Positions 1 to 64,000 of a stretch of DNA of 64,000 nucleotides are shown one piece after another. The translations under genes and the position numbers were made by a program. The notes under the pieces were generated by a model, which saw only the letters and a list, made by a program, of their open reading frames with translations, was not told the DNA's origin and searched no databases. Source of the DNA: Paracoccaceae bacterium (lineage in GTDB: Bacteria > Pseudomonadota > Alphaproteobacteria > Rhodobacterales > Rhodobacteraceae); assembly GCA_021741245.1 (NCBI GenBank), contig JAIOYF010000003.1:186001-250000 (forward strand). Reading direction: 5' to 3'. The stretch's first letter is position 1. Every line of letters begins with the position of its first letter.

Positions 1-45
1 CTCCCCGCGCCGCCCCCCCCCTTTTTACCCTGAGGTTTCCAAAGC

Positions 46-702
46 ATGGCCGAATGGTCCGGATATCTGACGCTCATCTTGCAGGGCGCGCTGGTGACGG
101 CGCAGCTGACCCTGATGGGTTCGGCCCTTGCCCTTGTTGCGGCCTTTGCCGCGGGGTTGGCACGGCTGGCCCCTTTTGCGCCGCTGAACTGGCTGGCCAC
201 GGTCTACATCGAATTCTTTCGCGGCACGTCGATCTTCGTGCAGCTGTTCTGGGTCTATTTCGTGCTGCCGTTTGCGGGCGTGTCCCTTTCGCCCTTGATG
301 GCGGGCGTTCTTGCGCTGGGCCTGAACGTGGGCGCTTACGGGGCCGAGGTGGTGCGCGGTGCGATCCTTTCGGTGCCTAAGGATCAATATGAGGCAACCA
401 TCGCCTTGAACCTGACCCGGTTTCAACGGATGCGCCATGTGATCATCCCGCAGGCCCTGCCGCTGATGCTGCCCACGTTCGGCAATAACGCGATCGAGCT
501 TTTGAAGGGCACGGCGGTGGTCTCTTTGATCTCGCTGTCAGACATGACCTTTCAGGCACAGGTGGTGCGGGCGCAAACCGGCAGCACGCTGATCCCCTTT
601 GTCACGATCCTGATCCTTTACTTCGCCTTTGCCATGGTCATCACCACGGGCGTCAAGGCATTGGAACGCCGCATGACGCGCGGCCTTGACGGGGTGCGCT
701 AA
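46..702 (+). CDS. ehuC: Ectoine/hydroxyectoine ABC transporter permease EhuC
   Basis: Inner-membrane permease of a polar amino-acid type (HisM/GlnP) importer that brings in ectoine and hydroxyectoine. The 218-residue product has the usual family size, hydrophobic segments from residue 7 on, and the EAA loop for the ATPase around 'DQYEATIALNLTRFQRMRHV'. The assignment rests on context: a second permease follows after one base and the complete eutABCDE catabolic set comes next. The binding protein and ATPase (ehuB, ehuA) should lie just left of the window. The start at 46 follows a weak TGAGG-like site. Confidence 0.9.
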   Translation: MAEWSGYLTLILQGALVTAQLTLMGSALALVAAFAAGLARLAPFAPLNWLATVYIEFFRGTSIFVQLFWVYFVLPFAGVSLSPLMAGVLALGLNVGAYGAEVVRGAILSVPKDQYEATIALNLTRFQRMRHVIIPQALPLMLPTFGNNAIELLKGTAVVSLISLSDMTFQAQVVRAQTGSTLIPFVTILILYFAFAMVITTGVKALERRMTRGLDGVR

Positions 703-703
703 G

Positions 704-1363
704 ATGGAGTGGGACTGGGCCTTTGTTGCCGAAATCACGCCGACCCTGCTGCAAGGGTTGAAGCTGACGCTGTTCATCACCCTTTTGTCGGCCATCGTGG
801 CCGCCGTCTTGGGGTTGGTGCTTGCCATTGCGCGGCGGTCGCAAAACCTGCTGATCGCGCGCCCGGTGGGGGCCTTTGCGGAATTCATCCGGGGCACGCC
901 ATTGTTGGTGCAGCTTTACTTCATCTTTTACGTCTTGCCCGATATCGGCATTGTGCTGTCGCCCTTGGTGGCAGGCGTGATCGGGATGGGGCTGCACTAT
1001 GCCACCTATACCGCCGAGGTTTACCGCGCGGGCATCGAAAATGTGCCCAAGGGGCAGTGGGAGGCCGCGCGCGCCACCAACCTGACCATCCCGCAGACAT
1101 GGCAGCATGTGATCATACCGCAAGCGGTGCCGCCGATGATCCCGGCACTGGCCAACTATCTGATCGCGATGTTCAAAGAGACGCCGTTGCTTTCGGCCAT
1201 CACGGTGCTGGAATTGATGAATCAGGCGAAATCCGTCGCCAATTCCAGCTATCGCTATATCGAGCCGATGACCTTGGTCGGTGTCTTTTTCCTCGCCACG
1301 AGTCTTGTGTCCGTGGTCATGCTCAGGGCGTTGGAACATCGTTATGGAAGGTTGGGGAAATGA
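704..1363 (+). CDS. ehuD: Ectoine/hydroxyectoine ABC transporter permease EhuD
   Basis: Second permease of the ectoine importer, pairing with EhuC to form the membrane channel. It is 219 residues if read from the ATG at 704, one base after the ehuC stop; an in-frame TTG at 686 would overlap ehuC and is less likely. It shows the same HisM/GlnP architecture, with an EAA loop near 'GQWEAARATNLTIPQTWQHV'. Its stop overlaps the eutA start (ATGA), so uptake and breakdown genes are translationally coupled. The HisM-family fold is clear; the substrate is inferred from the downstream eut genes. Confidence 0.9.
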   Translation: MEWDWAFVAEITPTLLQGLKLTLFITLLSAIVAAVLGLVLAIARRSQNLLIARPVGAFAEFIRGTPLLVQLYFIFYVLPDIGIVLSPLVAGVIGMGLHYATYTAEVYRAGIENVPKGQWEAARATNLTIPQTWQHVIIPQAVPPMIPALANYLIAMFKETPLLSAITVLELMNQAKSVANSSYRYIEPMTLVGVFFLATSLVSVVMLRALEHRYGRLGK

Positions 1364-2124
1364 CGGACATTCAGGTATCAACCCACAAGCCACGGCTTGA
1401 CCCGCGCCCGGTCAGCCATCGGATCGGCCTTGTGGCCCTGTCAACGGATCACACCATCGAGGTGGATTTCGCCCGCATTCTGTCGCCTGCGGGGATCGGG
1501 GTCTATGTCAACCGCATCCCCTTTGCCAATCCCGTCACCCCCGAGACGCTGCGCGCGATGGAAGGTGATCTGGCCGAAGGGGCAGCCCTGATCTTGCCGG
1601 GCGAGGATCTGGACGTGGTGGTTTATGGCTGCACCTCTGCCTCGGTCTGCATCGGGGATGCTGCCGTGCGGGCGCAAGTGGCCTTGGGCAAACCCGGCGC
1701 CCCGGTTGTAACCCCCATTTCGGGCGCGCTTGCAGGTCTGCGGGCCATGGGTGCGCGCCGGATTTCGGTGCTGACACCCTATTTTGAGGAAACCACCCGC
1801 CCCATGGCCGCGATGTTCGAGGCCGAGGGCTTTGACCTTGACCGTGTCACCTGCCTGAACATGGCCGATGACCGTGACATGGCCCGGATTGCGCTGGACG
1901 AACTGGTCGACCTTGCCGCCATGGCCGCCGATCCTGCCTCGGATGCGCTGTTCATTTCGTGCACGGCGGTACGTGCGGCAGGCATCATCGCCCGGATCGA
2001 GGCCGCAACCACCATCCCCGCCTTGTCGTCGAACTATGCCGCTGCATGGAATGCGGCGCGGCTCTGTGGCGCGCAGGCCGCCCTTGCGCCGGGGCATCTG
2101 ATGACCTTGCCGCTGGGGGACTGA
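1360..2124 (+). CDS. eutA: Ectoine utilization protein EutA (Asp/Glu racemase / maleate isomerase superfamily)
   Basis: EutA is encoded in ectoine/hydroxyectoine catabolic operons and is thought to act with EutB and EutC on hydroxyectoine-derived intermediates, possibly as a racemase or epimerase. The 254-residue protein shows the two cysteines typical of this superfamily, in 'VVYGCTSASVC' and 'LFISCTAVRAAG'. The ATG at 1360 overlaps the ehuD stop by four bases (ATGA). The superfamily assignment is solid. The exact substrate and reaction are not shown by the sequence and follow from gene order. Confidence 0.88.
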   Translation: MTDIQVSTHKPRLDPRPVSHRIGLVALSTDHTIEVDFARILSPAGIGVYVNRIPFANPVTPETLRAMEGDLAEGAALILPGEDLDVVVYGCTSASVCIGDAAVRAQVALGKPGAPVVTPISGALAGLRAMGARRISVLTPYFEETTRPMAAMFEAEGFDLDRVTCLNMADDRDMARIALDELVDLAAMAADPASDALFISCTAVRAAGIIARIEAATTIPALSSNYAAAWNAARLCGAQAALAPGHLMTLPLGD

Positions 2125-2126
2125 CT

Positions 2127-3086
2127 TTGGCGCATCCCGTCACCCTGACCGACATCTTGGCGGCCGAGGCGCGCATTCGCGCCCACATTCGCCACACGCC
2201 CATGTTGGCAGACCCTTTGCTGCCGGGCGTGATGCTGAAACAAGAATATCGTCAGGAGACCGGGGCCTTCAAGCTGCGCGGGGCGACAAATGCCGTGCTG
2301 TCCTTGCCACCGCAGGCCTTGGCCACGGGGGTTGTCACCGCCTCCACCGGGAACCACGGCCGCGCGCTTGCCCATGCGGCCCGTGCGGCGGGTGGTCGGG
2401 CCGTGATCTGCCTGTCGCATCTGGTGCCGCCCAACAAGGTGCAAGCCGTGCGCGATCTGGGGGCCGAGGTGCGCATCATTGGCCAAAGTCAGGATGAGGC
2501 GATGGTCGAGGTCGCCCGCGCCGTGGCCGAAGAGGGCCTTACCGAGGTGCCGCCCTTTGACCATCCGGCCGTGGTGGCGGGGCAGGGGACGCTTGGTCTT
2601 GAACTGCTGGCCGATTGCCCAACGGCCACGACCGTTTTGGTGCCGCTGTCGGGGGGCGGTCTTGCCGCCGGGATCGCTGCCGCGATCAAGGCGCGTGCGC
2701 CCCGCTGCCGGGTGATTGGCATCAGCATGGAGCGCGGGGCCGCGATGGCCGCAAGCCTTACGGCGGGCCATCCGGTTGAGGTGACGGAGCTTTCCACTTT
2801 GGCAGACTCGCTTGGGGGCGGGATCGGCCTTGCGAACGCTGTGACCTTTGCCATGTGCCGTGCACTGCTTGATGATGTGGTTCTGGTGACCGAGGACGAG
2901 ATTGCCGCAGCCATGCGCCATATCCAAGCGGCCACGGGCGACACTGTCGAAGGGGCCGCCGCCGTGGGTCATGCGGCGATCCTTGCGGGCCGTGTGTCCT
3001 TCGGGCCCGGAACGATCTGCATCTTGTCAGGGCGCAACGTCGCGCCCGAAACCTTTGCCCGCGTGATGGAGGGGCTGGCGCAATGA
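2127..3086 (+). CDS. eutB: Hydroxyectoine utilization dehydratase EutB (PLP-dependent, threonine dehydratase family)
   Basis: Fold-type II PLP enzyme of the serine/threonine dehydratase family, proposed to dehydrate a hydroxyectoine-derived intermediate before EutC acts. 'TGAFKLRGA' carries the PLP lysine, 'STGNHGRALAHAA' is the substrate/PLP loop and 'LSGGGLAAG' the phosphate-binding glycine loop. I chose a TTG start at 2127 because GGGGGA lies six bases upstream and there is no ATG before the conserved N-terminus; this gives 319 residues, normal for the family. The stop overlaps eutC by four bases. The start codon is moderately certain and the family is certain. Confidence 0.88.
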   Translation: MAHPVTLTDILAAEARIRAHIRHTPMLADPLLPGVMLKQEYRQETGAFKLRGATNAVLSLPPQALATGVVTASTGNHGRALAHAARAAGGRAVICLSHLVPPNKVQAVRDLGAEVRIIGQSQDEAMVEVARAVAEEGLTEVPPFDHPAVVAGQGTLGLELLADCPTATTVLVPLSGGGLAAGIAAAIKARAPRCRVIGISMERGAAMAASLTAGHPVEVTELSTLADSLGGGIGLANAVTFAMCRALLDDVVLVTEDEIAAAMRHIQAATGDTVEGAAAVGHAAILAGRVSFGPGTICILSGRNVAPETFARVMEGLAQ

Positions 3087-4066
3087 AAGACCCCGTCGTC
3101 CTTCTGACCGAGGCGGATTTGCGCGCCCTTGTGCCGTTGGACCTTGCCGCGATTGATTGCGTAGAAAATGCCTTTCGGGCCCTTGCCACAGAACCGGTCG
3201 TGATGCCGCCAATCTTGCGCTTGGACATTCCCGAACATCGCGGCGAGGTGGACGTGAAAACCGCCTATGTGCCGGGGATCGACCATTTCGCCATCAAGAT
3301 CAGCCCCGGCTTTTTTGGCAATCCCGCCCTTGGCCTGCCATCAACCAGCGGTCTGATGGTGGTGCTGTCGGCCAAGACTGGCCTGCTGCAGTCCCTGCTT
3401 TTGGACAATGGCTATCTGACCGATGTGCGCACCGCAGCTGCCGGGGCCGTCGCCGCGCGGCATCTGAGCCGGACAGACAGTCGCACCGCCGCAATCCTTG
3501 GCGCCGGGATGCAGGCCGAATTGCAGGCCGTTGCCCTGTCGCTGGTCCGTCCCCTGCTAGACTACCGCATCTGGGCGCGCGATCCCGCCAAGGCCAAAGC
3601 CCTCTGCGCCCGTCTGGTGGCAAAGGGGCTGGCCGCAAGCCCGGCGTCTTCGGTCGCGCAGGCCACCGATGGGGCCGATATCGTGGTCACCACCACCCCT
3701 TCGGAACAGCCTATCTTGCACTTGGCGCATCCGGGCCAGCATATCACTGCGATGGGATCGGACGCCGAGCACAAGAATGAAATCGCCCCCGCGCTGCTGG
3801 CACAGGCAAGGTATATCGCGGACCGCCTGTCGCAGACGCGGGTGCTTGGCGAATTGCACCATGCCATGGCCGCCGGCGTTATCCCCGCCGACCGCGCCTT
3901 TCCCGAATTGGGGCAGGTGATCGCGGGGCTGGCCCAAGGCCGCATCGCGCCCGACCAGATCACCCTTGCCGACCTGACAGGCACCGGCATTCAAGACACC
4001 GCCATTGCCGCCCTTGCCCTGACGCGCGCCCGCGCCTTAGGGGCGGGGCAAAGCATCACCGTTTGA
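3083..4066 (+). CDS. eutC: EutC, ornithine cyclodeaminase/mu-crystallin family enzyme of hydroxyectoine catabolism
   Basis: NAD(P)-binding protein of the ornithine cyclodeaminase/mu-crystallin family, 327 residues, proposed to convert the EutB product toward an ectoine-pathway intermediate. Family marks are 'NGYLTDVRTAAAGAVAARHL' and the Rossmann glycine motif 'AAILGAGMQAELQ'. The start overlaps the eutB stop (ATGA), and eutD follows after 44 bases. Membership of the family is clear; the detailed reaction in this operon is inferred from studies of eutABC in other bacteria rather than from residues seen here. Confidence 0.88.
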   Translation: MKDPVVLLTEADLRALVPLDLAAIDCVENAFRALATEPVVMPPILRLDIPEHRGEVDVKTAYVPGIDHFAIKISPGFFGNPALGLPSTSGLMVVLSAKTGLLQSLLLDNGYLTDVRTAAAGAVAARHLSRTDSRTAAILGAGMQAELQAVALSLVRPLLDYRIWARDPAKAKALCARLVAKGLAASPASSVAQATDGADIVVTTTPSEQPILHLAHPGQHITAMGSDAEHKNEIAPALLAQARYIADRLSQTRVLGELHHAMAAGVIPADRAFPELGQVIAGLAQGRIAPDQITLADLTGTGIQDTAIAALALTRARALGAGQSITV

Positions 4067-4110
4067 CGATCACACGCAGGGGCGAGATCCCCTCAAGGAG
4101 GACTGAAGAC

Positions 4111-5292
4111 ATGACCGAGGTGCAGTTGCGCTTCACGCGCGCAGAATTCGCCAGCCGTCTGGACAAGACGCGCCGCGCGATGGAAGCAAAGGGTGTAGAC
4201 CTTTTGATCGTCACCGACCCCAGCAATATGAACTGGCTGACCGGCTATGACGGCTGGTCGTTTTACGTGCATCAATGTGTGATCATCCCACCGCATGGCG
4301 AACCGATGTGGTATGGCCGTGGCCAAGATGCGAACGGGGCCAAGCTGACGTCTTATCTGCAACACGAAAACATCATCGGCTACCCTGATCACTATGTTCA
4401 GTCCACCGAACGCCATCCGATGGATTATCTCTCGGCCATCTTGACCGACAAAGGCTGGGGCGGCCTGCGGATCGGGGTTGAGATGGACAACTACTATTTC
4501 TCTGCCGCCGCCTTTGCCGCGCTGACCAAACACCTGCCAAACGCCCGCTTTACCGATGCGACCGCCTTGGTGAACTGGCAACGCGCGGTGAAATCGCCGC
4601 AAGAAATCGACTATATGCGCAAGGCCGCGCGGATCGTTGAAAAGATGCACGAACGCATCGTCGACAAGGTCGAGGTCGGCATGCGCAAATGCGATCTGGT
4701 GGCCGAGATTTATGACGCGGGCATCCGGGGCGACGCCGAGTTTGGTGGCGACTATCCCGCCATCGTGCCGCTTTTGCCCTCGGGCCGTGACGCCTCGGCC
4801 CCGCACCTGACGTGGGATGACAAACCCATGAAGTCGGGCGAAGGCACGTTTTTCGAGATTGCCGGCACCTATCACCGCTATCACTGCCCGCTGTCGCGCA
4901 CGGTGTTTCTGGGCAAGCCGACACAAGCCTTTCTGGATGCCGAGGCGGCGACGCTTGAAGGAATGGAGGCTGGCCTTGCCGCCGCCCGTCCGGGCAACAC
5001 CTGCGAAGACATCGCGCGCGGTTTCTTCGACGTGCTCGCCAAATCCGGCATCATTAAGGACAACCGCACCGGCTATCCCATCGGTGTCAGCTACCCGCCG
5101 GACTGGGGCGAACGCACCATGTCCTTGCGCCCCGGTGACAAGACCGTCTTGCAACCCGGCATGACCTTTCACTTCATGACCGGCCTGTGGCTGGAGGATA
5201 TGGGGCTGGAGATCACCGAAAGCATCCTGATCACCGAAACCGGGGTCGAATGTCTGGCCAATGTGCCGCGCAAACTGTTCGTAAAGGACTGA
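4111..5292 (+). CDS. eutD: Ectoine hydrolase EutD/DoeA (M24 peptidase-like fold)
   Basis: Cytosolic ectoine hydrolase, which opens the ectoine ring to N-acetyl-diaminobutyrate, the first committed step of breakdown. The fold is that of the creatinase/aminopeptidase P (M24) family: an N-terminal domain containing 'TDPSNMNWLTGYDGWSFY' and a C-terminal pita-bread domain with 'FEIAGTYHRYHCPLSRTVF' and 'LQPGMTFHFMTGLW'. I use the ATG at 4111, behind a strong AAGGAGG at 4095-4101; an upstream in-frame start at 4063 would add 16 unconserved residues. The resulting 393 residues match DoeA. Five bases separate it from eutE. Confidence 0.93.
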   Translation: MTEVQLRFTRAEFASRLDKTRRAMEAKGVDLLIVTDPSNMNWLTGYDGWSFYVHQCVIIPPHGEPMWYGRGQDANGAKLTSYLQHENIIGYPDHYVQSTERHPMDYLSAILTDKGWGGLRIGVEMDNYYFSAAAFAALTKHLPNARFTDATALVNWQRAVKSPQEIDYMRKAARIVEKMHERIVDKVEVGMRKCDLVAEIYDAGIRGDAEFGGDYPAIVPLLPSGRDASAPHLTWDDKPMKSGEGTFFEIAGTYHRYHCPLSRTVFLGKPTQAFLDAEAATLEGMEAGLAAARPGNTCEDIARGFFDVLAKSGIIKDNRTGYPIGVSYPPDWGERTMSLRPGDKTVLQPGMTFHFMTGLWLEDMGLEITESILITETGVECLANVPRKLFVKD

Positions 5293-5297
5293 TCAGC

Positions 5298-6305
5298 ATG
5301 ACCGCACAACTGAAACCGTCGCCCCTTTCGGCGACGGTGGATTTCAACGCTGACGGGGTGCAGCACGGCTTTTTGCGTCTGCCCTATAGCCGCGATGATG
5401 CGGCGTGGGGCTCTGTCATGATCCCGATTACCGTGGTCAAGAACGGCGAAGGGCCGACGGCCCTGTTGACCGGGGCAAACCACGGTGACGAATATGAGGG
5501 GCCGATTGCGCTGTTTGATCTGGCCCACACCTTGCGGGCTGAAGAGGTGATAGGCCGGGTCATCATCATTCCCGCGATGAACCAACCCGCCTTTGCGGCA
5601 GGCAACCGCACCTCGCCCATCGACCGGGGCAATATGAACCGCAGCTTTCCGGGCCGCCCTGATGGCACAGTGACTGAAAAGATCGCCGATTACTTTCAGC
5701 GCGTTCTGCTGCCGATGGCCGATGTGGTGCTGGATTTCCACTCGGGCGGCAAGACGCTGGATTTCTTGCCCTTTTGCGCCGCACATATCTTGCCTGACAA
5801 GACGCAACAGGACGAGGCCTTTCGTCTGGTCCGCGCTTTTGGTGCGCCCTATTCGGTCAAGATGTTGGAGATTGACGCGGTCGGCATGTATGACAGCGCC
5901 GCCGAAGAGATGGGCAAGATCTTGGTCACCACCGAACTTGGCGGTGGCGGCACGGCCTCGGGGCGCACAGCGGGGATCGCGATTGCGGGGTGTCGCAACG
6001 TCTTGATCGCGGCGGGGATCGTCAAAGGTGAGGCGGTCGAACAGCCCACGCAATGGCTCGACATGCCTGATGCCGATTGCTTTACCTTTGCCGAAGATGC
6101 CGGGCTGATCCGCTTTTGTGCCGATCTGGGCGACAGGGTCGTGCGGGGGCAAACCATCGCGATGATCTATCCCACCTCCCGCACCGGGCTGGCCCCCGTG
6201 GCACTAAAGGTTCAACGCGGGGGGCTGTTCACGGCGCGTCATTTTCCGGGTCTTGTAAAACCGGGGGATTGCGTGGCCGTGATTGCCGAAGAGATTACGG
6301 GCTGA
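5298..6305 (+). CDS. eutE: N-alpha-acetyl-L-2,4-diaminobutyrate deacetylase EutE/DoeB
   Basis: Zinc deacetylase of the succinylglutamate desuccinylase/aspartoacylase (M14-like) family. It removes acetate from N-alpha-acetyl-diaminobutyrate made by EutD, giving 2,4-diaminobutyrate. Visible zinc and active-site elements are 'TGANHGDEYEG' (His and Glu ligands), 'DRGNMNRSFPG' and 'VVLDFHSGGKTLDF' (third ligand His). The ATG at 5298 gives 335 residues, normal length. This is the last gene of the operon here. The downstream transaminase and semialdehyde dehydrogenase often found next (atf, ssd) are absent, so diaminobutyrate must be handled by genes outside the window. Confidence 0.93.
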   Translation: MTAQLKPSPLSATVDFNADGVQHGFLRLPYSRDDAAWGSVMIPITVVKNGEGPTALLTGANHGDEYEGPIALFDLAHTLRAEEVIGRVIIIPAMNQPAFAAGNRTSPIDRGNMNRSFPGRPDGTVTEKIADYFQRVLLPMADVVLDFHSGGKTLDFLPFCAAHILPDKTQQDEAFRLVRAFGAPYSVKMLEIDAVGMYDSAAEEMGKILVTTELGGGGTASGRTAGIAIAGCRNVLIAAGIVKGEAVEQPTQWLDMPDADCFTFAEDAGLIRFCADLGDRVVRGQTIAMIYPTSRTGLAPVALKVQRGGLFTARHFPGLVKPGDCVAVIAEEITG

Positions 6306-6847
6306 TTTCCACGACGGGACGCAAAGCGGCATCTGTCTCTGCCATGGAAAAGCCACCGGGCGATTGGTGGCAACCTTCATGGCAAGACTGGTGCCGCTGT
6401 TGCGGGGAACGGGCCCATGACGTGCGGTGCACAGGTCTGGAACCTGCGTGGCCCGCAGATTTGCCGGCGCCTTTCTTGGTCATCTGGCAAGCACGTAAGA
6501 CGCGATGTTTGCAACCACAGTCACGGATAGGGCCAAGCCTACTCGCGACAACTGACGCGGTGAACGACTTCGCGCCGCTGAAACGCGAGCGCATGCCAGC
6601 CGGGCAGGGGGTCATTTGGACCGAGTGATTGGGCCGAAGGGGCCGCGATGACATATCCGGCCCGTTCCAGACATTGGCTTTGCTTCCCGAGGCTGCGCCC
6701 CTGCTTTTGCATGACTGCCATATGTCCATCACGCAGCGCGTCGCGGATGGCCCGAAGAACAGTGAGCACAGCTGTCGAAAGTTCGCCCCACTGCCGACAT
6801 CTCTATTTCGGATCTCGAACAAACAGCGCGTCTGGAAAGCGCCGAAG
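6306..6847. other. Gene-poor gap between eutE and the AraC gene
   Basis: About 540 bases with no convincing coding sequence on either strand. The longest open frames are arginine- and cysteine-rich, start inside neighbouring genes and match no family I recognise. I see no tRNA, no clear terminator and no repeat. It may hold remnants of lost downstream ectoine genes, but no family motif supports that. Confidence 0.5.
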
Positions 6848-7639
6848 CTATGCGACATAGGCCCCCGGACTCTCTTTTGCCATTTTCCGAACGGCGCGGA
6901 TAAAGTGGGCCTGATCGTAGAATCCCGCAGCATGGGCAAGGTCGGTCAGGCTGCCGGATTTCTGGCCCACAAGGATCTCCATCGCTTGGTTGAGCATGAG
7001 TGCACCGACAAAACTCTTCGGTTTAAGCCCCACAACGTCACGGAACTGTCGCCGCAGTCGATCCTGTCTGATGCCGACCGCCTCGGCCACATCCTTTATT
7101 CTGACGTCTCCGTTGGCCGCCTCGAACAGATCGACGGCACGACGCACATAGTCAGACGCACGCGCCGCTTTTGGGATGAAGGCGCAGAGCGTTTGCTGGA
7201 ACGCTTTGGCGGCGTATGCGCCGACCTGTGGTTCCTTGGCTGCCTTTGTATGGCCTGCAAATCCGTCAAGCCCAAGGTCCTCGGCGTGACAAGCGATCCC
7301 TGCGACCTGACTTCCGCGAACATGAAGCAATTCAAAAAGCCCGGTCGCCGTAAACTCGGCCAGAATCTGGCCGTAGCGTTCCGAATATTCCACGCGCACC
7401 CATTCGGTGTTCAAAGCACCGCCAATGAACACCGAAGGCTGCGTGAACGTCGCATGGGGGTGGTCATCAACGAATGTTGCCATGGTGCCGCGGAACACCC
7501 AACCCACATAGGCGTAACCCGTGGGCGCGATCATCGCGGCATGCGGGCTCATCGGTCCCGTCTCAGTCACAATCACACGTCGGATGTAGCGACGAAGCTC
7601 AGGAAAAACCTGCACATCTTGAAAGGGCGGTGGCTCCAT
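6848..7639 (-). CDS. AraC-family transcriptional regulator
   Basis: A 263-residue DNA-binding regulator. The C-terminal third has the two helix-turn-helix motifs of the AraC/XylS family: 'IKDVAEAVGIRQDRLRRQFR' and the second one around 'SLTDLAHAAGFYDQAHFIRA', followed by the typical proline and glycine turn ('ESPGAYVA'). The N-terminal 150 residues form a ligand domain that gives no clue to the effector. The ATG at 7639 has AAGGTG eight bases upstream. It is divergent from the three-gene secreted-protein operon at 7873, which it might control. It is convergent with the ectoine operon, from which it is separated by a gene-free gap. Confidence 0.88.
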   Translation of the reverse strand: MEPPPFQDVQVFPELRRYIRRVIVTETGPMSPHAAMIAPTGYAYVGWVFRGTMATFVDDHPHATFTQPSVFIGGALNTEWVRVEYSERYGQILAEFTATGLFELLHVRGSQVAGIACHAEDLGLDGFAGHTKAAKEPQVGAYAAKAFQQTLCAFIPKAARASDYVRRAVDLFEAANGDVRIKDVAEAVGIRQDRLRRQFRDVVGLKPKSFVGALMLNQAMEILVGQKSGSLTDLAHAAGFYDQAHFIRAVRKMAKESPGAYVA

Positions 7640-7872
7640 CGGACTGCACCTTCAGGTTGCGATTATGCGCCTTTTTTACAATACAATTGCCCCTACGTCA
7701 CTTAATTTGAGTGGATGACAGATCAAGGCGCGGCGGCGTGACTGCCAGCGTTGCCCGCCCTGTCCTCGGTGGCCACGCGCCATGCGGCTGACATGGCTGT
7801 TTTCTCTTCTGCGACTCCTTGGGCCGACGTTGCCCCGTTCGGTCAAACCCCCGCGACGAAAAGGAAGTATCG

Positions 7873-8874
7873 ATGACACGGGACTCCAGAACCAACATCA
7901 ACGTCGCCTTTGCTGCGCCGAACAATCGTTTGTTGCTTTGCCTGATCGCCCTGTTTTTGGGGTCAGGCGGGCCAATCGAGGCGCAGGTTTTCAAGCTTTG
8001 CGTCCATGGCAACAACAACAACGTCAAGGCGATACCGGCGGATCAGGAATGCAGCGAACTTTCAGGTCCCTTCACCGAGTTCACGGTTTCGGACGGGGAC
8101 TGGCTGGGGCAAGGGACCAGTGTCCTGCACCCGGAGTCAAAGAGTGTCAATGTGGCGATCGGGCAAGAAGGGGCGACCGCGCGGCTGGAGGTTCGCGGCA
8201 GTCTGACCGCAAGCGCCGGTGCCTTCGAGATTGACAGCCCGTTCAGCAATTCCCCGGCGCTCGCCAGTGTCACCAACGGCCGGGCACCGGCCGTCTCGGC
8301 TGTCGCAAACGGGCGCGGCGCGGCCCTCTCTGGGCTTGTGACCGGCCCCAACAGCGCCGCCCCCGCACTACGGGCAACCCATGCGGGCGGCAGACGGGCG
8401 GCTGAGTTCGAGGGCGAGGTGCGCATCACGCGCGACGAAAACCAACTCGTGCTTCGCGACAGCAATGATGACCTCAAGACTTGGGCGCTAACCAGTCATC
8501 AGGCCACGTCGGGGATTGGGTTTTGGGAGAATGGGTCGACCGGGCGCCTGGTCATTGCTGAGGGCGGCAATGTCGGCATCGGAACGATCCAGCCGGGAAC
8601 GCGCCTTGACATCAACGGGAACAACGCGGCAGGCGCAGATTTGCGGGTGACCGACGGTGCCTTTGCGCGGGGCGAGTTCATTGCAACCGGCACCGGGCCC
8701 TCGACTCCCTCCACGCAGGATGTGGAGCTTTCCATTCAGGCGCGCGCGTCCAGCCCGACAGTTCGCCGGGCCGAGATTGGAACCCGAAGCAATCACAGCC
8801 TGACCCTTTTCACGAACCTTACCAATCGCCTGATCCTCGGTGCCGATGGGTCGGTTTGCCTTGGGGCTTGCTAG
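7873..8874 (+). CDS. Exported protein with tail-fibre-like 'GIGT' repeat motif, function unknown
   Basis: Predicted secreted protein of 333 residues. A basic start and a hydrophobic segment (about residues 20-34) ending near 'GGPIEAQ' form a signal peptide. The C-terminal half contains 'GGNVGIGTIQPGTRLDINGN', a motif frequent at the ends of phage tail fibres and in large surface or adhesin-like proteins. I cannot assign an activity. The ATG at 7873 sits five bases behind AAGGAAG; an earlier in-frame start at 7819 would mask the signal peptide. It is the first gene of a tight three-gene operon of exported proteins and is followed by the next gene after three bases. Confidence 0.75.
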   Translation: MTRDSRTNINVAFAAPNNRLLLCLIALFLGSGGPIEAQVFKLCVHGNNNNVKAIPADQECSELSGPFTEFTVSDGDWLGQGTSVLHPESKSVNVAIGQEGATARLEVRGSLTASAGAFEIDSPFSNSPALASVTNGRAPAVSAVANGRGAALSGLVTGPNSAAPALRATHAGGRRAAEFEGEVRITRDENQLVLRDSNDDLKTWALTSHQATSGIGFWENGSTGRLVIAEGGNVGIGTIQPGTRLDINGNNAAGADLRVTDGAFARGEFIATGTGPSTPSTQDVELSIQARASSPTVRRAEIGTRSNHSLTLFTNLTNRLILGADGSVCLGAC

Positions 8875-8877
8875 AAG

Positions 8878-10317
8878 ATGCCGTGTTCTGATGGGTCCAA
8901 AGTCGTGGCGGCGGGGGTCATTGCGTGGTCTTTGGGGGCCAGTTCGCCCAGTTTTGCTGCCGAATGCGTGATTCCAGACAATACCGACTGGACTGTCAAT
9001 GTCTCATGCGAGATCACGGCGACCCGCATCGCGTCACGCAATGTTCGTGTGGCTGAGAGCGCGACGCTGACAGTGGAGTCCTCGGGCTCTCTGATCATCG
9101 ACACGCGCAGTTTCGCGTTGCGGGTCGACCCTCAGGCGCGTGTTCGGATCAGGCCGGGTGGTCAGATACGAAGCAATCAGGTCGGCCCCTTGCTTCAGCG
9201 TCAGACCGACGGTGGCAGCTTTGGCTATTACCTCAAGGCTGTGAACGGACCCGTGATCGAGGCTTACAACCCCAACCTGTCTTTTCATCCCAGCAGTTCC
9301 ATCAAGCTTCTCTACATGATCGAGGCGCTTCGGCAGGTCGACCAAGGGACGTTGAACCTCAACACGACAAATTTGAACACCTGCCCCGCCGTGATCGCGG
9401 CCGGGCCGCCAGCAACGACGACAAGTTGCCCGGTCAATTTCGTGTCCACCTCGGCCACGTCGACCGGTTCAGGTGGCAACGGAAACAACTGCACGGTTCC
9501 GCCAGTGGCCAATACCGTCGCGAGTTGCAGCGGTGCGCTGGTCAATCTGCCGCTGGGGACGGGCCTGTGCGCGATGATGAAAGTGTCCAACAACGTCAGC
9601 GCGAACGCTATTCAAGAGACGGTCGGGGCTGGAAACCCCGTGGCCGGATGGTCGACGATGCTAAGCGATGCGGGCACTGCAGCCGGTCTTACAAGCACAT
9701 CTTTTGCCAACCGGATGGGGTGCGGCGGGCCAACCTTTGGTCCGACGTCCAATCAGACGACCTTGGTCGACATGGGCCGTCTGCTGGAGGAGATGGTCTC
9801 TGATCCGGCCATTCTGTTTCCCTCGACGCTGCCAGCCAACGTGAGTTTCGCAACCACTGCGGCGTATCTGTTCATGAACAACGACCGCAACAACGGCAAC
9901 GGACTTGGCCCTAACCTACAGACCATCATCAACGAACAGGCCACGGAACTTGGTCTGCCAGCGGGCGTGAACACCAATTTCTTCAGCGGCACCGCGGGTC
10001 CCGGCGGTGCGGGCACCATTGGTGGCGTCCGGTTCGTCCACAAGCGCGGGTCCAATGCCAGCAAGGACATGGATGGCGACGGCATCATCGATCCGGATCT
10101 CAATGGAGATGGCGTGGCCGACATCACGGATCCGCGCGACTACCGGACGATGATCGGGTGGATTTCCCTTCCAATCAACGGTGGGGCAGGCAGTCGCGAG
10201 TATGTCTTTGGGCTTTTCTACAACGACATCGACCCGACATCGAGCCAAGACGACCTGCGTCTTGTTCTGCCCCAGATGCTGAGGCCGGTCATACGCAGCG
10301 CCTTGCAGAGTTTCTGA
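8878..10317 (+). CDS. Exported serine hydrolase with class A beta-lactamase-like fold and calcium-loop insertion
   Basis: A 479-residue exported protein. After a signal peptide (about 1-28) comes a small beta-rich domain (about 30-100), then a penicillin-interacting fold. 'HPSSSIKLLY' gives SxxK (Ser140, Lys143), 'MKVSNNVSANAI' resembles the SDN loop, and 'VHKRGS' stands where KTG is expected. The region matching the omega loop ('TFGPTSNQTTLVDMGRLLEE') lacks an obvious deacylating glutamate, so an efficient beta-lactamase is doubtful. An Asp-rich 'DMDGDG...DLNGDG' segment, like EF-hand or thrombospondin type 3 loops, is inserted right after the KTG-like motif. A role in the cell wall or outside the cell is inferred only. 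The ATG at 8878 lies three bases after the previous stop. Confidence 0.72.
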   Translation: MPCSDGSKVVAAGVIAWSLGASSPSFAAECVIPDNTDWTVNVSCEITATRIASRNVRVAESATLTVESSGSLIIDTRSFALRVDPQARVRIRPGGQIRSNQVGPLLQRQTDGGSFGYYLKAVNGPVIEAYNPNLSFHPSSSIKLLYMIEALRQVDQGTLNLNTTNLNTCPAVIAAGPPATTTSCPVNFVSTSATSTGSGGNGNNCTVPPVANTVASCSGALVNLPLGTGLCAMMKVSNNVSANAIQETVGAGNPVAGWSTMLSDAGTAAGLTSTSFANRMGCGGPTFGPTSNQTTLVDMGRLLEEMVSDPAILFPSTLPANVSFATTAAYLFMNNDRNNGNGLGPNLQTIINEQATELGLPAGVNTNFFSGTAGPGGAGTIGGVRFVHKRGSNASKDMDGDGIIDPDLNGDGVADITDPRDYRTMIGWISLPINGGAGSREYVFGLFYNDIDPTSSQDDLRLVLPQMLRPVIRSALQSF

Positions 10318-10349
10318 GCAACCGCTTTTATTTCAAGGAGGAATTTTCG

Positions 10350-11489
10350 ATGCGTAACGTCTTCCTGTCGCGAGCCTTTGCCCTTTGTTCATGCGTTGCA
10401 ATCGTATCATCGCCAGCCTTTGGGGCGGGCCAGATCATCGTGCAATACGGCGGTGGCGGTTCCCCGCAGTTTGTGGTGAACGGCTACCCGGCCGACCAGA
10501 TTCCGGCCAATGCCTGCGGCTTTCGCCTTGAACAACCCGGCGGTTGGGATGGTGGATGGCACTTTGCCGTCACCTCGCCCGGCGACATCTACATTGACCC
10601 TGTGTTCGGAGAAATCAGTAGCCAACAGTTCGAGACATTGCCTGACGGACCTGATGCGGGCACGGCACCGGACCTGCCACCGTTCCTTCAAATGACGGGG
10701 CCGATCCATCCAGATTGTGACGACAATCTTTATCTGTTTTCGACGCCCGCTGCGCAAAGTCTTGGCACCCTTGAGGCGCCCCAAGCCACAAACTATTTCG
10801 TGGCGGACTTCTGGGATGACGGCGATATCGTCTGGCTTGGCGGTGCAGGCGAAGTGATCCCATTTCCAGAACCGCTCGGTGGGGAACCGCCCGAGACGCC
10901 CGACATTTGCGAGGTAGCGCCGGAATTCTGCGAACCACGAACGCCGTTTGTCACCTTGCAAGGGGCGGACAGCCTGCTCTTTCCGTTCAATTGCACGACC
11001 AACCCCTTGGGACCGGGATGCCCGCCGATCGGCGATCAGGTCGGGCGTGCAATCGGTATGCTTACCGTCCTTGCAGATAGCGCAGAGGTGGCAAAATATC
11101 ACCTCGCCAACACGACCAACGCAAGGCTTGACCGTTCCCGAGAGGGGCTGAAAATGCCGTTGGAGATGCTTGGCGTTTTTGAAACGCGTACGCCACTGAT
11201 CGGAAGCGTCCTTCGCCGGATCGAGCGGGACACCAGACTGGTCGCCGACGGCGTGACGGTAAACAAACTCATCCTCAGTGCATCTGCCGCGTCGGGCCGC
11301 GCCGAGATCGAGACCCGTGGGTGCCAGCGGGCATTGCGAAAGGCAATCGCATCCGTTGGCACAGACGACGCAGCGCTTCGCAATGCCATGCGGCACTGCG
11401 AGACCCTCTTTCGGTCGGCAACCAAGGCGCGAGACGCCCTCACGCGGCTTGAGGCCTATGCGCTCCCAGCGGAGTTGACTCGCCAATAG
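10350..11489 (+). CDS. Exported hypothetical protein
   Basis: A 379-residue protein with a clear signal peptide (hydrophobic 8-24, cleavage near 'AFGAGQ'). The N-terminal half is acidic and rich in Pro, Gly and aromatic residues. A Pro/Cys linker around 'DICEVAPEFCEPRTP' follows, then an alpha-helical C-terminal half with many Arg, Ala and Leu. No known domain was recognised. A strong AAGGAGGAA at 10335-10343 fixes the ATG at 10350. It lies 32 bases behind the beta-lactamase-fold gene and is probably co-transcribed with it. A hairpin with a short T run downstream at 11553-11579 may end the operon. Confidence 0.7.
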   Translation: MRNVFLSRAFALCSCVAIVSSPAFGAGQIIVQYGGGGSPQFVVNGYPADQIPANACGFRLEQPGGWDGGWHFAVTSPGDIYIDPVFGEISSQQFETLPDGPDAGTAPDLPPFLQMTGPIHPDCDDNLYLFSTPAAQSLGTLEAPQATNYFVADFWDDGDIVWLGGAGEVIPFPEPLGGEPPETPDICEVAPEFCEPRTPFVTLQGADSLLFPFNCTTNPLGPGCPPIGDQVGRAIGMLTVLADSAEVAKYHLANTTNARLDRSREGLKMPLEMLGVFETRTPLIGSVLRRIERDTRLVADGVTVNKLILSASAASGRAEIETRGCQRALRKAIASVGTDDAALRNAMRHCETLFRSATKARDALTRLEAYALPAELTRQ

Positions 11490-11808
11490 GGGATGCACGG
11501 CCAAATCCTGTTGACCTGCATCTGAGGTGACGGGCGGTTGCAACCAAGGAAATGACCACGGCAACGCGTGGTCACTTTTCCGGGTAAGGTTATAGCAGCC
11601 GCGCATAGGGAAGGATCACGACTTCTTTTCTTGGCAAGCGGTGCGGCGGTTATGCGACTTTATCCGAATGCAAAGATGGTTGGGTGGTCGAGCGCCAATG
11701 CCGCAAGGGATGCATCCTTGGCTGTGCCGGATCAGGCTGTCTTGAGGACACGAAAATTCCCACCCACAAACAGCCTATCCACACGCCGCATGCCCCCCGC
11801 CCAAGGCG
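11490..11808. other. Gap between convergent genes, holds a terminator
   Basis: About 320 bases between the exported-protein operon and the convergent response regulator. The only structure seen is the hairpin at 11553-11579. No coding potential was recognised. Confidence 0.6.
11553..11579 (+). terminator. Rho-independent terminator of the exported-protein operon
   Basis: An 8-bp perfect stem (TGACCACG / CGTGGTCA) with a 6-base loop is followed by CTTTT. It lies 64 bases after the stop of the third exported-protein gene. Confidence 0.65.
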
Positions 11809-12537
11809 TCACAGCGCGCGCCCGCGCATCCATTGCTGCAACTCTGCTTCCGCCTTTTCCAATGCGCCATAGTTCAGCAGTTTGCGCAGCATGGCCACAG
11901 TCACGGCCCGTGCCCGAAGATTGAATGGGCTGTCGTCGCGCAGGCCATCGGCGGCTTGATGGACGTCAAGTTTGCTGTAGATCTGTTGCAAACGGTTTTG
12001 CACGGACCGTAGCGACAGGTGACGCCGTTCAGAGATCACGCGGTCGGTCATGCCAAGCGCGATGTCCATCAAGATTTCATATTCGGATTCGCTGAACCCC
12101 GAGGTCTGCGCAAAGCTGCGTTGCTGCATGCTTCGCACCTCATTGTCGATCACGCATTGGTTTTCGATGAAGATGCTGCGCAAGGCCAGTTTTAGTCGCT
12201 CTTCCGAGGTGGATTTCAGCACATAGCCGTAGGCCGCGCCATTTGGCACGATCCGACTGACGCCGCGCACATAGGCCTCGTCGGCATAATTCGACCAGAA
12301 CAAGATGCGCGTGTCGGGCCTTTCGCGCCAGATCGTGCGCGCGGCCTCGATGCCGTTGCGGGCGTTCATCTGCAAATCCATCACGACATGCGCCGCGCGA
12401 TGCGATCGCGCCAAGGTTTCGCCTTGCTGGCCATTCTCGGCCTCATAAATGGTGATGCATTCTGGCAAGGCTGCGCTGACCTGCTCTCGCAGGAAAGACC
12501 GATGCAGCGGGTCGTCCTCGACGATCAGAACTTCCAT
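11809..12537 (-). CDS. LuxR/NarL-type response regulator
   Basis: Two-domain response regulator of 242 residues. The receiver starts with 'VLIVEDDPLHRSFL' and has the phospho-acceptor Asp in 'VVMDLQMNARNG' and the conserved Lys in 'GYVLKS'. The C-terminal helix-turn-helix is a variant LuxR type ('FSESEYEILMDIALGMTDRV...LSLRSVQNRLQQIYSKL'). I chose the ATG at 12537 behind AAGGGGG; an in-frame ATG at 12552 overlaps the kinase stop and is an alternative. It is co-transcribed with the kinase at 12549-13793 and probably phosphorylated by it. Confidence 0.85.
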   Translation of the reverse strand: MEVLIVEDDPLHRSFLREQVSAALPECITIYEAENGQQGETLARSHRAAHVVMDLQMNARNGIEAARTIWRERPDTRILFWSNYADEAYVRGVSRIVPNGAAYGYVLKSTSEERLKLALRSIFIENQCVIDNEVRSMQQRSFAQTSGFSESEYEILMDIALGMTDRVISERRHLSLRSVQNRLQQIYSKLDVHQAADGLRDDSPFNLRARAVTVAMLRKLLNYGALEKAEAELQQWMRGRAL

Positions 12538-12548
12538 GTCCGCCCCCT

Positions 12549-13793
12549 TCATTCCGCGACCGCCTGCAGGTTGGATGCGCACACAAGGGGCAGCACAATT
12601 CCGACGCTGGTGCCGCCACCGTCGATCCCCGCAGCCAGCGTGCAGCGCGCCGAGATCAGCCGCGCCCGCGTCTTCATATTGTCGATGCCGCTGCCTATGC
12701 GGGTGCGCTTTTTGCTGATCCCTTTGCCATCGTCGCTGACCGCCAGCGAAATCTGGCCCGGTGTGGCCACCAACTGCACCGAAATCCTGCCCGCCTCGGC
12801 ATGGCTGACGGCATTGTTGATCGCCTCTTGCGCGATGCGGTACAGCGCGATGCTGACCGTCGGTTCCAAGGCGTCAAACGCCCCACCAGAGTCGTCACTC
12901 AGGGTCCAGTTGATGCCTTGGCCGGAGTCGCGAATGGCCCGGTCTAGATGATGTTCGATTGCGTGCGAAAAGCCGAACAGTTGCAAAAGCGACGGTTTCG
13001 CCTGTTCGATGATCTGCCGCAAATCTTGCATACATAGGTGCAGGCCACGGGTGATCGGCTCCAACACCTCGGCCGGTGCCGCGCCGTCATGCGGCAGCCG
13101 CTCCATATGTCGGGTCAGCCGGGTCAGATCGGCCAGCGTCTGGTCATGCAGGTCCATGCCGATGCGTTGGCGCTCTTTTTCCAAAGCTTCCGTCAGCTTG
13201 AGCGCTCCCAGCCGTAAGCCTTCCTCGCGGGCGCGCGCCTCGGCCTCAATGATCGCCGACCGCTGCGCCTGTTCGGCGGCCCTCAGCGCAAAGAAGTAGG
13301 GCGACAGCAGATCGGCAATATAGCGGGCATGGCGCACATCTTCGGCCCCATAGGCCCCGGCGCGCCGCAATGAGGCGCTGAACGCCCCGATCACTTCGCC
13401 ATGCACCATCATTGGCACATGGATGCGGGCGCGCAGGCCGTGGTCGTGGATCGGTTTGTAAAACCCGCCTGTGAATTGAAAGCGCCGATCGGTGCAGGCG
13501 TCGTCGGTCAAGATATGATCCACCGCCCCTTGCAGCAGCGCCCGGATCGGGCTGTTGGCAATGGGTGCATGCGGTTGCTTGCCCCAGTCGGTTTCGATCC
13601 CGCTTTCATAGGCGGTGTGAAACTGTCCGTCCGGGCGCAGGATGCAGACATCCAGATGATCATGCGGCAGGATCTGCGCGATTTCCGCGGCGATCGCCTG
13701 TATGGCAGATTGAAAGTCAAGCTGCCCTGCCAATAGGCGTGAGATGCTGAACAGATGGTTCAACAATGCGACTGGGGACGTTTCGACCATCAT
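12549..13793 (-). CDS. GAF-domain sensor histidine kinase (NarL-partner type)
   Basis: A 414-residue soluble kinase. An N-terminal GAF-like sensor (about 20-170) is followed by a coiled linker, a HisKA_3 dimerisation box 'RIGMDLHDQTLADLTR' with the phospho-accepting His, and a HATPase_c domain with N-box 'RIAQEAINNAVSHAEAGRI' and G-box 'AVSDDGKGI'. There is no transmembrane segment, so it senses a cytoplasmic signal. The ATG at 13793 has GGAGG six bases upstream; a TTG at 13808 is less likely. It sits divergently from the sugar transporter at 14071, a common arrangement for local control, but the link is inferred from position. Confidence 0.87.
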   Translation of the reverse strand: MMVETSPVALLNHLFSISRLLAGQLDFQSAIQAIAAEIAQILPHDHLDVCILRPDGQFHTAYESGIETDWGKQPHAPIANSPIRALLQGAVDHILTDDACTDRRFQFTGGFYKPIHDHGLRARIHVPMMVHGEVIGAFSASLRRAGAYGAEDVRHARYIADLLSPYFFALRAAEQAQRSAIIEAEARAREEGLRLGALKLTEALEKERQRIGMDLHDQTLADLTRLTRHMERLPHDGAAPAEVLEPITRGLHLCMQDLRQIIEQAKPSLLQLFGFSHAIEHHLDRAIRDSGQGINWTLSDDSGGAFDALEPTVSIALYRIAQEAINNAVSHAEAGRISVQLVATPGQISLAVSDDGKGISKKRTRIGSGIDNMKTRARLISARCTLAAGIDGGGTSVGIVLPLVCASNLQAVAE

Positions 13794-14070
13794 GCGATCC
13801 TCCGCCAAAGCGGCCTCAGCCGCCGCGCCAGCATGGCAGAGAAGCCGCGCCAGACCTACAGCATCCCGCGCAAAGCACCTGCGGGAACCCGCACATTTTT
13901 GGGGAGACCCCGCAAGCGTGCTGCCTGAAAAACCCTATACAGAGATGGCCTTCTCACCCATTCTGGGTCTGTTGAGTGGAGGAACCTCGGCAAGAAGACA
14001 AGCGGAATTTGGTCGTCCTTGTGGGCGCCACAAAGGCTGCCATGCGTGCAGCACACTTAGGGAGAGAGAC

Positions 14071-15081
14071 ATGAATACCAGAACGATGTTGCTGGCCTCG
14101 GCCACGATCCTTGCTGTGGCGATGCCTGCTTTGGCAGACACTTCGGCAAAAAAGATTGCCCTTTCAAACAACTATGCTGGAAACTCGTGGCGGCAGGCCA
14201 TGCTGACCAGCTGGGAAAAGATCACCGGTCCAGCTGTGGCTGCGGGCACGGTCGCTGCGGCCGACACCTTTACCACCGCTGAAAATCAGGCGACCGAGCA
14301 GGCCGCCCAAATCCAGAACATGATTCTGCAAGGCTATGACGCCATCGTCATCAACGCAGCCTCGCCGACCGCGCTGAATGGTGCGGTGAAAGAGGCCTGT
14401 GATGCGGGCATTACCGTTGTGTCCTTTGACGGTATCGTGACCGAACCTTGCGCATGGCGCATTGCGGTGAACTTCAAAGAGATGGGCCGCAGCCAAGTGG
14501 AATATCTGGCAGGCGTGTTGCCAGACGGTGGCAACCTGCTTGAAATCCGCGGGCTTGCCGGGGTGTTTGTTGATGATGAAATCTCGGCTGGTATCGCCGA
14601 GGGCGTCTCGCAATTCCCGCAGTTCAAGATCGTCGGGTCCGTCCACGGTGACTGGGCGCAAGATGTTGCGCAAAAGGCGGTGGCGGGGATCTTGCCGTCG
14701 CTGCCCGAACTCGTGGGCGTCGTGACCCAAGGCGGTGACGGCTATGGTGCGGCGCAGGCAATTGCGGCGACGGATCGGTCCATGCCGACCATTGTGATGG
14801 GCAACCGCGAGGACGAGCTGAAATGGTGGAAAGAGCAAAAGGACGCCAACGGCTATACCACCATGTCGGTGTCGATTGCCCCCGGTGTCTCGACGCTGGC
14901 GTTCTGGGTCGCCCAGCAGATCCTTGATGGCAAGGACGTGCCAAAAGATCTGACCGTGCCGTTCTTGCGCATTGATCAAGACAACCTTGAGGCAAATCTG
15001 GCCAATACCCAAGCCGGGGGCGTGGCCAACGTCGAATACAGCCAAGCCGATGCGATCGCGGTGATTGAAGCCACCAAGTAA
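14071..15081 (+). CDS. Sugar ABC transporter periplasmic binding protein (RbsB-like)
   Basis: Periplasmic substrate-binding protein of the ribose/xylose/galactose group, 336 residues, with a signal peptide ending at 'MPALADTSA'. The two-lobed fold shows in 'KIALSNNYAGNSWRQAML', 'AAQIQNMILQGYDAIVINAA' and 'GIAEGVSQFPQFKIVGS'. The start follows GGGAGAGAGAC. The sugar cannot be named from sequence. The lactonase encoded downstream hints at an aldose that is oxidised to a lactone. A strong hairpin right after this gene (15122-15152) probably keeps its transcript more abundant than the rest of the operon. Confidence 0.88.
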   Translation: MNTRTMLLASATILAVAMPALADTSAKKIALSNNYAGNSWRQAMLTSWEKITGPAVAAGTVAAADTFTTAENQATEQAAQIQNMILQGYDAIVINAASPTALNGAVKEACDAGITVVSFDGIVTEPCAWRIAVNFKEMGRSQVEYLAGVLPDGGNLLEIRGLAGVFVDDEISAGIAEGVSQFPQFKIVGSVHGDWAQDVAQKAVAGILPSLPELVGVVTQGGDGYGAAQAIAATDRSMPTIVMGNREDELKWWKEQKDANGYTTMSVSIAPGVSTLAFWVAQQILDGKDVPKDLTVPFLRIDQDNLEANLANTQAGGVANVEYSQADAIAVIEATK

Positions 15082-15121
15082 CGGCATCCCTTCCCACGCG
15101 TCGCTGACGCGCATGAAACCA

Positions 15122-15152
15122 GACCTGCCCCAAAGCGTTCTTGGGGCAGGTC
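15122..15152 (+). terminator. Intra-operon hairpin (attenuator or mRNA stabiliser)
   Basis: A perfect 12-bp stem (GACCTGCCCCAA / TTGGGGCAGGTC) with a 7-base loop lies 40 bases after the binding-protein stop and just before the ATPase gene. No T run follows, so partial termination or protection of the upstream mRNA end is more likely than full termination. Confidence 0.65.
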
Positions 15153-15185
15153 GTCTGCGCCCTGTCTGATACCGGAAAACCGCCT

Positions 15186-16637
15186 TTGCCACAGCCGTCC
15201 CCCCCCGCCGTGTTGGATGTCGCCAACGCCACTGTGCGTTTTGGCGAGGTGCGTGCGCTTGACGATGTGTCACTGTCGATCCTGCCGGGCGAATGTATTG
15301 GTCTTGTCGGCCATAACGGGGCTGGCAAATCGACCATCGTGTCGGTGATCAACGGTGGCCTTACCCCCCAGCAAGGCGAGATCTTCAGTGACGGCAGCCG
15401 GCTGGCCGCCTATGGCATTGGCGTGGCGCGCGGTCGCGGCGTGCGTTCGGTGTTTCAGGAACTGTCGCTTTGCCCGAACCTTTCCATCATCGAGAACACC
15501 CGTATCATGCACCGCACTTTGGGTGGTTTCGGCTGGCGCAATCGGGCGCGGGCGATCATCGCCGCCAGCCTTGATCTGGTGTTTCCCGGCCATGGCATCG
15601 ACGTAAGTGGCAAGGTCGGGGCGCTGTCGATTGCTCAGCGCCAGATGGTGGAAATCGCCATGGCGTTTTCCGATGCAGGCCACCCGCCGCGCCTTGTGAT
15701 CTTGGACGAGCCCACTTCGTCACTAGATGCGGGGCTTGCGGCGCAGCTTTTGGCGCATGTCCGCCGCTTTGTGGCAACCGGCGGTGCTGTGATCCTGATT
15801 TCCCACATGCTCAACGAAATTCTCGAAACCGCCAGTCGTATCGTGGTGATGAAAGACGGCAAGATCGTTGCCGAACGTGGCGCAGGCGGCTTTGATCACG
15901 CCGGCCTGGTCGAGGCGATGGGAAGTGTCGCCACGCATCAGGCGGCCATTCGCCGCAGCACGTCTGCCCTTGAACCGGTGATGGAACTGAGCTTGCCCAA
16001 AGGTCAGCCGTTCCGCGCCTGCAAGGGCGAGGTCGTCGGTCTGGCGGGGCTTGGTGGCCACGGACAGACCCGGATGTTGCTGGCGCTGTTTGACCATCAC
16101 AGCCCGCAATGGTGGCCCCGCCGTGATCCCGCCGTCACCTTCGTGGCCGGGGATCGGCGCGAGAACGGCATTTTCGATTTGTGGAGCATTCTGAAGAATA
16201 TGACCGTGGCCTCGCTTGGGGACCTATCACGCCGGGGGGTGATGAATGATGCCTCTGAGGCCAAGCGCGGCGCAGACTGGAAAAGGCGCATTGAAATCCG
16301 CACGCCTGATATGGAAAATTCGATCTTGTCGCTGTCGGGGGGCAATCAGCAAAAGGTCCTCTTTGCCCGCGCCTTGTCAACGCGCGCGCCTGTCGTACTG
16401 ATGGACGATCCAATGCGCGGCGTGGATGTCGGCACCAAGCAAGAGGTCTATGGCATGATCCGCGCCGAGGCCGAAGCGGGCCGCACCTTTGTCTGGTATT
16501 CAACCGAGATGGAAGAAATGCAGCTTTGTGACCGCGTCTATGTCTTTCGCAACGGGGCCATCGTGATGGAACTTGAGGGCGATGCGATCAGCGAGCAAAA
16601 CATTCTGCGCGCCTCGTTCGAAGGGGAGGCGGCATGA
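15186..16637 (+). CDS. Sugar ABC transporter ATPase with two nucleotide-binding domains (RbsA-like)
   Basis: Cytoplasmic ATPase of the monosaccharide importer. The first domain has Walker A 'GLVGHNGAGKST', signature 'LSIAQRQMVEIAMAF' and Walker B 'LVILDEPTSSLD'. The second domain has the usual degenerate Walker A ('GLAGLGGHGQTRML') and an intact signature 'LSLSGGNQQKVLFARAL'. I use TTG 15186, behind GGAAAA, giving 483 residues. A TTG at 15141 lies inside the hairpin stem, and a start near 15162 is also possible, so the N-terminus is uncertain. Its stop overlaps the first permease (ATGA). Confidence 0.87.
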   Translation: MPQPSPPAVLDVANATVRFGEVRALDDVSLSILPGECIGLVGHNGAGKSTIVSVINGGLTPQQGEIFSDGSRLAAYGIGVARGRGVRSVFQELSLCPNLSIIENTRIMHRTLGGFGWRNRARAIIAASLDLVFPGHGIDVSGKVGALSIAQRQMVEIAMAFSDAGHPPRLVILDEPTSSLDAGLAAQLLAHVRRFVATGGAVILISHMLNEILETASRIVVMKDGKIVAERGAGGFDHAGLVEAMGSVATHQAAIRRSTSALEPVMELSLPKGQPFRACKGEVVGLAGLGGHGQTRMLLALFDHHSPQWWPRRDPAVTFVAGDRRENGIFDLWSILKNMTVASLGDLSRRGVMNDASEAKRGADWKRRIEIRTPDMENSILSLSGGNQQKVLFARALSTRAPVVLMDDPMRGVDVGTKQEVYGMIRAEAEAGRTFVWYSTEMEEMQLCDRVYVFRNGAIVMELEGDAISEQNILRASFEGEAA

Positions 16638-17575
16638 AAGTGTCCACCGACACCCTGCGCCTTGCTGTTCCGGTGGCGTCGCTTTTGCTGCTGCTGGCGG
16701 GGGTGTTCTATCTGCAACCCCGCGCGATGAGCTATAATGGGCTGAACCTGCTGTTCAACCTTGCGGTGCCGATTGCTTTGGCCACCATCGCGCAGATGCT
16801 GATCATGGCGGTCAATGATCTGGATCTGTCGATGGGCACCTTTGTCAGCTTTGTCGCCTGCGTTGCCGCGACCTATCTGCATGATACGCCAATGCTGGGG
16901 GTCGTGATCTTGTTGGCGGCCGTGGCGGCCTATGCGCTGATCGGCGTCATCATCTATCTGCGCGATCTGCCCTCTATCGTGGTGACGCTTGGGATGAGCT
17001 TTGTCTGGGCGGGGCTTGCGGTGCTGATCCTGCCGGCCCCCGGTGGCACAGCACCTGCATGGGCGCGGGCGATCATGATCTCAAAACCGCCGCTGATGCC
17101 GATGGCGATTGTCGCAAGTGCGCTTCTTGCGGTGTTTGCGCATCTTTTGATCATGCGATCCTCACTCGGGGTGCTGATCCGGGGGGTGGGGGGCAACCAG
17201 CGGTCCGTGCAGCGTGCCGGATGGTCGATCGTTGCCGCCCGGGCCGGGGCCTATGCCCTTGCCGCCAGTTTTGCGGTGTGTGCGGGCATCTGCCTTGTCG
17301 GGCTGACCACCAGTGCCGACGCCAATATCGCCCTGCGCTATACGCTGTTGTCGATTGCCGGTGTCATCCTTGGCGGGGGCGAATTCACCGGCGGGCGGAT
17401 TTCACCCATCGGGGCTGTGATCGGGGCGCTGACATTGACGCTGGCAGGGTCATTTCTGTCATTCTTGCGTATCTCGCCCGATTGGCAGATCGGCGCGCAA
17501 GGCGCGATCCTGATCATCGTTCTGGCCCTGCGGCTGTTGCTGAACCGGCTGGAAAGCAAGGGTGGTGCGCTATGA
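16634..17575 (+). CDS. Sugar ABC transporter permease (RbsC-like), first copy
   Basis: Polytopic inner-membrane permease of 313 residues in the branched-chain/ribose group. Characteristic stretches are 'IAQMLIMAVNDLDLSMGTFV', where the substrate-path helix carries the D-L-S motif, and 'LLSIAGVILGGGEFTGGRIS', the conserved glycine-rich loop near the C-terminus. It overlaps the ATPase gene upstream and the second permease downstream by four bases each, so the two permeases probably form a heterodimer. Confidence 0.88.
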   Translation: MKVSTDTLRLAVPVASLLLLLAGVFYLQPRAMSYNGLNLLFNLAVPIALATIAQMLIMAVNDLDLSMGTFVSFVACVAATYLHDTPMLGVVILLAAVAAYALIGVIIYLRDLPSIVVTLGMSFVWAGLAVLILPAPGGTAPAWARAIMISKPPLMPMAIVASALLAVFAHLLIMRSSLGVLIRGVGGNQRSVQRAGWSIVAARAGAYALAASFAVCAGICLVGLTTSADANIALRYTLLSIAGVILGGGEFTGGRISPIGAVIGALTLTLAGSFLSFLRISPDWQIGAQGAILIIVLALRLLLNRLESKGGAL

Positions 17576-18513
17576 GGGCGCTCTTTGCAAAGCCGTGGAT
17601 ATGGTCCTTTGTCGCGGCACTTTCGGTGTGGCTGGCGACGATCGCAGTGACAAAAGGGGCCTCGACGGTGGGCCTGTCGCAAGCGGCGCTCACCTTTGCC
17701 GCCTTCTCGGTGCTGGTTGGCATCGGCCAGATGTTCGTGATCACCCTTGGCCCCGGTAACATTGACCTTTCCGTGCCTGCCACCATGACCTTGGCCGGGA
17801 CCGTGACGCTGAAATTCATGGATGGGCAAAACGGTCTGATCGTGCAGGGTCTGGCAATCGCCATAGCCGTTGGGGCTGGAGTCGGGGTACTGAACTATGC
17901 GCTGATCAAGGCGCTGCGCATCCCGCCGATCATCGCCACCCTGTCGATGAGCTTTATCGTGCAATCCGCCGCGATCTGGACCAACCGGGGCCTGCGGATC
18001 AAGCCGCCGCAAGCGCTTGCGGATTTCACCACCCAGACCAGCCTCGGCATTCCCAACATCGCCCTGATTGCGCTGCTGATTTCCATTGTGGCTTGGGTTT
18101 TGCTGCACCGCACCCCCTATGGTCGGTGGATCGCCGCCATTGGCCAAAGCTTGCCTGCCGCACGCATGGCGGGCATCGCGGTCGATGGCTGCCGCTTTGT
18201 GACCTATCTGCTTTGCGCCATACTCGCTGCCGTCTGCGGCTATCTGCTTGCCTGTTTTTCGGGCGGGGCGGCGCTGAACATGGGGGCCGAGTATCTGCTG
18301 ATGTCGATTGCCGTTGTGGTGATCGGCGGCACCGCCGTCGCCGGGGGCGACAGCAACGTGCCGGGCATTTGGGGGGCCTCGTTGTTTATGTTTTTGGTCG
18401 TGTCGATGCTGAATACCTATGGCCTTGGGGCTGGGGTGCGGCTGATCATGACCGGAGTTATCATCATCACCGTGATCTTGCTGGCCAGTGGCCGCAAAGC
18501 CGGCGCACGCTAG
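17572..18513 (+). CDS. Sugar ABC transporter permease (RbsC-like), second copy
   Basis: Second permease of the sugar importer, also 313 residues, starting at the ATG that overlaps the previous stop. It shares the family marks 'GIGQMFVITLGPGNIDLSVP' and 'MSIAVVVIGGTAVAGGDSNV'. Equal length and similar layout point to an old duplication with the preceding gene. The SMP-30 lactonase gene follows after 14 bases and closes the operon. Confidence 0.88.
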   Translation: MRALFAKPWIWSFVAALSVWLATIAVTKGASTVGLSQAALTFAAFSVLVGIGQMFVITLGPGNIDLSVPATMTLAGTVTLKFMDGQNGLIVQGLAIAIAVGAGVGVLNYALIKALRIPPIIATLSMSFIVQSAAIWTNRGLRIKPPQALADFTTQTSLGIPNIALIALLISIVAWVLLHRTPYGRWIAAIGQSLPAARMAGIAVDGCRFVTYLLCAILAAVCGYLLACFSGGAALNMGAEYLLMSIAVVVIGGTAVAGGDSNVPGIWGASLFMFLVVSMLNTYGLGAGVRLIMTGVIIITVILLASGRKAGAR

Positions 18514-18527
18514 AACAAGGTATTGCC

Positions 18528-19448
18528 ATGACTGCCCCGCTGTATCAGATCGACGACCCGGCCTTTTCGCAATTCATCGTGGGGTCTGCGGCGCTGGATA
18601 TGCTTTATACCGGGTGCCGTTGGGCCGAGGGGCCGGTGTGGTTTGATGACATGCAATGCCTGCTGTGGAGCGATATTCCCAACCAGCGCATCTTGCGCTG
18701 GGCGGCCGATGCCGCGTCGGGCGGCAGCGTGACCACTTTTCGCCAACCTTCCAATTTCTCAAACGGGCAGACACGGGACCGGCAGGGCCGCCTTGTGACT
18801 TGCGAGCATGGGAACCGCCGCGTGATCCGCACCGAGGCCAATGGCGGCCTGACGGTGCTGGCCGACAGCTTTCAGGGCAAGCTCCTGAATTCGCCCAATG
18901 ATGTCGTGGTGCACTCGGATGGCAGCATCTGGTTCACCGATCCGACCTATGGCATCTTGTCTGACTACGAAGGCTATCGCGCCGCGCCCGATCAGCCTGT
19001 GCATGGTGTTTACCGGGTTGATGGCACCAGCGGCGATATCAGCCTTGTGGTGGATGATTTTTGCCAACCCAACGGGCTGGCGTTTTCGCCTGATGAGCGC
19101 GTTTTGTATATTGCAGACTCCGGTGCCAGCCATGATGGCAGCAAGCCCCGCCACATCCGCGCCTTTGATGTGGACGGCGGCAAGCTGATCCGCGACCGGG
19201 AATTTGCCGTGATCGATGCCGGTATCCCCGATGGGATACGCACCGATCTTGCAGGCAATCTATGGTCGTCAGCCGCCGACGGCGTGCATTGCTTTGCCCC
19301 CGATGGCCACCGTTTGGGCAAAATTCTGGTGCCCGAGGTCGTGGCCAACCTGACCTTCGGCGGGCCGCGCCGCAACCGGCTGTTTATCACCGCCACGACA
19401 TCGCTCTATGCGATCTATGTGACCACCACCGGCGCACAGCAACCTTAG
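18528..19448 (+). CDS. SMP-30/gluconolactonase-family lactonase
   Basis: Cytosolic six-bladed beta-propeller lactonase of 306 residues, expected to open sugar lactones made by an aldose dehydrogenase. Metal-site elements typical of the family are 'RWAEGPVWFDD' (Glu), 'LNSPNDVVVHSDGSIWFTDP' (Asn) and 'CQPNGLAFSPDE' (Asn), with a later Asp in 'IPDGIRTDLAGNLW'. Residues before the ATG at 18528 belong to the overlapping permease frame. It is in one operon with the sugar transporter. No dehydrogenase is encoded beside it, so the rest of the pathway lies elsewhere. Confidence 0.88.
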   Translation: MTAPLYQIDDPAFSQFIVGSAALDMLYTGCRWAEGPVWFDDMQCLLWSDIPNQRILRWAADAASGGSVTTFRQPSNFSNGQTRDRQGRLVTCEHGNRRVIRTEANGGLTVLADSFQGKLLNSPNDVVVHSDGSIWFTDPTYGILSDYEGYRAAPDQPVHGVYRVDGTSGDISLVVDDFCQPNGLAFSPDERVLYIADSGASHDGSKPRHIRAFDVDGGKLIRDREFAVIDAGIPDGIRTDLAGNLWSSAADGVHCFAPDGHRLGKILVPEVVANLTFGGPRRNRLFITATTSLYAIYVTTTGAQQP

Positions 19449-19863
19449 GCAAGATCAAAGTGCGCGGGGAACATGCGAAAACCCTGCGCCAAACACTTTG
19501 CTGTTTGGATGCTGATTGCCCCCTTGGGCGGTTCAGAATTCGGCTGACAGCGCGGTTAACCGAATCATCACCACTCACTCCCACGGCTGGCTTTTCACGG
19601 GTGCCTGATTGCAGACAGGTAAATCAAAGCCAGAGGAGGGCCGCACCCACTGTTTTACAAGCCCACAGTCAATCAGACAGAAGGCGAGGCAAAACAGCGG
19701 CCTGCGCCACAAGCGATGTCAGCATCATGCCAAAGCGAGTGGTCCCAAGGTGGAAATCAGGCAAAATGCTTGATTGCAGAGCAAAACTGCGCAACTTTTT
19801 GACGACGTACGTTCTGCTTTTGAGATGTCTATGAGTCATCATTCAACTAAAAGGAGAATTAAC
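19449..19863. other. Gap before the VPLPA-CTERM gene
   Basis: About 415 AT-richer bases with no convincing gene. An inverted repeat (CCAAACA / TGTTTGG, 19489-19508) could end the sugar operon, but no T run follows. The 3' part presumably holds the promoter of the VPLPA-CTERM gene. I cannot name -35 and -10 boxes with confidence. Confidence 0.5.
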
Positions 19864-20439
19864 ATGATCAAAGTATTCGCTGCTTCAGCCTTTCTGGCCC
19901 TTGGTTTTGGGACGGCAAGCCACGGAGCAACCTTGGACTTCAACGAGCCTGGCGTAACGGGCATTGTTGGCTCAACAGTCATAAACCTCAGCAATGCCGT
20001 GCTGACCTCAGACGGTGCCGACTTCTTTATCGGATTTGGTTTTGGCGAAACGAATGGCAATGGGATTGCCTGCGGTGCAGCCGCCGATGGCTCTTGTGAA
20101 GCCGATTGGGCCATTGATTTTTCAACCGCTGCCACAAACTTGATGTTCTCGAGTTTTGCGACAGCGTCAGGCGACTTTGTGCAAGTTATGGCCTATCTGA
20201 GCGGAGGCTTGCTTGGTTCGGTGGACGTTACGACGGATACTCTGATCGATTTCTCAGGGTTCGGCGCAATTGACCGACTGGTCTTTGATGACAGCAGCAC
20301 TGCTGCCGGAATCGGCTTTGGCGACTTCAGTTTTGATGTGGCGACGGCAACTGTGCCTCTGCCCGCCACACTGCCACTTGTTTTGTTCGGCTTGGGGGCG
20401 CTTGCTGTGGCGCGCCGTCGTTCTGCCCGCGCAAGCTAA
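19864..20439 (+). CDS. VPLPA-CTERM sorting-domain surface protein
   Basis: A 191-residue exported protein. The signal peptide spans about 1-22 ('FGTASHGATLDF'). The body is Gly/Asp/Phe-rich and probably beta-sheet. The C-terminus is tripartite: 'VPLPATLPLVLFGLGALAVA' then 'RRR'. That layout is the VPLPA-CTERM signal known from Rhodobacterales, recognised by a dedicated exosortase that must be encoded elsewhere. AAAGGAG precedes the ATG at 19864. The lower GC of the gene and its flanks differs from neighbouring operons. The function at the surface is unknown. Confidence 0.85.
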   Translation: MIKVFAASAFLALGFGTASHGATLDFNEPGVTGIVGSTVINLSNAVLTSDGADFFIGFGFGETNGNGIACGAAADGSCEADWAIDFSTAATNLMFSSFATASGDFVQVMAYLSGGLLGSVDVTTDTLIDFSGFGAIDRLVFDDSSTAAGIGFGDFSFDVATATVPLPATLPLVLFGLGALAVARRRSARAS

Positions 20440-20854
20440 TCGATATCGCGCGATCCAACCTGCTCTGCATTGACCCAAGGGCCAAGGTGGTCAGCCAACG
20501 CCACGCTTTCTGGCGGGCGCGTTTGGCTTGCCGCCGCCTTTGCGCAGCGCACAGGCCAAAACGGCGCCCTTGTGGACCGACTTGGGCTAGATAGACGGTC
20601 TGATCGCGTCACCGATGCCATTCAGGAATGTTCCTGCCACTTGCATATTCTCCGACCTTGCCCCTCAGCGTTTTAGACCGGTTGGGCCCCTTGGCTGATC
20701 GTCTTGATAACTCTACCAAGGTGGGAGCTTTGCGCCGTAATAATTGTGTTTCGATTGCATAGAATATCCCTCTGGTTGACTCAAGGTCACTTTTGTGAGA
20801 TGAGTCTTGTAAGGAATTTAGGCTGCCACGTTACTTTCATTTGGAGGGACCGAT
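20440..20854. other. Gap upstream of the RiPP precursor gene
   Basis: About 415 bases. The left half is GC-rich with short unassignable frames. The right half (from about 20700) is AT-rich and should hold the precursor promoter; a TTGACT and TAGAAT-like boxes occur but are not well spaced. TTTGGAGGGACC directly precedes the ATG at 20855 and is a strong ribosome-binding site. Confidence 0.5.
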
Positions 20855-21301
20855 ATGGCCGAAAGGACCGAGGGCGAAAAATCACTTGAAATGCGAGTTG
20901 CAGAACTGGAGGACAAACTCCGGGGAATGCAAGTTTCCGAAGACGAGATGAGAGCCTACCAAAAAGTCTCGATGATGCTTTCGGGCGGCCAGATGGGTGG
21001 TGCCGAGGCAGGTCTGACCGAGGCGAACACGGCCGCAGGCGCGACACCGGCAGCCGCCTGCGTGATCAACCAATGCACGATCAGGGCCTGCACCGTGGTG
21101 CAGCAATGCACGATCCGGGCCTGCACCGTTGTGCAGCAGTGCACAATCCGCGCCTGCACGGTGGTTCAGCAATGTATCGTCCAGCAATGCACGATCCGCG
21201 CGTGTACGATCGTTCAAGATTGCATCAACGAATGCGGCGGCGGTTGTGCTCCCGGCGGTGGCGGGTTCTCGGGTGGTGGATTTGGCTCGCTCGGCGGCTG
21301 A
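20855..21301 (+). CDS. Repeat-containing RiPP precursor peptide (putative multi-azole core)
   Basis: A 148-residue peptide. Residues 1-68 hold no cysteine and form a charged, partly coiled-coil leader ('MRVAELEDKLRGMQVSEDEM'). Residues 69-131 hold all 13 cysteines, mostly in near-perfect 11-residue units CTIRACTVVQQ (residues 73-120), with one short unit QQCIV. The tail is Gly-rich. Eight Cys-Thr pairs occur, a layout suited to side-by-side thiazole and methyloxazole rings. The next four genes encode the matching radical-SAM, E1-like, YcaO and SagB enzymes, so I call it their substrate. This is inference from composition and context; I know no named family with this repeat. Confidence 0.8.
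   Translation: MAERTEGEKSLEMRVAELEDKLRGMQVSEDEMRAYQKVSMMLSGGQMGGAEAGLTEANTAAGATPAAACVINQCTIRACTVVQQCTIRACTVVQQCTIRACTVVQQCIVQQCTIRACTIVQDCINECGGGCAPGGGGFSGGGFGSLGG
21071..21214 (+). repeat. 33-base tandem repeats encoding the RiPP core
   Basis: Units at 21071-21100 (30 bases, one Gln codon short), 21101-21133, 21134-21166 and 21182-21214, with a 15-base partial unit at 21167-21181. The peptide is nearly identical between units while codons vary: Arg is AGG, CGG, CGC and CGC, and Cys is TGC or TGT. This suggests selection on the peptide rather than very recent duplication. Confidence 0.85.
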
Positions 21302-21377
21302 CACCGGTAAGACGGCCCTGTGACGACGTGTCATTTCGGCTGATCACATCGCATCACTGTCGGTTGCGGAGGGGTAC

Positions 21378-23243
21378 ATGCACGTTGTCTTCCCGGTGGT
21401 TCCGTTTGCCGATGTGGGTCGGCCAGCGATGGGTGTGGGATTGCTGATCGCCGAAGCGCGAGAGGCGGGGCATTCGGCGCAGGCGATTTATTTCAACATT
21501 GATTTGGCGGCCTCGGCTGGGCTGGAGCCTTATCAGCGCATAGCTTCGAACTTTCCGCCCAATCTGATGATCGGCGAATGGGTCTTTGCCCAAGAGGTCT
21601 TTGGCGACGACGTCTCCCCCCCCGAGGATTACTTCGCCGACATCCTGCTGCCCTATACTGGCGAAGATACGGCGCTGTTCTCGTCGTTGCTGCACATCCG
21701 CCAGATGGTGCCCACATGGTTGGATGCCTGCGTGGCCGAGATCATGGAGCAAAGTCCCGACATCGTCGGCTTCAGCACCGTATTTCACCAGACCTGCGCC
21801 TGTCTGGCGCTTGCGCGGCGGCTGAAGGCATTGCCCAACCCGCCCATCGTGCTGTTTGGCGGTGCGAACTGCGAAGGCGAGATGGGGTTGCAGATGATCC
21901 GCAGCTTTCCATGGATCGACTATGTCTGCTCGGGTGAGGCGGATGCCAGCTTTCCACGCTTGCTGGACCGGCTTGCGGGTGTGGCCCCTGACGGGCCCAT
22001 TCCCGGGGTGCTGGAACGGGGTGCGGCAGCAGAACCCGCGCGGTCGCAGGCCATTCAGGCGATGGATCGCCTGCCATTCCCCGATTTCGATGACTATTTT
22101 GCCCGCCTTGCCGCGTCGCCACTGGCGGGCGCGTTCGAGGGGCATTTGGTGTTTGAAACCTCGCGCGGGTGCTGGTGGGGGGCCAAACATCATTGCACGT
22201 TCTGCGGCCTGAACGGCGATACGATGGCCTTCCGGTCGAAATCGCCCGAACGCGCGTTTGACGAGATTGTCTGGTTGGCAGAGCGCCACAAGGTCACGCA
22301 TATCGGGTGCGTCGACAACATTCTTGACATGAAATACGTCAACACGCTGTTTCCACGGCTTGCTGCCGCGGGGATCAAGCTTGATCTATTCTATGAGGTG
22401 AAGGCCAACCTGCGGCTGGACCAGTTGCGCGCGATGCGGGCGGGCGGCGTTACGCAGATTCAGCCCGGCATCGAAAGCTTTTCCGACACTGTCCTGAAAC
22501 TGATGGAAAAAGGCTGCACGGGGTTTCAGAATATCCAGTTGATGCGCTGGTGCATGGAACTGGGCATCGAGGTGTCTTGGAACGTGCTGGCAGGCTTTCC
22601 GGGCGAAGATCCGCAAGAGTATACCCGGATGGCCGAGTTGATGACGCGGCTGACCCATCTTGATCCGCCCTGTTCGTGTGGCATGTTGCGGCTTGACCGC
22701 TTCAGCCCGTTCCACTCGCGTGCCGAGGCATTGGGCATCAAGCGGATGCGCCCGGCGCGGGCGTATTTCTACGTCTATCCACTGGGCCGGCGCGAATTGG
22801 CGCGGCTGGCGTATTTCTTTGATCATGACTACGACGACGGGCGCAATCCGAACGATTATGTGCTGCCCGTGCAGGCTGAAGTGGGCAAATGGAAAGCCGC
22901 GCGCTTTTCAGCTGATGGCAAGGGGCCAGTGCTGGATGCGGCGTTCGACGACCATGGCGGCGTGACCATCCACGACAGCCGATCAGGCGAACCCTTGGTA
23001 CTGCGCCTCGACGGGCTTGGGGCATGGGTCTATGCGCTGTGCGATTCCACTGCGACCGTGGCGGGGTTGGCCCATGCCACTGGCGCCGCGGAACCGCAGA
23101 TTGAGGCTGTTTTGAACCGGCTTGATGACCAGCGCCTTATTGCCCGACAGGGGGACCGGGCGGTCGCGCTGGCCGTGTTCCGTGTGCGCCCAAACCTCAA
23201 CTTGCAGGAAAGTCATGCCATTTCAGAACCCGCATTTACCTGA
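21378..23243 (+). CDS. RiPP-maturation B12-dependent radical SAM C-methyltransferase
   Basis: A 621-residue enzyme of the 'RiPP maturation radical SAM protein 1' type. The N-terminal part (about 1-230) is a cobalamin-binding-like domain ('VVFPVVPFADVGRPAMGVGL'). The radical SAM core has the family's unusual cluster motif CX7CX2C (Cys265, Cys273, Cys276 in 'SRGCWWGAKHHCTFCGLNG'). The C-terminal 90 residues are a small winged-helix-like tail ('VEAVLNRL'-type). Family members methylate unactivated carbons of precursor peptides. GGAGGGG precedes the ATG at 21378, 76 bases after the precursor stop. The gene overlaps the next by 29 bases. Confidence 0.88.
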   Translation: MHVVFPVVPFADVGRPAMGVGLLIAEAREAGHSAQAIYFNIDLAASAGLEPYQRIASNFPPNLMIGEWVFAQEVFGDDVSPPEDYFADILLPYTGEDTALFSSLLHIRQMVPTWLDACVAEIMEQSPDIVGFSTVFHQTCACLALARRLKALPNPPIVLFGGANCEGEMGLQMIRSFPWIDYVCSGEADASFPRLLDRLAGVAPDGPIPGVLERGAAAEPARSQAIQAMDRLPFPDFDDYFARLAASPLAGAFEGHLVFETSRGCWWGAKHHCTFCGLNGDTMAFRSKSPERAFDEIVWLAERHKVTHIGCVDNILDMKYVNTLFPRLAAAGIKLDLFYEVKANLRLDQLRAMRAGGVTQIQPGIESFSDTVLKLMEKGCTGFQNIQLMRWCMELGIEVSWNVLAGFPGEDPQEYTRMAELMTRLTHLDPPCSCGMLRLDRFSPFHSRAEALGIKRMRPARAYFYVYPLGRRELARLAYFFDHDYDDGRNPNDYVLPVQAEVGKWKAARFSADGKGPVLDAAFDDHGGVTIHDSRSGEPLVLRLDGLGAWVYALCDSTATVAGLAHATGAAEPQIEAVLNRLDDQRLIARQGDRAVALAVFRVRPNLNLQESHAISEPAFT

Positions 23244-24336
23244 TTGCTTTCTGACTTGGACAGAGCCACCGGACGCCAGCGGCGACGAAGTGTTCCGCAT
23301 TGTTTCATGGCGCAGGTCACTCACGCTCAAAGGGCATTCGTTCCGCGAGTTCAGCCGGTCTGTCATTCCCTTGCTGAATGGCTCCAATTCCATGGACATG
23401 ATCTGCGAGTCCGTCTCGGATCTGTTTGACCGGCCGGATCTTGAGGCGGCGCTCGATATGCTGGGTGCGCAGGGGCTGGTTGTCGAAGCCGTCAATGCCG
23501 AGGGTGACCAGCCGCAACGACTGCATGCCCAGCTTGCGTGGCTGGGCGAGGCCGCGCCCGAGGGCCGTGTGGCGCAGCGATGGTTGACGGGGGCCAGTGT
23601 GACCGTGTTTGGCGCGGGCGGGCCGGGGGCCAGTGCCGCACGCATTCTGGCGGCCTCGGGGATCGGGCGGCTTACGCTGGTTGATCCGGCGCAGGTGGGG
23701 CCAACCGATCCCTATTTCTCGCCGCTGTTCCGTGCAGCTGATCAGGGCAAGAGCCGCGCCGAAGTGCTTGCTGCGGTGCTTGGCGACATTGCGCCGGAGG
23801 TAAAGATCACCGCCCATGCCAAGCGTCCCGAAACCCAAGGCGACGTGGCAGCCCTGATCGAGAACGCCGATTTCGTGCTCTGCCTTCTTGACAGCGGTGA
23901 ACTTAATCTGGCGCTCAAGCTGAACCGGGCCTGTCGCGCGCAGGGGGTGCGCTGGCTGGCCGGGGCGATGGAGGGGACTGAACTGGTGATCGGCCCGGGC
24001 TTTTCCGGGGCGGCGGATGCGCCGTGCTATATGTGTTGGCGGATGCGCGAAGTGGCCTGTGCCACCAACCCCGAGGCGCGGTTCGCGCTGGAAAGGCGGC
24101 TGGACAAGCTGCGTCAGGATCTGTCGGGGCGGCGCGAAAATCTGGCGGGTGGCGCGGATATTGTGGGTGCGATGCTGGCCTGCGAAGTGATCAGCGTGTT
24201 GTCCGGGGCTGGTGAGCCTGCCCTTGACGGGCGGTTTCTGGTGGTCGAGGTTCCGGGCCTGCGGCAAGAAAAGCATACCATTTTGCGCAAGCCCGGCTGC
24301 CCGGTGTGTGGCGGCCCGCCCGAGGCTCAGGCATGA
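23215..24336 (+). CDS. TOMM-type E1-like (ocin-ThiF-like) leader-binding protein
   Basis: A 373-residue partner of the YcaO enzyme. Residues about 20-92 resemble the RiPP recognition element that binds the leader peptide. From about 125 there is a ThiF/E1-like Rossmann domain with 'VFGAGGPGASAARILAASG'. Two CxxC pairs ('CYMC', 'CPVC') probably bind structural zinc. In azole RiPP systems this protein delivers the precursor to the cyclodehydratase. I chose the ATG at 23215, behind AGGAAAG; it lies 31 codons inside the longest frame and leaves a 29-base overlap with the methyltransferase. Its stop overlaps the YcaO start (ATGA). Confidence 0.85.
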   Translation: MPFQNPHLPDCFLTWTEPPDASGDEVFRIVSWRRSLTLKGHSFREFSRSVIPLLNGSNSMDMICESVSDLFDRPDLEAALDMLGAQGLVVEAVNAEGDQPQRLHAQLAWLGEAAPEGRVAQRWLTGASVTVFGAGGPGASAARILAASGIGRLTLVDPAQVGPTDPYFSPLFRAADQGKSRAEVLAAVLGDIAPEVKITAHAKRPETQGDVAALIENADFVLCLLDSGELNLALKLNRACRAQGVRWLAGAMEGTELVIGPGFSGAADAPCYMCWRMREVACATNPEARFALERRLDKLRQDLSGRRENLAGGADIVGAMLACEVISVLSGAGEPALDGRFLVVEVPGLRQEKHTILRKPGCPVCGGPPEAQA

Positions 24337-25643
24337 CCGCAGACACCGCCGACGCCAACCGGCTGATCTCCGCCTTGGTCAGCCGCCGCAGCGGGTTGAT
24401 CCGCGAAATTTCGCCACAGGGGCGCGGGCCCGAAGAACCTTGCCCGCCGCATCTTTGGACAGCAACACTGGCGCATTATGATTTCCAGAACGCGCCCCGA
24501 ACCCAGCGACTGAATGCCGGGAAGGGCCGCACCGAAGCAGAGGCCAAGCTTTCGGCGCTTGGCGAAGCGATCGAGCGCTACTCCGCCTATCACTGGGACC
24601 CGGCCCGCGTTCGGGTCGGCCTTGCCCGCCCGGGGGCCATCACCCCGGCTGATTGCGTGCTGCATTCAGCGGCGCAATATGCGGCGGGGCTGACTTATCC
24701 CCCGTGGTCGCCCGAGGTTGAAACCTCATGGATCACGGGTGTTGATCTTGCTAGCGGTGCCCCGGTCGAGGTGCCCGCCGCACTGATCTATCTGGTCAGC
24801 CCCACGCCCCGACGCGAAGACCATGTGACCGCCATCACGTCCAACGGCCTTGCGGCGGGCGCTGATCTGACCCGTGCCATCATCGGTGGGCTGCAAGAAC
24901 TGATCGAGCGTGACGCGCTGATGATCACATGGGCAAACCGGCTGCCCGCAACGCTGATCCGCACGCCTGACCGCGACTGCATGGCGGCGGCGATCATCCG
25001 CCAATACGCGCGCTACGGCGTCAAGGTGCGTCTGGTGCTGCTGGCCACCGATCAAGCGGCCAGCGTGGTCATGGCAATCGCCGACAACCCTGATCCGCGC
25101 GATGCCGCCCGCCTGATCGGCATGGGGTGCGATCTTGACCCGGTTGTGGCTGTCGATAAGGCGGTGTTCGAGCTGTGTCAGGCCCGTCCCAGCATGGCCG
25201 CACGGATGCAGGCAGCCAACCCCGCCGAGCGGCTGAAGCGGTATGAGGATGTGCGCGATCTGGATGACCATCCGCTGTTTCACGCCATCCCCGCGCATGG
25301 GGCCGAGTTCGATTTCCTGTTCGCCTCTGGTCAAGTGGTGGCGTTGGAGGATCTTGCCCCGCAGCAGCCGCGCACACCCGACGAAACCCTTGCGCAGATC
25401 GTGGGCGGCCTGACCCGCACCGGTTTACGTGCGGCCTATGTCGATATCACCGCCCCCGATATCGCGCCACTGGGCCCGCGCGCCGTGCGGTGCATTGCGC
25501 CGGGCCTGCAACCGATCCATTTTGGCTATGGTGAGGGGCGCTATGGCGGCCGGCGGCTGTTCGAGGCGCCCGTTGACTGGGGCCTGCGAACTGCGCCGCT
25601 GGACGAAGCCGCCCTGAACCCTGCCCCCCATCCGCTGGCGTGA
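24333..25643 (+). CDS. YcaO cyclodehydratase (azoline-forming)
   Basis: ATP-dependent YcaO enzyme of 436 residues that activates backbone amides so that Cys and Ser/Thr side chains cyclise to thiazolines and oxazolines. ATP/Mg-binding marks are 'SALGEAIERYSA' (Glu78, Glu81, Arg82) and 'LQELIERDALM' (about 187-197). The chain ends in 'NPAPHPLA', so residues 430-434 (PAPHP) form the C-terminal PxPxP motif typical of azoline-forming YcaOs and absent from many others. This supports heterocyclisation as the chemistry. It is translationally coupled to the E1-like gene. Confidence 0.92.
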   Translation: MTADTADANRLISALVSRRSGLIREISPQGRGPEEPCPPHLWTATLAHYDFQNAPRTQRLNAGKGRTEAEAKLSALGEAIERYSAYHWDPARVRVGLARPGAITPADCVLHSAAQYAAGLTYPPWSPEVETSWITGVDLASGAPVEVPAALIYLVSPTPRREDHVTAITSNGLAAGADLTRAIIGGLQELIERDALMITWANRLPATLIRTPDRDCMAAAIIRQYARYGVKVRLVLLATDQAASVVMAIADNPDPRDAARLIGMGCDLDPVVAVDKAVFELCQARPSMAARMQAANPAERLKRYEDVRDLDDHPLFHAIPAHGAEFDFLFASGQVVALEDLAPQQPRTPDETLAQIVGGLTRTGLRAAYVDITAPDIAPLGPRAVRCIAPGLQPIHFGYGEGRYGGRRLFEAPVDWGLRTAPLDEAALNPAPHPLA

Positions 25644-25647
25644 TCCG

Positions 25648-26418
25648 ATGAGCACCTATGTCCACGACCCCATGGTCCTGTCGCAACTCTTTCACCTCAA
25701 CTCTGAGCCGTGGCTGAATGAGGCCGCCTATCGCGGTGCCCCCTTTGTGCAGGAGTTCCGCAGCAATCCTGCAGCCGCGCGCATCGCACTGCCCGCAACC
25801 TTGCCCGGCCCGTTGCATGAACTGGCCACCAACCGCCGCTCGGTCCGGGCGTTTCAGCCCGCGCCCATGCCCTTGGCCGCTTTGGCCGCGCTGTTGCGGG
25901 CGGGCTACGGCGTGCATGGCCCCGACCCGATGGAGGGGGGAGGGCACTTCTTGCGTCGCCCGGTGCCATCGGCTGGTGGTCTTTATCCGCTGGAGATTTA
26001 TGCGCTTGTTCACCGTGTCGAGGGGCTGGCGGCGGGCATCTATCACTATGACGCGCTTGGTGATGCGCTGGAAACCGTGCGTGCTGGCGATTGGCAGCAA
26101 GAGGCAGCCTCGATGTTTTACACTTGGCCCTTTGTTGATCAGGCCCCGGTCATCCTTTGCCTTGCGGCGATGTTCGGGCGCACCCAAAAGAAATACGGGC
26201 CGCGCGGCTATCGCTATATCTTGCTTGAAGCCGGGCATGTGGCGCAGAATATTTGTCTGGTCGCGGCCGAGGGAGGCCTCGCGTCGCTGTGCATGGGCGG
26301 CTACCGCGACGGTGCGCTGAACCGGCTGCTGGGACTGTCGGCCCCCGCCGAAGGCGTGGTCTACACACTTGGCCTTGGTCAGGCGGCGCTGCCGCTTGCC
26401 ATGGGATCGCCACCCTGA
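25648..26418 (+). CDS. SagB-type FMN azoline dehydrogenase
   Basis: Nitroreductase-fold flavoenzyme of 256 residues that oxidises azolines to aromatic azoles. Family features are 'NRRSVRAF', 'PSAGGLYPLEIYALV' (the SagB 'SAGGLYP' block) and 'KYGPRGYRYILLEAGHVAQN', which contains the Lys/Tyr active-site region described for SagB-like dehydrogenases. It starts four bases after the YcaO stop and is the last gene of the locus. Its presence implies that the final product carries thiazoles and oxazoles rather than only azolines. Confidence 0.9.
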   Translation: MSTYVHDPMVLSQLFHLNSEPWLNEAAYRGAPFVQEFRSNPAAARIALPATLPGPLHELATNRRSVRAFQPAPMPLAALAALLRAGYGVHGPDPMEGGGHFLRRPVPSAGGLYPLEIYALVHRVEGLAAGIYHYDALGDALETVRAGDWQQEAASMFYTWPFVDQAPVILCLAAMFGRTQKKYGPRGYRYILLEAGHVAQNICLVAAEGGLASLCMGGYRDGALNRLLGLSAPAEGVVYTLGLGQAALPLAMGSPP

Positions 26419-26572
26419 CCGAAAGGCGCACGGTGACCCCGCCGAAAGGCATTGCGAAGGGAACGCCGCATGTCGCTTGAAGCCAGTGTCGAGGGCGTTC
26501 CATCCCGCAATTGGCGGATACTGGCCGCCTTAGCGAGTCCGACGCGGGCAGTTCAACGCACTTGGCTGCTGA

Positions 26573-26600
26573 AATCCGTTTTAGCGGATTAAGGTCCGCT
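26573..26600 (+). promoter_or_regulatory. Overlapping inverted repeats upstream of kbl-tdh
   Basis: AATCCG-CGGATT (26573-26590) and AGCGGA-TCCGCT (26583-26600) share the CGGA arm, so only one hairpin can form at a time. This could be an operator or a small attenuator 58-85 bases before the kbl start. The evidence is weak. Confidence 0.35.
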
Positions 26601-26658
26601 ATATTGACATCACGTGCCACCCCGGCGCATACTTCCAGAAAGCGGAGGGCATTTTGTC

Positions 26659-27852
26659 ATGGGCCAACCAACAGCATTCCTTGACCATCTGGGCGGCATT
26701 CTGCGCGGGATCGAGGCTGACGGCCTTTTGAAACGCGAGCACAGTCTGACTGGTGCGCAGGGGGCACATGTGGTGATGCAGGGGCGGGCGATGCTGAACC
26801 TGTGTGCCAATAACTACCTTGGCCTTGCCGACGATCCGCGCCTGATCACGGCGGCAAAGGCGGCGATGGATGAGGGGGGATTTGGCATGGCCTCGGTCCG
26901 CTTTATCTGCGGCACCCAGACCGGACACCGCGCCTTGGAACACCGGCTTGCCGCCTTTCTGGGAATGGAGGACTCGATCCTGTTCGCCGCCTGCTTTGAC
27001 GCCAATGGCGGGTTGTTTGAGCCGCTGCTGGGGGCCGAGGATGCCGTGATTTCGGACAGTCTGAACCACGCCAGCATCATTGATGGCATACGGTTGTGCA
27101 AGGCGCGCCGCTATCGCTATGCCACCTCTGACCTGGCGGACCTGAAGACTCAGCTGGAGGCGGCACGGGCCGATGGCGCGCGGTTCATCATGATTGCGAC
27201 GGATGGCGTGTTTTCCATGGATGGCTATCTGGCAAAATTGCCGGACATTCGTGCGTTGGCAGATGCGTATGGCGCGATCCTTATGGTGGATGATTGCCAC
27301 GCCACGGGGTTCATCGGGCCGCAAGGGCGCGGGACGCCTGCACATTTCGGTGTGCGGGCGGATATCCTGACGGGCACTTTGGGCAAGGCACTTGGGGGGG
27401 CTTTGGGCGGCTATATCGCGGGGCCGCAGCTGGTGATTGACCTGTTGCGCCAGCGTGCACGGCCCTATCTTTTTTCCAATGCGCTGCCGCCTGCTGTGGT
27501 GGGGGCGGGGCTTGCCGCGCTTGCGATTGTCGAGGCGGCTGATGATCTGCGTGCGCGTCTGTTTGACAATGCCGCCTATTGGCGGGCGGGTCTGACCGAC
27601 CTTGGCTTTCGCCTTTTGCCCGGATCGCATCCCATCATTCCGGTGATGCTGGGGGATGCCCATCTTGCGCAAGCCATGGCTGCCGACCTTGCGCTGCGCG
27701 GCGTGCATGTGGCGGGGTTCTTCTTTCCCGTCGTACCAAAGGGGCAGGCCCGCATCCGCACCCAGATGAACGCGGCCCTGACACGGGATGATCTGGATTT
27801 TGCGCTGGAGGCCTTTGCCGCGGCGGGCAAGGCGGTGGGGGTGCTGCGATGA
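26659..27852 (+). CDS. kbl: Glycine C-acetyltransferase (2-amino-3-ketobutyrate CoA ligase)
   Basis: PLP enzyme of the alpha-oxoamine synthase family. It splits 2-amino-3-ketobutyrate with CoA into glycine and acetyl-CoA. The 397 residues equal the usual length. Marks include '[17 protein letters not shown]', '[17 protein letters not shown]' (Asp contacting the PLP ring) and '[14 protein letters not shown]' (Schiff-base Lys). The ATG at 26659 follows GGAGGG at nine bases; the 15 codons upstream in frame are unconserved. The stop overlaps tdh (ATGA), forming the classic two-step threonine degradation pair. Confidence 0.95.
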
Positions 27853-28874
27853 AGGCTTTGGTGAAATCAAAGGCGGAACCGGGCCTGTGGATGGAAACCC
27901 GCCCCGTGCCCGAGATCGGCCCCGAGGATGTGCTGATCCGCATCCGCAAGACGGGCATTTGTGGCACCGATGTGCATATCTGGAACTGGGATGATTGGGC
28001 GCGCGCGACCGTGCCTGTGGGTCTGATCACTGGGCACGAGTTTGCGGGCGAGATCGTGGCCTTGGGCCGCGATGTGCGGGATCTGGGCATCGGTCAGCGC
28101 TGCTCGGGCGAGGGGCATCTGATTGGCAAGACCAGCCGCCAGTCCCGCGCGGGCAAGTTCCACCTTGACCCCGCCACGCGCGGCATCGGGGTGAATGAAC
28201 CGGGAGCCTTTGCCGAATATCTGCGCCTGCCTGCGTTCAACGTGGTGCCCTTGCCGGATGCTGTGGATGATGAGATTGGCGCGATCCTTGATCCCTTGGG
28301 CAATGCGGTTCACACCGCGCTGTCCTTTGATCTGGTGGGCGAGGATGTGCTGATCACCGGGGCAGGACCCATCGGCATCATGGCCGCCGCCGTGGCCCGG
28401 CATGTGGGCGCGCGCCATGTGGTGATAACGGATGTCAATCAGGCCCGTCTTGATCTGGCGGCCAAGGTGGCCGATGTGGTGCCGGTCAATGTGACGCAAC
28501 AAGACCTCCGCGATGTGTTCCCGCGCCTCAAGATCAGCCAAGGGTTCGATGTGGGGATGGAGATGTCGGGCAATCAGCAGGCACTGGACCAGATGGTCGA
28601 GGCGATGGTGATGGGCGGGCGCATCGCCATGCTGGGCATCCCGCCGGGCAAAAGCCCCGTGGACTGGAGCAGGATCGTCTTCAAGGCCATCACCATCAAG
28701 GGTGTCTATGGGCGCGAGATTTTCGAGACATGGTACAAGATGATCGCCATGCTGGAAAACGGGCTGGATGTGCGCGGGGTGATCACGCACCGCATGGGGG
28801 TTGACGACTATGAGGCAGGTTTTTCCGCCATGCGGTCTGGACAGTCAGGCAAGGTGGTGCTGGACTGGAGCTAG
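27849..28874 (+). CDS. tdh: L-threonine 3-dehydrogenase
   Basis: NAD-dependent zinc alcohol dehydrogenase-family enzyme of 341 residues that oxidises threonine to 2-amino-3-ketobutyrate for Kbl. The catalytic-zinc region '[14 protein letters not shown]' and 'GHEFAGEIV' is intact, and the Rossmann loop is '[15 protein letters not shown]'. The structural-zinc loop is changed: aligned with remembered E. coli Tdh, the four cysteines after 'SGEGH' are replaced by Gly, Ser, Ser and Asp ('[17 protein letters not shown]'). The structural zinc is therefore probably absent. Identity is otherwise strong, supported by the kbl partner. Confidence 0.95.
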
Positions 28875-28910
28875 GGCCGATGGGCCGCCCTTGAAAAGGA
28901 AGGCAGCCGC

Positions 28911-29327
28911 TTGATTGGCTATGTCACCGTAGGAGCAGATGATATTGCGCGGGCAAAGCGGTTCTATTCCGGCTTTCTGCCCGCCCTTGGCTATGCGCTT
29001 GAGGAAGGACCCGAAGGGTTGAGTTTCGTGCTGCCCACGCCACCCGGTCAGGCTGTGGCGTTACCGGATTTCTATGTGAAACCCCCCTTTGACGGGCGTC
29101 CCGCCTCGGCGGGCAATGGATCCATGGTCGCCTTTCACGTGCCTACGCAAGCGCAGGTTCGTGACCTGCATGCTGCTGCCCTGATGGCAGGGGGAACAGA
29201 CGAAGGCGCGCCGGGTTTTCGGGTGGCCTATGGTCCGCACTTCTATGTTGGCTACCTGCGCGACCCTCAGGGCAACAAGATCGCCTTGTTTTCAAGCAAT
29301 TCTAACGAACCGGGGCGCGAAGGATAA
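28911..29327 (+). CDS. VOC (glyoxalase/bleomycin-resistance fold) family protein
   Basis: A 138-residue single-domain VOC protein. It starts 'IGYVTVGADDIARAKRFYSG' and ends with 'FYVGYLRDPQGNKIALF', the paired beta-alpha-beta-beta-beta halves of the fold. The TTG at 28911 is used because AAGGAAGG lies seven bases upstream and the conserved N-terminus begins right there. It follows tdh by 36 bases on the same strand, and co-transcription is possible. The substrate is unknown; proteins of this small type often lack a studied function. Confidence 0.8.
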   Translation: MIGYVTVGADDIARAKRFYSGFLPALGYALEEGPEGLSFVLPTPPGQAVALPDFYVKPPFDGRPASAGNGSMVAFHVPTQAQVRDLHAAALMAGGTDEGAPGFRVAYGPHFYVGYLRDPQGNKIALFSSNSNEPGREG

Positions 29328-29357
29328 CACGCAAGCGGGGCCGTGATGGGGAAACTC

Positions 29358-29431
29358 TGGAGGCGGGTATCGGAATCGAACCGATCTACATGGATTTGCA
29401 ATCCAGCGCATAGCCTGCCTGCCCACCCGCC
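29358..29431 (-). tRNA. tRNA-Cys (anticodon GCA)
   Basis: The reverse strand folds as a tRNA. The acceptor stem is GGCGGGT (29431-29425) paired with ACCCGCC, the anticodon loop TTGCAAA gives GCA, the T arm contains GGTTCGATTCC, and T then CCA is encoded at the 3' end. U73 as discriminator fits tRNA-Cys. It lies between the VOC gene and corA, antisense to both. Confidence 0.95.
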
Positions 29432-29561
29432 TCAGAGTGGCTATGAGGTATAACAGCAGCGCGGCCAGTGCAAGACCCATCACCGGGATTTTGCCCAAGC
29501 TGCGGACATGATAGGGCTATGCGATGCATGACGACAGGGCATTTGGGATCGGTAGGGTGCG

Positions 29562-30533
29562 ATGATCGTTGGATATAGCTGCATCGAGTCAAAATTGCGT
29601 GTGGTGCCGGTTGATCCGGGCGCGCTTGGGTCTTTGGTCTGGCTTGACCTGCTTTCCCCCAGTGACGAGGAAGAGGCCCAGCTAGAAGCCGGTTTGGGTG
29701 TCGATCTGCCAACCCGCGAGGAAATGGCCGAGATTGAACAGACCTCGCGGCTTTACGCGCAGGGCGGTGGGTTGTTCATGACGGCCTTGATCCCGGCAAA
29801 CAGTGAGTTGGATGCCCCGATCATGGCCCCGGTCACATTTGTGCTGGTGGGCCAACGTTTGGTGACCATCCGCTATCATTCTCCGCATGCGTTTGAACTG
29901 TTTACCCAGCGCGCCACGGCCGGGGACTTGCCCTGTGAAACGGCGGCCTCGACCATGGTGGCTTTGCTTGAGGTGATGATCGACAGGCTTGCCGATGTTC
30001 TGGAACGCGTGGGTCGTGATGTGGAGGCCATTTCGCGGGGCATCTTTGCCAAACAGGGCAGGCTACGCCCTGTGGAACGCGATCTGCGCGCCACGCTTGA
30101 GGCGATTGGGCGCAAAGGCGATATGCTGTCGGATGTCCGTGACAGTCTGGGAACGCTGGATCGGTTGGCGGTCTTTTTCGGCCAGCGCCTGCGGCATGAC
30201 ATGATGACCGAAGACCTGCAAGATCGGCTCAAGGACCTGTCGGTTGATATCAAGGGGCTGGCAGATCACTCGGCCTTTGCGATCCAGAAGGTGACTTTCC
30301 TTCTGGACGCGACCTTGGGTCTGATCAGCATCGAACAAAATACGATCTTCAAGATCCTGTCCGTCGTCTCGGTCGTGTTCTTGCCGCCCACGCTGGTGGC
30401 GTCGATCTACGGCATGAATTTCGCCGACATGCCGGAACTGTCGCTGACCTTCGGTTACCCATTGGCGCTCGTGCTTATGCTGTTGTCAGCGGGGCTTCCC
30501 TATTTGTATTTCAAGCGCAAGGGCTGGCTTTAG
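29562..30533 (+). CDS. corA: CorA-family magnesium/divalent cation transporter
   Basis: Inner-membrane cation channel of 323 residues. A large cytoplasmic N-terminal domain and long helix are followed by two C-terminal membrane segments (about 265-285 and 297-315). The signature loop between them is 'YGMNFADMPEL', with the G-M-N selectivity motif. The short basic tail 'KRKGWL' is typical. It uses the ATG at 29562. It is convergent with phoB, with a hairpin at 30561-30589 between them. Confidence 0.92.
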   Translation: MIVGYSCIESKLRVVPVDPGALGSLVWLDLLSPSDEEEAQLEAGLGVDLPTREEMAEIEQTSRLYAQGGGLFMTALIPANSELDAPIMAPVTFVLVGQRLVTIRYHSPHAFELFTQRATAGDLPCETAASTMVALLEVMIDRLADVLERVGRDVEAISRGIFAKQGRLRPVERDLRATLEAIGRKGDMLSDVRDSLGTLDRLAVFFGQRLRHDMMTEDLQDRLKDLSVDIKGLADHSAFAIQKVTFLLDATLGLISIEQNTIFKILSVVSVVFLPPTLVASIYGMNFADMPELSLTFGYPLALVLMLLSAGLPYLYFKRKGWL

Positions 30534-30560
30534 GGCCAGCGCTGACTGCCTGTCGTGGAC

Positions 30561-30589
30561 CGCGTTCAATCTGATATAGCTTGAACGCG
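30561..30589. terminator. Inverted repeat between convergent corA and phoB
   Basis: A perfect 9-bp stem CGCGTTCAA / TTGAACGCG with an 11-base loop lies 27 bases after corA and 7 bases past the phoB stop. It may terminate both operons. There is no long T run on either side. Confidence 0.5.
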
Positions 30590-30596
30590 ATCGGCT

Positions 30597-31289
30597 TTAG
30601 CCCAAGGCATAGCCCGCGCCGCGCACCGTGCGCAGCGGGTCTTCGCCGCCATGTTGCATCAGCGATTTGCGCAAACGGCCGATATGGACATCAACCGTGC
30701 GGGTGTCGACATAGATATCCCGGCCCCAGACGCGGTCCAAAAGCTGCTCACGGCTCCAGACCCGGCCCGGTTTTTCCATAAAGGTCGACAGCAAGCGGAA
30801 CTCGGTCGGCCCCAGTTTCAGCACCTTTTCGCCGCGATAAACGCGGTGGGTTTCGGGGTCCAGACGGATATCTTCCCACTCCAGCAAGATGCCGATGCTG
30901 GACGGGCGCACGCGGCGCAATTGTGCCCGTGCCCGAGCCATCAGCTCCAGAACGGAATAGGGCTTGATCACATAGTCATCGGCCCCGGTTTCCAACCCGC
31001 GGATGCGGTCCACCTCTTCGGCGCGGGCCGACAGCATGATGATCGGGATGCCGCGTGTCTCGGGCCGGACCTTCAGGCGGCGGCAAACCTCGATTCCCGA
31101 CAATTCAGGCATCATCCAGTCCAGGATGATGATATCGGGGGCCTCTTCATCGACGAACATCATCGCATCTTCGCCATTCCCGGCCTGAACCACGCGAAAG
31201 CCCTCTGCCTCCAGATTATAGGCCAGAACTTCACGTTGTGCAGGCTCGTCTTCGACCAAAAGGACGGTCGGCTGCGATGTTTGCGCCAT
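30597..31289 (-). CDS. phoB: Phosphate regulon response regulator PhoB
   Basis: OmpR/PhoB-type response regulator of 230 residues. The receiver has 'VLLVEDEPAQREVLAYNLEA', phospho-acceptor Asp in 'IIILDWMMPELSG' and Lys in 'DDYVIKPYS'. The winged-helix C-terminus has 'LGPTEFRLLSTFMEKPGRVW' and 'VDVHIGRLRKSL'. It activates pst genes from Pho boxes when phosphate is scarce. The ATG at 31289 is used; a TTG six bases upstream is unlikely. It is the last gene of the pst operon. The sensor phoR is not in the window. Confidence 0.95.
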   Translation of the reverse strand: MAQTSQPTVLLVEDEPAQREVLAYNLEAEGFRVVQAGNGEDAMMFVDEEAPDIIILDWMMPELSGIEVCRRLKVRPETRGIPIIMLSARAEEVDRIRGLETGADDYVIKPYSVLELMARARAQLRRVRPSSIGILLEWEDIRLDPETHRVYRGEKVLKLGPTEFRLLSTFMEKPGRVWSREQLLDRVWGRDIYVDTRTVDVHIGRLRKSLMQHGGEDPLRTVRGAGYALG

Positions 31290-31298
31290 GGCCAATTC

Positions 31299-32009
31299 CT
31301 ATTCTTTGCCGCGAGGCACAAGAGACGTTACATCGTTCTTGGGGCGCTCTTCCTCGGGCATGCGGCCCTTGACCAGATAGATCACCTGTTCGGCGATCCC
31401 GGTCGCGTGGTCGCCCACACGTTCAATGTTCTTGGCGATGAAATGCAAATGCATGCAGGCGGTGATATTGCGCGGGTCTTCCATCATATGGGTGAGGAAT
31501 TCGCGGAACAGGGCGTTATACATCTGGTCGACTTCGGCATCGCGGCGGCGGACGTCTTCGGCCATGACGGCGTCGCGGGCGACAAAGGCATCAAGCGAGT
31601 CTTTCAGCAAACCCACGACCGACCGCGCCATCCGCGTGATCGACCCAGCCGAGCCGCTGATGGGCTGCATCTGAGCCAACACCAGCGAGCGTTTGGCAAG
31701 GTTCTTGGCATAATCGCCCGAGCGTTCAAGGCTGGCCACGATGCGCATCACGGTCAACACCGTGCGCAAGTCCGAGGCTGTTGGTGCGCGCAGGGCGATG
31801 ATGCGGGCGCATTCGGTATGCACCAGCTCTTCCAACTCGTCGATCACGCGGTCGCCCGCGCGAATGCGTTCGGCAAGATCGTCGTCGCGGGTTTCCAAGG
31901 CCTTTGCGGCCTGCAAGAGGGCGTCTTCGACAAGCCCCCCCATTTTCATCACCAAGGCCTGAACGCCTTCGAGATCCTTGTCAAAGGCCGAGCGGATGTG
32001 CGGTTCCAT
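31299..32009 (-). CDS. phoU: Phosphate-specific transport regulator PhoU
   Basis: All-helical PhoU protein of 236 residues made of two similar three-helix bundles. Repeated metal-binding stretches appear as 'MRIVASLERSGDYAKNLAKR' and 'HFIAKNIERVGDHATGIAEQ'. It links the Pst transporter to PhoR/PhoB signalling and limits phosphate uptake. The ATG at 32009 follows AAGGAT. It sits between pstB and phoB in the conserved order. Confidence 0.95.
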   Translation of the reverse strand: MEPHIRSAFDKDLEGVQALVMKMGGLVEDALLQAAKALETRDDDLAERIRAGDRVIDELEELVHTECARIIALRAPTASDLRTVLTVMRIVASLERSGDYAKNLAKRSLVLAQMQPISGSAGSITRMARSVVGLLKDSLDAFVARDAVMAEDVRRRDAEVDQMYNALFREFLTHMMEDPRNITACMHLHFIAKNIERVGDHATGIAEQVIYLVKGRMPEEERPKNDVTSLVPRGKE

Positions 32010-32020
32010 GTTCAAAATCC

Positions 32021-32836
32021 TTACCCGATCCTTCCGGTGATATAGCTTTCGGTGCGCGGGTCCTTGGGGTTGGTGAAGATCTGCCCCGTCTCGCCGTATT
32101 CCACCAGATTTCCGAGGTGGAAGAAGGCGGTCTTCTGGCTGACGCGGGCGGCCTGCTGCATGGAGTGGGTGACGATCACCACGGAAAACTGGCTGCGCAA
32201 CTCGTCGATCAATTCCTCGACCTGTGCGGTGGCAATCGGGTCCAGCGCCGAACAGGGTTCATCCATCAACAGCACTTCAGGCGAGGTGGCGATGGCGCGG
32301 GCAATGCAAAGGCGCTGTTGCTGGCCGCCTGACAGGCCGGTTCCGGGCGCTTGCAGGCGATCCTTTACCTCATTCCACAGGGCCGCCTTGCGCAGACAGC
32401 TTTCCACGACCTCATCCAGCTCTGCCTTGTTGCGGGTCAGGCCGTGGATCTTGGGCCCGTAAGCCACGTTGTCATAGATCGACTTGGGGAAGGGGTTTGG
32501 CTTTTGGAACACCATGCCGACCTTGGCGCGCAGTTGGACAGGGTCCACGCGCTTGTCATAGATATCCTCGCCATCGAGCAGGATTTCGCCCACCACGCGG
32601 GCAGAAGACACGGTGTCGTTCATGCGGTTCAGGCAGCGCAGAAAGGTGGATTTGCCACAGCCCGACGGGCCGATAAAGGCCGTGACCGTTCCTGCAAGGA
32701 TATCGACATCCACATCCTTGAGGGCATGGTTGGTGCCATAGTAAACCTGAACGCCCCGCGCGGTAATCTTGGCCTTGTGGTCAGACACGACCCTCTCCTC
32801 GATATGGATATCTTTCATTTGGATTGGACCTTCCAT
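32021..32836 (-). CDS. pstB: Phosphate ABC transporter ATPase PstB
   Basis: ATPase of the high-affinity phosphate importer, 271 residues. Walker A '[20 protein letters not shown]', signature '[16 protein letters not shown]' and Walker B '[13 protein letters not shown]' are all intact. The ATG at 32836 lies two bases after the pstA stop. A GTG further upstream (32845) and an ATG at 32818 are alternatives that change only the unconserved N-terminus. Confidence 0.96.
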
Positions 32837-32838
32837 AG

Positions 32839-34197
32839 TTACCACCGACGTTCGAATTTGCGGCGCAGAATGATGGCAGTGACGTTCATGACAACAAGAA
32901 AGACCAGCAGCACGATGATGGCCCCGGAGGACCGCTCGATAAAGGCCGGGTCTGATCGCGAGGCCCAGCTATAGACCTGAACGGGCAGGGCGGTTGCCGG
33001 GTCCATAAAGCCCTCAACAGGGGCAGAGGGGTAGTTGTCGACAAAGGCAACCATCCCGATCAACAGCAAGGGCGCCGTTTCCCCAAGGGCCGAGGCAAGG
33101 CCAAGAATGGTGCCGGTCAAGATGCCGGGCATGGCAAGGGGAAGCACATGGTGGAACACGGTCTGCATCTTTGACGCCCCAACCCCAAGGGCGGCATCAC
33201 GGATGCTGGGGGGCACGGCGCGGATGGACGAGCGCGTGGCGATAATGATCGTGGGCAGTGTCATCAGCGACAACACCAGCGCACCAACCACCGACGAAGA
33301 CTGCGGAAAGCCCGCAAAGTTGATAAAGATCGCAAGGCCAAGGATACCGAACACAATCGACGGGACGGCAGCGAGGTTGGAGATATTCACCTCGATCAGA
33401 TCGGTCCAGCGGTTCTTGGGGGCGAATTCCTCCAGATAGATCGAGGTGGCCACGCCGATGGGCACGCAGATGATCAGCACCAGCAGCATCATATAGGCCG
33501 ATCCAAGGATCGCCACGCCCAGACCCGCCGCCTCGGGCCGTTGGTCCGAGGCATCGGGTGAGGTCAGGAAGCGCGTGTTGAAACTGCTGCCCAGAATTCT
33601 GGCTGTTTTCAACCGGTCTGCAAGCTGCAATTGCTCGGGGCTGATATTGCCATCCCGTTCGGCGGTTTCCATCGTCACCCGGCCTTTGAGGTAGCCATCG
33701 ATCCGGCCGGCGGCCAGAACACTCATCGTTATGGTCTGATCGAGCATAGAGGTGTCGCCCAAAACCTTGGCCCGCAAGACGCCTGGCGCGTCTTTTGAGA
33801 TCATCTCGGCCAGTTGCTTGTCGGTGACGCCTTCGGTCGAGATGCCTTTGGCCGCAAGTTCCGCCGTGAAGGCCGCCGTCAACAGCTTGCCATACCCAAT
33901 CGTCGTCACTTTGGTCATTTCTTCGCGTAGACCATTGCCTGCGGGATCCAGCACCTCAGACGAAAGGGTCACTGGAAAGGTCAGCTTGGCCTGAAAGAAC
34001 GATGACAGCCCGTCGGAAAAGATCGACCACAGCATGATGCCAAGAACCGAAAGGCTGACAGCAATCGCGGCCAGACCATAGGCCCGAAACCGTTTTTCGG
34101 CAGCGTTGCGACGGCCCATGGCGGCATTCGGCACCAGCAGCGAATGGGTGGCCTTTGCCGGGGGCGTGGGCATGGGGTTTGTGGCGGCGACGGTCAT
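32839..34197 (-). CDS. pstA: Phosphate ABC transporter permease PstA
   Basis: Inner-membrane permease of 452 residues. It is longer than the roughly 300 residues of E. coli PstA because a periplasmic region of about 150 residues ('[14 protein letters not shown]' to '[13 protein letters not shown]') is inserted after the first membrane helix; I recall such long forms in other Rhodobacteraceae. The C-terminal core carries the EAA loop in '[20 protein letters not shown]'. The ATG overlaps the pstC stop by four bases. Confidence 0.93.
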
Positions 34198-35654
34198 TCG
34201 TATTCTTCCCGGTATTTGCGCACAATGTAGAGGGCGAAGACATTCAGACCCAGCGTGATGACGAACAGCGTGATGCCAAGCGCAAAGGCCACAAGGGTTT
34301 CGGGGCTGTTGAAATCGGTGTCCCCGGTCAACTGCCCGACAATCTTGACGGTCATCGTGGTCATCGCGTCAAAGGGGTTGAGCGACAATTTGGCAGAGGC
34401 CCCTGCACCCATGGTCACGATCATCGTCTCGCCAATGGCACGGCTGGCTGCCAGCAACACAGCGCCCACAATCCCCGGCAGGGCCGCGGGCAAGATCACC
34501 TGTTTCACGGTTTCAGACTTGGTGGCCCCCAGCCCATAGCTGCCATCGCGCAAGGATTGCGGCACTGAATTGATGATGTCATCGGCCAATGATGAGATGA
34601 AGGGGATGTTCAAGATCCCGATCACCAGACCCGCTGTCATGACAGACGCGCCGGAATTACCAAAGCCAAAGGGCTGGGCAAAGTAATCGCGCAAAAACGG
34701 GCCGACGGTCACAAGGGCGAAAAGACCAAAGACCACTGTCGGGATGCCGGCAATGACCTCGATCAGCGGCTTGACCCAGGCGCGGACCTTTGGCCCTGCG
34801 TATTCGGCAAGGTAAATCGCGGTGAACAGGCCCAAGGGCACCGCGACGATCATCGCGATCAGCGAGATGTACAGCGTGCCCCACAGCAAAGGGATGAAGC
34901 CAAGGTCAGAGCCGCCACGGAAATTCGGGCTCCACGTCAGGCCAAAGAAGAACTCGGTTGCCGGGTATTGGCGGAAGAAGTTCAGGCTTTCCGACAGCAT
35001 CGACCAGATGATCCCGACCGTCGTCAGAATGGCAATGGATGAAGCGGTGATCAAAACACCCATCATCACGATTTCCACCCGGTTGCGGGCGCGGAACTCT
35101 GCCCGTGTGACGCTGAGGGCATAGCCAAGACCCGCCAAAGCCACGGCCAGAACCGCGATCATGCGGGCCAATGCCCCGGTTGCCGTCATGCTGCGGTACA
35201 TTTGCGCCGACAGCAGGGTATCGTTTGTCACGTCAGAGCCAAGGGCGACACCGACACCAGCCAGAACAGCGCGCACATCCGTGCCGCCGCTGGTCAATTC
35301 GGCCGCGGAAGCTTCGGTCAAAGCACCTGCCAGAACGGCGGCATCAAGGCCACCGGCCACCCTGCGAATATCGGCGACGGCCAGCTTGAAGGCGGTTGCA
35401 TCGGCCACGGTTTCGGCGGGCAAAAGGCTGCCGATGTTGCGCTCGATCACGATGGGCTGAACAATCAGCCAGACCAGCAAAACACCAAAAGCCGGCAGGG
35501 CCGCCATCAGCGCCACGTGCCAGCCATAATAGCCCGGAAGGGAATGAAGATCGCGTACATTGCCTGAAACACCAGACAAGGCACGACTGCGACCAAGGAA
35601 AAAACCAACTCCGGCGATCACCAGAGTGGCGACGACAAGTACAAGAACCGTCAT
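34194..35654 (-). CDS. pstC: Phosphate ABC transporter permease PstC
   Basis: Partner permease of PstA, 486 residues, again longer than the enteric protein owing to an extra N-terminal membrane helix and periplasmic region (about 1-190). The transport core shows 'LWGTLYISLIAMIVAVPLGL' and the EAA loop 'RDGSYGLGATKSETVKQVIL'. The ATG at 35654 lies 72 bases after the pstS stop, and the stop overlaps pstA. Confidence 0.93.
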   Translation of the reverse strand: MTVLVLVVATLVIAGVGFFLGRSRALSGVSGNVRDLHSLPGYYGWHVALMAALPAFGVLLVWLIVQPIVIERNIGSLLPAETVADATAFKLAVADIRRVAGGLDAAVLAGALTEASAAELTSGGTDVRAVLAGVGVALGSDVTNDTLLSAQMYRSMTATGALARMIAVLAVALAGLGYALSVTRAEFRARNRVEIVMMGVLITASSIAILTTVGIIWSMLSESLNFFRQYPATEFFFGLTWSPNFRGGSDLGFIPLLWGTLYISLIAMIVAVPLGLFTAIYLAEYAGPKVRAWVKPLIEVIAGIPTVVFGLFALVTVGPFLRDYFAQPFGFGNSGASVMTAGLVIGILNIPFISSLADDIINSVPQSLRDGSYGLGATKSETVKQVILPAALPGIVGAVLLAASRAIGETMIVTMGAGASAKLSLNPFDAMTTMTVKIVGQLTGDTDFNSPETLVAFALGITLFVITLGLNVFALYIVRKYREEYE

Positions 35655-35726
35655 AATCGATGCCTTGGGTCAAGATGTGCGTCAGGAGGGAAACGGGGGC
35701 CGTTAAGCCCCCGTTCTTGTCTATGC

Positions 35727-36776
35727 TTAGTTCAGCGCGCCCATTGGGGTCTCGTCAGCAACCATTTTCTGGGTCGCTGCCAGTTCCGGGTCGGACACGA
35801 GGCCATAGGCGGCCAGCGGGCCGTTCGGGCCAGCCATATCGTCAGACACGAAGAACTCGATGTACTCTTTCAGGCCGGGGATCACGCCGAGGTGTGCCCT
35901 CTTGACGTAGAAGTACAGCGGACGCGAAACGGGATATTCACCCTTGGCGATCGAGTCAACTGTTGGGACAATGCCCCCCATGGTGGCGACGCGCAGCTTG
36001 TCGGTGTTGTTTTGGTAGAACGACAGGCCAAACACGCCCACGCCGTTCTTGTCAGCGTCGATACGGGCCAGCGTTTCGGTGTAGTCGCCGTCGATGTCTA
36101 CGGAAACGCCATCGGTGCGCAGCTCCATGCAAGCCTTGGCTGCAGCAGCTTTTTTGGCCTTTTCGTCGCCTTCAGCAGCGGCAGCAAACAGGTCATAAGC
36201 GCCTGTCTCTTTGCAGCCAGCCTCAACAACTTTGGTGTCGAACACTTCACGTGTGCCGTGCTTGGTGCCCGGAACGAACATCAAGATCGGCTGATCTTTG
36301 AAGTTTGCGTTCACTTCGGCCCAGTTTTTGTTCGGGTTGGCAACCAAAGCGCCATCCTTGGCAATATCCTTGGCCAAAGCCAGATAGATGTCAGCCGGGG
36401 TGAAGGCGAAGTCTTGGCTGTTTACGTCGGACGCAAAAACGATGCCGTCATAGCCGATACGGACTTCCATCACCTCGGCCACGCCATTGGTGGCGCAAAG
36501 ATCAAGGTCGCCTTGGCTGATGCGCGAAGAAGAGTTTGCGATATCGACGGTCGTTTCGCCAACACCTTCGCAAAGTTTCTTACGACCAGCACCCGAACCA
36601 CCGCCTTCAACGACGGGCGACGGGAAGTCGAAGTTTTCACCGAAGGCCTCTGCCACAATAGTAGCATATGGCAAAACGGTCGAAGACCCGGTGATCTGGA
36701 CTTGGTCACGGGCATCGGCGGCACTTGCTGCAGCAGCCATGGCGAGCGCCGAAGCGGCGAATTTAGCGAATTTCAT
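35727..36776 (-). CDS. pstS: Phosphate-binding periplasmic protein PstS
   Basis: Periplasmic phosphate-binding protein of 349 residues with a signal peptide of about 22 residues ('MAAAASAADARD'). Phosphate-contacting motifs are 'ITGSSTVLPYATIVAEAF' and 'VEGGGSGAGRKKLCEG'. 'NSSSRIS' and 'VPGTKHGTREVF' follow as in the PstS/PhoX-type group. It is the first gene of pstSCAB-phoU-phoB and is preceded by a Pho box at 36858-36875, so it should be induced by phosphate starvation. Confidence 0.95.
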   Translation of the reverse strand: MKFAKFAASALAMAAAASAADARDQVQITGSSTVLPYATIVAEAFGENFDFPSPVVEGGGSGAGRKKLCEGVGETTVDIANSSSRISQGDLDLCATNGVAEVMEVRIGYDGIVFASDVNSQDFAFTPADIYLALAKDIAKDGALVANPNKNWAEVNANFKDQPILMFVPGTKHGTREVFDTKVVEAGCKETGAYDLFAAAAEGDEKAKKAAAAKACMELRTDGVSVDIDGDYTETLARIDADKNGVGVFGLSFYQNNTDKLRVATMGGIVPTVDSIAKGEYPVSRPLYFYVKRAHLGVIPGLKEYIEFFVSDDMAGPNGPLAAYGLVSDPELAATQKMVADETPMGALN

Positions 36777-36857
36777 GGATCACTCCTGTTGATCGTGGCC
36801 GTCGAGTCGGCCTGCGGAGGGGATATCCCGGCTGCGTGACGCTTATGGCAAAGTTTT

Positions 36858-36875
36858 ATGACAGTTCAGTGACAA
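36858..36875 (-). promoter_or_regulatory. Pho box upstream of pstS
   Basis: On the minus strand TTGTCAC-TGAA-CTGTCAT forms the two 7-base direct repeats with a 4-base spacer bound by PhoB. A further TGTCAT-like half lies next to it. The box is about 80 bases before the pstS start and downstream of the arsJ stop. Confidence 0.8.
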
Positions 36876-36897
36876 GTGTCATAAAGGGCAAAGATCA

Positions 36898-38124
36898 TCA
36901 CAGGCGGCGGGCGGCGCATGCGCTTAGCCCCGCCATCAGGCCCGCCGTGGCAAGGCAGGCCGGTAACCCACCAAGAGTAAAGGATAATCCCGAAAGCGCC
37001 GTGCCCAAAAGACGCCCGGCGGCATTGGCCATATAGTAGAACCCCACATCCATCGTAACGCGGCCCTCACCCGAAAAGGCAAGAATCAGATAGGAATGTA
37101 ACGCCGAATTAACCGCAAAGATGAAGCCAAAGGCCAACAGCCCCGCCACCAGAATCATGGTAAGGTCAGGGGCCCCGAAAAGTGCCAGAGCCGCCAAGAC
37201 AAAGGGCAGCGGCACAAGCAGCGCGGCCCAAAGGGCTGCGGCCTTTGTCAGGTCGGCTTGGCTGCGTTTGCCTGCGCGCAGCAGTCGGGGGGCCATGGCT
37301 TGGACCGCGCCATACAAGATGATCCAGACCGCCATAAACCCGCCAATCAAAAAGAACGCCTCACGCCGCCCCTCAGCCGTGCCATCAGACAGAACCGATT
37401 GGAAATAGATCGGAATGCCCACCACGAACCAAACATCCCGCGCGCCAAACAGAAACATCCGGGCCAGCGACAGCCGATTGATCTGGGGCGAAACCGACCA
37501 GATGGCCGATAATTTGGCCCCCTTGTTCTTGGCAGGCAGGCCCGAGGGCAACAGGGCCGCCACGGCAATCAAAATGGCCGACAAGATTGCGGCCATGGTC
37601 AAAAGGCTGGCGTCAAACCCGATCAGGCCCAGCATCGCCGCGCCCAGAAAAAATCCGATGCCTTTGACGGCATTCTTTGATCCCGTCAGCCATGCCACCC
37701 ATGAAAACAGCCCTGTGCCATCCGGGGCCAAGAGTTTGACGGCCGATTTCGACGACATCTTGGCCAGATCCTTGGCGACACCCGAAAGGCCCTGCACCGC
37801 CATCACAAACCCGACCGAGGCCGTGATCCCCCATGTCGGGTCAAGGGCCGTCAGCGCCAGCAACGCCGCGATCTGCACCATCAACCCCGCATAAAGCGTG
37901 GCGGCCAAGCCAAAGCGTGCCGCAAGCCAGCCCGCGTAAAGATTGGTCACGATCCCGGCCAGTTCATACAGCAAGAACAACCATGCCAATTGCAGCGCAG
38001 AAAAGCCAAGGCTGTTGAAATGCAGCAAGACCAGCATGCGTAACGCGCCGTCGGTCAGCATAAAGGCCCAATAGGCCGCCGTTACGGCCGCATAGGCCTG
38101 CAGGGGGCGGGCGGCTGCGCTCAC
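36898..38124 (-). CDS. arsJ: Organoarsenical efflux MFS transporter ArsJ
   Basis: Major facilitator protein of 408 residues with about 12 membrane segments, matching the ArsJ family ('[20 protein letters not shown]', '[20 protein letters not shown]'). ArsJ exports 1-arseno-3-phosphoglycerate, formed when GAPDH uses arsenate in place of phosphate. It uses a GTG start that overlaps the stop of the GAPDH gene (GTGA). Together with that gene it forms the two-part arsenate pathway. The identification is strong because of this pairing. Confidence 0.92.
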
Positions 38125-39131
38125 ATCGCCCCCGCAACCATGCGCAAGATGTCATTCACCCGGCAGGCATAACCCCATTCATTGTCATACCATGCAAAAA
38201 CCTTCACCTGCGTGCCATTCACCACCATCGTGCTTTGCGCGTCGATAATTGACGACCTTGGATCGTTGACATAGTCGCAAGAGACAAGCGGGCGGGTTTC
38301 ATAGCCCAAGATCCCCTGCAACGCCCCCTCGGAGGCCGCTTGAAACAGGGCGTTGACCTCTTCGACCGTGGTGGGGCGTTCCACCTCGAACACGCAATCG
38401 GTCAATGAGGCGTTCAACAGCGGCACCCGCACGGCATGGCCATTCAGGCGGCCTTTCAGTTCGGGATAGATCAAGGTGATGGCGGTGGCCGATCCGGTTG
38501 TTGTGGGGATCAGGTTCATCAGCGCCGACCGCGCGCGGCGCATATCCTTGGCGGGGCGGTCAACGATGGTCTGGGTGTTGGTCACATCATGGATTGTCGT
38601 GATGGACCCGTGCCTTATGCCCAGCCCCTCATGGATCACCTTGACCACAGGGGCGAGGCAATTCGTGGTGCAACTGGCCGCCGTGATCAGGTGATGTGTG
38701 CCCGGATCGTAAAGCGTGTGATTGGCCCCATGGACGATATTCAGCGCCCCGCCGTCCTTGACCGGGGCCGAGACGATGACCTTTTTCACGCCGGCGTCAA
38801 AATGGGGCTGCACCTTGGCGGCGGTTTTGAAGACGCCCGTCGCATCCATCACCACATCAACACCCATTTCGGCCAGCGGCTGATCCTCGATCCGATTGTG
38901 ATGGGAGAGTGGGATGGTTTGGCCGTTAAGGGTCAATGCACCAGTCCCCGCCACGGCCTGACCCTGCCAGCGGCCATGCACGGAATCAAAATTCATCAAA
39001 AGCGCATGCTGGGCCGCATCGCCCATGGGATCATTGAGCAAGACAATCTCGCCCCCCGCACCCGAGGTCATCAGATCGCGCAGGGCGAGTTTTCCGATCC
39101 GGCCAAGGCCGTTTAGGGCAATACGGGGCAT
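38121..39131 (-). CDS. ArsJ-associated glyceraldehyde-3-phosphate dehydrogenase
   Basis: GAPDH of 336 residues dedicated to arsenate detoxification: with arsenate it yields the unstable 1-arseno-3-phosphoglycerate that ArsJ exports. The NAD fold begins '[18 protein letters not shown]' and the catalytic cysteine is in '[19 protein letters not shown]'. The ATG at 39131 has GGAG eight bases upstream and lies four bases after the arsR-arsC stop. The operon position, rather than any single residue, separates it from the housekeeping enzyme. Confidence 0.92.
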
Positions 39132-39135
39132 TGAT

Positions 39136-39954
39136 CTACTCCACGGCGATCTGGTCAAGGGTGTGCTGGAGCGTCATGGCATCCAGCTGCGCAAAGGGCA
39201 GGGCGGCAAAGGCGCTGATGCGGCGGTTCAGTAGGGCAAAGGCCGTAGCAAAGGCCAGTGCCTGTTCGGCGGGGTTTCCATCCGCCTTTGCCGGATCGGG
39301 CAGGCCCCAATGCGCGCTAAAGGGCTGGCCTTGCCAAGGCGGGCAGTCCTCACTCGCGGCATGGTCACACAGGGTAAAGATGAAATCCATTTTCGGTGCC
39401 TCTGCCGTTTGAAACTGGGCAAGCGACTTGGGGTGCAGGGGGCTGATGTCGATCCCGGCCCTTTTCAACACCTCTATCGCCATGGGATGCGGCGCATTGG
39501 CCGGGGTGGTGCCTGCCGAATGCACCCGGAACCGCTGCGGGTTGGCGTGATGCAACAGCGCCTCGGCCATCAAGGACCGCGCGGAATTGCCGGAACAGAC
39601 AAACAAGACGTTCAAAGGCCGCGATCCATCGGTCATCGGGGCGGGGGATGCGGGCAAACACAGGTCCGCTCGGCCCCGGCAACAATCCTCCACCAGATAG
39701 CCCAGCATGGATTTTACGCGCTCCAGATCCACCGTATAAAACAAGGCCCGCCCGCGCCGATCCACCTGCACCAACCCCGCTTGCGCAAGGTCTGACAAAT
39801 GGTGCGAAAGCGTATTGGCCTTTACCCCCAACACCCCGGCGATATGCGAGGGCTGCACACCTTGTGGCGCGTGGCGCAACAACAGCCGGAAGACGGCCAA
39901 TCGATCGGGATGACCAAGCGTTGCAAAGAGAGGGGCGGCATCTTTCATTTCCAT
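39136..39954 (-). CDS. ArsR regulator fused to ArsC-type (LMW-PTP) arsenate reductase
   Basis: Two-domain protein of 272 residues. Residues 1-100 are an ArsR-type winged helix ('[20 protein letters not shown]', '[20 protein letters not shown]') with a Cys cluster '[10 protein letters not shown]' that could bind As(III). Residues 113-270 are a low-molecular-weight phosphatase-type arsenate reductase with the CX5R loop '[17 protein letters not shown]' and a later 'DP' acid loop ('GLPDPAKAD'). It would sense arsenite and also make it. The ATG at 39954 overlaps a candidate operator, so the operon should be self-repressed. It is the first gene of the ars operon. Confidence 0.9.
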
Positions 39955-39976
39955 AATTCCAGAAATATCGAATTAT
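39953..39976. promoter_or_regulatory. Candidate ArsR operator
   Basis: Perfect inverted repeat ATAATTC-(10 bases)-GAATTAT, overlapping the arsR-arsC start codon and leader. An AT-rich palindrome at this place fits autorepression by ArsR. Confidence 0.6.
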
Positions 39977-40155
39977 TGTGAATCCTGCCAATGAAGTTTT
40001 TGTAACCCCCCGTTTCCTGCGCCCATCTTCAGCTTTCTGGAACCTGATCGTCAAAGAAGTTGAGCGCAGCATTTGAACATTGCCCAAAGCATCGGCTTGC
40101 AGCGTGATGGCACCGGCAGCGGCAAGCCCGCCAATGACCTATGGGAGCCTTTGGG

Positions 40156-41439
40156 ATGACGACGGCCTATCTGAAACAGGGGCAGGCGGATGCTGACCCA
40201 AAGGGAGAGGCGCTGTCTTTAGGCGTGGCCGCGATGCTGGCCGAGTTGGAGGCCGGGGGCGAGGCGACCGCCCGCCGCATGGCGCGCGATCTGGACCAAT
40301 GGGAGGGCGACATTGTCGTGTCCCCCGAGGCAATTGCGGCGGCCTGCGCCCGCGTGCCCCAGCAGTTGAAAGACGACATCGCCTATGCCCATGAAAACAT
40401 CGCCCGTTTTGCGCAAGCACAGCGCGACAGCATCCGTGAGACCGAGGTGGAGTTGCGCCCCGGTCTGGTGGCAGGGCAACGCCTGATCCCGGTGCAGGCG
40501 GCGGGGTGCTATGTGCCGGGCGGGCGCTATAGCCATATCGCCAGCGCAATGATGACGGTGACCACGGCCAAGGTGGCCGGCGTGGCGCATGTGGCCGCCG
40601 TCTCGCCCCCGCGCGCGGAGGCCCCGGCAGGGGTGCCGGATGCGATTTTGTATACATTGCATCATTGCGGGGCGGATCGGATCTTGGCCTTGGGCGGCAT
40701 TCAAGGCGTGGCGGCCTTGGCCTTTGGTCTGTTTGGCCTGCCGCGCGCCGATATCCTTGTCGGCCCCGGCAACCAATATGTGGCCGAGGCCAAGCGCCTG
40801 CTCTATGGCCGGGTGGGCATTGATATGGTGGCGGGCCCCACTGACTGCATGGTGATTGCCGATGCAACGGCTGATCCGCTGGTGGTGGCCTGGGATCTGA
40901 TCGGTCAGGCCGAGCATGGGGCGAATTCGCCGGTTTGGCTGGTGACCGACAGTGCCGCCCTTGCGGCCGAGGTGGCGCGTCTGGCCCCGCTTTGTGCCGC
41001 CGAATTGCCTCAACCCAACCGCGCTGCCGCCGAGGGCGCATGGGCCGCCTTGGGCGAGATCATCTTGTGCGATAGCCCCGAAGCGATGGCGGCCGAGGCG
41101 GATCGCATCGCGCCCGAACATCTGCACGTGCAGGCCGCCGATCTGGAGTGGTGGAAGGCGCGACTGCGCGCCTATGGCAGCCTGTTTCTGGGCGCGGAAT
41201 CAACGGTGGCCTTTGGTGACAAGGCGGCGGGCACCAACCACGTGCTGCCCACCAGCGGGGCCGCGCGCTATACCGGCGGGCTTTCGGTGCACAAGTTCCT
41301 CAAGACCGTGACATGGCAGCGGGTCGAGGCCGAGGCCTTGCCGCGCCTTGCCGCCGTGACCGCCAGCATCAGCCGCTTTGAGGGGATGGAGGGACATGCC
41401 CGCACCGCCGACATCCGGCTTGAAAAGTTTGTCCGTTGA
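40156..41439 (+). CDS. hpsN: Sulfopropanediol 3-dehydrogenase HpsN (histidinol dehydrogenase family)
   Basis: NAD-dependent dehydrogenase of 427 residues, homologous to HisD but closer to HpsN, which oxidises 2,3-dihydroxypropane-1-sulfonate (DHPS) to sulfolactate. Zinc and active-site elements are all present: 'IGQAEHGANSPVWLV' (Gln, His), 'APEHLHV' (Glu-His pair), 'FGDKAAGTNHVLPTSGAARY' (Asp) and 'EGMEGHARTADI' (His). I recall the 'YTGGLSVHKF' stretch from roseobacter HpsN. The ATG at 40156 follows GGGAG; an ATG at 40141 has no site. The sulfonate enzyme next door supports this over histidine biosynthesis. Confidence 0.82.
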   Translation: MTTAYLKQGQADADPKGEALSLGVAAMLAELEAGGEATARRMARDLDQWEGDIVVSPEAIAAACARVPQQLKDDIAYAHENIARFAQAQRDSIRETEVELRPGLVAGQRLIPVQAAGCYVPGGRYSHIASAMMTVTTAKVAGVAHVAAVSPPRAEAPAGVPDAILYTLHHCGADRILALGGIQGVAALAFGLFGLPRADILVGPGNQYVAEAKRLLYGRVGIDMVAGPTDCMVIADATADPLVVAWDLIGQAEHGANSPVWLVTDSAALAAEVARLAPLCAAELPQPNRAAAEGAWAALGEIILCDSPEAMAAEADRIAPEHLHVQAADLEWWKARLRAYGSLFLGAESTVAFGDKAAGTNHVLPTSGAARYTGGLSVHKFLKTVTWQRVEAEALPRLAAVTASISRFEGMEGHARTADIRLEKFVR

Positions 41440-41477
41440 CGCTCTGGTGATCGGAATGAAGCGCCCCTTGGCACAGG

Positions 41478-41498
41478 CCGGGGGTTTCACACCCCCGG
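41478..41498 (+). terminator. Hairpin between hpsN and cuyA
   Basis: Stem CCGGGGGT / ACCCCCGG with a 5-base loop, 39 bases after hpsN. It is followed by ACCCCCGTGGGATATTTATG, not by a T run. Similar GC hairpins next to a TATTTATG-like tail recur between genes in Roseobacter-type genomes, from memory. Confidence 0.5.
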
Positions 41499-41545
41499 AC
41501 CCCCGTGGGATATTTATGAACAGATGAAGACCAAAGGACGCCCCC

Positions 41546-42547
41546 ATGCAATTGTCACGCTTTCCCCGTATTCGCCTTGGGCATTTCCCGACGCCACTGG
41601 AACCGATGCCGCGGCTGACGGCCCTGTTGGGGGGGCCGGAATTGTGGATCAAGCGCGATGATTGCACGGGTCTGTCGACGGGGGGCAACAAGACGCGCAA
41701 GCTGGAGTTTCTGATGGCGGAGGCTGTGGCGCAGGGGGCGGATATGGTGCTGACCCAAGGGGCGACGCAATCGAACCATGCGCGCCAGACGGCGGCGGCG
41801 GCAGCAAAGCTGGGCCTTGATTGCCATCTGATCCTTGAAGATCGCACGGGGTATAATGAGCCGAACTACCGCATGAACGGCAATGTGCTGTTGGATGTGC
41901 TGCATGGGGCCACGATCGAGCATCGCGGGCCGGGGTTGGACATGAATGCCGAATTGCTGGCCGTGGCCGAGCGCTTTCGGGCTGCGGGGCGCAAGCCCTA
42001 TGCCATTCCGGGGGGCGGGTCGAACCCGACGGGGGCGCTGGGCTATGTGAACTGTGCGCTGGAACTCTTGGGGCAGATGGTGGAGGGCGGCATCAGCTTT
42101 GACCATATGGTGACGGCCACCGGATCGGCGGGCACCCATGCGGGGTTGATTGTGGGGTTGAAGGCGCTGAATGCGCAACTGCCGCTTTTGGGGATCGGGG
42201 TGCGTGCGCCCAAGGACAAGCAAGAAGAGAACGTCTTCAAGCTGGCGCAGGCGACGGAGGAAAAGCTGGGCGTGCAGGGCGTTGTCGCGCGCGCCGATGT
42301 GGTGGCCAATTGCGACTATATCGGGCAGGGCTATGGCATTCCGGCCGAAAGCACGCTGGAGGCAATTGACCTTTTCGCGCGGCAAGAGGCGATCTTGCTG
42401 GACCCGGTCTATTCGGGCAAGGGGGCGGCGGGTCTGATCGACCTGATCCGCAAGGGGCATTTCAAAAAGGGCGAAAGGATCGTCTTTTTGCACACAGGCG
42501 GGGCGATTGGTCTGACAGGCTATACCCATGTTTTGCCGCATCCATGA
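41546..42547 (+). CDS. cuyA: L-cysteate sulfo-lyase CuyA (D-cysteine desulfhydrase family)
   Basis: PLP enzyme of the ACC deaminase/D-cysteine desulfhydrase family, 333 residues. CuyA releases sulfite and ammonia from cysteate, giving pyruvate. Motifs are '[20 protein letters not shown]' (PLP Lys in 'GGNKTRK'), '[20 protein letters not shown]' and '[16 protein letters not shown]'. The family cannot by itself separate D-cysteine from L-cysteate activity. The neighbouring hpsN and racemase genes favour the sulfonate role. The racemase start overlaps its stop (ATGA). Confidence 0.82.
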
Positions 42548-43206
42548 GGACGGTTGGCATTCTTGGCGGCATGGGGCCGGAGGCCACGGTGCTGTTGATG
42601 CAGCGGCTGTTGGCGGCGGTGCCTGCGCGCGATGATGCCGATCACATCCCTTTGATCGTGCACCAAAATCCGGGGGTGCCAAGCCGCATCCAGCGGTTGA
42701 TCGAGGGGGTGGGGGATGACCCCGGCCCGGTTCTGGCGCAGATGGCGCGTGATCTGGAGGCAGCGGGGGCGGAGGGGTTGGCCATGCCGTGCAACACCGC
42801 TCACGCCTATGCGCCGCAGATCATGGCGGCCGCGGCCTTGCCGTTCCTCGACATGCGGGCGGCGACGGTGGCGGCGCTGCCAAAGGGGCGGATTGGGATG
42901 CTGGCCTCACCCGCCGTGCGTCTGACGGGGGCCTTTGATGCGGCGTTTACCGAGGCCGGGATGGTGCCGGTCTGGCCCGAGGAGGAGGGGCCGGTTCTGG
43001 CGCTGATCCGGCGGGTCAAGGCAGGCGACAGTGGGTCGGGGGCGATGCAGGCGATGGCCGATCTTACAGCGGTGATGGCCGGCCAGTGCGATCATCTGCT
43101 GGTGGCCTGCACCGAATTGTCGCTGTTGACCGGGGTGGTCGATCAGCCCTTTACCGACAGTCTGGATTGCCTTGTCACGGCAATCTGCGATTTTGCACGG
43201 TCTTAG
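42544..43206 (+). CDS. Aspartate/glutamate racemase-family protein (possible cysteate racemase)
   Basis: A 220-residue amino-acid racemase with both catalytic cysteines in place: '[14 protein letters not shown]' and '[11 protein letters not shown]'. The N-terminus '[20 protein letters not shown]' is the typical start of the aspartate racemase group. Being coupled to cuyA (ATGA overlap), it may interconvert D- and L-cysteate, a close structural analogue of aspartate, so that both forms can be degraded. That substrate is inferred from position alone; aspartate remains possible. Confidence 0.78.
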
Positions 43207-43214
43207 GTGGACCG

Positions 43215-44234
43215 TCAGGCGCTGTCCTCCAGCACTTCGATCCGGCCAGTCGCCTCGGGCACCATGGCGGCAAAGCGCGGGGCGATGTGGTCGCGGATCA
43301 GGCGGCGGCAATCTTGGGCCAGATCGTCGGGCAGATGCCCCAACTCGCCTGCGCGGGCGACCAAAGACACGGTGCGGCTGACGGCAGCAAAGGGCAGGGG
43401 CAGGATGTCGAGCTTTGGCAAAAAACGCTCGCCGTCCAGAAGGTTGAGCGGTGTTGTCAATGTCCAACCGCCGGTGTGGACGACCATGGCCAGCACGGAT
43501 CGTGTCGCCTCAAGGGCATAGAGCCGCGTCACATTCTGGCGCACGCGGCGCAGATGGGCGGCGACGATCTGCCCGATGGGCACGGCATGGGAATACTGCA
43601 CGAAGGGCAGCCGTTCCATCTGGGCGCGCAGATCGGGGCCTTGGGTCAGGGCCCCCTTGGCGCAGACCAGCACAAAGGGTTCGCGCAAGATCGGCAAGAT
43701 GTGAAAGGCGCTTTCATCGGCGGGAAGCACGCCTGCCACGCCGATATCGGCCTCGCGCTGGGCGATCCGTTCGATCACCAGATCCGATCGCCCGGAGAAG
43801 GCGCTGACAAAACATTTCGGATAGCGCTTTTGCAGGCCCGACACCAGAACCGGGGCCAGACTGGCATCCAGATCGTCGATAATGGCCAGCCGCAATTCGG
43901 GCAGGGCGGTCAGGCTGATCTCTGCCAGTTCGGTCTGCGCCTCGGAGACCACGGCCAGAATGCGCCGTGCATGGGTGGACAGCAATTGTCCCGCAGGGGT
44001 CAGGGTCACGGGTTTTGCCCGCCGGTCAAACAGCCGCGCCCCGATGGCATGCTCCAGCCCGGTGATGTATTGGCTGACGCCCGAGGAACTGCCCCCGATG
44101 CGCGCCGCAGCCCCGACGATGGAGCCGGTTTCCTCCAGCGCGACAAAGACCCGCAACCCACGAAGGGTCAATTCTGGCGGGTCCGCCTGCGCGGAAGGGC
44201 CGGGCGGCGAGGGAGGGGGGGCATTGCGCGTCAT
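43215..44234 (-). CDS. LysR-family transcriptional regulator
   Basis: LysR regulator of 339 residues. The N-terminal helix-turn-helix lies in 'LRVFVALEETGSIVGAAARI' and 'SSSGVSQYITGLEHAIGARL', followed by the effector-binding domain ('LRLAIIDDLDASLAPVLVSG'). A Pro/Ala-rich tail of about 24 residues precedes the HTH. AAGGAG upstream fixes the ATG at 44234; a GTG at 44240 is unlikely. It is convergent with the sulfonate operon with only eight bases between stops, so control of those genes is plausible but not shown. Confidence 0.85.
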   Translation of the reverse strand: MTRNAPPPSPPGPSAQADPPELTLRGLRVFVALEETGSIVGAAARIGGSSSGVSQYITGLEHAIGARLFDRRAKPVTLTPAGQLLSTHARRILAVVSEAQTELAEISLTALPELRLAIIDDLDASLAPVLVSGLQKRYPKCFVSAFSGRSDLVIERIAQREADIGVAGVLPADESAFHILPILREPFVLVCAKGALTQGPDLRAQMERLPFVQYSHAVPIGQIVAAHLRRVRQNVTRLYALEATRSVLAMVVHTGGWTLTTPLNLLDGERFLPKLDILPLPFAAVSRTVSLVARAGELGHLPDDLAQDCRRLIRDHIAPRFAAMVPEATGRIEVLEDSA

Positions 44235-44303
44235 GGGCACTCCTTGCGGGGCGATCCTATCGGGAACGGGCGGCGTTTCAAACCAAGACTGCTGGACGTG
44301 CCC

Positions 44304-45152
44304 TTAATCGAAAAGGTCGATCTCTTCGTTGATCTCATCAATCACCGCCATGCGCTGATGTGCGGGTTCGCCCGCTTGACCGATATAGGCGATGGCCAGC
44401 ATGCGCAGGACTGAAATCAGAGTGGCATGGCTGGGGATGCGGCCAAAGGTGGCGACGTGACAGCCGATCACCAGCCGTGAAAACCGTTGCGCGCTGGCCA
44501 AAAAGCGATGGTCGGTGAGGGTGATGACATTCATCCGTGTGGTGCGGGCATAGGCGGTCAGGGCGGATTGAAACTTTGGGCGCGGCTCCAGCGTCATCAG
44601 GATCAGCACATCGCGTGGGCCCGTCATGGCAAGGTCTTCGGCCCATGTGCCCGCATCGGCGGCCAGCACATGCACATCGGGACGCAGCCGGGCAAAGGTC
44701 AGCCGCGCAAGGCGGGCAAGGCCCTCTTCGGCACCAAAGCCCATGCACCAGACGCGCGGCGCGTCATGGATCAGGCGCGCCGCATCTGTCAGCATATCGG
44801 GGCGCATTTCCTCGAAGGTGCGGGTCAGGTTCAAAAGCTCCAGGTTCAGATGGTCACCAATCGACCGGCCCAGAACCGCTTGGTCAGGTGTCGCTTGGGA
44901 ATAGGCATAGGGCTGGGTGCGGTTGCGCTCTTCGCGGGCCTGGCTGCGCGCCTCCTCAAAATCGGTATAGCCGATGTTGCGGAAAAACCGCGCCGTGGTG
45001 GCTTTGGACACGCCCGCAAGGGTGGACAGTTCGGTGGCGGAGTGGGTTTCAATCAATGCCTGATTCTCAAGCAACAATGCCGCAAGTTTTTGCTCTGCCT
45101 TGGTCAAGCGTGAAATTCTTTCCTGAAGTCTTAGGGTTAGACGTGTGGCCAT
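44304..45152 (-). CDS. MurR/RpiR-family transcriptional regulator
   Basis: A 282-residue repressor type with an N-terminal RpiR helix-turn-helix ('ELSTLAGVSKATTARFFRNI') and a C-terminal SIS domain ('RVWCMGFGAEEGLARLARLT', 'DVLILMTLEPRPKFQSALTA') that usually binds a phosphosugar or another small ligand. It is divergent from the 5-FCL-like gene. The 88-base intergenic region holds several TGAAAC elements, so self-control and control of the transporter operon are likely. Confidence 0.87.
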   Translation of the reverse strand: MATRLTLRLQERISRLTKAEQKLAALLLENQALIETHSATELSTLAGVSKATTARFFRNIGYTDFEEARSQAREERNRTQPYAYSQATPDQAVLGRSIGDHLNLELLNLTRTFEEMRPDMLTDAARLIHDAPRVWCMGFGAEEGLARLARLTFARLRPDVHVLAADAGTWAEDLAMTGPRDVLILMTLEPRPKFQSALTAYARTTRMNVITLTDHRFLASAQRFSRLVIGCHVATFGRIPSHATLISVLRMLAIAYIGQAGEPAHQRMAVIDEINEEIDLFD

Positions 45153-45188
45153 CGATGAACGTTTTCCCCGTCAGAGCGCTTGAATATA

Positions 45189-45224
45189 TGAAACATTCGT
45201 TTCAATATCATGAAACGATGAAAC
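45189..45224. promoter_or_regulatory. TGAAAC operator cluster between RpiR gene and transporter operon
   Basis: A perfect inverted repeat TGAAAC-ATTC-GTTTCA (45189-45204) is followed by two direct copies of TGAAAC (45211-45216 and 45219-45224). The position in a short divergent promoter region suggests binding by the RpiR protein. Confidence 0.65.
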
Positions 45225-45240
45225 ACTGGTGGGGCCAATC

Positions 45241-45978
45241 ATGTCGAAGTCAAAGATCATACGCCAGCAGATTTGGGGCAGGCTGCATGATGTGGCAAAG
45301 CCTGATACGCGGTTTCATCTGAACTTTTCCGAGGTGATCCCCGATTTCGTGGGATCCGAGGCCGCGACAGAGCATGTGGTCGCCATGCCCGAATATGCGG
45401 CCAGCCAATTCGCCTTTATCACGCCCGACAACTGCCTTGTGGATCTGCGCCGTCGCATGATTGCGGATGGCAAATCCTTTGTGATGTCGACCTATGGCAT
45501 CTATCGCGGGTTTTTGCTGATCGAACCCGGAATGGTGCCTGCGGGGGCCGAACTTTATGCCGCATGGCTGGACGGGATGGAACATTTCGCACGGCCGATC
45601 ACGCTGGAAGAGATCGCACGGCGGGGGCGGTTTGATTTCATGGTCACCGGGGCCTCGGCCGTCTCGGTCGATGGCGTGCGCTTTGGCAAGGGGCATGGGT
45701 TCTTTGATCTGGAATGGGGCATGTTCACCGACCTTGGGCTTGTCGATGAAACCACGCCTGTCGTCGCGGTCGTGCATGACTGCCAGATGGTTGAGGAAAA
45801 GCTGACCCCGTCCGAGACGGATATTCTTGTCGATCATATTGCCACCCCCACAAGGATGCACCGGGTGGAACGCCGGGCCAAGCGCCCACATGGCGTGAAG
45901 TGGAACCTGCTGGAGCCCAAACAGATCGCCGACACCCCCCCGTTGCAAGAATTGCAGCGGATACAGGGGATTGCCTGA
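45241..45978 (+). CDS. 5-formyltetrahydrofolate cyclo-ligase-like protein (COG0212 type)
   Basis: A 245-residue member of the 5-formyl-THF cyclo-ligase fold. The phosphate-binding segment reads 'GVRFGKGHGFFDLEWGMF', closer to the divergent COG0212 branch than to true cyclo-ligases, which have a GxGGGYYDR-like loop. That branch has been linked to thiamine metabolism in plants and archaea, so folate repair is not assured. The ATG at 45241 follows TGGGG; a GTG at 45229 is possible. It heads an operon with an NMT1/THI5-type transporter, so it may process the imported compound. Confidence 0.78.
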   Translation: MSKSKIIRQQIWGRLHDVAKPDTRFHLNFSEVIPDFVGSEAATEHVVAMPEYAASQFAFITPDNCLVDLRRRMIADGKSFVMSTYGIYRGFLLIEPGMVPAGAELYAAWLDGMEHFARPITLEEIARRGRFDFMVTGASAVSVDGVRFGKGHGFFDLEWGMFTDLGLVDETTPVVAVVHDCQMVEEKLTPSETDILVDHIATPTRMHRVERRAKRPHGVKWNLLEPKQIADTPPLQELQRIQGIA

Positions 45979-46025
45979 AGCCTCCTCCTCCCATTCCTCC
46001 CCCCCTTCATCACAGGATCACCGCA

Positions 46026-46997
46026 ATGAAAGTATTGCTTAATCGCCGTTCATTTCTTGCAGCCACCGCTGCGGCCACTGCCCTTCCCCTGATGCCGCGC
46101 ATGGCACGCGCCGCCAGCCCCTTTGCCATGCAGGCGGCATGGATCAATGACGCGGAATTCGCGGGCTACTTTTTGGCCATGGATCAGGGCTATTATGCCG
46201 CCGAGGGTCTGGATCTGACCTATCTGTCCGGTGGGCCGGATGTGATCCCCGAAAGCACCATCGTCGCGGGCCGAGCCGATCTGGCGCTGACCACGCCTGA
46301 CACCACGATCAAGGCGATTGCGGAACAGGGGGCCAAGTTCAAGATCATTGGCGCGCAATACCAAAAGAACCCGATCGGTATTGTCAGCCTTGCCAAAAAC
46401 CCGATCACCACCCCGGCCGAAATGGTAGGCAAGACCATCGCCGTGCCCCCGGTGAATACGATCAGCGTCGAGGCGATGCTGGCCATGAACAACATCGACC
46501 GCGCCTCGGTCAACATCGTGCCTTATGCCTATGATCCGACCCCGTTGATCAAGGGCGAGATTGATGCCAGCCTCGATTTCACCACCAATGTGCCCTATAC
46601 GATCAAGACCATGGGCGAGGATGCGATGTCCTTCTTGCTCTATGATTTTGGCTATACCATCTACAATGACACAATCGTTGTGACCGAAGAGACCCTTGCC
46701 AGCAAGCGGGCCGAGCTGGTGGCGTGGCTGCGGGCCAGCCGAAAGGGTTGGACAGAAAACAACGTGGATCCCGCCGCATGGCCGCCAAAATGGGAGACGA
46801 CCCATTTCGCAGGCACCGGGCGCAGCATCGACAATGAGGTGTTCTTCAACACCGCGCAAAAGCCTTTGATTGACAGCCCGGACGGTATCTTTGCGATGAC
46901 CGAAGACGGCATCGCCGGCAACCTTGAAGCCTTGGCCAAGGTTGGCATCATGGGCACGCGCGATATGTTTGACACGACACTGCTTGAGGAAATCTGA
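46026..46997 (+). CDS. NMT1/THI5-like ABC transporter substrate-binding protein
   Basis: A 323-residue periplasmic binding protein. The N-terminus 'LNRRSFLAATAAATALPL' is a twin-arginine-type signal ending near 'ARAASP'. The mature part begins with 'QAAWINDAEFAGYFLAMDQG' and includes 'LSGGPDVIPESTIVAGRADL', the typical NMT1/SsuA-like pattern. Related proteins carry pyrimidine precursors of thiamine, sulfonates or riboflavin; the ligand is unknown here. The true start is the ATG at 46026, not a longer frame overlapping the previous gene. The stop touches the ATPase start. Confidence 0.87.
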   Translation: MKVLLNRRSFLAATAAATALPLMPRMARAASPFAMQAAWINDAEFAGYFLAMDQGYYAAEGLDLTYLSGGPDVIPESTIVAGRADLALTTPDTTIKAIAEQGAKFKIIGAQYQKNPIGIVSLAKNPITTPAEMVGKTIAVPPVNTISVEAMLAMNNIDRASVNIVPYAYDPTPLIKGEIDASLDFTTNVPYTIKTMGEDAMSFLLYDFGYTIYNDTIVVTEETLASKRAELVAWLRASRKGWTENNVDPAAWPPKWETTHFAGTGRSIDNEVFFNTAQKPLIDSPDGIFAMTEDGIAGNLEALAKVGIMGTRDMFDTTLLEEI

Positions 46998-47767
46998 TGA
47001 CGGCCCCCGCAGGGATTGCGCTTTCTGGCCTGTGCAAGACATTTGCAAGCCATGGCCAAAAAGTAGAGGCCCTGCGGGACGTTTCGCTGAACTGCCCGGC
47101 GGGCAGTTTCACAGCGCTGATCGGGCCGTCGGGCTGTGGAAAGTCCACGATCTTGCGCGCGGCCTTGGGGCTGGAGCCGCTGGATAGCGGGCGGGTGGAA
47201 ATTGGCGGGCAGGCACCGCAGGCGGCAACCCGCGCTGGCGTGACGGGCGTGGCGTTTCAAGATGCAGCGCTGTTGCCATGGCGCACGGTTGCGCAAAACA
47301 TTGCCCTGCCGCTGGAGGTGCTGGGCCGCGCCGTGGGGCCGGAACAGGGCCGCATCCGCGATCTGATCGCCCTTGTCGGTCTGCAGGGGCGTGAAACTGC
47401 GCTGCCGGGGGAATTGTCGGGCGGCATGCGGCAGCGGGTAGCGATTGCACGCGCCCTTGTCAGCGCGCCGCAAGTCTTGTTTCTGGATGAGCCCTTCGGG
47501 GCGCTGGACCAGATCTTGCGCCGCCAGATGAACATCGAATTGCAACGCATCTGGGCAGAGACGGGCGTGACCACCTTGCTTGTGACCCATGGCATTGATG
47601 AGGCTGTGTTTCTGGCCGACCGCGTGGCCATCATGCAAGCGGGGCCGGGCCGTATTGTCGAAGTGGTCGAAATCCCCTTTGCCCGCCCACGCGCGGCCAG
47701 TCTGTTTTCCGACCCCGAATTTCATCACCAATGCGACCATATCGCCGGGGTCTTGCATGGCGGCTAG
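46997..47767 (+). CDS. ABC transporter ATPase (SsuB/TauB-like)
   Basis: ATPase of 256 residues for the NMT1-type importer. Walker A '[20 protein letters not shown]', signature 'LSGGMRQRVAIARALV' and Walker B 'VLFLDEPFGALD' are intact, followed by the H-loop 'TLLVTHGIDEA'. It overlaps the binding-protein gene by one base and the permease by 11 bases. Confidence 0.9.
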   Translation: MTAPAGIALSGLCKTFASHGQKVEALRDVSLNCPAGSFTALIGPSGCGKSTILRAALGLEPLDSGRVEIGGQAPQAATRAGVTGVAFQDAALLPWRTVAQNIALPLEVLGRAVGPEQGRIRDLIALVGLQGRETALPGELSGGMRQRVAIARALVSAPQVLFLDEPFGALDQILRRQMNIELQRIWAETGVTTLLVTHGIDEAVFLADRVAIMQAGPGRIVEVVEIPFARPRAASLFSDPEFHHQCDHIAGVLHGG

Positions 47768-49298
47768 GCTGCGCGCGTTCTTTCCCTATCTGATCGCCCT
47801 GATCTTGTGGGAGGTCGCAGGGCAGCTTGACCTTGTGGCCTCGGGGGCGCTGCCTGCACCATCCGAGATCTGGGCGCGCTTTTGGCTGGACCGCGCCGAT
47901 TACCCGCGCCATGTCTGGGCCACCTTGCAGGCGTCGGGGGCCGGGTTTGTCCTTGGCAATGCCATTGCGGTGCTGGCGGGGCTGTTGTTCGTGTTGTTGC
48001 CCGCAACGGCGCGGGTGGCGCGCGGGCTGAACATTGCGATCTTTGCGCTGCCGCCGATTGCCATTGCCCCGATCCTTGCCCTGACGCTGGAGGGGATGAC
48101 CCCGCGCATCGTGCTGGCGGCCCTTGGGGTCTATTTCGTGACCATGCAGGCCACTGTCACGGGCCTGTCGCAGTTTGACAGCCGCACCGCCGATCTGGTG
48201 CGCGCCTATGGCGGCACGCGCGCCAGCGTTTTGCGTTTTGTGCAATTGCGCGGGGCCTTGCCCGCCATTCTGTCAGGCTTTCGTGTGGCGGCCCCCAATG
48301 CTGTGCTTGGGGCCATTCTGGCGGAGTTTGGCGGCGGCGGGCGTTGGGGGCTTGGGGCCTATTTGCTGGGGTCGCTGGGCCGGGGGGAGCCTGCACGACT
48401 GTGGGGCATTGGTTTGACGGCCACGCTGATTGCGGGGCTGTCTTATGCGGTGTTTGCCGCGATCTCGGCCCGCGTCATGGGGGCGTCACGGGCTGTCACA
48501 CTGAACCCCGCCGCTGCCCCCTCTGCCACGGGTGCGCCGGGGGGGCTTTGGCTGGGACTTGCCTCGCTTATCTTGCCGTTTTTGGTGTGGTGGGGGTTTC
48601 TTGTGGCGTTGCGGGTGCCTGACATGCTGGGCAAAACCCCGTGGGACGTGTTTCACTATTTGTTCTTGGCCGATGGCGCGGCGCAGGCGCAGGGCAGGCT
48701 TTTGGCCGCATTGGCCGAAACCCTGCCCATCACCGGGCTTGGGCTGGCGGCGGGGTTGTCGGTGGCCTTTGCGCTTTCGGTCAGTTCCCACCTGTCGCCC
48801 GGATTTACCCGCGCCTTTTTGCCCTTTGCCTTGGTGACGCAAACCATGCCCTTGGTCGCGCTCACCCCATTGCTGGTGCTGATCCTTGGGCGCGGCACGG
48901 CTGTGACCCTGTGGATCACCATTTCGGTCACCTTCTTTCCGGCCTATGTGATGATCACCCAAGGGCTGGCCCAAGTGCCGCGTGCGGCCCTTGAACTGCC
49001 GCGCGCCTATGGGGCGAGCCCTTGGCGAGAGCTGCGGTTGGTGGCCATCCCGGCCTCGGTCCCATGGGTCTTTGCCGCCATCCGCACCACTGTGCCCCGC
49101 GCCCTTTTGGGGGTGATGATCGCAGAGTGGTTGGCCACGGGGCGGGGGCTTGGCAACCTGCTGAACCAATCCCGCGGCTATATGGACTTCAGCATGATCT
49201 GGACGGTCGCTGTGGTCAGCGTGCTTTTGTCCGTTGGATTTTACCAGATGGCCCAAGGGGTTGAGCGGATGGTCCTGCGCCGGATGGGGGGCGCATAG
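47757..49298 (+). CDS. Fused double-domain ABC transporter permease
   Basis: Single 513-residue protein with two complete BPD_transp_1 domains joined by a linker near residues 245-265 ('NPAAAPSATGAPGG'). Each half has an EAA loop: 'ADLVRAYGGTRASVLRFVQL' and 'LELPRAYGASPWRELRLVAI'. Importers of this class normally use two copies of a 250-residue permease. Here both halves are encoded in one gene and have diverged, which would give a fixed pseudo-dimer. The ATG at 47757 lies inside the ATPase gene. Confidence 0.85.
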   Translation: MAARLRAFFPYLIALILWEVAGQLDLVASGALPAPSEIWARFWLDRADYPRHVWATLQASGAGFVLGNAIAVLAGLLFVLLPATARVARGLNIAIFALPPIAIAPILALTLEGMTPRIVLAALGVYFVTMQATVTGLSQFDSRTADLVRAYGGTRASVLRFVQLRGALPAILSGFRVAAPNAVLGAILAEFGGGGRWGLGAYLLGSLGRGEPARLWGIGLTATLIAGLSYAVFAAISARVMGASRAVTLNPAAAPSATGAPGGLWLGLASLILPFLVWWGFLVALRVPDMLGKTPWDVFHYLFLADGAAQAQGRLLAALAETLPITGLGLAAGLSVAFALSVSSHLSPGFTRAFLPFALVTQTMPLVALTPLLVLILGRGTAVTLWITISVTFFPAYVMITQGLAQVPRAALELPRAYGASPWRELRLVAIPASVPWVFAAIRTTVPRALLGVMIAEWLATGRGLGNLLNQSRGYMDFSMIWTVAVVSVLLSVGFYQMAQGVERMVLRRMGGA

Positions 49299-49447
49299 CG
49301 CTGCGCTTTGCATGGGCGCAAGGCGCGGCCTGTGGCGTATGTGCAGGCAGGACGGGATGAAATAAGCTGCACCCCATGACATGGTCCGGGCGACCGGAGC
49401 GATAGGGGGGGCTTTATGGCAAGGTTTGGCAAAAAGGGGCGTGGTTC

Positions 49448-50086
49448 ATGGTGAAGGCCCTTGTTGTCTATTGTCACCCCCGGCCTGACAGCTTTACCGC
49501 CGCCGTGCGCGATCAGATCTTGGCGCATTTGGCCGCGCATGGCGCCCAGACACGCCTGATCGACCTTTATGCCCAAGGGTTCAGCCCGGTGCTGTCTGCT
49601 GAAGAACATCGCGATTATGCGGATGCCGCCCTCAATCAACGCGGTATGGAGGAGGCGATTGCCGATCTGCAATGGTGCGACACCCTGATCTTTGTCTATC
49701 CGACGTGGTGGTATGGCCTGCCTGCCATGCTCAAGGGCTGGCTTGACCGCGCCCTTGTGCCCGGCGTCGCCTTTTTGATGCCCGATGCCGCGCACAAGGA
49801 CATCCGCCCCGGCCTGCCGCAGATCACGCGGTTTGGCGTCTTTACCACCTGTGGGGCAAGTTGGTGGCTGACGTGGCTGATCGGCGCGCCGGGGCGACGC
49901 ACACTGATCCGCGGGGTACGATTTTTGTGCGCGCGGCGGTGCAAAACGGTCTTTGCCGCGCATTATGCGATGGACAGTTCCACCCCACAAAGCCGGGCCG
50001 CCCATCTGTCCAAGGTTACGACCAAACTTGACCGCTTGTTGGGTCGAAAAGCCCCGCCGCCTGAGCAGAGCCGTGCACGATCATGA
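49448..50086 (+). CDS. Flavodoxin-fold NAD(P)H oxidoreductase (KefF/MdaB/NQO1-like)
   Basis: A 212-residue FMN or FAD quinone-reductase-type protein. The N-terminus 'ALVVYCHPRPDSFTAAVRDQ' is the flavin phosphate loop and 'LIFVYPTWWYGLPAMLKGWL' the conserved flavin and substrate segment of the NQO1 group. The basic, Pro-rich C-terminal tail is not conserved. The ATG at 49448 is preceded by AAGGGG. No operon partner was identified; it stands alone before icd. Confidence 0.82.
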   Translation: MVKALVVYCHPRPDSFTAAVRDQILAHLAAHGAQTRLIDLYAQGFSPVLSAEEHRDYADAALNQRGMEEAIADLQWCDTLIFVYPTWWYGLPAMLKGWLDRALVPGVAFLMPDAAHKDIRPGLPQITRFGVFTTCGASWWLTWLIGAPGRRTLIRGVRFLCARRCKTVFAAHYAMDSSTPQSRAAHLSKVTTKLDRLLGRKAPPPEQSRARS

Positions 50087-50339
50087 TCGTCAATGCATGT
50101 GGAGGCAGAGGGGACATAACGCAATCCAGTCCGCAAGGTCACAGGGCGTTCACAGGTCATTTGGCGCTGTTTGGGCAACGAAATCAGACCGATCATTGGC
50201 CTTGCGACCATTTGGCCAGTTTAAATCCGCAAATTAGCGCTAACGGCCCTAGGCCGCGTCATTGCATTTTCAACACTTCTGAGGCATGGCGGAGCGTATC
50301 GAAACCTGACGTCACAATGACAGAGATAGGGCCCGACCC

Positions 50340-52568
50340 ATGACCGACAACGCCACGCCTGATATTATTTACACCAAGGTTGACGAAGCACCCCAACTCG
50401 CTTCGGCATCGCTGCTTCCGATCATCCAGTCGTTCTCGGCGGCGGCGGGGGTTTCGGTCGGGGTCAAGGATATCTCGCTTGCGGGTCGCATCATTGCCGC
50501 GTTTCCCGAGAACCTGCGGCCGGACCAGCGCCAACCCGATGATCTGGCAGAACTGGGCGAGTTGGTGAAAAAACCAAATGCCAATGTGATCAAGCTGCCA
50601 AATATCTCGGCCTCGGTGCCGCAGCTTGTGGCGGCGGTCAAGGAATTGCAGGCCAAGGGCTATGACATTCCCAACTATCCCGAAGATCCAAGCACAGATG
50701 CCGAAAAAGCCATACGCGCGCGGTTTGATGCCATCAAGGGCTCTGCCGTGAACCCGGTCTTGCGCGAAGGCAACTCGGATCGGCGCGCGGCTGTTGCGGT
50801 CAAGAACTATGCCAAGGCCAATCCGCATTCGATGGGCAAATGGTCTGCTGACAGCAAAACCATTGTCACGACCATGTCGGCCGATGATTTCTTTTCGAAT
50901 GAAAAATCTGCGATCCTTACGGCAGAGCAGGCCGGTCCTGCGCGCATCGAACTGGTGGGCCGTGATGGCAGCATCACGGTTCTGAAAGAAAGTGTGAAAT
51001 ACACCGCCGGCACGGTTGTGGATGCGACATTCATGTCGGCCCGCGCCCTTGATGCCTTCCTTGCAGAGCAGATTGCCGCCACGAAAGAGGCAGGCATCTT
51101 GTTCTCAATCCACCTGAAAGCCACGATGATGAAGGTCTCGGACCCGATCATCTTTGGCCATGCGGTCAAGGTCTTCTTGCAGCCCGTCTTTGATGCCTAT
51201 GGCGACAAACTGGCAGCGGCTGGCGTGAACCCCAACTCAGGTCTTGGGGCCTTGCTTGAGCAGGTCAAGACGATGGCGGATGGCGCCGAGATCATGGCCG
51301 CGATTGATGCCGTGATGGCCGATCGCCCGCCGCTTTACATGGTGAATTCCGACAAGGGCATCACCAACCTGCACGTGCCCTCTGATGTGATCATCGACGC
51401 TTCGATCCCGGCGCTGATCCGCGCGGGCGGCAAGGGCTGGGGCCCGGATGGCAAGGCGGCGGACACCAATTGTGTGATCCCCGACAGCTCATACGCGCCA
51501 ATTTATGACGAATCCGTGCTGTATTTCAAAGAAACCGGCGCCCTTGATCCGCGCACGGCTGGTACAGTGCAAAACGTCGGCCTGATGGCGCAAAAGGCCG
51601 AGGAATACGGATCGCACCCCACCACATTCGAGGTGCCGCACGCAGGCGTCGTGCGCATCGTTCTGGCCAATGGCGACATCTTGCACGAGCATGAGGTCGA
51701 GGCGGGCGATATCTGGCGCTCGGCCTCAACCAAGCAGGCACCGATTGAAGATTGGGTGCAACTTGCGATCAGCCGCCAAAAGGCCGAAGGCTGTCAGGCG
51801 ATCTTCTGGCTTGATGAATCGCGCGCCCATGATGCGGAACTGCTCAAATATGTCCGCCCGATCCTTGCTGCGGCAGGTGTGACGGACAAGTTCCTGATCC
51901 TGACCCCGCGCGCTGCCACCCGCCTGTCGCTGGAAACCATCCGCAAGGGCAAGGATTCCATCGCCATTTCCGGCAACGTGCTGCGCGACTATCTGACCGA
52001 CCTTTTCCCAATTCTGGAACTTGGCACCTCGGCCAAGATGCTGTCGATCGTCAAGCTGATGAACGGCGGGGGCATGTTTGAGACCGGGGCTGGCGGCTCC
52101 GCCCCCAAGCATGTGCAGCAATTGGTCGAGGAAAACCACCTTCGCTGGGATTCTCTTGGGGAATTCTGTGCGCTTGGCGAAAGCCTGAAGTTTCTGGCCG
52201 AGACAAGTGACAATGACAAGGCGCGGATCTTGGGAAATGCCGTGGATCGCGCCACCCAAGGGGTTCTGGACCAGAACAAATCGCCAGAAGCCAAGGTTGG
52301 CCAGACCGACAACCGCAGCAGCCACTACTACTTTGCCCTTTATTGGGCCAAGGCGCTTGCCAACCAGAACGAGGATGCCGATTTGATCGCGCACTTCGCT
52401 CCCATCGCCAAGGCCTTGGAAGAGAACGAAGATCGCATCTTGTCAGAGCTGGCGGCAGCCGAGGGCAAGCCTGCAGATCTGGGCGGCTATTACCACACGG
52501 ACGCAGAGAAAACCGCGAACGTGATGCGCCCGTCGTCGACGTTGCTTTCGATTCTCGGGCAAGACTGA
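50340..52568 (+). CDS. icd: NADP-dependent isocitrate dehydrogenase, monomeric type
   Basis: TCA-cycle enzyme of 742 residues, the size of the monomeric IDH class. That class is unrelated in length to the 400-residue dimeric enzyme. Family stretches are '[20 protein letters not shown]', '[20 protein letters not shown]' and '[18 protein letters not shown]' (isocitrate-binding Ser and Asn residues). It is followed by a strong bidirectional-looking terminator. The ATG at 50340 has only a weak purine stretch upstream but begins the conserved N-terminus. Confidence 0.96.
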
Positions 52569-52594
52569 CGCCACAGGCGGCCCGGCAAGACGAC

Positions 52595-52625
52595 AAAAAG
52601 CCCGCATGTCACATGCGGGCTTTTT
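52595..52625. terminator. Rho-independent terminator after icd
   Basis: AAAAA, then stem GCCCGCATG / CATGCGGGC with a 3-base loop, then TTTTT. This is a classic terminator that is symmetric, 27 bases past the icd stop. Confidence 0.92.
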
Positions 52626-52812
52626 CACATCCGGTGATGCGGGCCGCCCCGCAATTCTTGCACAGCGGAAACCGCCCACTGACCTTTGCGGCGCTAACGC
52701 CAATTTAACTTCGGATTGAAATGATCAGCACGCGACCGGGGCCAGAGCGTTCTCGGCCCGTGCCTGCATGCACGGCGGCATGGCGTTATTCTTGGTATGA
52801 AGGTGACTTTGA

Positions 52813-55782
52813 ATGTTTGGACGTTTTGGGATCCGCGGAAAGCTTGTGCTTGTGATGATCGGCCTTAGTGCGCTGATTGCCTTGTCGCTGAGCCTGAGTG
52901 CCATTTATGCCATGCGCGGGGCGGTTGAGTCTGAGGCGCGGATGAAGCTGGGGCAATTGGCGCAGGTCAAAGCCCAATCGCTGGAACGCTACCTTGCGGG
53001 GATCGAAAACGACGTTGGGCTTCACGCCCGCAAGCCCGAGGTCGTGGCCGCGTTGGAGGAGTTTTCTGCCGCCTTCAAAGGGTTAAGCGACCCGATGGCC
53101 ACCTTGCAAAAGGCCTATATTACCGACAACCCGAACCCCGCTGGCGTGAAGGACCAGCTTCTCGCGGCGCCCTCAGGCACGGCCTATGATGTGTTGCACG
53201 CACGGTATCACCCGGTCTTTGATGATCTTCAGAACGTCAACGGCTATTACGATGTGTTTTTGATCAACGCCGAAGGCGATGTCGTCTACACAGTCTTTAA
53301 GGAACTGGATTTTGCGACGAATTTGCTTAAGGGCCAATGGCGCGACTCTGGTCTTGGCGCAGCGTTCCGGGCCGCAATGGAAAGTGATGCCACTTCCCCC
53401 TCGGCCTATGCGGATTTTGCCCCTTATGCGCCCAGTGCCGATGCGCCAGCCGCTTTCATTGCCCGCCCTGTCTTCTCGGCCGATGGAACGCGGCTTGGCG
53501 TGATTGCCTATCAGATGCCCATCGATGTGTTGAATTCCGTGATCAGCGTTCAAGATGGCCTGGGCAAGACGGGGGACGCATTTCTTGTGGGCGCAGATGG
53601 CTTTCTGCGCACAGATTCCCGCAAGACGCCGACAAATGACATCTTGGCCGCCAAACTTGACCTCAGCCGCCTGTCCGATGGGTTTGCAGCAAAGGCCGGG
53701 ATCGACGATCATATCGACATCACCGGTGCACAGGTCATCGGAAACTATGTCTCGGTCTCCTTTCTTGGGACGCCTTGGATCATCATGGTTGAACAAGACC
53801 AAGATGAGTTGTTTGCGCAGGTGGAAACCAGCAGAAACCAACAGATCTTGATCGGCCTTGTGGCCTTTGGTGTGACGCTTGTTGTTGCGTGGTTGATCGC
53901 AAGGGGGCTGAGCCAGCCTTTGCAGGGCGTCAATAGGGCCGTCGAAAAAATTGCGCTCAAAGACTTCGACACCGTGGTGCCCGCCATGGCCCGCCATGAT
54001 GAAATTGGCGGGATTGCCCGCGCATTGGACGCGTTCCGGCTCAGCCTCGGTCAGGCGGAGATTGAGGCAAAGGATGCGGCGTTCAAAGGTGCCGCTTTTG
54101 ATTCGACCGGGGCCCCGATGCTGTTGACGGACCTTGACCTGACCATTCTGGGCGCAAACAGCGCGTTCTTTCGCCTTGTAAACGAAAACAAGGTCGATTT
54201 TGGTCTGGAAGGGCCAGATTTGACACATGACCATATTGCGGGCCGGAATGTCTCTCGATTGAACTTTCCGCCGATGGAAATTGTGGCCGCGGTCAGCAAC
54301 CATGCAAACTTGCCGATCAAGAAAAAGATCCCGATCGGCAAAAGTTATGTCGGATTGCTGATCGATCTGGTGTTGTCAAAGGATGGGACAGCGATTGGCT
54401 ATGTGTTTGACATCAAGAACCAAACTTTCCAGATGATGAGTGAGACCGTGCTGCGGGCGATTGACGGCCAACAATGCCGGATCGAGTTTGAGATGGATGC
54501 CACCATCACCTCGGCCAATGCGATGTGCTGTGCTTTGCTGGCCGAGCGCGAAGATCGCTTGATCGGGCGCACTGGCCCTTCGCTTCTTGTGCTCGACGAT
54601 CAGGTTGGCACCGCCGGCGATATCTGGAACGCCGCCATGCAGGGGCGCAGCACGCAGGGCCGTTTCCGTCTGGATGCAGGGTTGGGCGAGCGTATCGTCG
54701 AAGGGATCCTGAACCCGATCCCCGATCAGGATGGCGGCACAAAAGGGTTCTTGTTCCTTGGGGTGGATGTCACGGACTCTCGCAAGATGATCGAGGCGGC
54801 TGAACACCAAAAGGCCAGAGAGGCGGAAGACCACGCCTTGGTCGTCCATGAACTTGGCGCGGGTCTGCAGCGCTTGGCCGAGGGGGATCTTTCCGCCAGA
54901 ATTGAGGTGCCTTTTGCGCCGACCTACGCAAGTTTGCGCCAAGACTTCAACGAAACCGCCGAGAGTCTGCGCCAGGCCATGTTGATCGTGGTCCAAAGCG
55001 CGCAAAATATCGGCGCCGAGGCGCAAAGCGTGTCGGGGGCTGTGACGGATCTGTCCCAGCGCACCGAAACGCAAGCGGCGACACTGGAACAAACCGCAGC
55101 CGCCGTCTCCGAGCTTGCGCAGACCCTGCGCGCTTCGGTTGAAACTGCGACCGGGGCCGCCAAGATTGCCGAGACGGCTATTGATATCGCCTCAACCGGG
55201 CATTTGACCGCGCAAGACGCCGGTGTCGCCATGGCGCAGATCGAAGTCTCGTCCCGTCAGGTCGCAGAATTTGTGGCGCTGATCGATGAAATATCGTTTC
55301 AAACCAATATTCTGGCCCTTAATGCTGGTGTGGAGGCAGCCCGTGCCGGTGAGGCGGGCAAAGGCTTTGCTGTCGTTGCGTCCGAAGTGCGGGCACTTGC
55401 CCAGCGCTGTATTGCGGCGGCCGATGACATCCGGGCCAAGATCGGCAGTTCGTCCAAGAATATTCAACATGGTGTCAGCCTTGTGGCGACCTTGGGCAAA
55501 TCGCTGGAGACGATTGCCGCCTCCGTCCATTCGGTGGCCAGCCAAGTGCGCAGCATGGCCAAAGCCACATCGGATCAGTCCATCGGACTGACCGAAATCA
55601 ATACCGCGCTGTCACATCTGGACAAGGTGACCCAACAAAACGCGGCCATGGCCGAGGAAACCAACGCCGCCGTGCAATCCCTGTGGGCAGAAGCGGGTGG
55701 GTTGAATGAAACGACAGCCCGGTTTGACTTGGGGCAAGGGGCAAAAGCCAAACGGCAAATGCCTGACAGATTGGCAAGTTGA
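52813..55782 (+). CDS. Methyl-accepting chemotaxis protein with extracellular sensor and PAS-like region
   Basis: Large chemoreceptor of 989 residues. Membrane helix 1 (about 13-34) is followed by a periplasmic Cache-like sensor (35-340) and helix 2 (about 345-365). A HAMP domain and then PAS-like repeats occupy about 425-660, with a second HAMP-like stretch near 690-730. The C-terminal signalling hairpin contains '[20 protein letters not shown]' at its tip. No pentapeptide tether for CheR/CheB is seen. The ligand is unknown. It stands alone, without che genes nearby. Confidence 0.9.
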
Positions 55783-55847
55783 GGGTATGGCATGATGACT
55801 GAGGGGCCTTGAGTGTCGTTGGCCAAATGACCCTGTCGCGGAGAGAA

Positions 55848-56463
55848 TAATGCGCGATTGTTTTGATGCGCGTTTGACCATTCCCGGTCCCCAAAGGGCA
55901 AGGCTGGAACCACGATTGCCAACATTGATGAGCAGCCGAGTTTGGCCTGCCCCCAAAAGGATCCTTTAGATCAAACCCGAGTTTCGGCTGGGCGGTAGCT
56001 TTGCGGCGAAGGCCGCCTGCATCCCAGATCGGGCCGCAGCATTGGTCTTGATGATGCAAACTCAGGCCGATCTGCTTGAGCTGACCCTGCGGGCACGAAT
56101 TGTGGGACATGCCAGATTTTCCGATGAGCCGCGCTTGTTCCCCATCGATGCCGTGCGGCGGCTGTTTGATCGCGCTGGGTGGCCGCCCGTGCTCTTGATC
56201 TGTTTGAGATCAACAAGGCTTTTGCCATTGTCACCCTGGCGGACATGCGCGATTTGGACTTGCCCGCCGAGACGGTGAATGTAAACGGCGGGGCCTGTGT
56301 ACGGGGCCTGAACACGGGGCCATCCCAGCGGGGCCGCGGGTGCGCGCATTCTGGGGACGCGGGTGCGCGCCTTGCGGGCGCGGGGCGCAAGGCGGTGCGT
56401 GGCAATCCTGTGCATCGGTGGGGACGAGGGCACGCGGCACTGGCCGTGGAATGGATGGGCTGA
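55848..56463 (+). pseudogene. Decayed acetyl-CoA acyltransferase (thiolase), C-terminal half
   Basis: Remnant of the last 210 or so residues of a thiolase spread over alternating frames: 'ANIDEQP' (near 55905), 'AALVLM...ARIVGHARFSDEP' (56036-56175), 'ALDLFEINKAFAIVTLADMR' (56185-56300), 'GHPSGAAGARILG' then 'AILCIGGDEG' (from 56318), and 'HAALAVEWMG' at the end. At least four frameshifts separate these pieces, and the N-terminal half is missing. It sits directly before the valine-degradation genes, so it was probably part of that operon. Too many breaks exist for a functional product. Confidence 0.85.
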
Positions 56464-56466
56464 GCG

Positions 56467-57609
56467 ATGAATTTTACCCTTTCCGAAGAACGTCTTGCGA
56501 TCCGCGAGATGGCCGAGGGCTTTGCCGCAGACACCATTGCCCCCCATGCCCTCGACTGGGATCGGGCCGAACATTTCCCTGTTGATGTGCTGCGACAGGC
56601 AGCCACCCTTGGCATGGCCGGGATCATGGTGGCCGAGGCGTATGGCGGCTCGGGTCTGGGGCGGTTGGAGAGTGTGTTGATCTATGAGGCCTTGGCCAAG
56701 GGCTGCCCCTCGGTAGCGGCCTATCTGTCGATCCACAATATGGTTGGCGCCATGATTGACCGCCACGGCACGGCGGCACAAAAGGCCCGCTTCTTGCCGC
56801 GCCTGTGCAGTGGCGAGGTTTTGAGCAGCTATTGCCTGACCGAACCCGGCGCGGGTTCGGATGCCGCCGCCCTGACCACACGGGCCAAAGCTGTGGTGGA
56901 TGGCTTTGTGTTGACGGGGGAAAAGACCTTCATTTCGGGTGCGGGGGCGACGGATCTTTACGTGGTCATGGCCCGCACCGGTGGGGACGGGGCTAAGGGG
57001 GTTTCTGCCTTTTTGGTCGAAAAGGGGGCAAAGGGGCTGTCCTTTGGCGCCAATGAGCGCAAGATGGGCTGGAAGGCGCAGCCCACCCGAAGCGTCAAAT
57101 TTGATCAGGTGCGCGTCGGCAAGGACGCGATGCTTGGTGCCGAAGGTGCGGGGTTCATCTTGGCGATGGAGGCCTTGGATGGCGGCCGCACCTCAATCGC
57201 CGCCTGTTCGCTGGGTGGCGCGCAGTCGGCCTTTGACAAGGCCCTTGGGTATATGGGGCAGCGCCGGGCCTTTGGTCAGCCCTTGACCGGGTTTCAGGCC
57301 CTGCAATTCGCGCTGGCCGATATGGCGACAGAGTTGGAGGTAAGCCGCACCTTTTTGTGGCGGGCGGCCTCGGCGTTGGACGCCGGATTGCCCGAGGCGA
57401 CGCGACTGTGTGCCATGGCGAAAAAGCATGTCACCGACGCCGGGTTTGAGGTGGCAAATCGCGCCCTGCAACTGCATGGTGGCTATGGGTATCTGGCAGA
57501 TTATGGGGTGGAAAAACTTGTGCGGGATCTGCGGGTTCACCAAATCTTGGAAGGCACGAACGAGATCATGCGCCTGATCATCGCCCGTGCGCTGTTGGCG
57601 GAGCACTAG
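56467..57609 (+). CDS. Acyl-CoA dehydrogenase, probably isobutyryl-CoA dehydrogenase
   Basis: FAD enzyme of 380 residues. 'YCLTEPGAGSDAAALTTRA' and 'GEKTFISGAGATDLYVVMAR' are the substrate and FAD segments; 'LHGGYGYLADYGVEKLVRDL' and 'QILEGTNEIMRLII' contain the FAD loop and the catalytic Glu. Context names the substrate: a hydroxyisobutyryl-CoA hydrolase and 3-hydroxyisobutyrate dehydrogenase follow, so it should oxidise isobutyryl-CoA to methacrylyl-CoA in valine breakdown. It begins three bases after the thiolase remnant ends. Confidence 0.87.
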   Translation: MNFTLSEERLAIREMAEGFAADTIAPHALDWDRAEHFPVDVLRQAATLGMAGIMVAEAYGGSGLGRLESVLIYEALAKGCPSVAAYLSIHNMVGAMIDRHGTAAQKARFLPRLCSGEVLSSYCLTEPGAGSDAAALTTRAKAVVDGFVLTGEKTFISGAGATDLYVVMARTGGDGAKGVSAFLVEKGAKGLSFGANERKMGWKAQPTRSVKFDQVRVGKDAMLGAEGAGFILAMEALDGGRTSIAACSLGGAQSAFDKALGYMGQRRAFGQPLTGFQALQFALADMATELEVSRTFLWRAASALDAGLPEATRLCAMAKKHVTDAGFEVANRALQLHGGYGYLADYGVEKLVRDLRVHQILEGTNEIMRLIIARALLAEH

Positions 57610-57610
57610 G

Positions 57611-58660
57611 ATGGACGACCTGATTGTTGAGCGGATCGGCGCCCTGGCGCGGCTGCGGCTAAACCGCCCCTCGGCCATCAACGCACTGACACATGCGATG
57701 GTGCGGGGCATGACCCGTGCGTTGGATCAGTTGGAGGGCGATCCGGATGTCGCCGTGATCTTGCTGACGGGTGAGGGAGAGCGCGGGCTTTGTGCGGGCG
57801 GTGATATCCGCAGCCTTTATGAGGCCCCGCGCGAGGATAACGGCGCATCAATGGAATTTTGGCGCGATGAATATCGCCTGAACGCCCGCATCGCGCGCAG
57901 CCCAAAGCCCTTTGTCGCGTGGATGGATGGGCTGGTGATTGGCGGTGGTATTGGCATATCGGCCCATGCCGCCTTTCGCGTGGTGACCGAACGGTCAAAG
58001 ATCGCGCTGCCCGAATGTGCCATTGGCTTTGTGCCCGATGTGGGCGCCACGTGGCTGTTGCCGCGCGCGCCGGGACAATTGGGCCTTTGGATGGGCCTTA
58101 CGGGCCGCAGCTTGGGCGCGGCGGATGCGATCCTTGTGGGGTTTGGGGATGTCTTTTTGGCCGCCGGGGATCTGGGCGATGTGGTCACGCGTTTGGCGAG
58201 CCTGCCCGCAGATGCCGGACACACGGGGGTATCGGCGCTGTTACAGGCCATGGCGCGTGATCCGGGGCCTGCGCCTTTGGTGGCGCATCAGCCCCTGATT
58301 GACCGCATCTTTTCTGCTTATCGGGTGGAGGATATCATGGCCGCTCTTGCTGCCGAACCCGGCGCTTTTGCCGCCAAGACGCGCGCAGACCTGCAGGCCA
58401 AATCCCCCACGGCGCTGAAACTCGCGCTGCGGTTGGCGCGGCTTGGGGCGGGGGTGTCCAATCTGGAGGCGGCGCTGGAGCTTGAATATGCGGCGGCCCG
58501 CGCTGTTGTCGTGGGCCTCGATTTTTACGAGGGCATCCGCGCGGCGATCATCGACAAGGACCGCCAACCAAAATGGCAGCCTGCCACCTTGTCCGACGTC
58601 TCGGATGATTGGGTGGCGCAGGCGCTGAACCTGAACCAAGACCGGGTGTTCCCGATCTGA
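57611..58660 (+). CDS. Enoyl-CoA hydratase/isomerase family, probable 3-hydroxyisobutyryl-CoA hydrolase
   Basis: Crotonase-fold protein of 349 residues, the length of 3-hydroxyisobutyryl-CoA hydrolases rather than the 260 of simple hydratases. 'LCAGGDIRSLYE' forms the oxyanion hole, 'GGGIGISAHAAFRVVTERSK' the second glycine block and 'ALPECAIGFVPDVGATW' the active-site Glu and Asp region. It releases free 3-hydroxyisobutyrate for the next enzyme. The ATG at 57611 directly follows the acyl-CoA dehydrogenase stop. Confidence 0.88.
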   Translation: MDDLIVERIGALARLRLNRPSAINALTHAMVRGMTRALDQLEGDPDVAVILLTGEGERGLCAGGDIRSLYEAPREDNGASMEFWRDEYRLNARIARSPKPFVAWMDGLVIGGGIGISAHAAFRVVTERSKIALPECAIGFVPDVGATWLLPRAPGQLGLWMGLTGRSLGAADAILVGFGDVFLAAGDLGDVVTRLASLPADAGHTGVSALLQAMARDPGPAPLVAHQPLIDRIFSAYRVEDIMAALAAEPGAFAAKTRADLQAKSPTALKLALRLARLGAGVSNLEAALELEYAAARAVVVGLDFYEGIRAAIIDKDRQPKWQPATLSDVSDDWVAQALNLNQDRVFPI

Positions 58661-58675
58661 GGGGGGAGAGAGATC

Positions 58676-59563
58676 ATGAGCATGACCATCGGCTTTATCG
58701 GGCTTGGGAACATGGGGGCGCCAATGGCGCTGAACCTTGTGAAGGCCGGGTTCCGTGTACAGGGATTTGACACGCACGTCGCGGCCCGCGATGTGGCCCA
58801 AGCGGGGGGCGTCGTTCTGGCGGCCACGGCGGAGGAGTGCACGCATGGCGCGGATGTGGTGATCACCATGTTGCCCTCCGGGCCGATCATGCTGTCGGTC
58901 TGGGGCGATGTGATCCCGGCCATGAAAGACGGCGCCCTGATCATCGATTGCTCGACCGTGGATATCGACAGTTGCCGGAATGCCCATGATCTGGCGGCGG
59001 GGCGTGGTTTGGCGGCACTCGATGCGCCCGTCTCGGGCGGGGTCGGTGGGGCGGTGGCCGCAACCCTGACCTTTATGGTGGGGGGCAGCACCGATGCCTT
59101 TGCCCGCGCGCAACCGCTGCTGGCTGCGATGGGGCGAAACCTCACACATTGCGGCGAGGCGGGTGCAGGGCAGGCGGCCAAGATCTGCAACAACATGATT
59201 CTTGGCATCTCGATGATCGCGGTGTCCGAGGCCTTTGGTCTGGCCGATAAGCTGGGTCTGTCGCGTCAGGCCCTGTTCGACGTGGCGGCAAAATCCTCGG
59301 GCCAATGCTGGAGCTTGACCAGCTATTGCCCGGTGCCGGGGCCCGTGCCGACCTCGCCTGCCAACAACGGCTACAAGCCGGGTTTCGCGGCGGCGCTGAT
59401 GCTCAAGGACCTTCGTCTGTCGCAGGCCGCGTCCGAAGGGACGGGGGCCGAAACACCCTTGGGGGCCGCCGCCACCTCACTTTACGAGGCGATGGTTGCA
59501 GAGGGCGACGGGGGGCGTGATTTCTCGGCGATCTTTGAGCGCCTGTCAAACGGCGGCGCATAG
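58676..59563 (+). CDS. mmsB: 3-hydroxyisobutyrate dehydrogenase
   Basis: NAD-dependent enzyme of 295 residues that oxidises 3-hydroxyisobutyrate to methylmalonate semialdehyde, the last step of this valine-pathway segment here. Motifs are the Rossmann loop 'IGFIGLGNMGAPMALNLVKA', the substrate loop 'DAPVSGGVGGA' and the catalytic Lys in 'GAGQAAKICNNMILG'. GGGGGAGAG precedes the ATG. The semialdehyde dehydrogenase (mmsA) is not in this window. Confidence 0.93.
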   Translation: MSMTIGFIGLGNMGAPMALNLVKAGFRVQGFDTHVAARDVAQAGGVVLAATAEECTHGADVVITMLPSGPIMLSVWGDVIPAMKDGALIIDCSTVDIDSCRNAHDLAAGRGLAALDAPVSGGVGGAVAATLTFMVGGSTDAFARAQPLLAAMGRNLTHCGEAGAGQAAKICNNMILGISMIAVSEAFGLADKLGLSRQALFDVAAKSSGQCWSLTSYCPVPGPVPTSPANNGYKPGFAAALMLKDLRLSQAASEGTGAETPLGAAATSLYEAMVAEGDGGRDFSAIFERLSNGGA

Positions 59564-59622
59564 GCCGCCAGATTGGCGGCTGATTTTTCGCTGAAGGCGC
59601 GGGGCCGCGATCTGGCCCCGCG
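59564..59622. terminator. Paired hairpins between convergent mmsB and aminotransferase
   Basis: GCCGCCA-GAT-TGGCGGC (59564-59580) followed by TGATTTTT serves the plus strand. CGCGGGGCC / GGCCCCGCG (59598-59622) lies 21 bases past the aminotransferase stop on the minus strand. Confidence 0.75.
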
Positions 59623-59642
59623 AGAGTGATTTGCCTATCGGT

Positions 59643-60968
59643 TCAAGGCAGGGTTTTCAGAACATCTGCAAGCGTCCCGATCAGCGTATCGATATGGTGC
59701 TTTTCGATCATCAGGGGCGGTGACATGGCGATGATATCGCCCGTGGTGCGGATAAGGATGTTCTTGTCATAGGCGCGCAAGAACGCCTCAAATGCCCGCT
59801 TGGTCGGCTCCCCCGCGATGGGGTCAAGTTCAATGGCACCGATCAGGCCCATATTGCGCACGTCGATCACATGGGGGGCGTCGCGCAAGGAATGCAGCGC
59901 CTCTTCCCAATAAGGGGCGATGGCGGCGGCCCGTTCAAAGAGGCCCTCTTCCTTATAGACCTCAAGCGTGGCAATCCCTGCGGCCGAGGCGATGGGGTTG
60001 CCCGAATAGGTATAGCCGTGGAACAGCTCGATCATATGTTCGGGGCCATCCATGAAGGCATCGTGGACATCCGCCGTCGTCAGCACCGCGCCCATCGGAA
60101 TGACACCGTTGGTCAGGCCCTTGGCGGTGGTCATCATATCGGGCAGCACATCGAAATACTGCGCGGCAAAGGGCGCGCCAAGGCGGCCAAAGCCGGTGAT
60201 CACCTCATCAAAGATCAGCAAGATGCCGTGCTTTTTGGTGATGGCGCGCAGCTTTTCGAGATAGCCCTTGGGTGGCAAGATCACGCCCGTTGACCCGGCC
60301 ACGGGCTCCACGATCACGGCGGCAATGGTTTCCGCCCCGTGCAGCGCGACCAAGCGTTCCAGATCATCGGCAAGATAGGCGCCATGCTCGGGCTGGCCTT
60401 TGGACCAACGGTTCTGTTCGGGCAGGTGGGTGTGGGGCAGGTGATCCACCCCGGCCAGCAGCGTGCCAAAATGGCGGCGGTTGTTGACGATGCCGCCAAC
60501 CGAGATGCCGCCGAAATTCACGCCGTGATAGCCGCGTTCGCGCCCGATCAGCCGGGTCCGGCCGCCCTGACCCTTTGCCCGATGATAGGCAATCGCCAAT
60601 TTCAAAGCGGTTTCAACGCTTTCCGAACCGGAGTTGGTGTAAAACACATGCTCGATCCCCTTTGGGGCGATTTCGACGATGCGGTTTGCCAGTTCAAACG
60701 CGACCGGGTGGCCCATCTGAAAGGCGGGCGCGTAATCCAGTTCCGCCGCCTGTTTCTGGATGGCTTCGGTGATCTTTGGGCGGCAATGGCCCGCATTGCA
60801 GCACCACAGGCCCGCTGTTCCATCCAGCACCTGACGACCATCGGATGTGGTGTAATGCATGTCCTTGGCCCCCACGAACATACGTGGGTTTTTCTTGAAC
60901 TGCCGGTTGGCGGTAAAGGGCATCCAAAAGGCATTCAGATCATTCGGGGCTTTGCGGTCCAGTGCCAT
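59643..60968 (-). CDS. Omega-amino acid:pyruvate aminotransferase (beta-alanine type)
   Basis: Class III PLP aminotransferase of 441 residues. It shows 'LDGTAGLWCCNAGHCRP', 'YTNSGSESVETALKLAIAYH' (PLP phosphate loop), 'LIFDEVITGFGRLGAPFAAQ' (Asp binding the PLP ring) and 'TAKGLTNGVIPMGAVL' (Schiff-base Lys). The 'NDLNAFWMPFTANRQFKKNP' start is typical of beta-alanine:pyruvate transaminases. The ATG at 60968 has AAGGA upstream; the 11 residues before it in frame are unconserved. It is divergent from the RutR-like gene, which suggests a link with pyrimidine or beta-alanine breakdown. Confidence 0.92.
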   Translation of the reverse strand: MALDRKAPNDLNAFWMPFTANRQFKKNPRMFVGAKDMHYTTSDGRQVLDGTAGLWCCNAGHCRPKITEAIQKQAAELDYAPAFQMGHPVAFELANRIVEIAPKGIEHVFYTNSGSESVETALKLAIAYHRAKGQGGRTRLIGRERGYHGVNFGGISVGGIVNNRRHFGTLLAGVDHLPHTHLPEQNRWSKGQPEHGAYLADDLERLVALHGAETIAAVIVEPVAGSTGVILPPKGYLEKLRAITKKHGILLIFDEVITGFGRLGAPFAAQYFDVLPDMMTTAKGLTNGVIPMGAVLTTADVHDAFMDGPEHMIELFHGYTYSGNPIASAAGIATLEVYKEEGLFERAAAIAPYWEEALHSLRDAPHVIDVRNMGLIGAIELDPIAGEPTKRAFEAFLRAYDKNILIRTTGDIIAMSPPLMIEKHHIDTLIGTLADVLKTLP

Positions 60969-61260
60969 GGCGGCGCATCCTTGGGGCAGGGGCCGCGACA
61001 CGCCAAAGCGTCACGGCGAATTTGGGAAAACTTTCTGTTTAGCTATCATCACGCCAAGATCAGTCAAGTTGCGCCTGCATCCTGTGCGCCTATATCGGCA
61101 TCTGCGGCAGAAGAAAAACGCGGCGGGCCTGTTCCGCGGCGGTATTTTGGGCAAGAGACGCCTGCTGGGCAAAGTCGGTCTTTGGTCCATTGGGTCAGGG
61201 ATGATTGCATCACGACGCGTTCTGCGCCACCCTTTGTCGGGCGCCAGTAGCAGGACTCCG

Positions 61261-61866
61261 ATGCCCAGACCCAAGACCCGCATTCAGCAGAAAAACTCGG
61301 AAACAATTCTGGAGGCCGCGCTAGAGGTCTTTTCGGCTCAGGGGTTTCGTGGGGCGACCTTGGATCAGATCGCCGAGGTGGCGGGTCTGTCAAAGCCCAA
61401 TCTGCTGTATTATTTCCCCTCGAAAGAGGCGATCCATCAGGCGCTTCTGACCGCCCTTCTGGACACCTGGCTTGATCCCTTGCGAGAGATCAACCCAATG
61501 GGCGATCCGGTGGCCGAGATCATGGGATATATGCGGCGCAAGCTGGAACTGAGCCGCGATTTTCCCCGCGAAAGCCGCCTTTTTGCCAATGAGATCTTGC
61601 AAGGTGCGCCACGAATGCGGGCGGCCATAGAGGGTGATATGAAGGCACTGGTCGCGGCGAAGGCAGGGGTCCTGCACGGCTGGATGGATCAGGGGCGTAT
61701 CGCCCGGGTGGACCCGGTGCATCTGTTGTTTTCCATCTGGGCGCTGACCCAACACTATGCCGATTTTGACGTGCAGGTGCGGGCCGTGCTGGGGGATGGG
61801 CATGATCCCTATGCCGAGGCCGAGGCATTTCTGAAAACGTTGTATCGCAAGCTGCTAGCGCCCTGA
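61261..61866 (+). CDS. RutR-like TetR-family regulator
   Basis: TetR regulator of 201 residues close to RutR, the uracil- or thymine-responsive regulator of pyrimidine use. The HTH is in 'TLDQIAEVAGLSKPNLLYYF', followed by 'PSKEAIHQALLTALLDTWLD', and the C-terminal ligand domain contains 'RKLELSRDFPRESRLFANEI' and 'IWALTQHYADFDVQV', all RutR-like. AGGA lies seven bases before the ATG. It is divergent from the aminotransferase gene across a 292-base gap, where an operator may lie. Confidence 0.86.
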   Translation: MPRPKTRIQQKNSETILEAALEVFSAQGFRGATLDQIAEVAGLSKPNLLYYFPSKEAIHQALLTALLDTWLDPLREINPMGDPVAEIMGYMRRKLELSRDFPRESRLFANEILQGAPRMRAAIEGDMKALVAAKAGVLHGWMDQGRIARVDPVHLLFSIWALTQHYADFDVQVRAVLGDGHDPYAEAEAFLKTLYRKLLAP

Positions 61867-61991
61867 GGTCAGCCACAAAGGGTGGCAAAATCGGGGCAAA
61901 TCCCCGCAATCCTTTGCACTTGGGCCGCGATTTGGGCGGCGCAATTTGGTAGATTGCAAGATGGGGATCATTTGTCAGGAAAGGAGATATC

Positions 61992-62405
61992 ATGGTTTCC
62001 CTGAACAGCTTGCCGCCGTCAGTGACCAGCCCCGTCTTTTCAAAAAACGTGTCCGAGATGGCCGCAACGGTGCCCGGACGGCCGGGTGGCGACCAGCCCG
62101 AGGCGAAGGGCGCGCCACAAGATGCGCCTTTGGATGGCATCCGAAATACCGGCGTAGCCAGCCACAACCCTGTCCTTTGGCCGTTGCAAATTGACCCGGT
62201 CGCCGTGCATGCCGCCGTGTTGATCGCGCAAGAAACCTATCGCAATCAAAGGGCACTGGAGGGTTTGGCCGTGCTTATGCAGGCGGGCTTGGTGCTGAAT
62301 GTGCCGCCGGGGCAGGCGGCAGACAGGGTCGCTGCGCGCAATGACGTGCGCCCGGTCTCAACAGCCGATAAACGTCGGGATCATGGCGATGGCCGATCGT
62401 CGTAG
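61992..62405 (+). CDS. Hypothetical protein
   Basis: Small protein of 137 residues behind an excellent ribosome-binding site (AAGGAGATATC before the ATG). There is no signal peptide or membrane helix. The first 60 residues are Pro/Gly/Ser-rich and likely disordered; the middle ('AAVLIAQETYRNQRALEGLA') is helical. No family was recognised. It stands alone between rutR and the ScfR-type regulator. The strong start signal is the main reason to accept it. Confidence 0.6.
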   Translation: MVSLNSLPPSVTSPVFSKNVSEMAATVPGRPGGDQPEAKGAPQDAPLDGIRNTGVASHNPVLWPLQIDPVAVHAAVLIAQETYRNQRALEGLAVLMQAGLVLNVPPGQAADRVAARNDVRPVSTADKRRDHGDGRSS

Positions 62406-62435
62406 CTGTCGTTTTGGCGCGGCGGGCATCGTTTC

Positions 62436-62450
62436 TTGTAAAATTTACAA
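62436..62450. promoter_or_regulatory. 15-base palindrome, candidate ScfR operator
   Basis: TTGTAAAATTTACAA is perfectly symmetric around 62443, and a second half site TGTAAATT lies a few bases further on (62456-62463). It is 56 bases upstream of the regulator start. Confidence 0.65.
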
Positions 62451-62505
62451 ATAGGTGTAAATTCCGGCTACTCCCGCTTTGGCCAAAGGTCGCCTGTTCG
62501 CACCC

Positions 62506-63813
62506 ATGCCCCAATCCTCTGCCGCCCCCCTGATCGGTAGCTTGATCCGCGAGCGGCGGTTGGCCATGGATTTACGGCAAGGGGATTTGGCGGAACGGGT
62601 GGGGATATCGGCCTCATACCTCAATCTGATCGAACACAATCGTCGCCGGATCGGCGGTGATGTCTTGGCCCGTATCGCACAAGTGCTGCAGGTGGACCCT
62701 GCGCTTTTGGCCCAAGGGGCCGGCGGGGCGCTGGTTGATGATCTGCGCGCGGCGGCGGCGACCTCGGGCACGGCGGGGCGACAAGCGGAATTGGACCGGA
62801 TCGAGGATTTTGTCGGCCGTTTTCCCGGTTGGGCGGCGGTCACTGCCGCCACCCAACAGCGCGTGGGTCAGTTAGAGCGCGTCGTCGCCGCCCTGAATGA
62901 CCGGCTGGCGCATGACCCGCACCTGTCTGCTTCGCTGCATGAGGTTTTGTCTGCTGTCTCTTCCGTGCGCTCCACCGCCGGGATTTTGGCCGAGACAGAG
63001 GATATTGATCCCGACTGGCGTCTGCGGTTTCATCGCAATCTGCATCAAGACAGTGAACGACTGGCCAGCGGTGCCGAGGCTTTGGTGGCCTATCTGGATG
63101 GTACAGACCGCCCCGGCGACATCGCCTTGGCCGCCCCACAAGAAGAGGTGGAGGCATGGCTGGCAGAGCGGGGGTGGCATCTGGCCGAGGTTGAAGCCCC
63201 CGGTGGCCGGGCGCGGATCACGGCAGAGGTCGCGGCGCTTGCCTCTGTCGCCGCGCGAAAACTGGCCCAGACCGTTGTGGATCAGGCGGTGCAAGAGGCC
63301 AGTCTGCTCCCCGACGCGCGGCTGAGGGCGCTGATGGACGCGCAGGGTGATGATCCTGCCTTGGTGGCACGGGCCGCCGGGGTTTCGGTGATTTCCGTGA
63401 TGCGGCGGATGGCTTTGCAGCCCGGTTCACCCTTTGGCTTGGTGATCTGCGACGCCTCGGGCACAACGCTGTTTCGCAAGCCGGTTGAGGGCTTTGCCTT
63501 GCCCCGCTTTGGCGCGGCCTGCCCACTTTGGCCGCTGTTCACCGCACTTGGCCGCCCCATGATGCCCGTCACGGCACTGGTGGAGACGGCAGGGCGCGCG
63601 CCCCGTCTGTTTCGCGCGCAGGCAATCAGCGAAACGCGCCTGCCCCTTGGGTTTGCCGGGCCGGAACTGCGCGAGGCGGCCATGCTGCTGTCGGCATTGG
63701 ACGTTGTTCCACCAAAGGCTGCGGTCACACCCGTGGGCAGCTCGTGTCGCATCTGCCCCCGTCTGGATTGCCCCGCCCGGCGCGAGCCGTCGATCATGAC
63801 CGACGCTGGATAG
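62506..63813 (+). CDS. XRE-family regulator of the ScfR/RamB type (short-chain fatty acid metabolism)
   Basis: A 435-residue regulator. The N-terminal XRE helix-turn-helix reads 'LIRERRLAMDLRQGDLAERV' and 'ISASYLNLIEHNRRRIGG'. A long middle region follows, then a C-terminal DUF2083-like ligand domain with the Cys-rich end 'CRICPRLDCPARRE'. Related proteins (ScfR, RamB, PrpR groups) control acetate, propionate and glyoxylate-cycle genes. I use the ATG at 62506; a TTG at 62479 is possible. A palindrome just upstream suggests autoregulation. Confidence 0.83.
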   Translation: MPQSSAAPLIGSLIRERRLAMDLRQGDLAERVGISASYLNLIEHNRRRIGGDVLARIAQVLQVDPALLAQGAGGALVDDLRAAAATSGTAGRQAELDRIEDFVGRFPGWAAVTAATQQRVGQLERVVAALNDRLAHDPHLSASLHEVLSAVSSVRSTAGILAETEDIDPDWRLRFHRNLHQDSERLASGAEALVAYLDGTDRPGDIALAAPQEEVEAWLAERGWHLAEVEAPGGRARITAEVAALASVAARKLAQTVVDQAVQEASLLPDARLRALMDAQGDDPALVARAAGVSVISVMRRMALQPGSPFGLVICDASGTTLFRKPVEGFALPRFGAACPLWPLFTALGRPMMPVTALVETAGRAPRLFRAQAISETRLPLGFAGPELREAAMLLSALDVVPPKAAVTPVGSSCRICPRLDCPARREPSIMTDAG

Positions 63814-63929
63814 CGAATGCTATCGTAATTGCAGGGTGCCTGATCTACACGACCTTTGACTCGATGCCACTTTCCCCGGATAGTTGGCCAAATCCGGCAC
63901 TAGATCGGCATGGGAGGAAAGAGGGAACC

Positions 63930-64000
63930 ATGACAGCACGCGTGCTGCTCATTGAGGATGAGCCAAACATCTGCGAGGCGATCCGCTTTATACTGTCGCG
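63930..64000 (+). CDS. Response regulator, N-terminal fragment (cut by window end)
   Basis: Only 23 codons are visible, from an ATG behind GGAGGAAAGAGGG: 'MTARVLLIEDEPNICEAIRF'. The acidic pair E-D-E after the first beta strand is the start of a receiver domain. The output domain lies beyond the window edge. Confidence 0.75.
   Translation, partial: MTARVLLIEDEPNICEAIRFILS

Follow-up and report, generated by a model that had tools for sequence, protein, structure and literature searches.

Predicted thiazole formation and C-beta methylation on a cysteine-repeat precursor peptide encoded with YcaO, E1-like, SagB and radical SAM enzymes

TOMM/LAP clusters combine an E1-like/C-type protein, a TIGR03604 YcaO with a proline-rich C-terminus, a SagB-type dehydrogenase and a Cys-rich repeat core, and the locus described here has the same four elements. 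The term "Radical SAM" is absent from the main text of a TOMM survey (PMC4603692). The proteusin enzymes PoyB/PoyC (polytheonamide-type) and the bottromycin methyltransferases are cobalamin-type radical SAM enzymes with a Cx7Cx2C motif, which recurs in the predicted B12-type enzyme found here; PMC5682303 and PMC11285071 describe this motif as common to both and report that PoyB/PoyC methylate Val, Ile, Thr, Gln and Met at C-beta. Clusters found by the TIGR03975 rule were excluded as likely false positives in PMC9426513. Literature searches limited to open-licence papers yielded no account of the precursor family.

A sequence-only reading of the window, by which we mean the whole 64-kb stretch of DNA analysed, had proposed a peptide gene with four adjacent enzyme genes at 20855..26418. 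We confirmed five adjacent ORFs there, encoding the precursor, a TIGR03975 B12-type radical SAM enzyme, an E1-like protein, YcaO and SagB:

20778..20806, no strand assigned: imperfect inverted repeat GACTCA-agg-TCAC-tttt-GTGA-ga-TGAGTC, 5' of the precursor gene, read from the sequence
20843..20848, plus strand: ribosome-binding-site-like GGAGGG, six bases 5' of the precursor ATG, read from the sequence
20855..21301, plus strand: precursor gene, 148 aa, coordinates including the stop codon
21378..23243, plus strand: radical SAM, TIGR03975 (RiPP maturation radical SAM C-methyltransferase), 621 aa
22170..22205, plus strand: C-x7-C-x2-C cluster motif, radical SAM residues 265-276
23215..24336, plus strand: E1-like protein, TOMM C-protein type, 373 aa, with ThiF and TIGR03882 matches
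23215..23484, plus strand: N-terminal domain of the E1-like protein, three strands and three helices in the predicted fold, likely leader-binding (RRE)
24333..25643, plus strand: YcaO cyclodehydratase, 436 aa counted from the start codon of an ATGA overlap, ending LNPAPHPLA
25648..26418, plus strand: SagB-type FMN dehydrogenase, 256 aa, with TIGR03605 and Nitroreductase matches

The radical SAM gene and the E1-like gene after it overlap by 29 bases, and the source genome contains one YcaO and one precursor match. The inverted repeat is a possible operator that overlaps a TTGACT -35-like hexamer at 20776; a consensus promoter scan did not pick it up. Terminator-like and promoter-like sites in the window were no more or less numerous than expected by chance. 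Compared with Rfam at gathering scores, the window gave a single match, a tRNA, and no cobalamin riboswitch.

The precursor is divided into a leader, a core and a tail:

20855..21058, plus strand: leader with conserved KSLEMRVAELEDKL...EDEMRAYQKV, residues 1-68
21059..21235, plus strand: Cys-repeat core, residues 69-127, with 12 of the 13 Cys
21074..21172, plus strand: three 33-base units, each encoding CTIRACTVVQQ, from repeat finding and codon comparison
21236..21298, plus strand: Gly-rich conserved tail GGGCAPGGGGFSGGGFGSLGG, residues 128-148

Counting gave 13 Cys and the eight Cys-Thr pairs that had been claimed. The tandem repeat has a 33-base unit in 3.2 copies (87% matches, score 159), and comparison of the three CTIRACTVVQQ units gives 3, 5 and 6 synonymous base differences and zero non-synonymous codons; the peptide sequence therefore looks selected. 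Of 713 candidates, 388 were homologues at E<=1, 120 of them listed. In a 36-row alignment, leader residues E12, R14, E19, D20, E29, E31, K37 and V38 and tail residues G141, G142, F143 and G147 were invariant, and seven Cys columns were conserved at 90% or more. Of the 1212 Cys-Cys intervals in the 120 listed homologues, 1164 have a spacing of 4, 5 or 6. The family reaches no Pfam or NCBIfam curated cut-off. NHLP/Nif11 leader models appear neither among the families listed for the window nor among the 25 of 29 listed for the 36 members (E<=1). A search of viral contigs yielded 25 pattern stretches, with 0 confirmed.

We then checked whether homologues of the repeat protein occur mostly without the enzymes, which would have refuted the sequence-only reading; they do not. 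Of 15 loci retrieved by means of the precursor alignment, 12 had at least three of the enzymes, and ten of the 15, spread over three phyla, carried the complete five-gene cluster in the same order. Together with locus L062 and the window, this makes 12 complete loci, two of which (L033 and L036) are close kin, and the precursor is the first gene in every one. At L040 the radical SAM gene is followed by the contig end, and two Mesorhizobium loci carry a leader-like gene only, lacking a Cys core and all four enzymes. The earlier claim of a RiPP locus that joins a repeat precursor to four co-conserved azole- and C-methylation-type enzymes is supported. Three further fetches were duplicates (L055 of L035, L056 of L032, L060 of L046).

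The E1-like protein was matched in 1/337 genomes of the class (the window's own), 8/56 Yoonia-genus and 4/125 Paracoccus-genus genomes, and in 2/297 genomes on the Acidobacteriota side and 1/149 on the Actinomycetota side, all of the latter being already known seeds. The precursor profile matched 8/390 genomes of the order. TIGR03975 scored above cut-off in 5/295 genomes of the family; three TIGR03975 genes of the family without a precursor (L084-L086) were set aside as belonging to other pathways. A shared-neighbour search of L032-L046 turned up no non-cluster family at more than 3 of 15 loci; the search relied on single-linkage BLAST of the longest non-overlapping frames, in which antisense frames could hide genes, and recovered just part of the five known cluster genes.

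The enzymes fall into families consistent with azole formation. YcaO scored 319 bits against TIGR03604 (cut-off 219), the azoline-forming TOMM/LAP type, and has LynD, TruD and MusD as relatives in the PDB. A C-terminal PxPxP had been claimed for it; PAPHP does lie near the C-terminus but is followed by two further residues. Across 21 rows, PxPxP occurs near the YcaO end in 15 and the strict motif fails in 6, while CPHP[LM]A or APHPLA is found in all 21. SagB contains the SAGGLYP block as claimed and scored 136 bits against the TOMM/LAP dehydrogenase model TIGR03605 (cut-off 78) and 109 bits against Nitroreductase; CyaGox and McbC are among its PDB relatives. The E1-like protein scored 112 bits against ThiF (cut-off 28) and 53 bits against TIGR03882 (cut-off 37), and its model includes an N-terminal b3a3 domain, in agreement with the leader-binding-like domain previously suggested. 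Pfam and NCBIfam searches of the five cluster genes and five neighbouring window genes detected no thiopeptide dehydratase or pyridine synthase.

The radical SAM protein scored 721 bits against TIGR03975 (cut-off 282) and 22.3 bits against the Pfam B12-binding model (cut-off 32.1), and its predicted fold matches cobalamin enzymes and methyltransferases over both domains, with pLDDT below 50 in the cluster-binding loop. We confirmed the Cx7Cx2C motif reported for it, which is present in 12 of 13 aligned rows; the 13th, L043, has a frame without residues 26-290 and hence without that region. PoyB/PoyC and the bottromycin methyltransferases carry the same motif, which points to methylation at sp3 C-beta. 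The earlier proposal of carbon methylation is supported as to the type of enzyme, and its unspecified carbon is narrowed. Relatives of TIGR03975 elsewhere adjoin Val/Ile/Thr-bearing cores. With the radical SAM sequence as query, phage records gave no match at E<=1e-20, and a PHROG family matched it at 361 bits.

From these gene-level features we propose, with a probability of about 0.55, that the conserved cluster converts Cys to thiazoles and methylates interspersed Val/Ile/Thr at C-beta. The leader SLEMRVAELEDKL... would be bound by the E1-like protein through its N-terminal domain, the E1 fold serving as a scaffold rather than an adenylating enzyme. YcaO and ATP would cyclise as many as 13 core cysteines into thiazolines, which SagB and FMN would oxidise to thiazoles, and the B12-dependent Cx7Cx2C radical SAM enzyme would add methyls to the sp3 beta-carbons of Val/Ile/Thr. 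A protease whose gene lies elsewhere perhaps cuts off the leader; the Gly-rich tail might be retained or serve recognition. The cluster would define a predicted peptide natural-product family whose product is deduced from genes alone.

Natural variants bear on this proposal. Eight Yoonia-genus loci carry E1-YcaO-SagB without a radical SAM gene at the locus. This sister clade keeps the leader, and its cores are ACF, ACM or ACQ repeats of irregular length that contain little Val/Ile/Thr, and within each peptide the residue that follows Cys (Phe, Met or Gln) is nearly constant; in most forms an acidic or other tail replaces the Gly-rich one. The V+I+T fraction was 0-0.11 in seven Yoonia cores lacking the radical SAM gene vs 0.14-0.31 in 12 loci bearing it, two ranges that nearly touch (0.11 in L061, 0.14 in L042). 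The former set omits L058, whose core contains a run of N, and L078, which has no adjacent precursor that could be found; L040 and L043 were kept apart from the latter, and L043, in which the radical SAM frame is incomplete, has a fraction of 0.09. Because the loci without radical SAM form one clade on both trees, the core contrast represents a single evolutionary event. The L061 precursor is encoded about 270 kb from L078 in one genome, and in the Yoonia-genus genome G314 a TIGR03975 gene lies elsewhere, beside other short peptides.

A second variation affects the ring position. In a Solirubrobacter-type subfamily Pro stands for Cys in the repeat register, an exchange seen in 14 of the 21 relatives that were newly listed for the Solirubrobacter precursor. 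Proline is a natural five-membered-ring residue. With Cys every 4-6 residues and Pro in that place in one subfamily, the predicted ring is the constant element of these peptides. A more speculative extension is that they are periodic ribbons of a ring (thiazole/Pro) and one fixed side-chain type (T/V/I, Met, Phe or Gln); C-beta methyls would be an option where radical SAM is present. A cyclase-AAA-TPR gene adjoins 7 of 8 Yoonia precursor genes; the Yoonia ribbon might be made or sensed under the control of this adjacent sterile-alpha-motif/cyclase/AAA/TPR protein, and would therefore be a regulatory or signalling polymer, not a classical bacteriocin.

The position of methylation and the fate of Thr admit other readings. 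The radical SAM enzyme might perform other chemistry on a poly-thiazole peptide, such as Arg, Gln, Pro or thiazole-carbon methylation, or ring or thioether formation, which we rate as rather unlikely. Arg and Gln are further recurring residues of the repeats, and Arg is absent from 7 of 7 cores lacking radical SAM. The enzyme's fold relatives include the solved McrA glutamine methylase MgmA, as well as OxsB and AprD4, neither of which is known as a methyltransferase in its main reaction. An enzyme of another family, TvgB, is reported to convert a valine-repeat peptide to cyclopropylglycine (PMC9062424). Against this stand the PoyB/PoyC-type motif and the title of TIGR03975 as a C-methyltransferase family, the latter a name rather than a test. 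The sequence-only reading, for its part, had the Cys-Thr pairs forming thiazole-methyloxazoles as in microcin B17, plus some carbon methylation. Besides the eight pairs of the window precursor, it draws support from 14 Pro-containing homologues, in which Thr follows Cys at 9/13 [IVL]RxC sites and Pro at 0/43 [IVL]RxP sites, a count in which the sites cluster at a few conserved positions and are not independent, and from 232/277 Ala-Cys sites followed by Thr. However, in the 120 listed homologues 508 of the 1331 Cys (38%) have Thr as the next residue, and five of these homologues have no Cys-Thr; the 36-row alignment has no Thr column at 90% conservation or above, unlike Cys; and in the Yoonia cores the residue directly after Cys is never Thr but Phe, Met or Gln. 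We consider this form unlikely as a whole; the observations are compatible with thiazole-methyloxazole pairs but do not call for them.

Two further explanations would change the identity of the product. An E1-like protein active in adenylation, as MccB or PaaA, would give a product chemically unlike a plain poly-azole. MccB and PaaA are its closest solved structures by sequence and fold, the predicted fold being similar to both including the N-terminal domain and MccB-like over residues 4-367. However, the Arg of the MoeB/MccB N-L-x-R-Q is replaced by Phe/Leu and the next Lys by Arg in 13 of 13 aligned rows. MoeB/MccB keep this Arg and Lys, which we take to have roles bearing on adenylation. 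On the strength of this loss we rejected MccB-like adenylation, and TIGR03882 above cut-off and the constant pairing with TOMM-type YcaO and SagB also make an active enzyme very unlikely. It appears extremely improbable that the repeat protein stays unmodified as a Cys-rich fold (left-handed beta-helix or metal-binding) and that the enzymes act on another substrate. Hexapeptide beta-helix models do match at 13-15 bits, and two homologues carry GlmU-derived JGI names, but these scores are far under the cut-offs (34-470 bits), repeat lengths vary irregularly within homologues (4, 5 or 6) and in Yoonia, and the precursor heads every complete cluster. The beta-helix was rejected on these weak scores and irregular spacing.

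If the thiazole and C-beta methylation proposal is true, both modifications combine on one repeat peptide of three phyla, and natural variants drop one enzyme (Yoonia) or exchange Cys for Pro. With such variants the substrate rules of YcaO can be tested directly, as can those of the TIGR03975 methyltransferases, a largely untested group. Furthermore, a precursor model would let genome mining detect loci for which none now exists.

Among known systems, CefA (NF038108), a RiPP peptide with Cys at every fifth position, has a likewise short regular Cys spacing; 9 of 36 members match its model at E<=1, all under its cut-off of 30 (window 12.5 bits, best member 18.2). A Rhizobium johnstonii pRL10 locus and a Streptomyces globosus locus encode the same radical SAM family with Cx7Cx2C (35.4% and 40.6% identity), beside unrelated precursors: a Nif11-like one with a radical SAM epimerase in the former and a pheganomycin-family one in the latter; within the stretches shown, the annotation includes no YcaO, E1 or SagB. 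Heterocycloanthracin, as described in PMC4603692, has a distally encoded precursor, as does L061. Compared with TOMM/LAP clusters, the present one has no exporter gene inside it, its precursor lies below every Pfam/NCBIfam cut-off and has a conserved Gly-rich tail, and its second gene encodes a B12-type radical SAM enzyme. Compared with PoyB/PoyC, that enzyme, likened to PoyC by motif only, would act on a poly-thiazole core together with E1-YcaO-SagB.

The five-gene locus proposed in the sequence-only reading was confirmed in the window (G000:C17:186001-250000) by its reading frames and by its enzyme family matches. The radical SAM enzyme matches TIGR03975 (721 bits), the E1-like protein ThiF and TIGR03882, YcaO TIGR03604 (319 bits) and SagB TIGR03605 (136 bits). 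Searched against Pfam and NCBIfam models, the precursor reached no cut-off.

Features in the window and in compared loci (L-numbers).
Window 20855-26418, all on the same strand: five-gene cluster, genes overlapping or nearly touching save one gap
Window 19864-20436: protein with a PEP-CTERM motif, immediately 5' of the precursor gene (26 bits, cut-off 20.7)
Window 20778-20806: nested inverted repeat, 5' of the precursor gene, read from the sequence
L044:3298-3579 and L045:9752-10228: Mesorhizobium leader-motif genes without a Cys core
L061:8409-8927: orphan ACQ-repeat precursor

The sole larger spacing in the cluster is a 76-base gap 3' of the precursor gene. The precursor (148 aa) consists of a leader containing SLEMRVAELEDKL and EDEMRAYQKV, a core that includes CTIRACTVVQQ units, and the tail GGGCAPGGGGFSGGGFGSLGG. 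Its three full units have the same amino acid sequence and show 3, 5 and 6 synonymous base differences, a pattern expected from selection on the peptide.

A search of 5.8 billion proteins returned 388 precursor homologues at E<=1, 120 of which were listed, and our sample from a precursor scan of genome contigs comprised at least 15 loci. Among the matches listed, precursor, radical SAM, E1-like, YcaO and SagB genes occur in that order in 10 of 15 loci, hosted by four Paracoccus, Tateyamaria, two Pyrinomonadaceae, an Acidobacteria bacterium, a Terriglobia bacterium and Solirubrobacter; L062 is a further complete set. L043 holds all five genes, but its radical SAM gene (L043:10492-11610) lacks residues 26-290 with the frame still open; this otherwise complete cluster lies in a metagenome-assembled genome, and the missing stretch could be an assembly fault. 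The L040 contig stops within the radical SAM gene, and L046 (Yoonia) has four cluster genes without the radical SAM gene. The two Mesorhizobium loci carry only the short gene without Cys, and no E1-like match was found in their genomes; its product is a stray leader-like protein. Occurrence within genera is patchy (8/56 Yoonia and 4/125 Paracoccus genomes).

The sequence-only reading had further suggested that Cys-Thr pairs could yield thiazole-methyloxazole bis-heterocycles, together with carbon methylation, and this interpretation is partly supported. Cysteines in the 120 listed homologues are mostly spaced 4, 5 or 6 residues apart (1164 of 1212 intervals), and Cys is followed by T, I or V at 1036 of 1331 positions (Thr at 508). 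In relatives of the Solirubrobacter precursor, IRQP[IV]-type units stand in register with IRQC units in 14 of 21 newly listed proteins, as expected if Cys becomes a five-membered ring. Within these Pro-containing peptides, Thr follows Cys at 9/13 sites and Pro at 0/43 (sites not independent), which speaks for the Cys-Thr pairing, although Thr is dispensable elsewhere.

As for methylation, published work (PMC5682303, PMC11285071) describes a Cx7Cx2C motif in PoyB/PoyC and in the bottromycin methyltransferases; these enzymes place methyl groups on C-beta of Val, Ile, Thr, Gln, Met, Phe and Pro. Because this motif is shared by 12 of 13 radical SAM proteins of our cluster type, C-beta methylation is the suggested reading. 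Among the other TIGR03975-type loci examined, the motif occurs in 5/6 (L083, L084, L085, L090 and L091; absent from L086); the L007 enzyme, under the TIGR03975 cut-off, has Cx3Cx2C instead. Two annotated TIGR03975-type genes adjoin, respectively, a Nif11-like precursor (Val/Ile/Thr-rich core) with an epimerase and a pheganomycin-family precursor (Val-containing core). The window radical SAM protein (21378-23243) also matches phrog_21079, a phage protein family of unknown function, at 361 bits; phage records gave no match to it at E<=1e-20.

In eight loci of the genus Yoonia, E1-YcaO-SagB is retained and the radical SAM gene is missing. Their precursors retain the leader (weakly in L079), and their Cys residues lie in ACF (L057, 13/13; L079, 5/5), ACM (L059 and L077, 19/19 each; L076, 18/18; L060, the same locus as L046, 12/15) or ACQ (L061, 19/19); L059, L076 and L077 are near relatives of one another. 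The linkers of L061 vary while ACQ is constant, which argues for more than recent duplication. The V+I+T fraction is 0-0.11 in seven of these cores vs 0.14-0.31 in 12 cores accompanied by the radical SAM gene, which is suggestive of methylation of those residues. The contrast is no stronger than that because the loci lacking the gene form one branch, and thus one event, with support of 100/100 (E1 tree) and 100/99 (YcaO tree), nested among the others under midpoint rooting. Six of the eight genomes gave no TIGR03975-family match at E<=0.001. G538 has one under the cut-off; the one in G314 is full and lies far from the cluster, beside other peptides. L083 (G314:C1:738000-752500) holds a separate TIGR03975 gene and two short peptides ending in DGIIGSRCA and DGIIRSRCL.

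Five window neighbours matched Pfam as SMP-30 lactonase, PEP-CTERM protein, aminotransferase, zinc dehydrogenase and glyoxalase, with no exporter or protease among them; the aminotransferase and dehydrogenase are presumably kbl and tdh. No connection between the PEP-CTERM-motif protein and the cluster was seen in the window, and the inverted repeat is a possible operator. A protein of ~1110-1130 aa adjoins 7/8 Yoonia-genus precursor genes (L046/L060, L057, L058, L059, L061, L076 and L077; not L079). Pfam matches in its L057 copy are to sterile alpha motif, class III cyclase, AAA_16 and TPR. The L061 precursor adjoins such a protein though E1-YcaO-SagB (L078) lie elsewhere on that contig, at a distance of ~270 kb, where no precursor was found beside them. 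A distant homologue of this protein is also found near the L083 TIGR03975 gene. In Paracoccus L033 and L036, a BTAD regulator lies 3' of SagB. These surroundings hint at regulation or signalling rather than a bacteriocin that brings along export and immunity functions of its own.

Judged by its enzymes, the cluster belongs with the TOMM/LAP kind. To this it adds a B12 radical SAM methyltransferase, as predicted from its family match, and a precursor family that no model covers.
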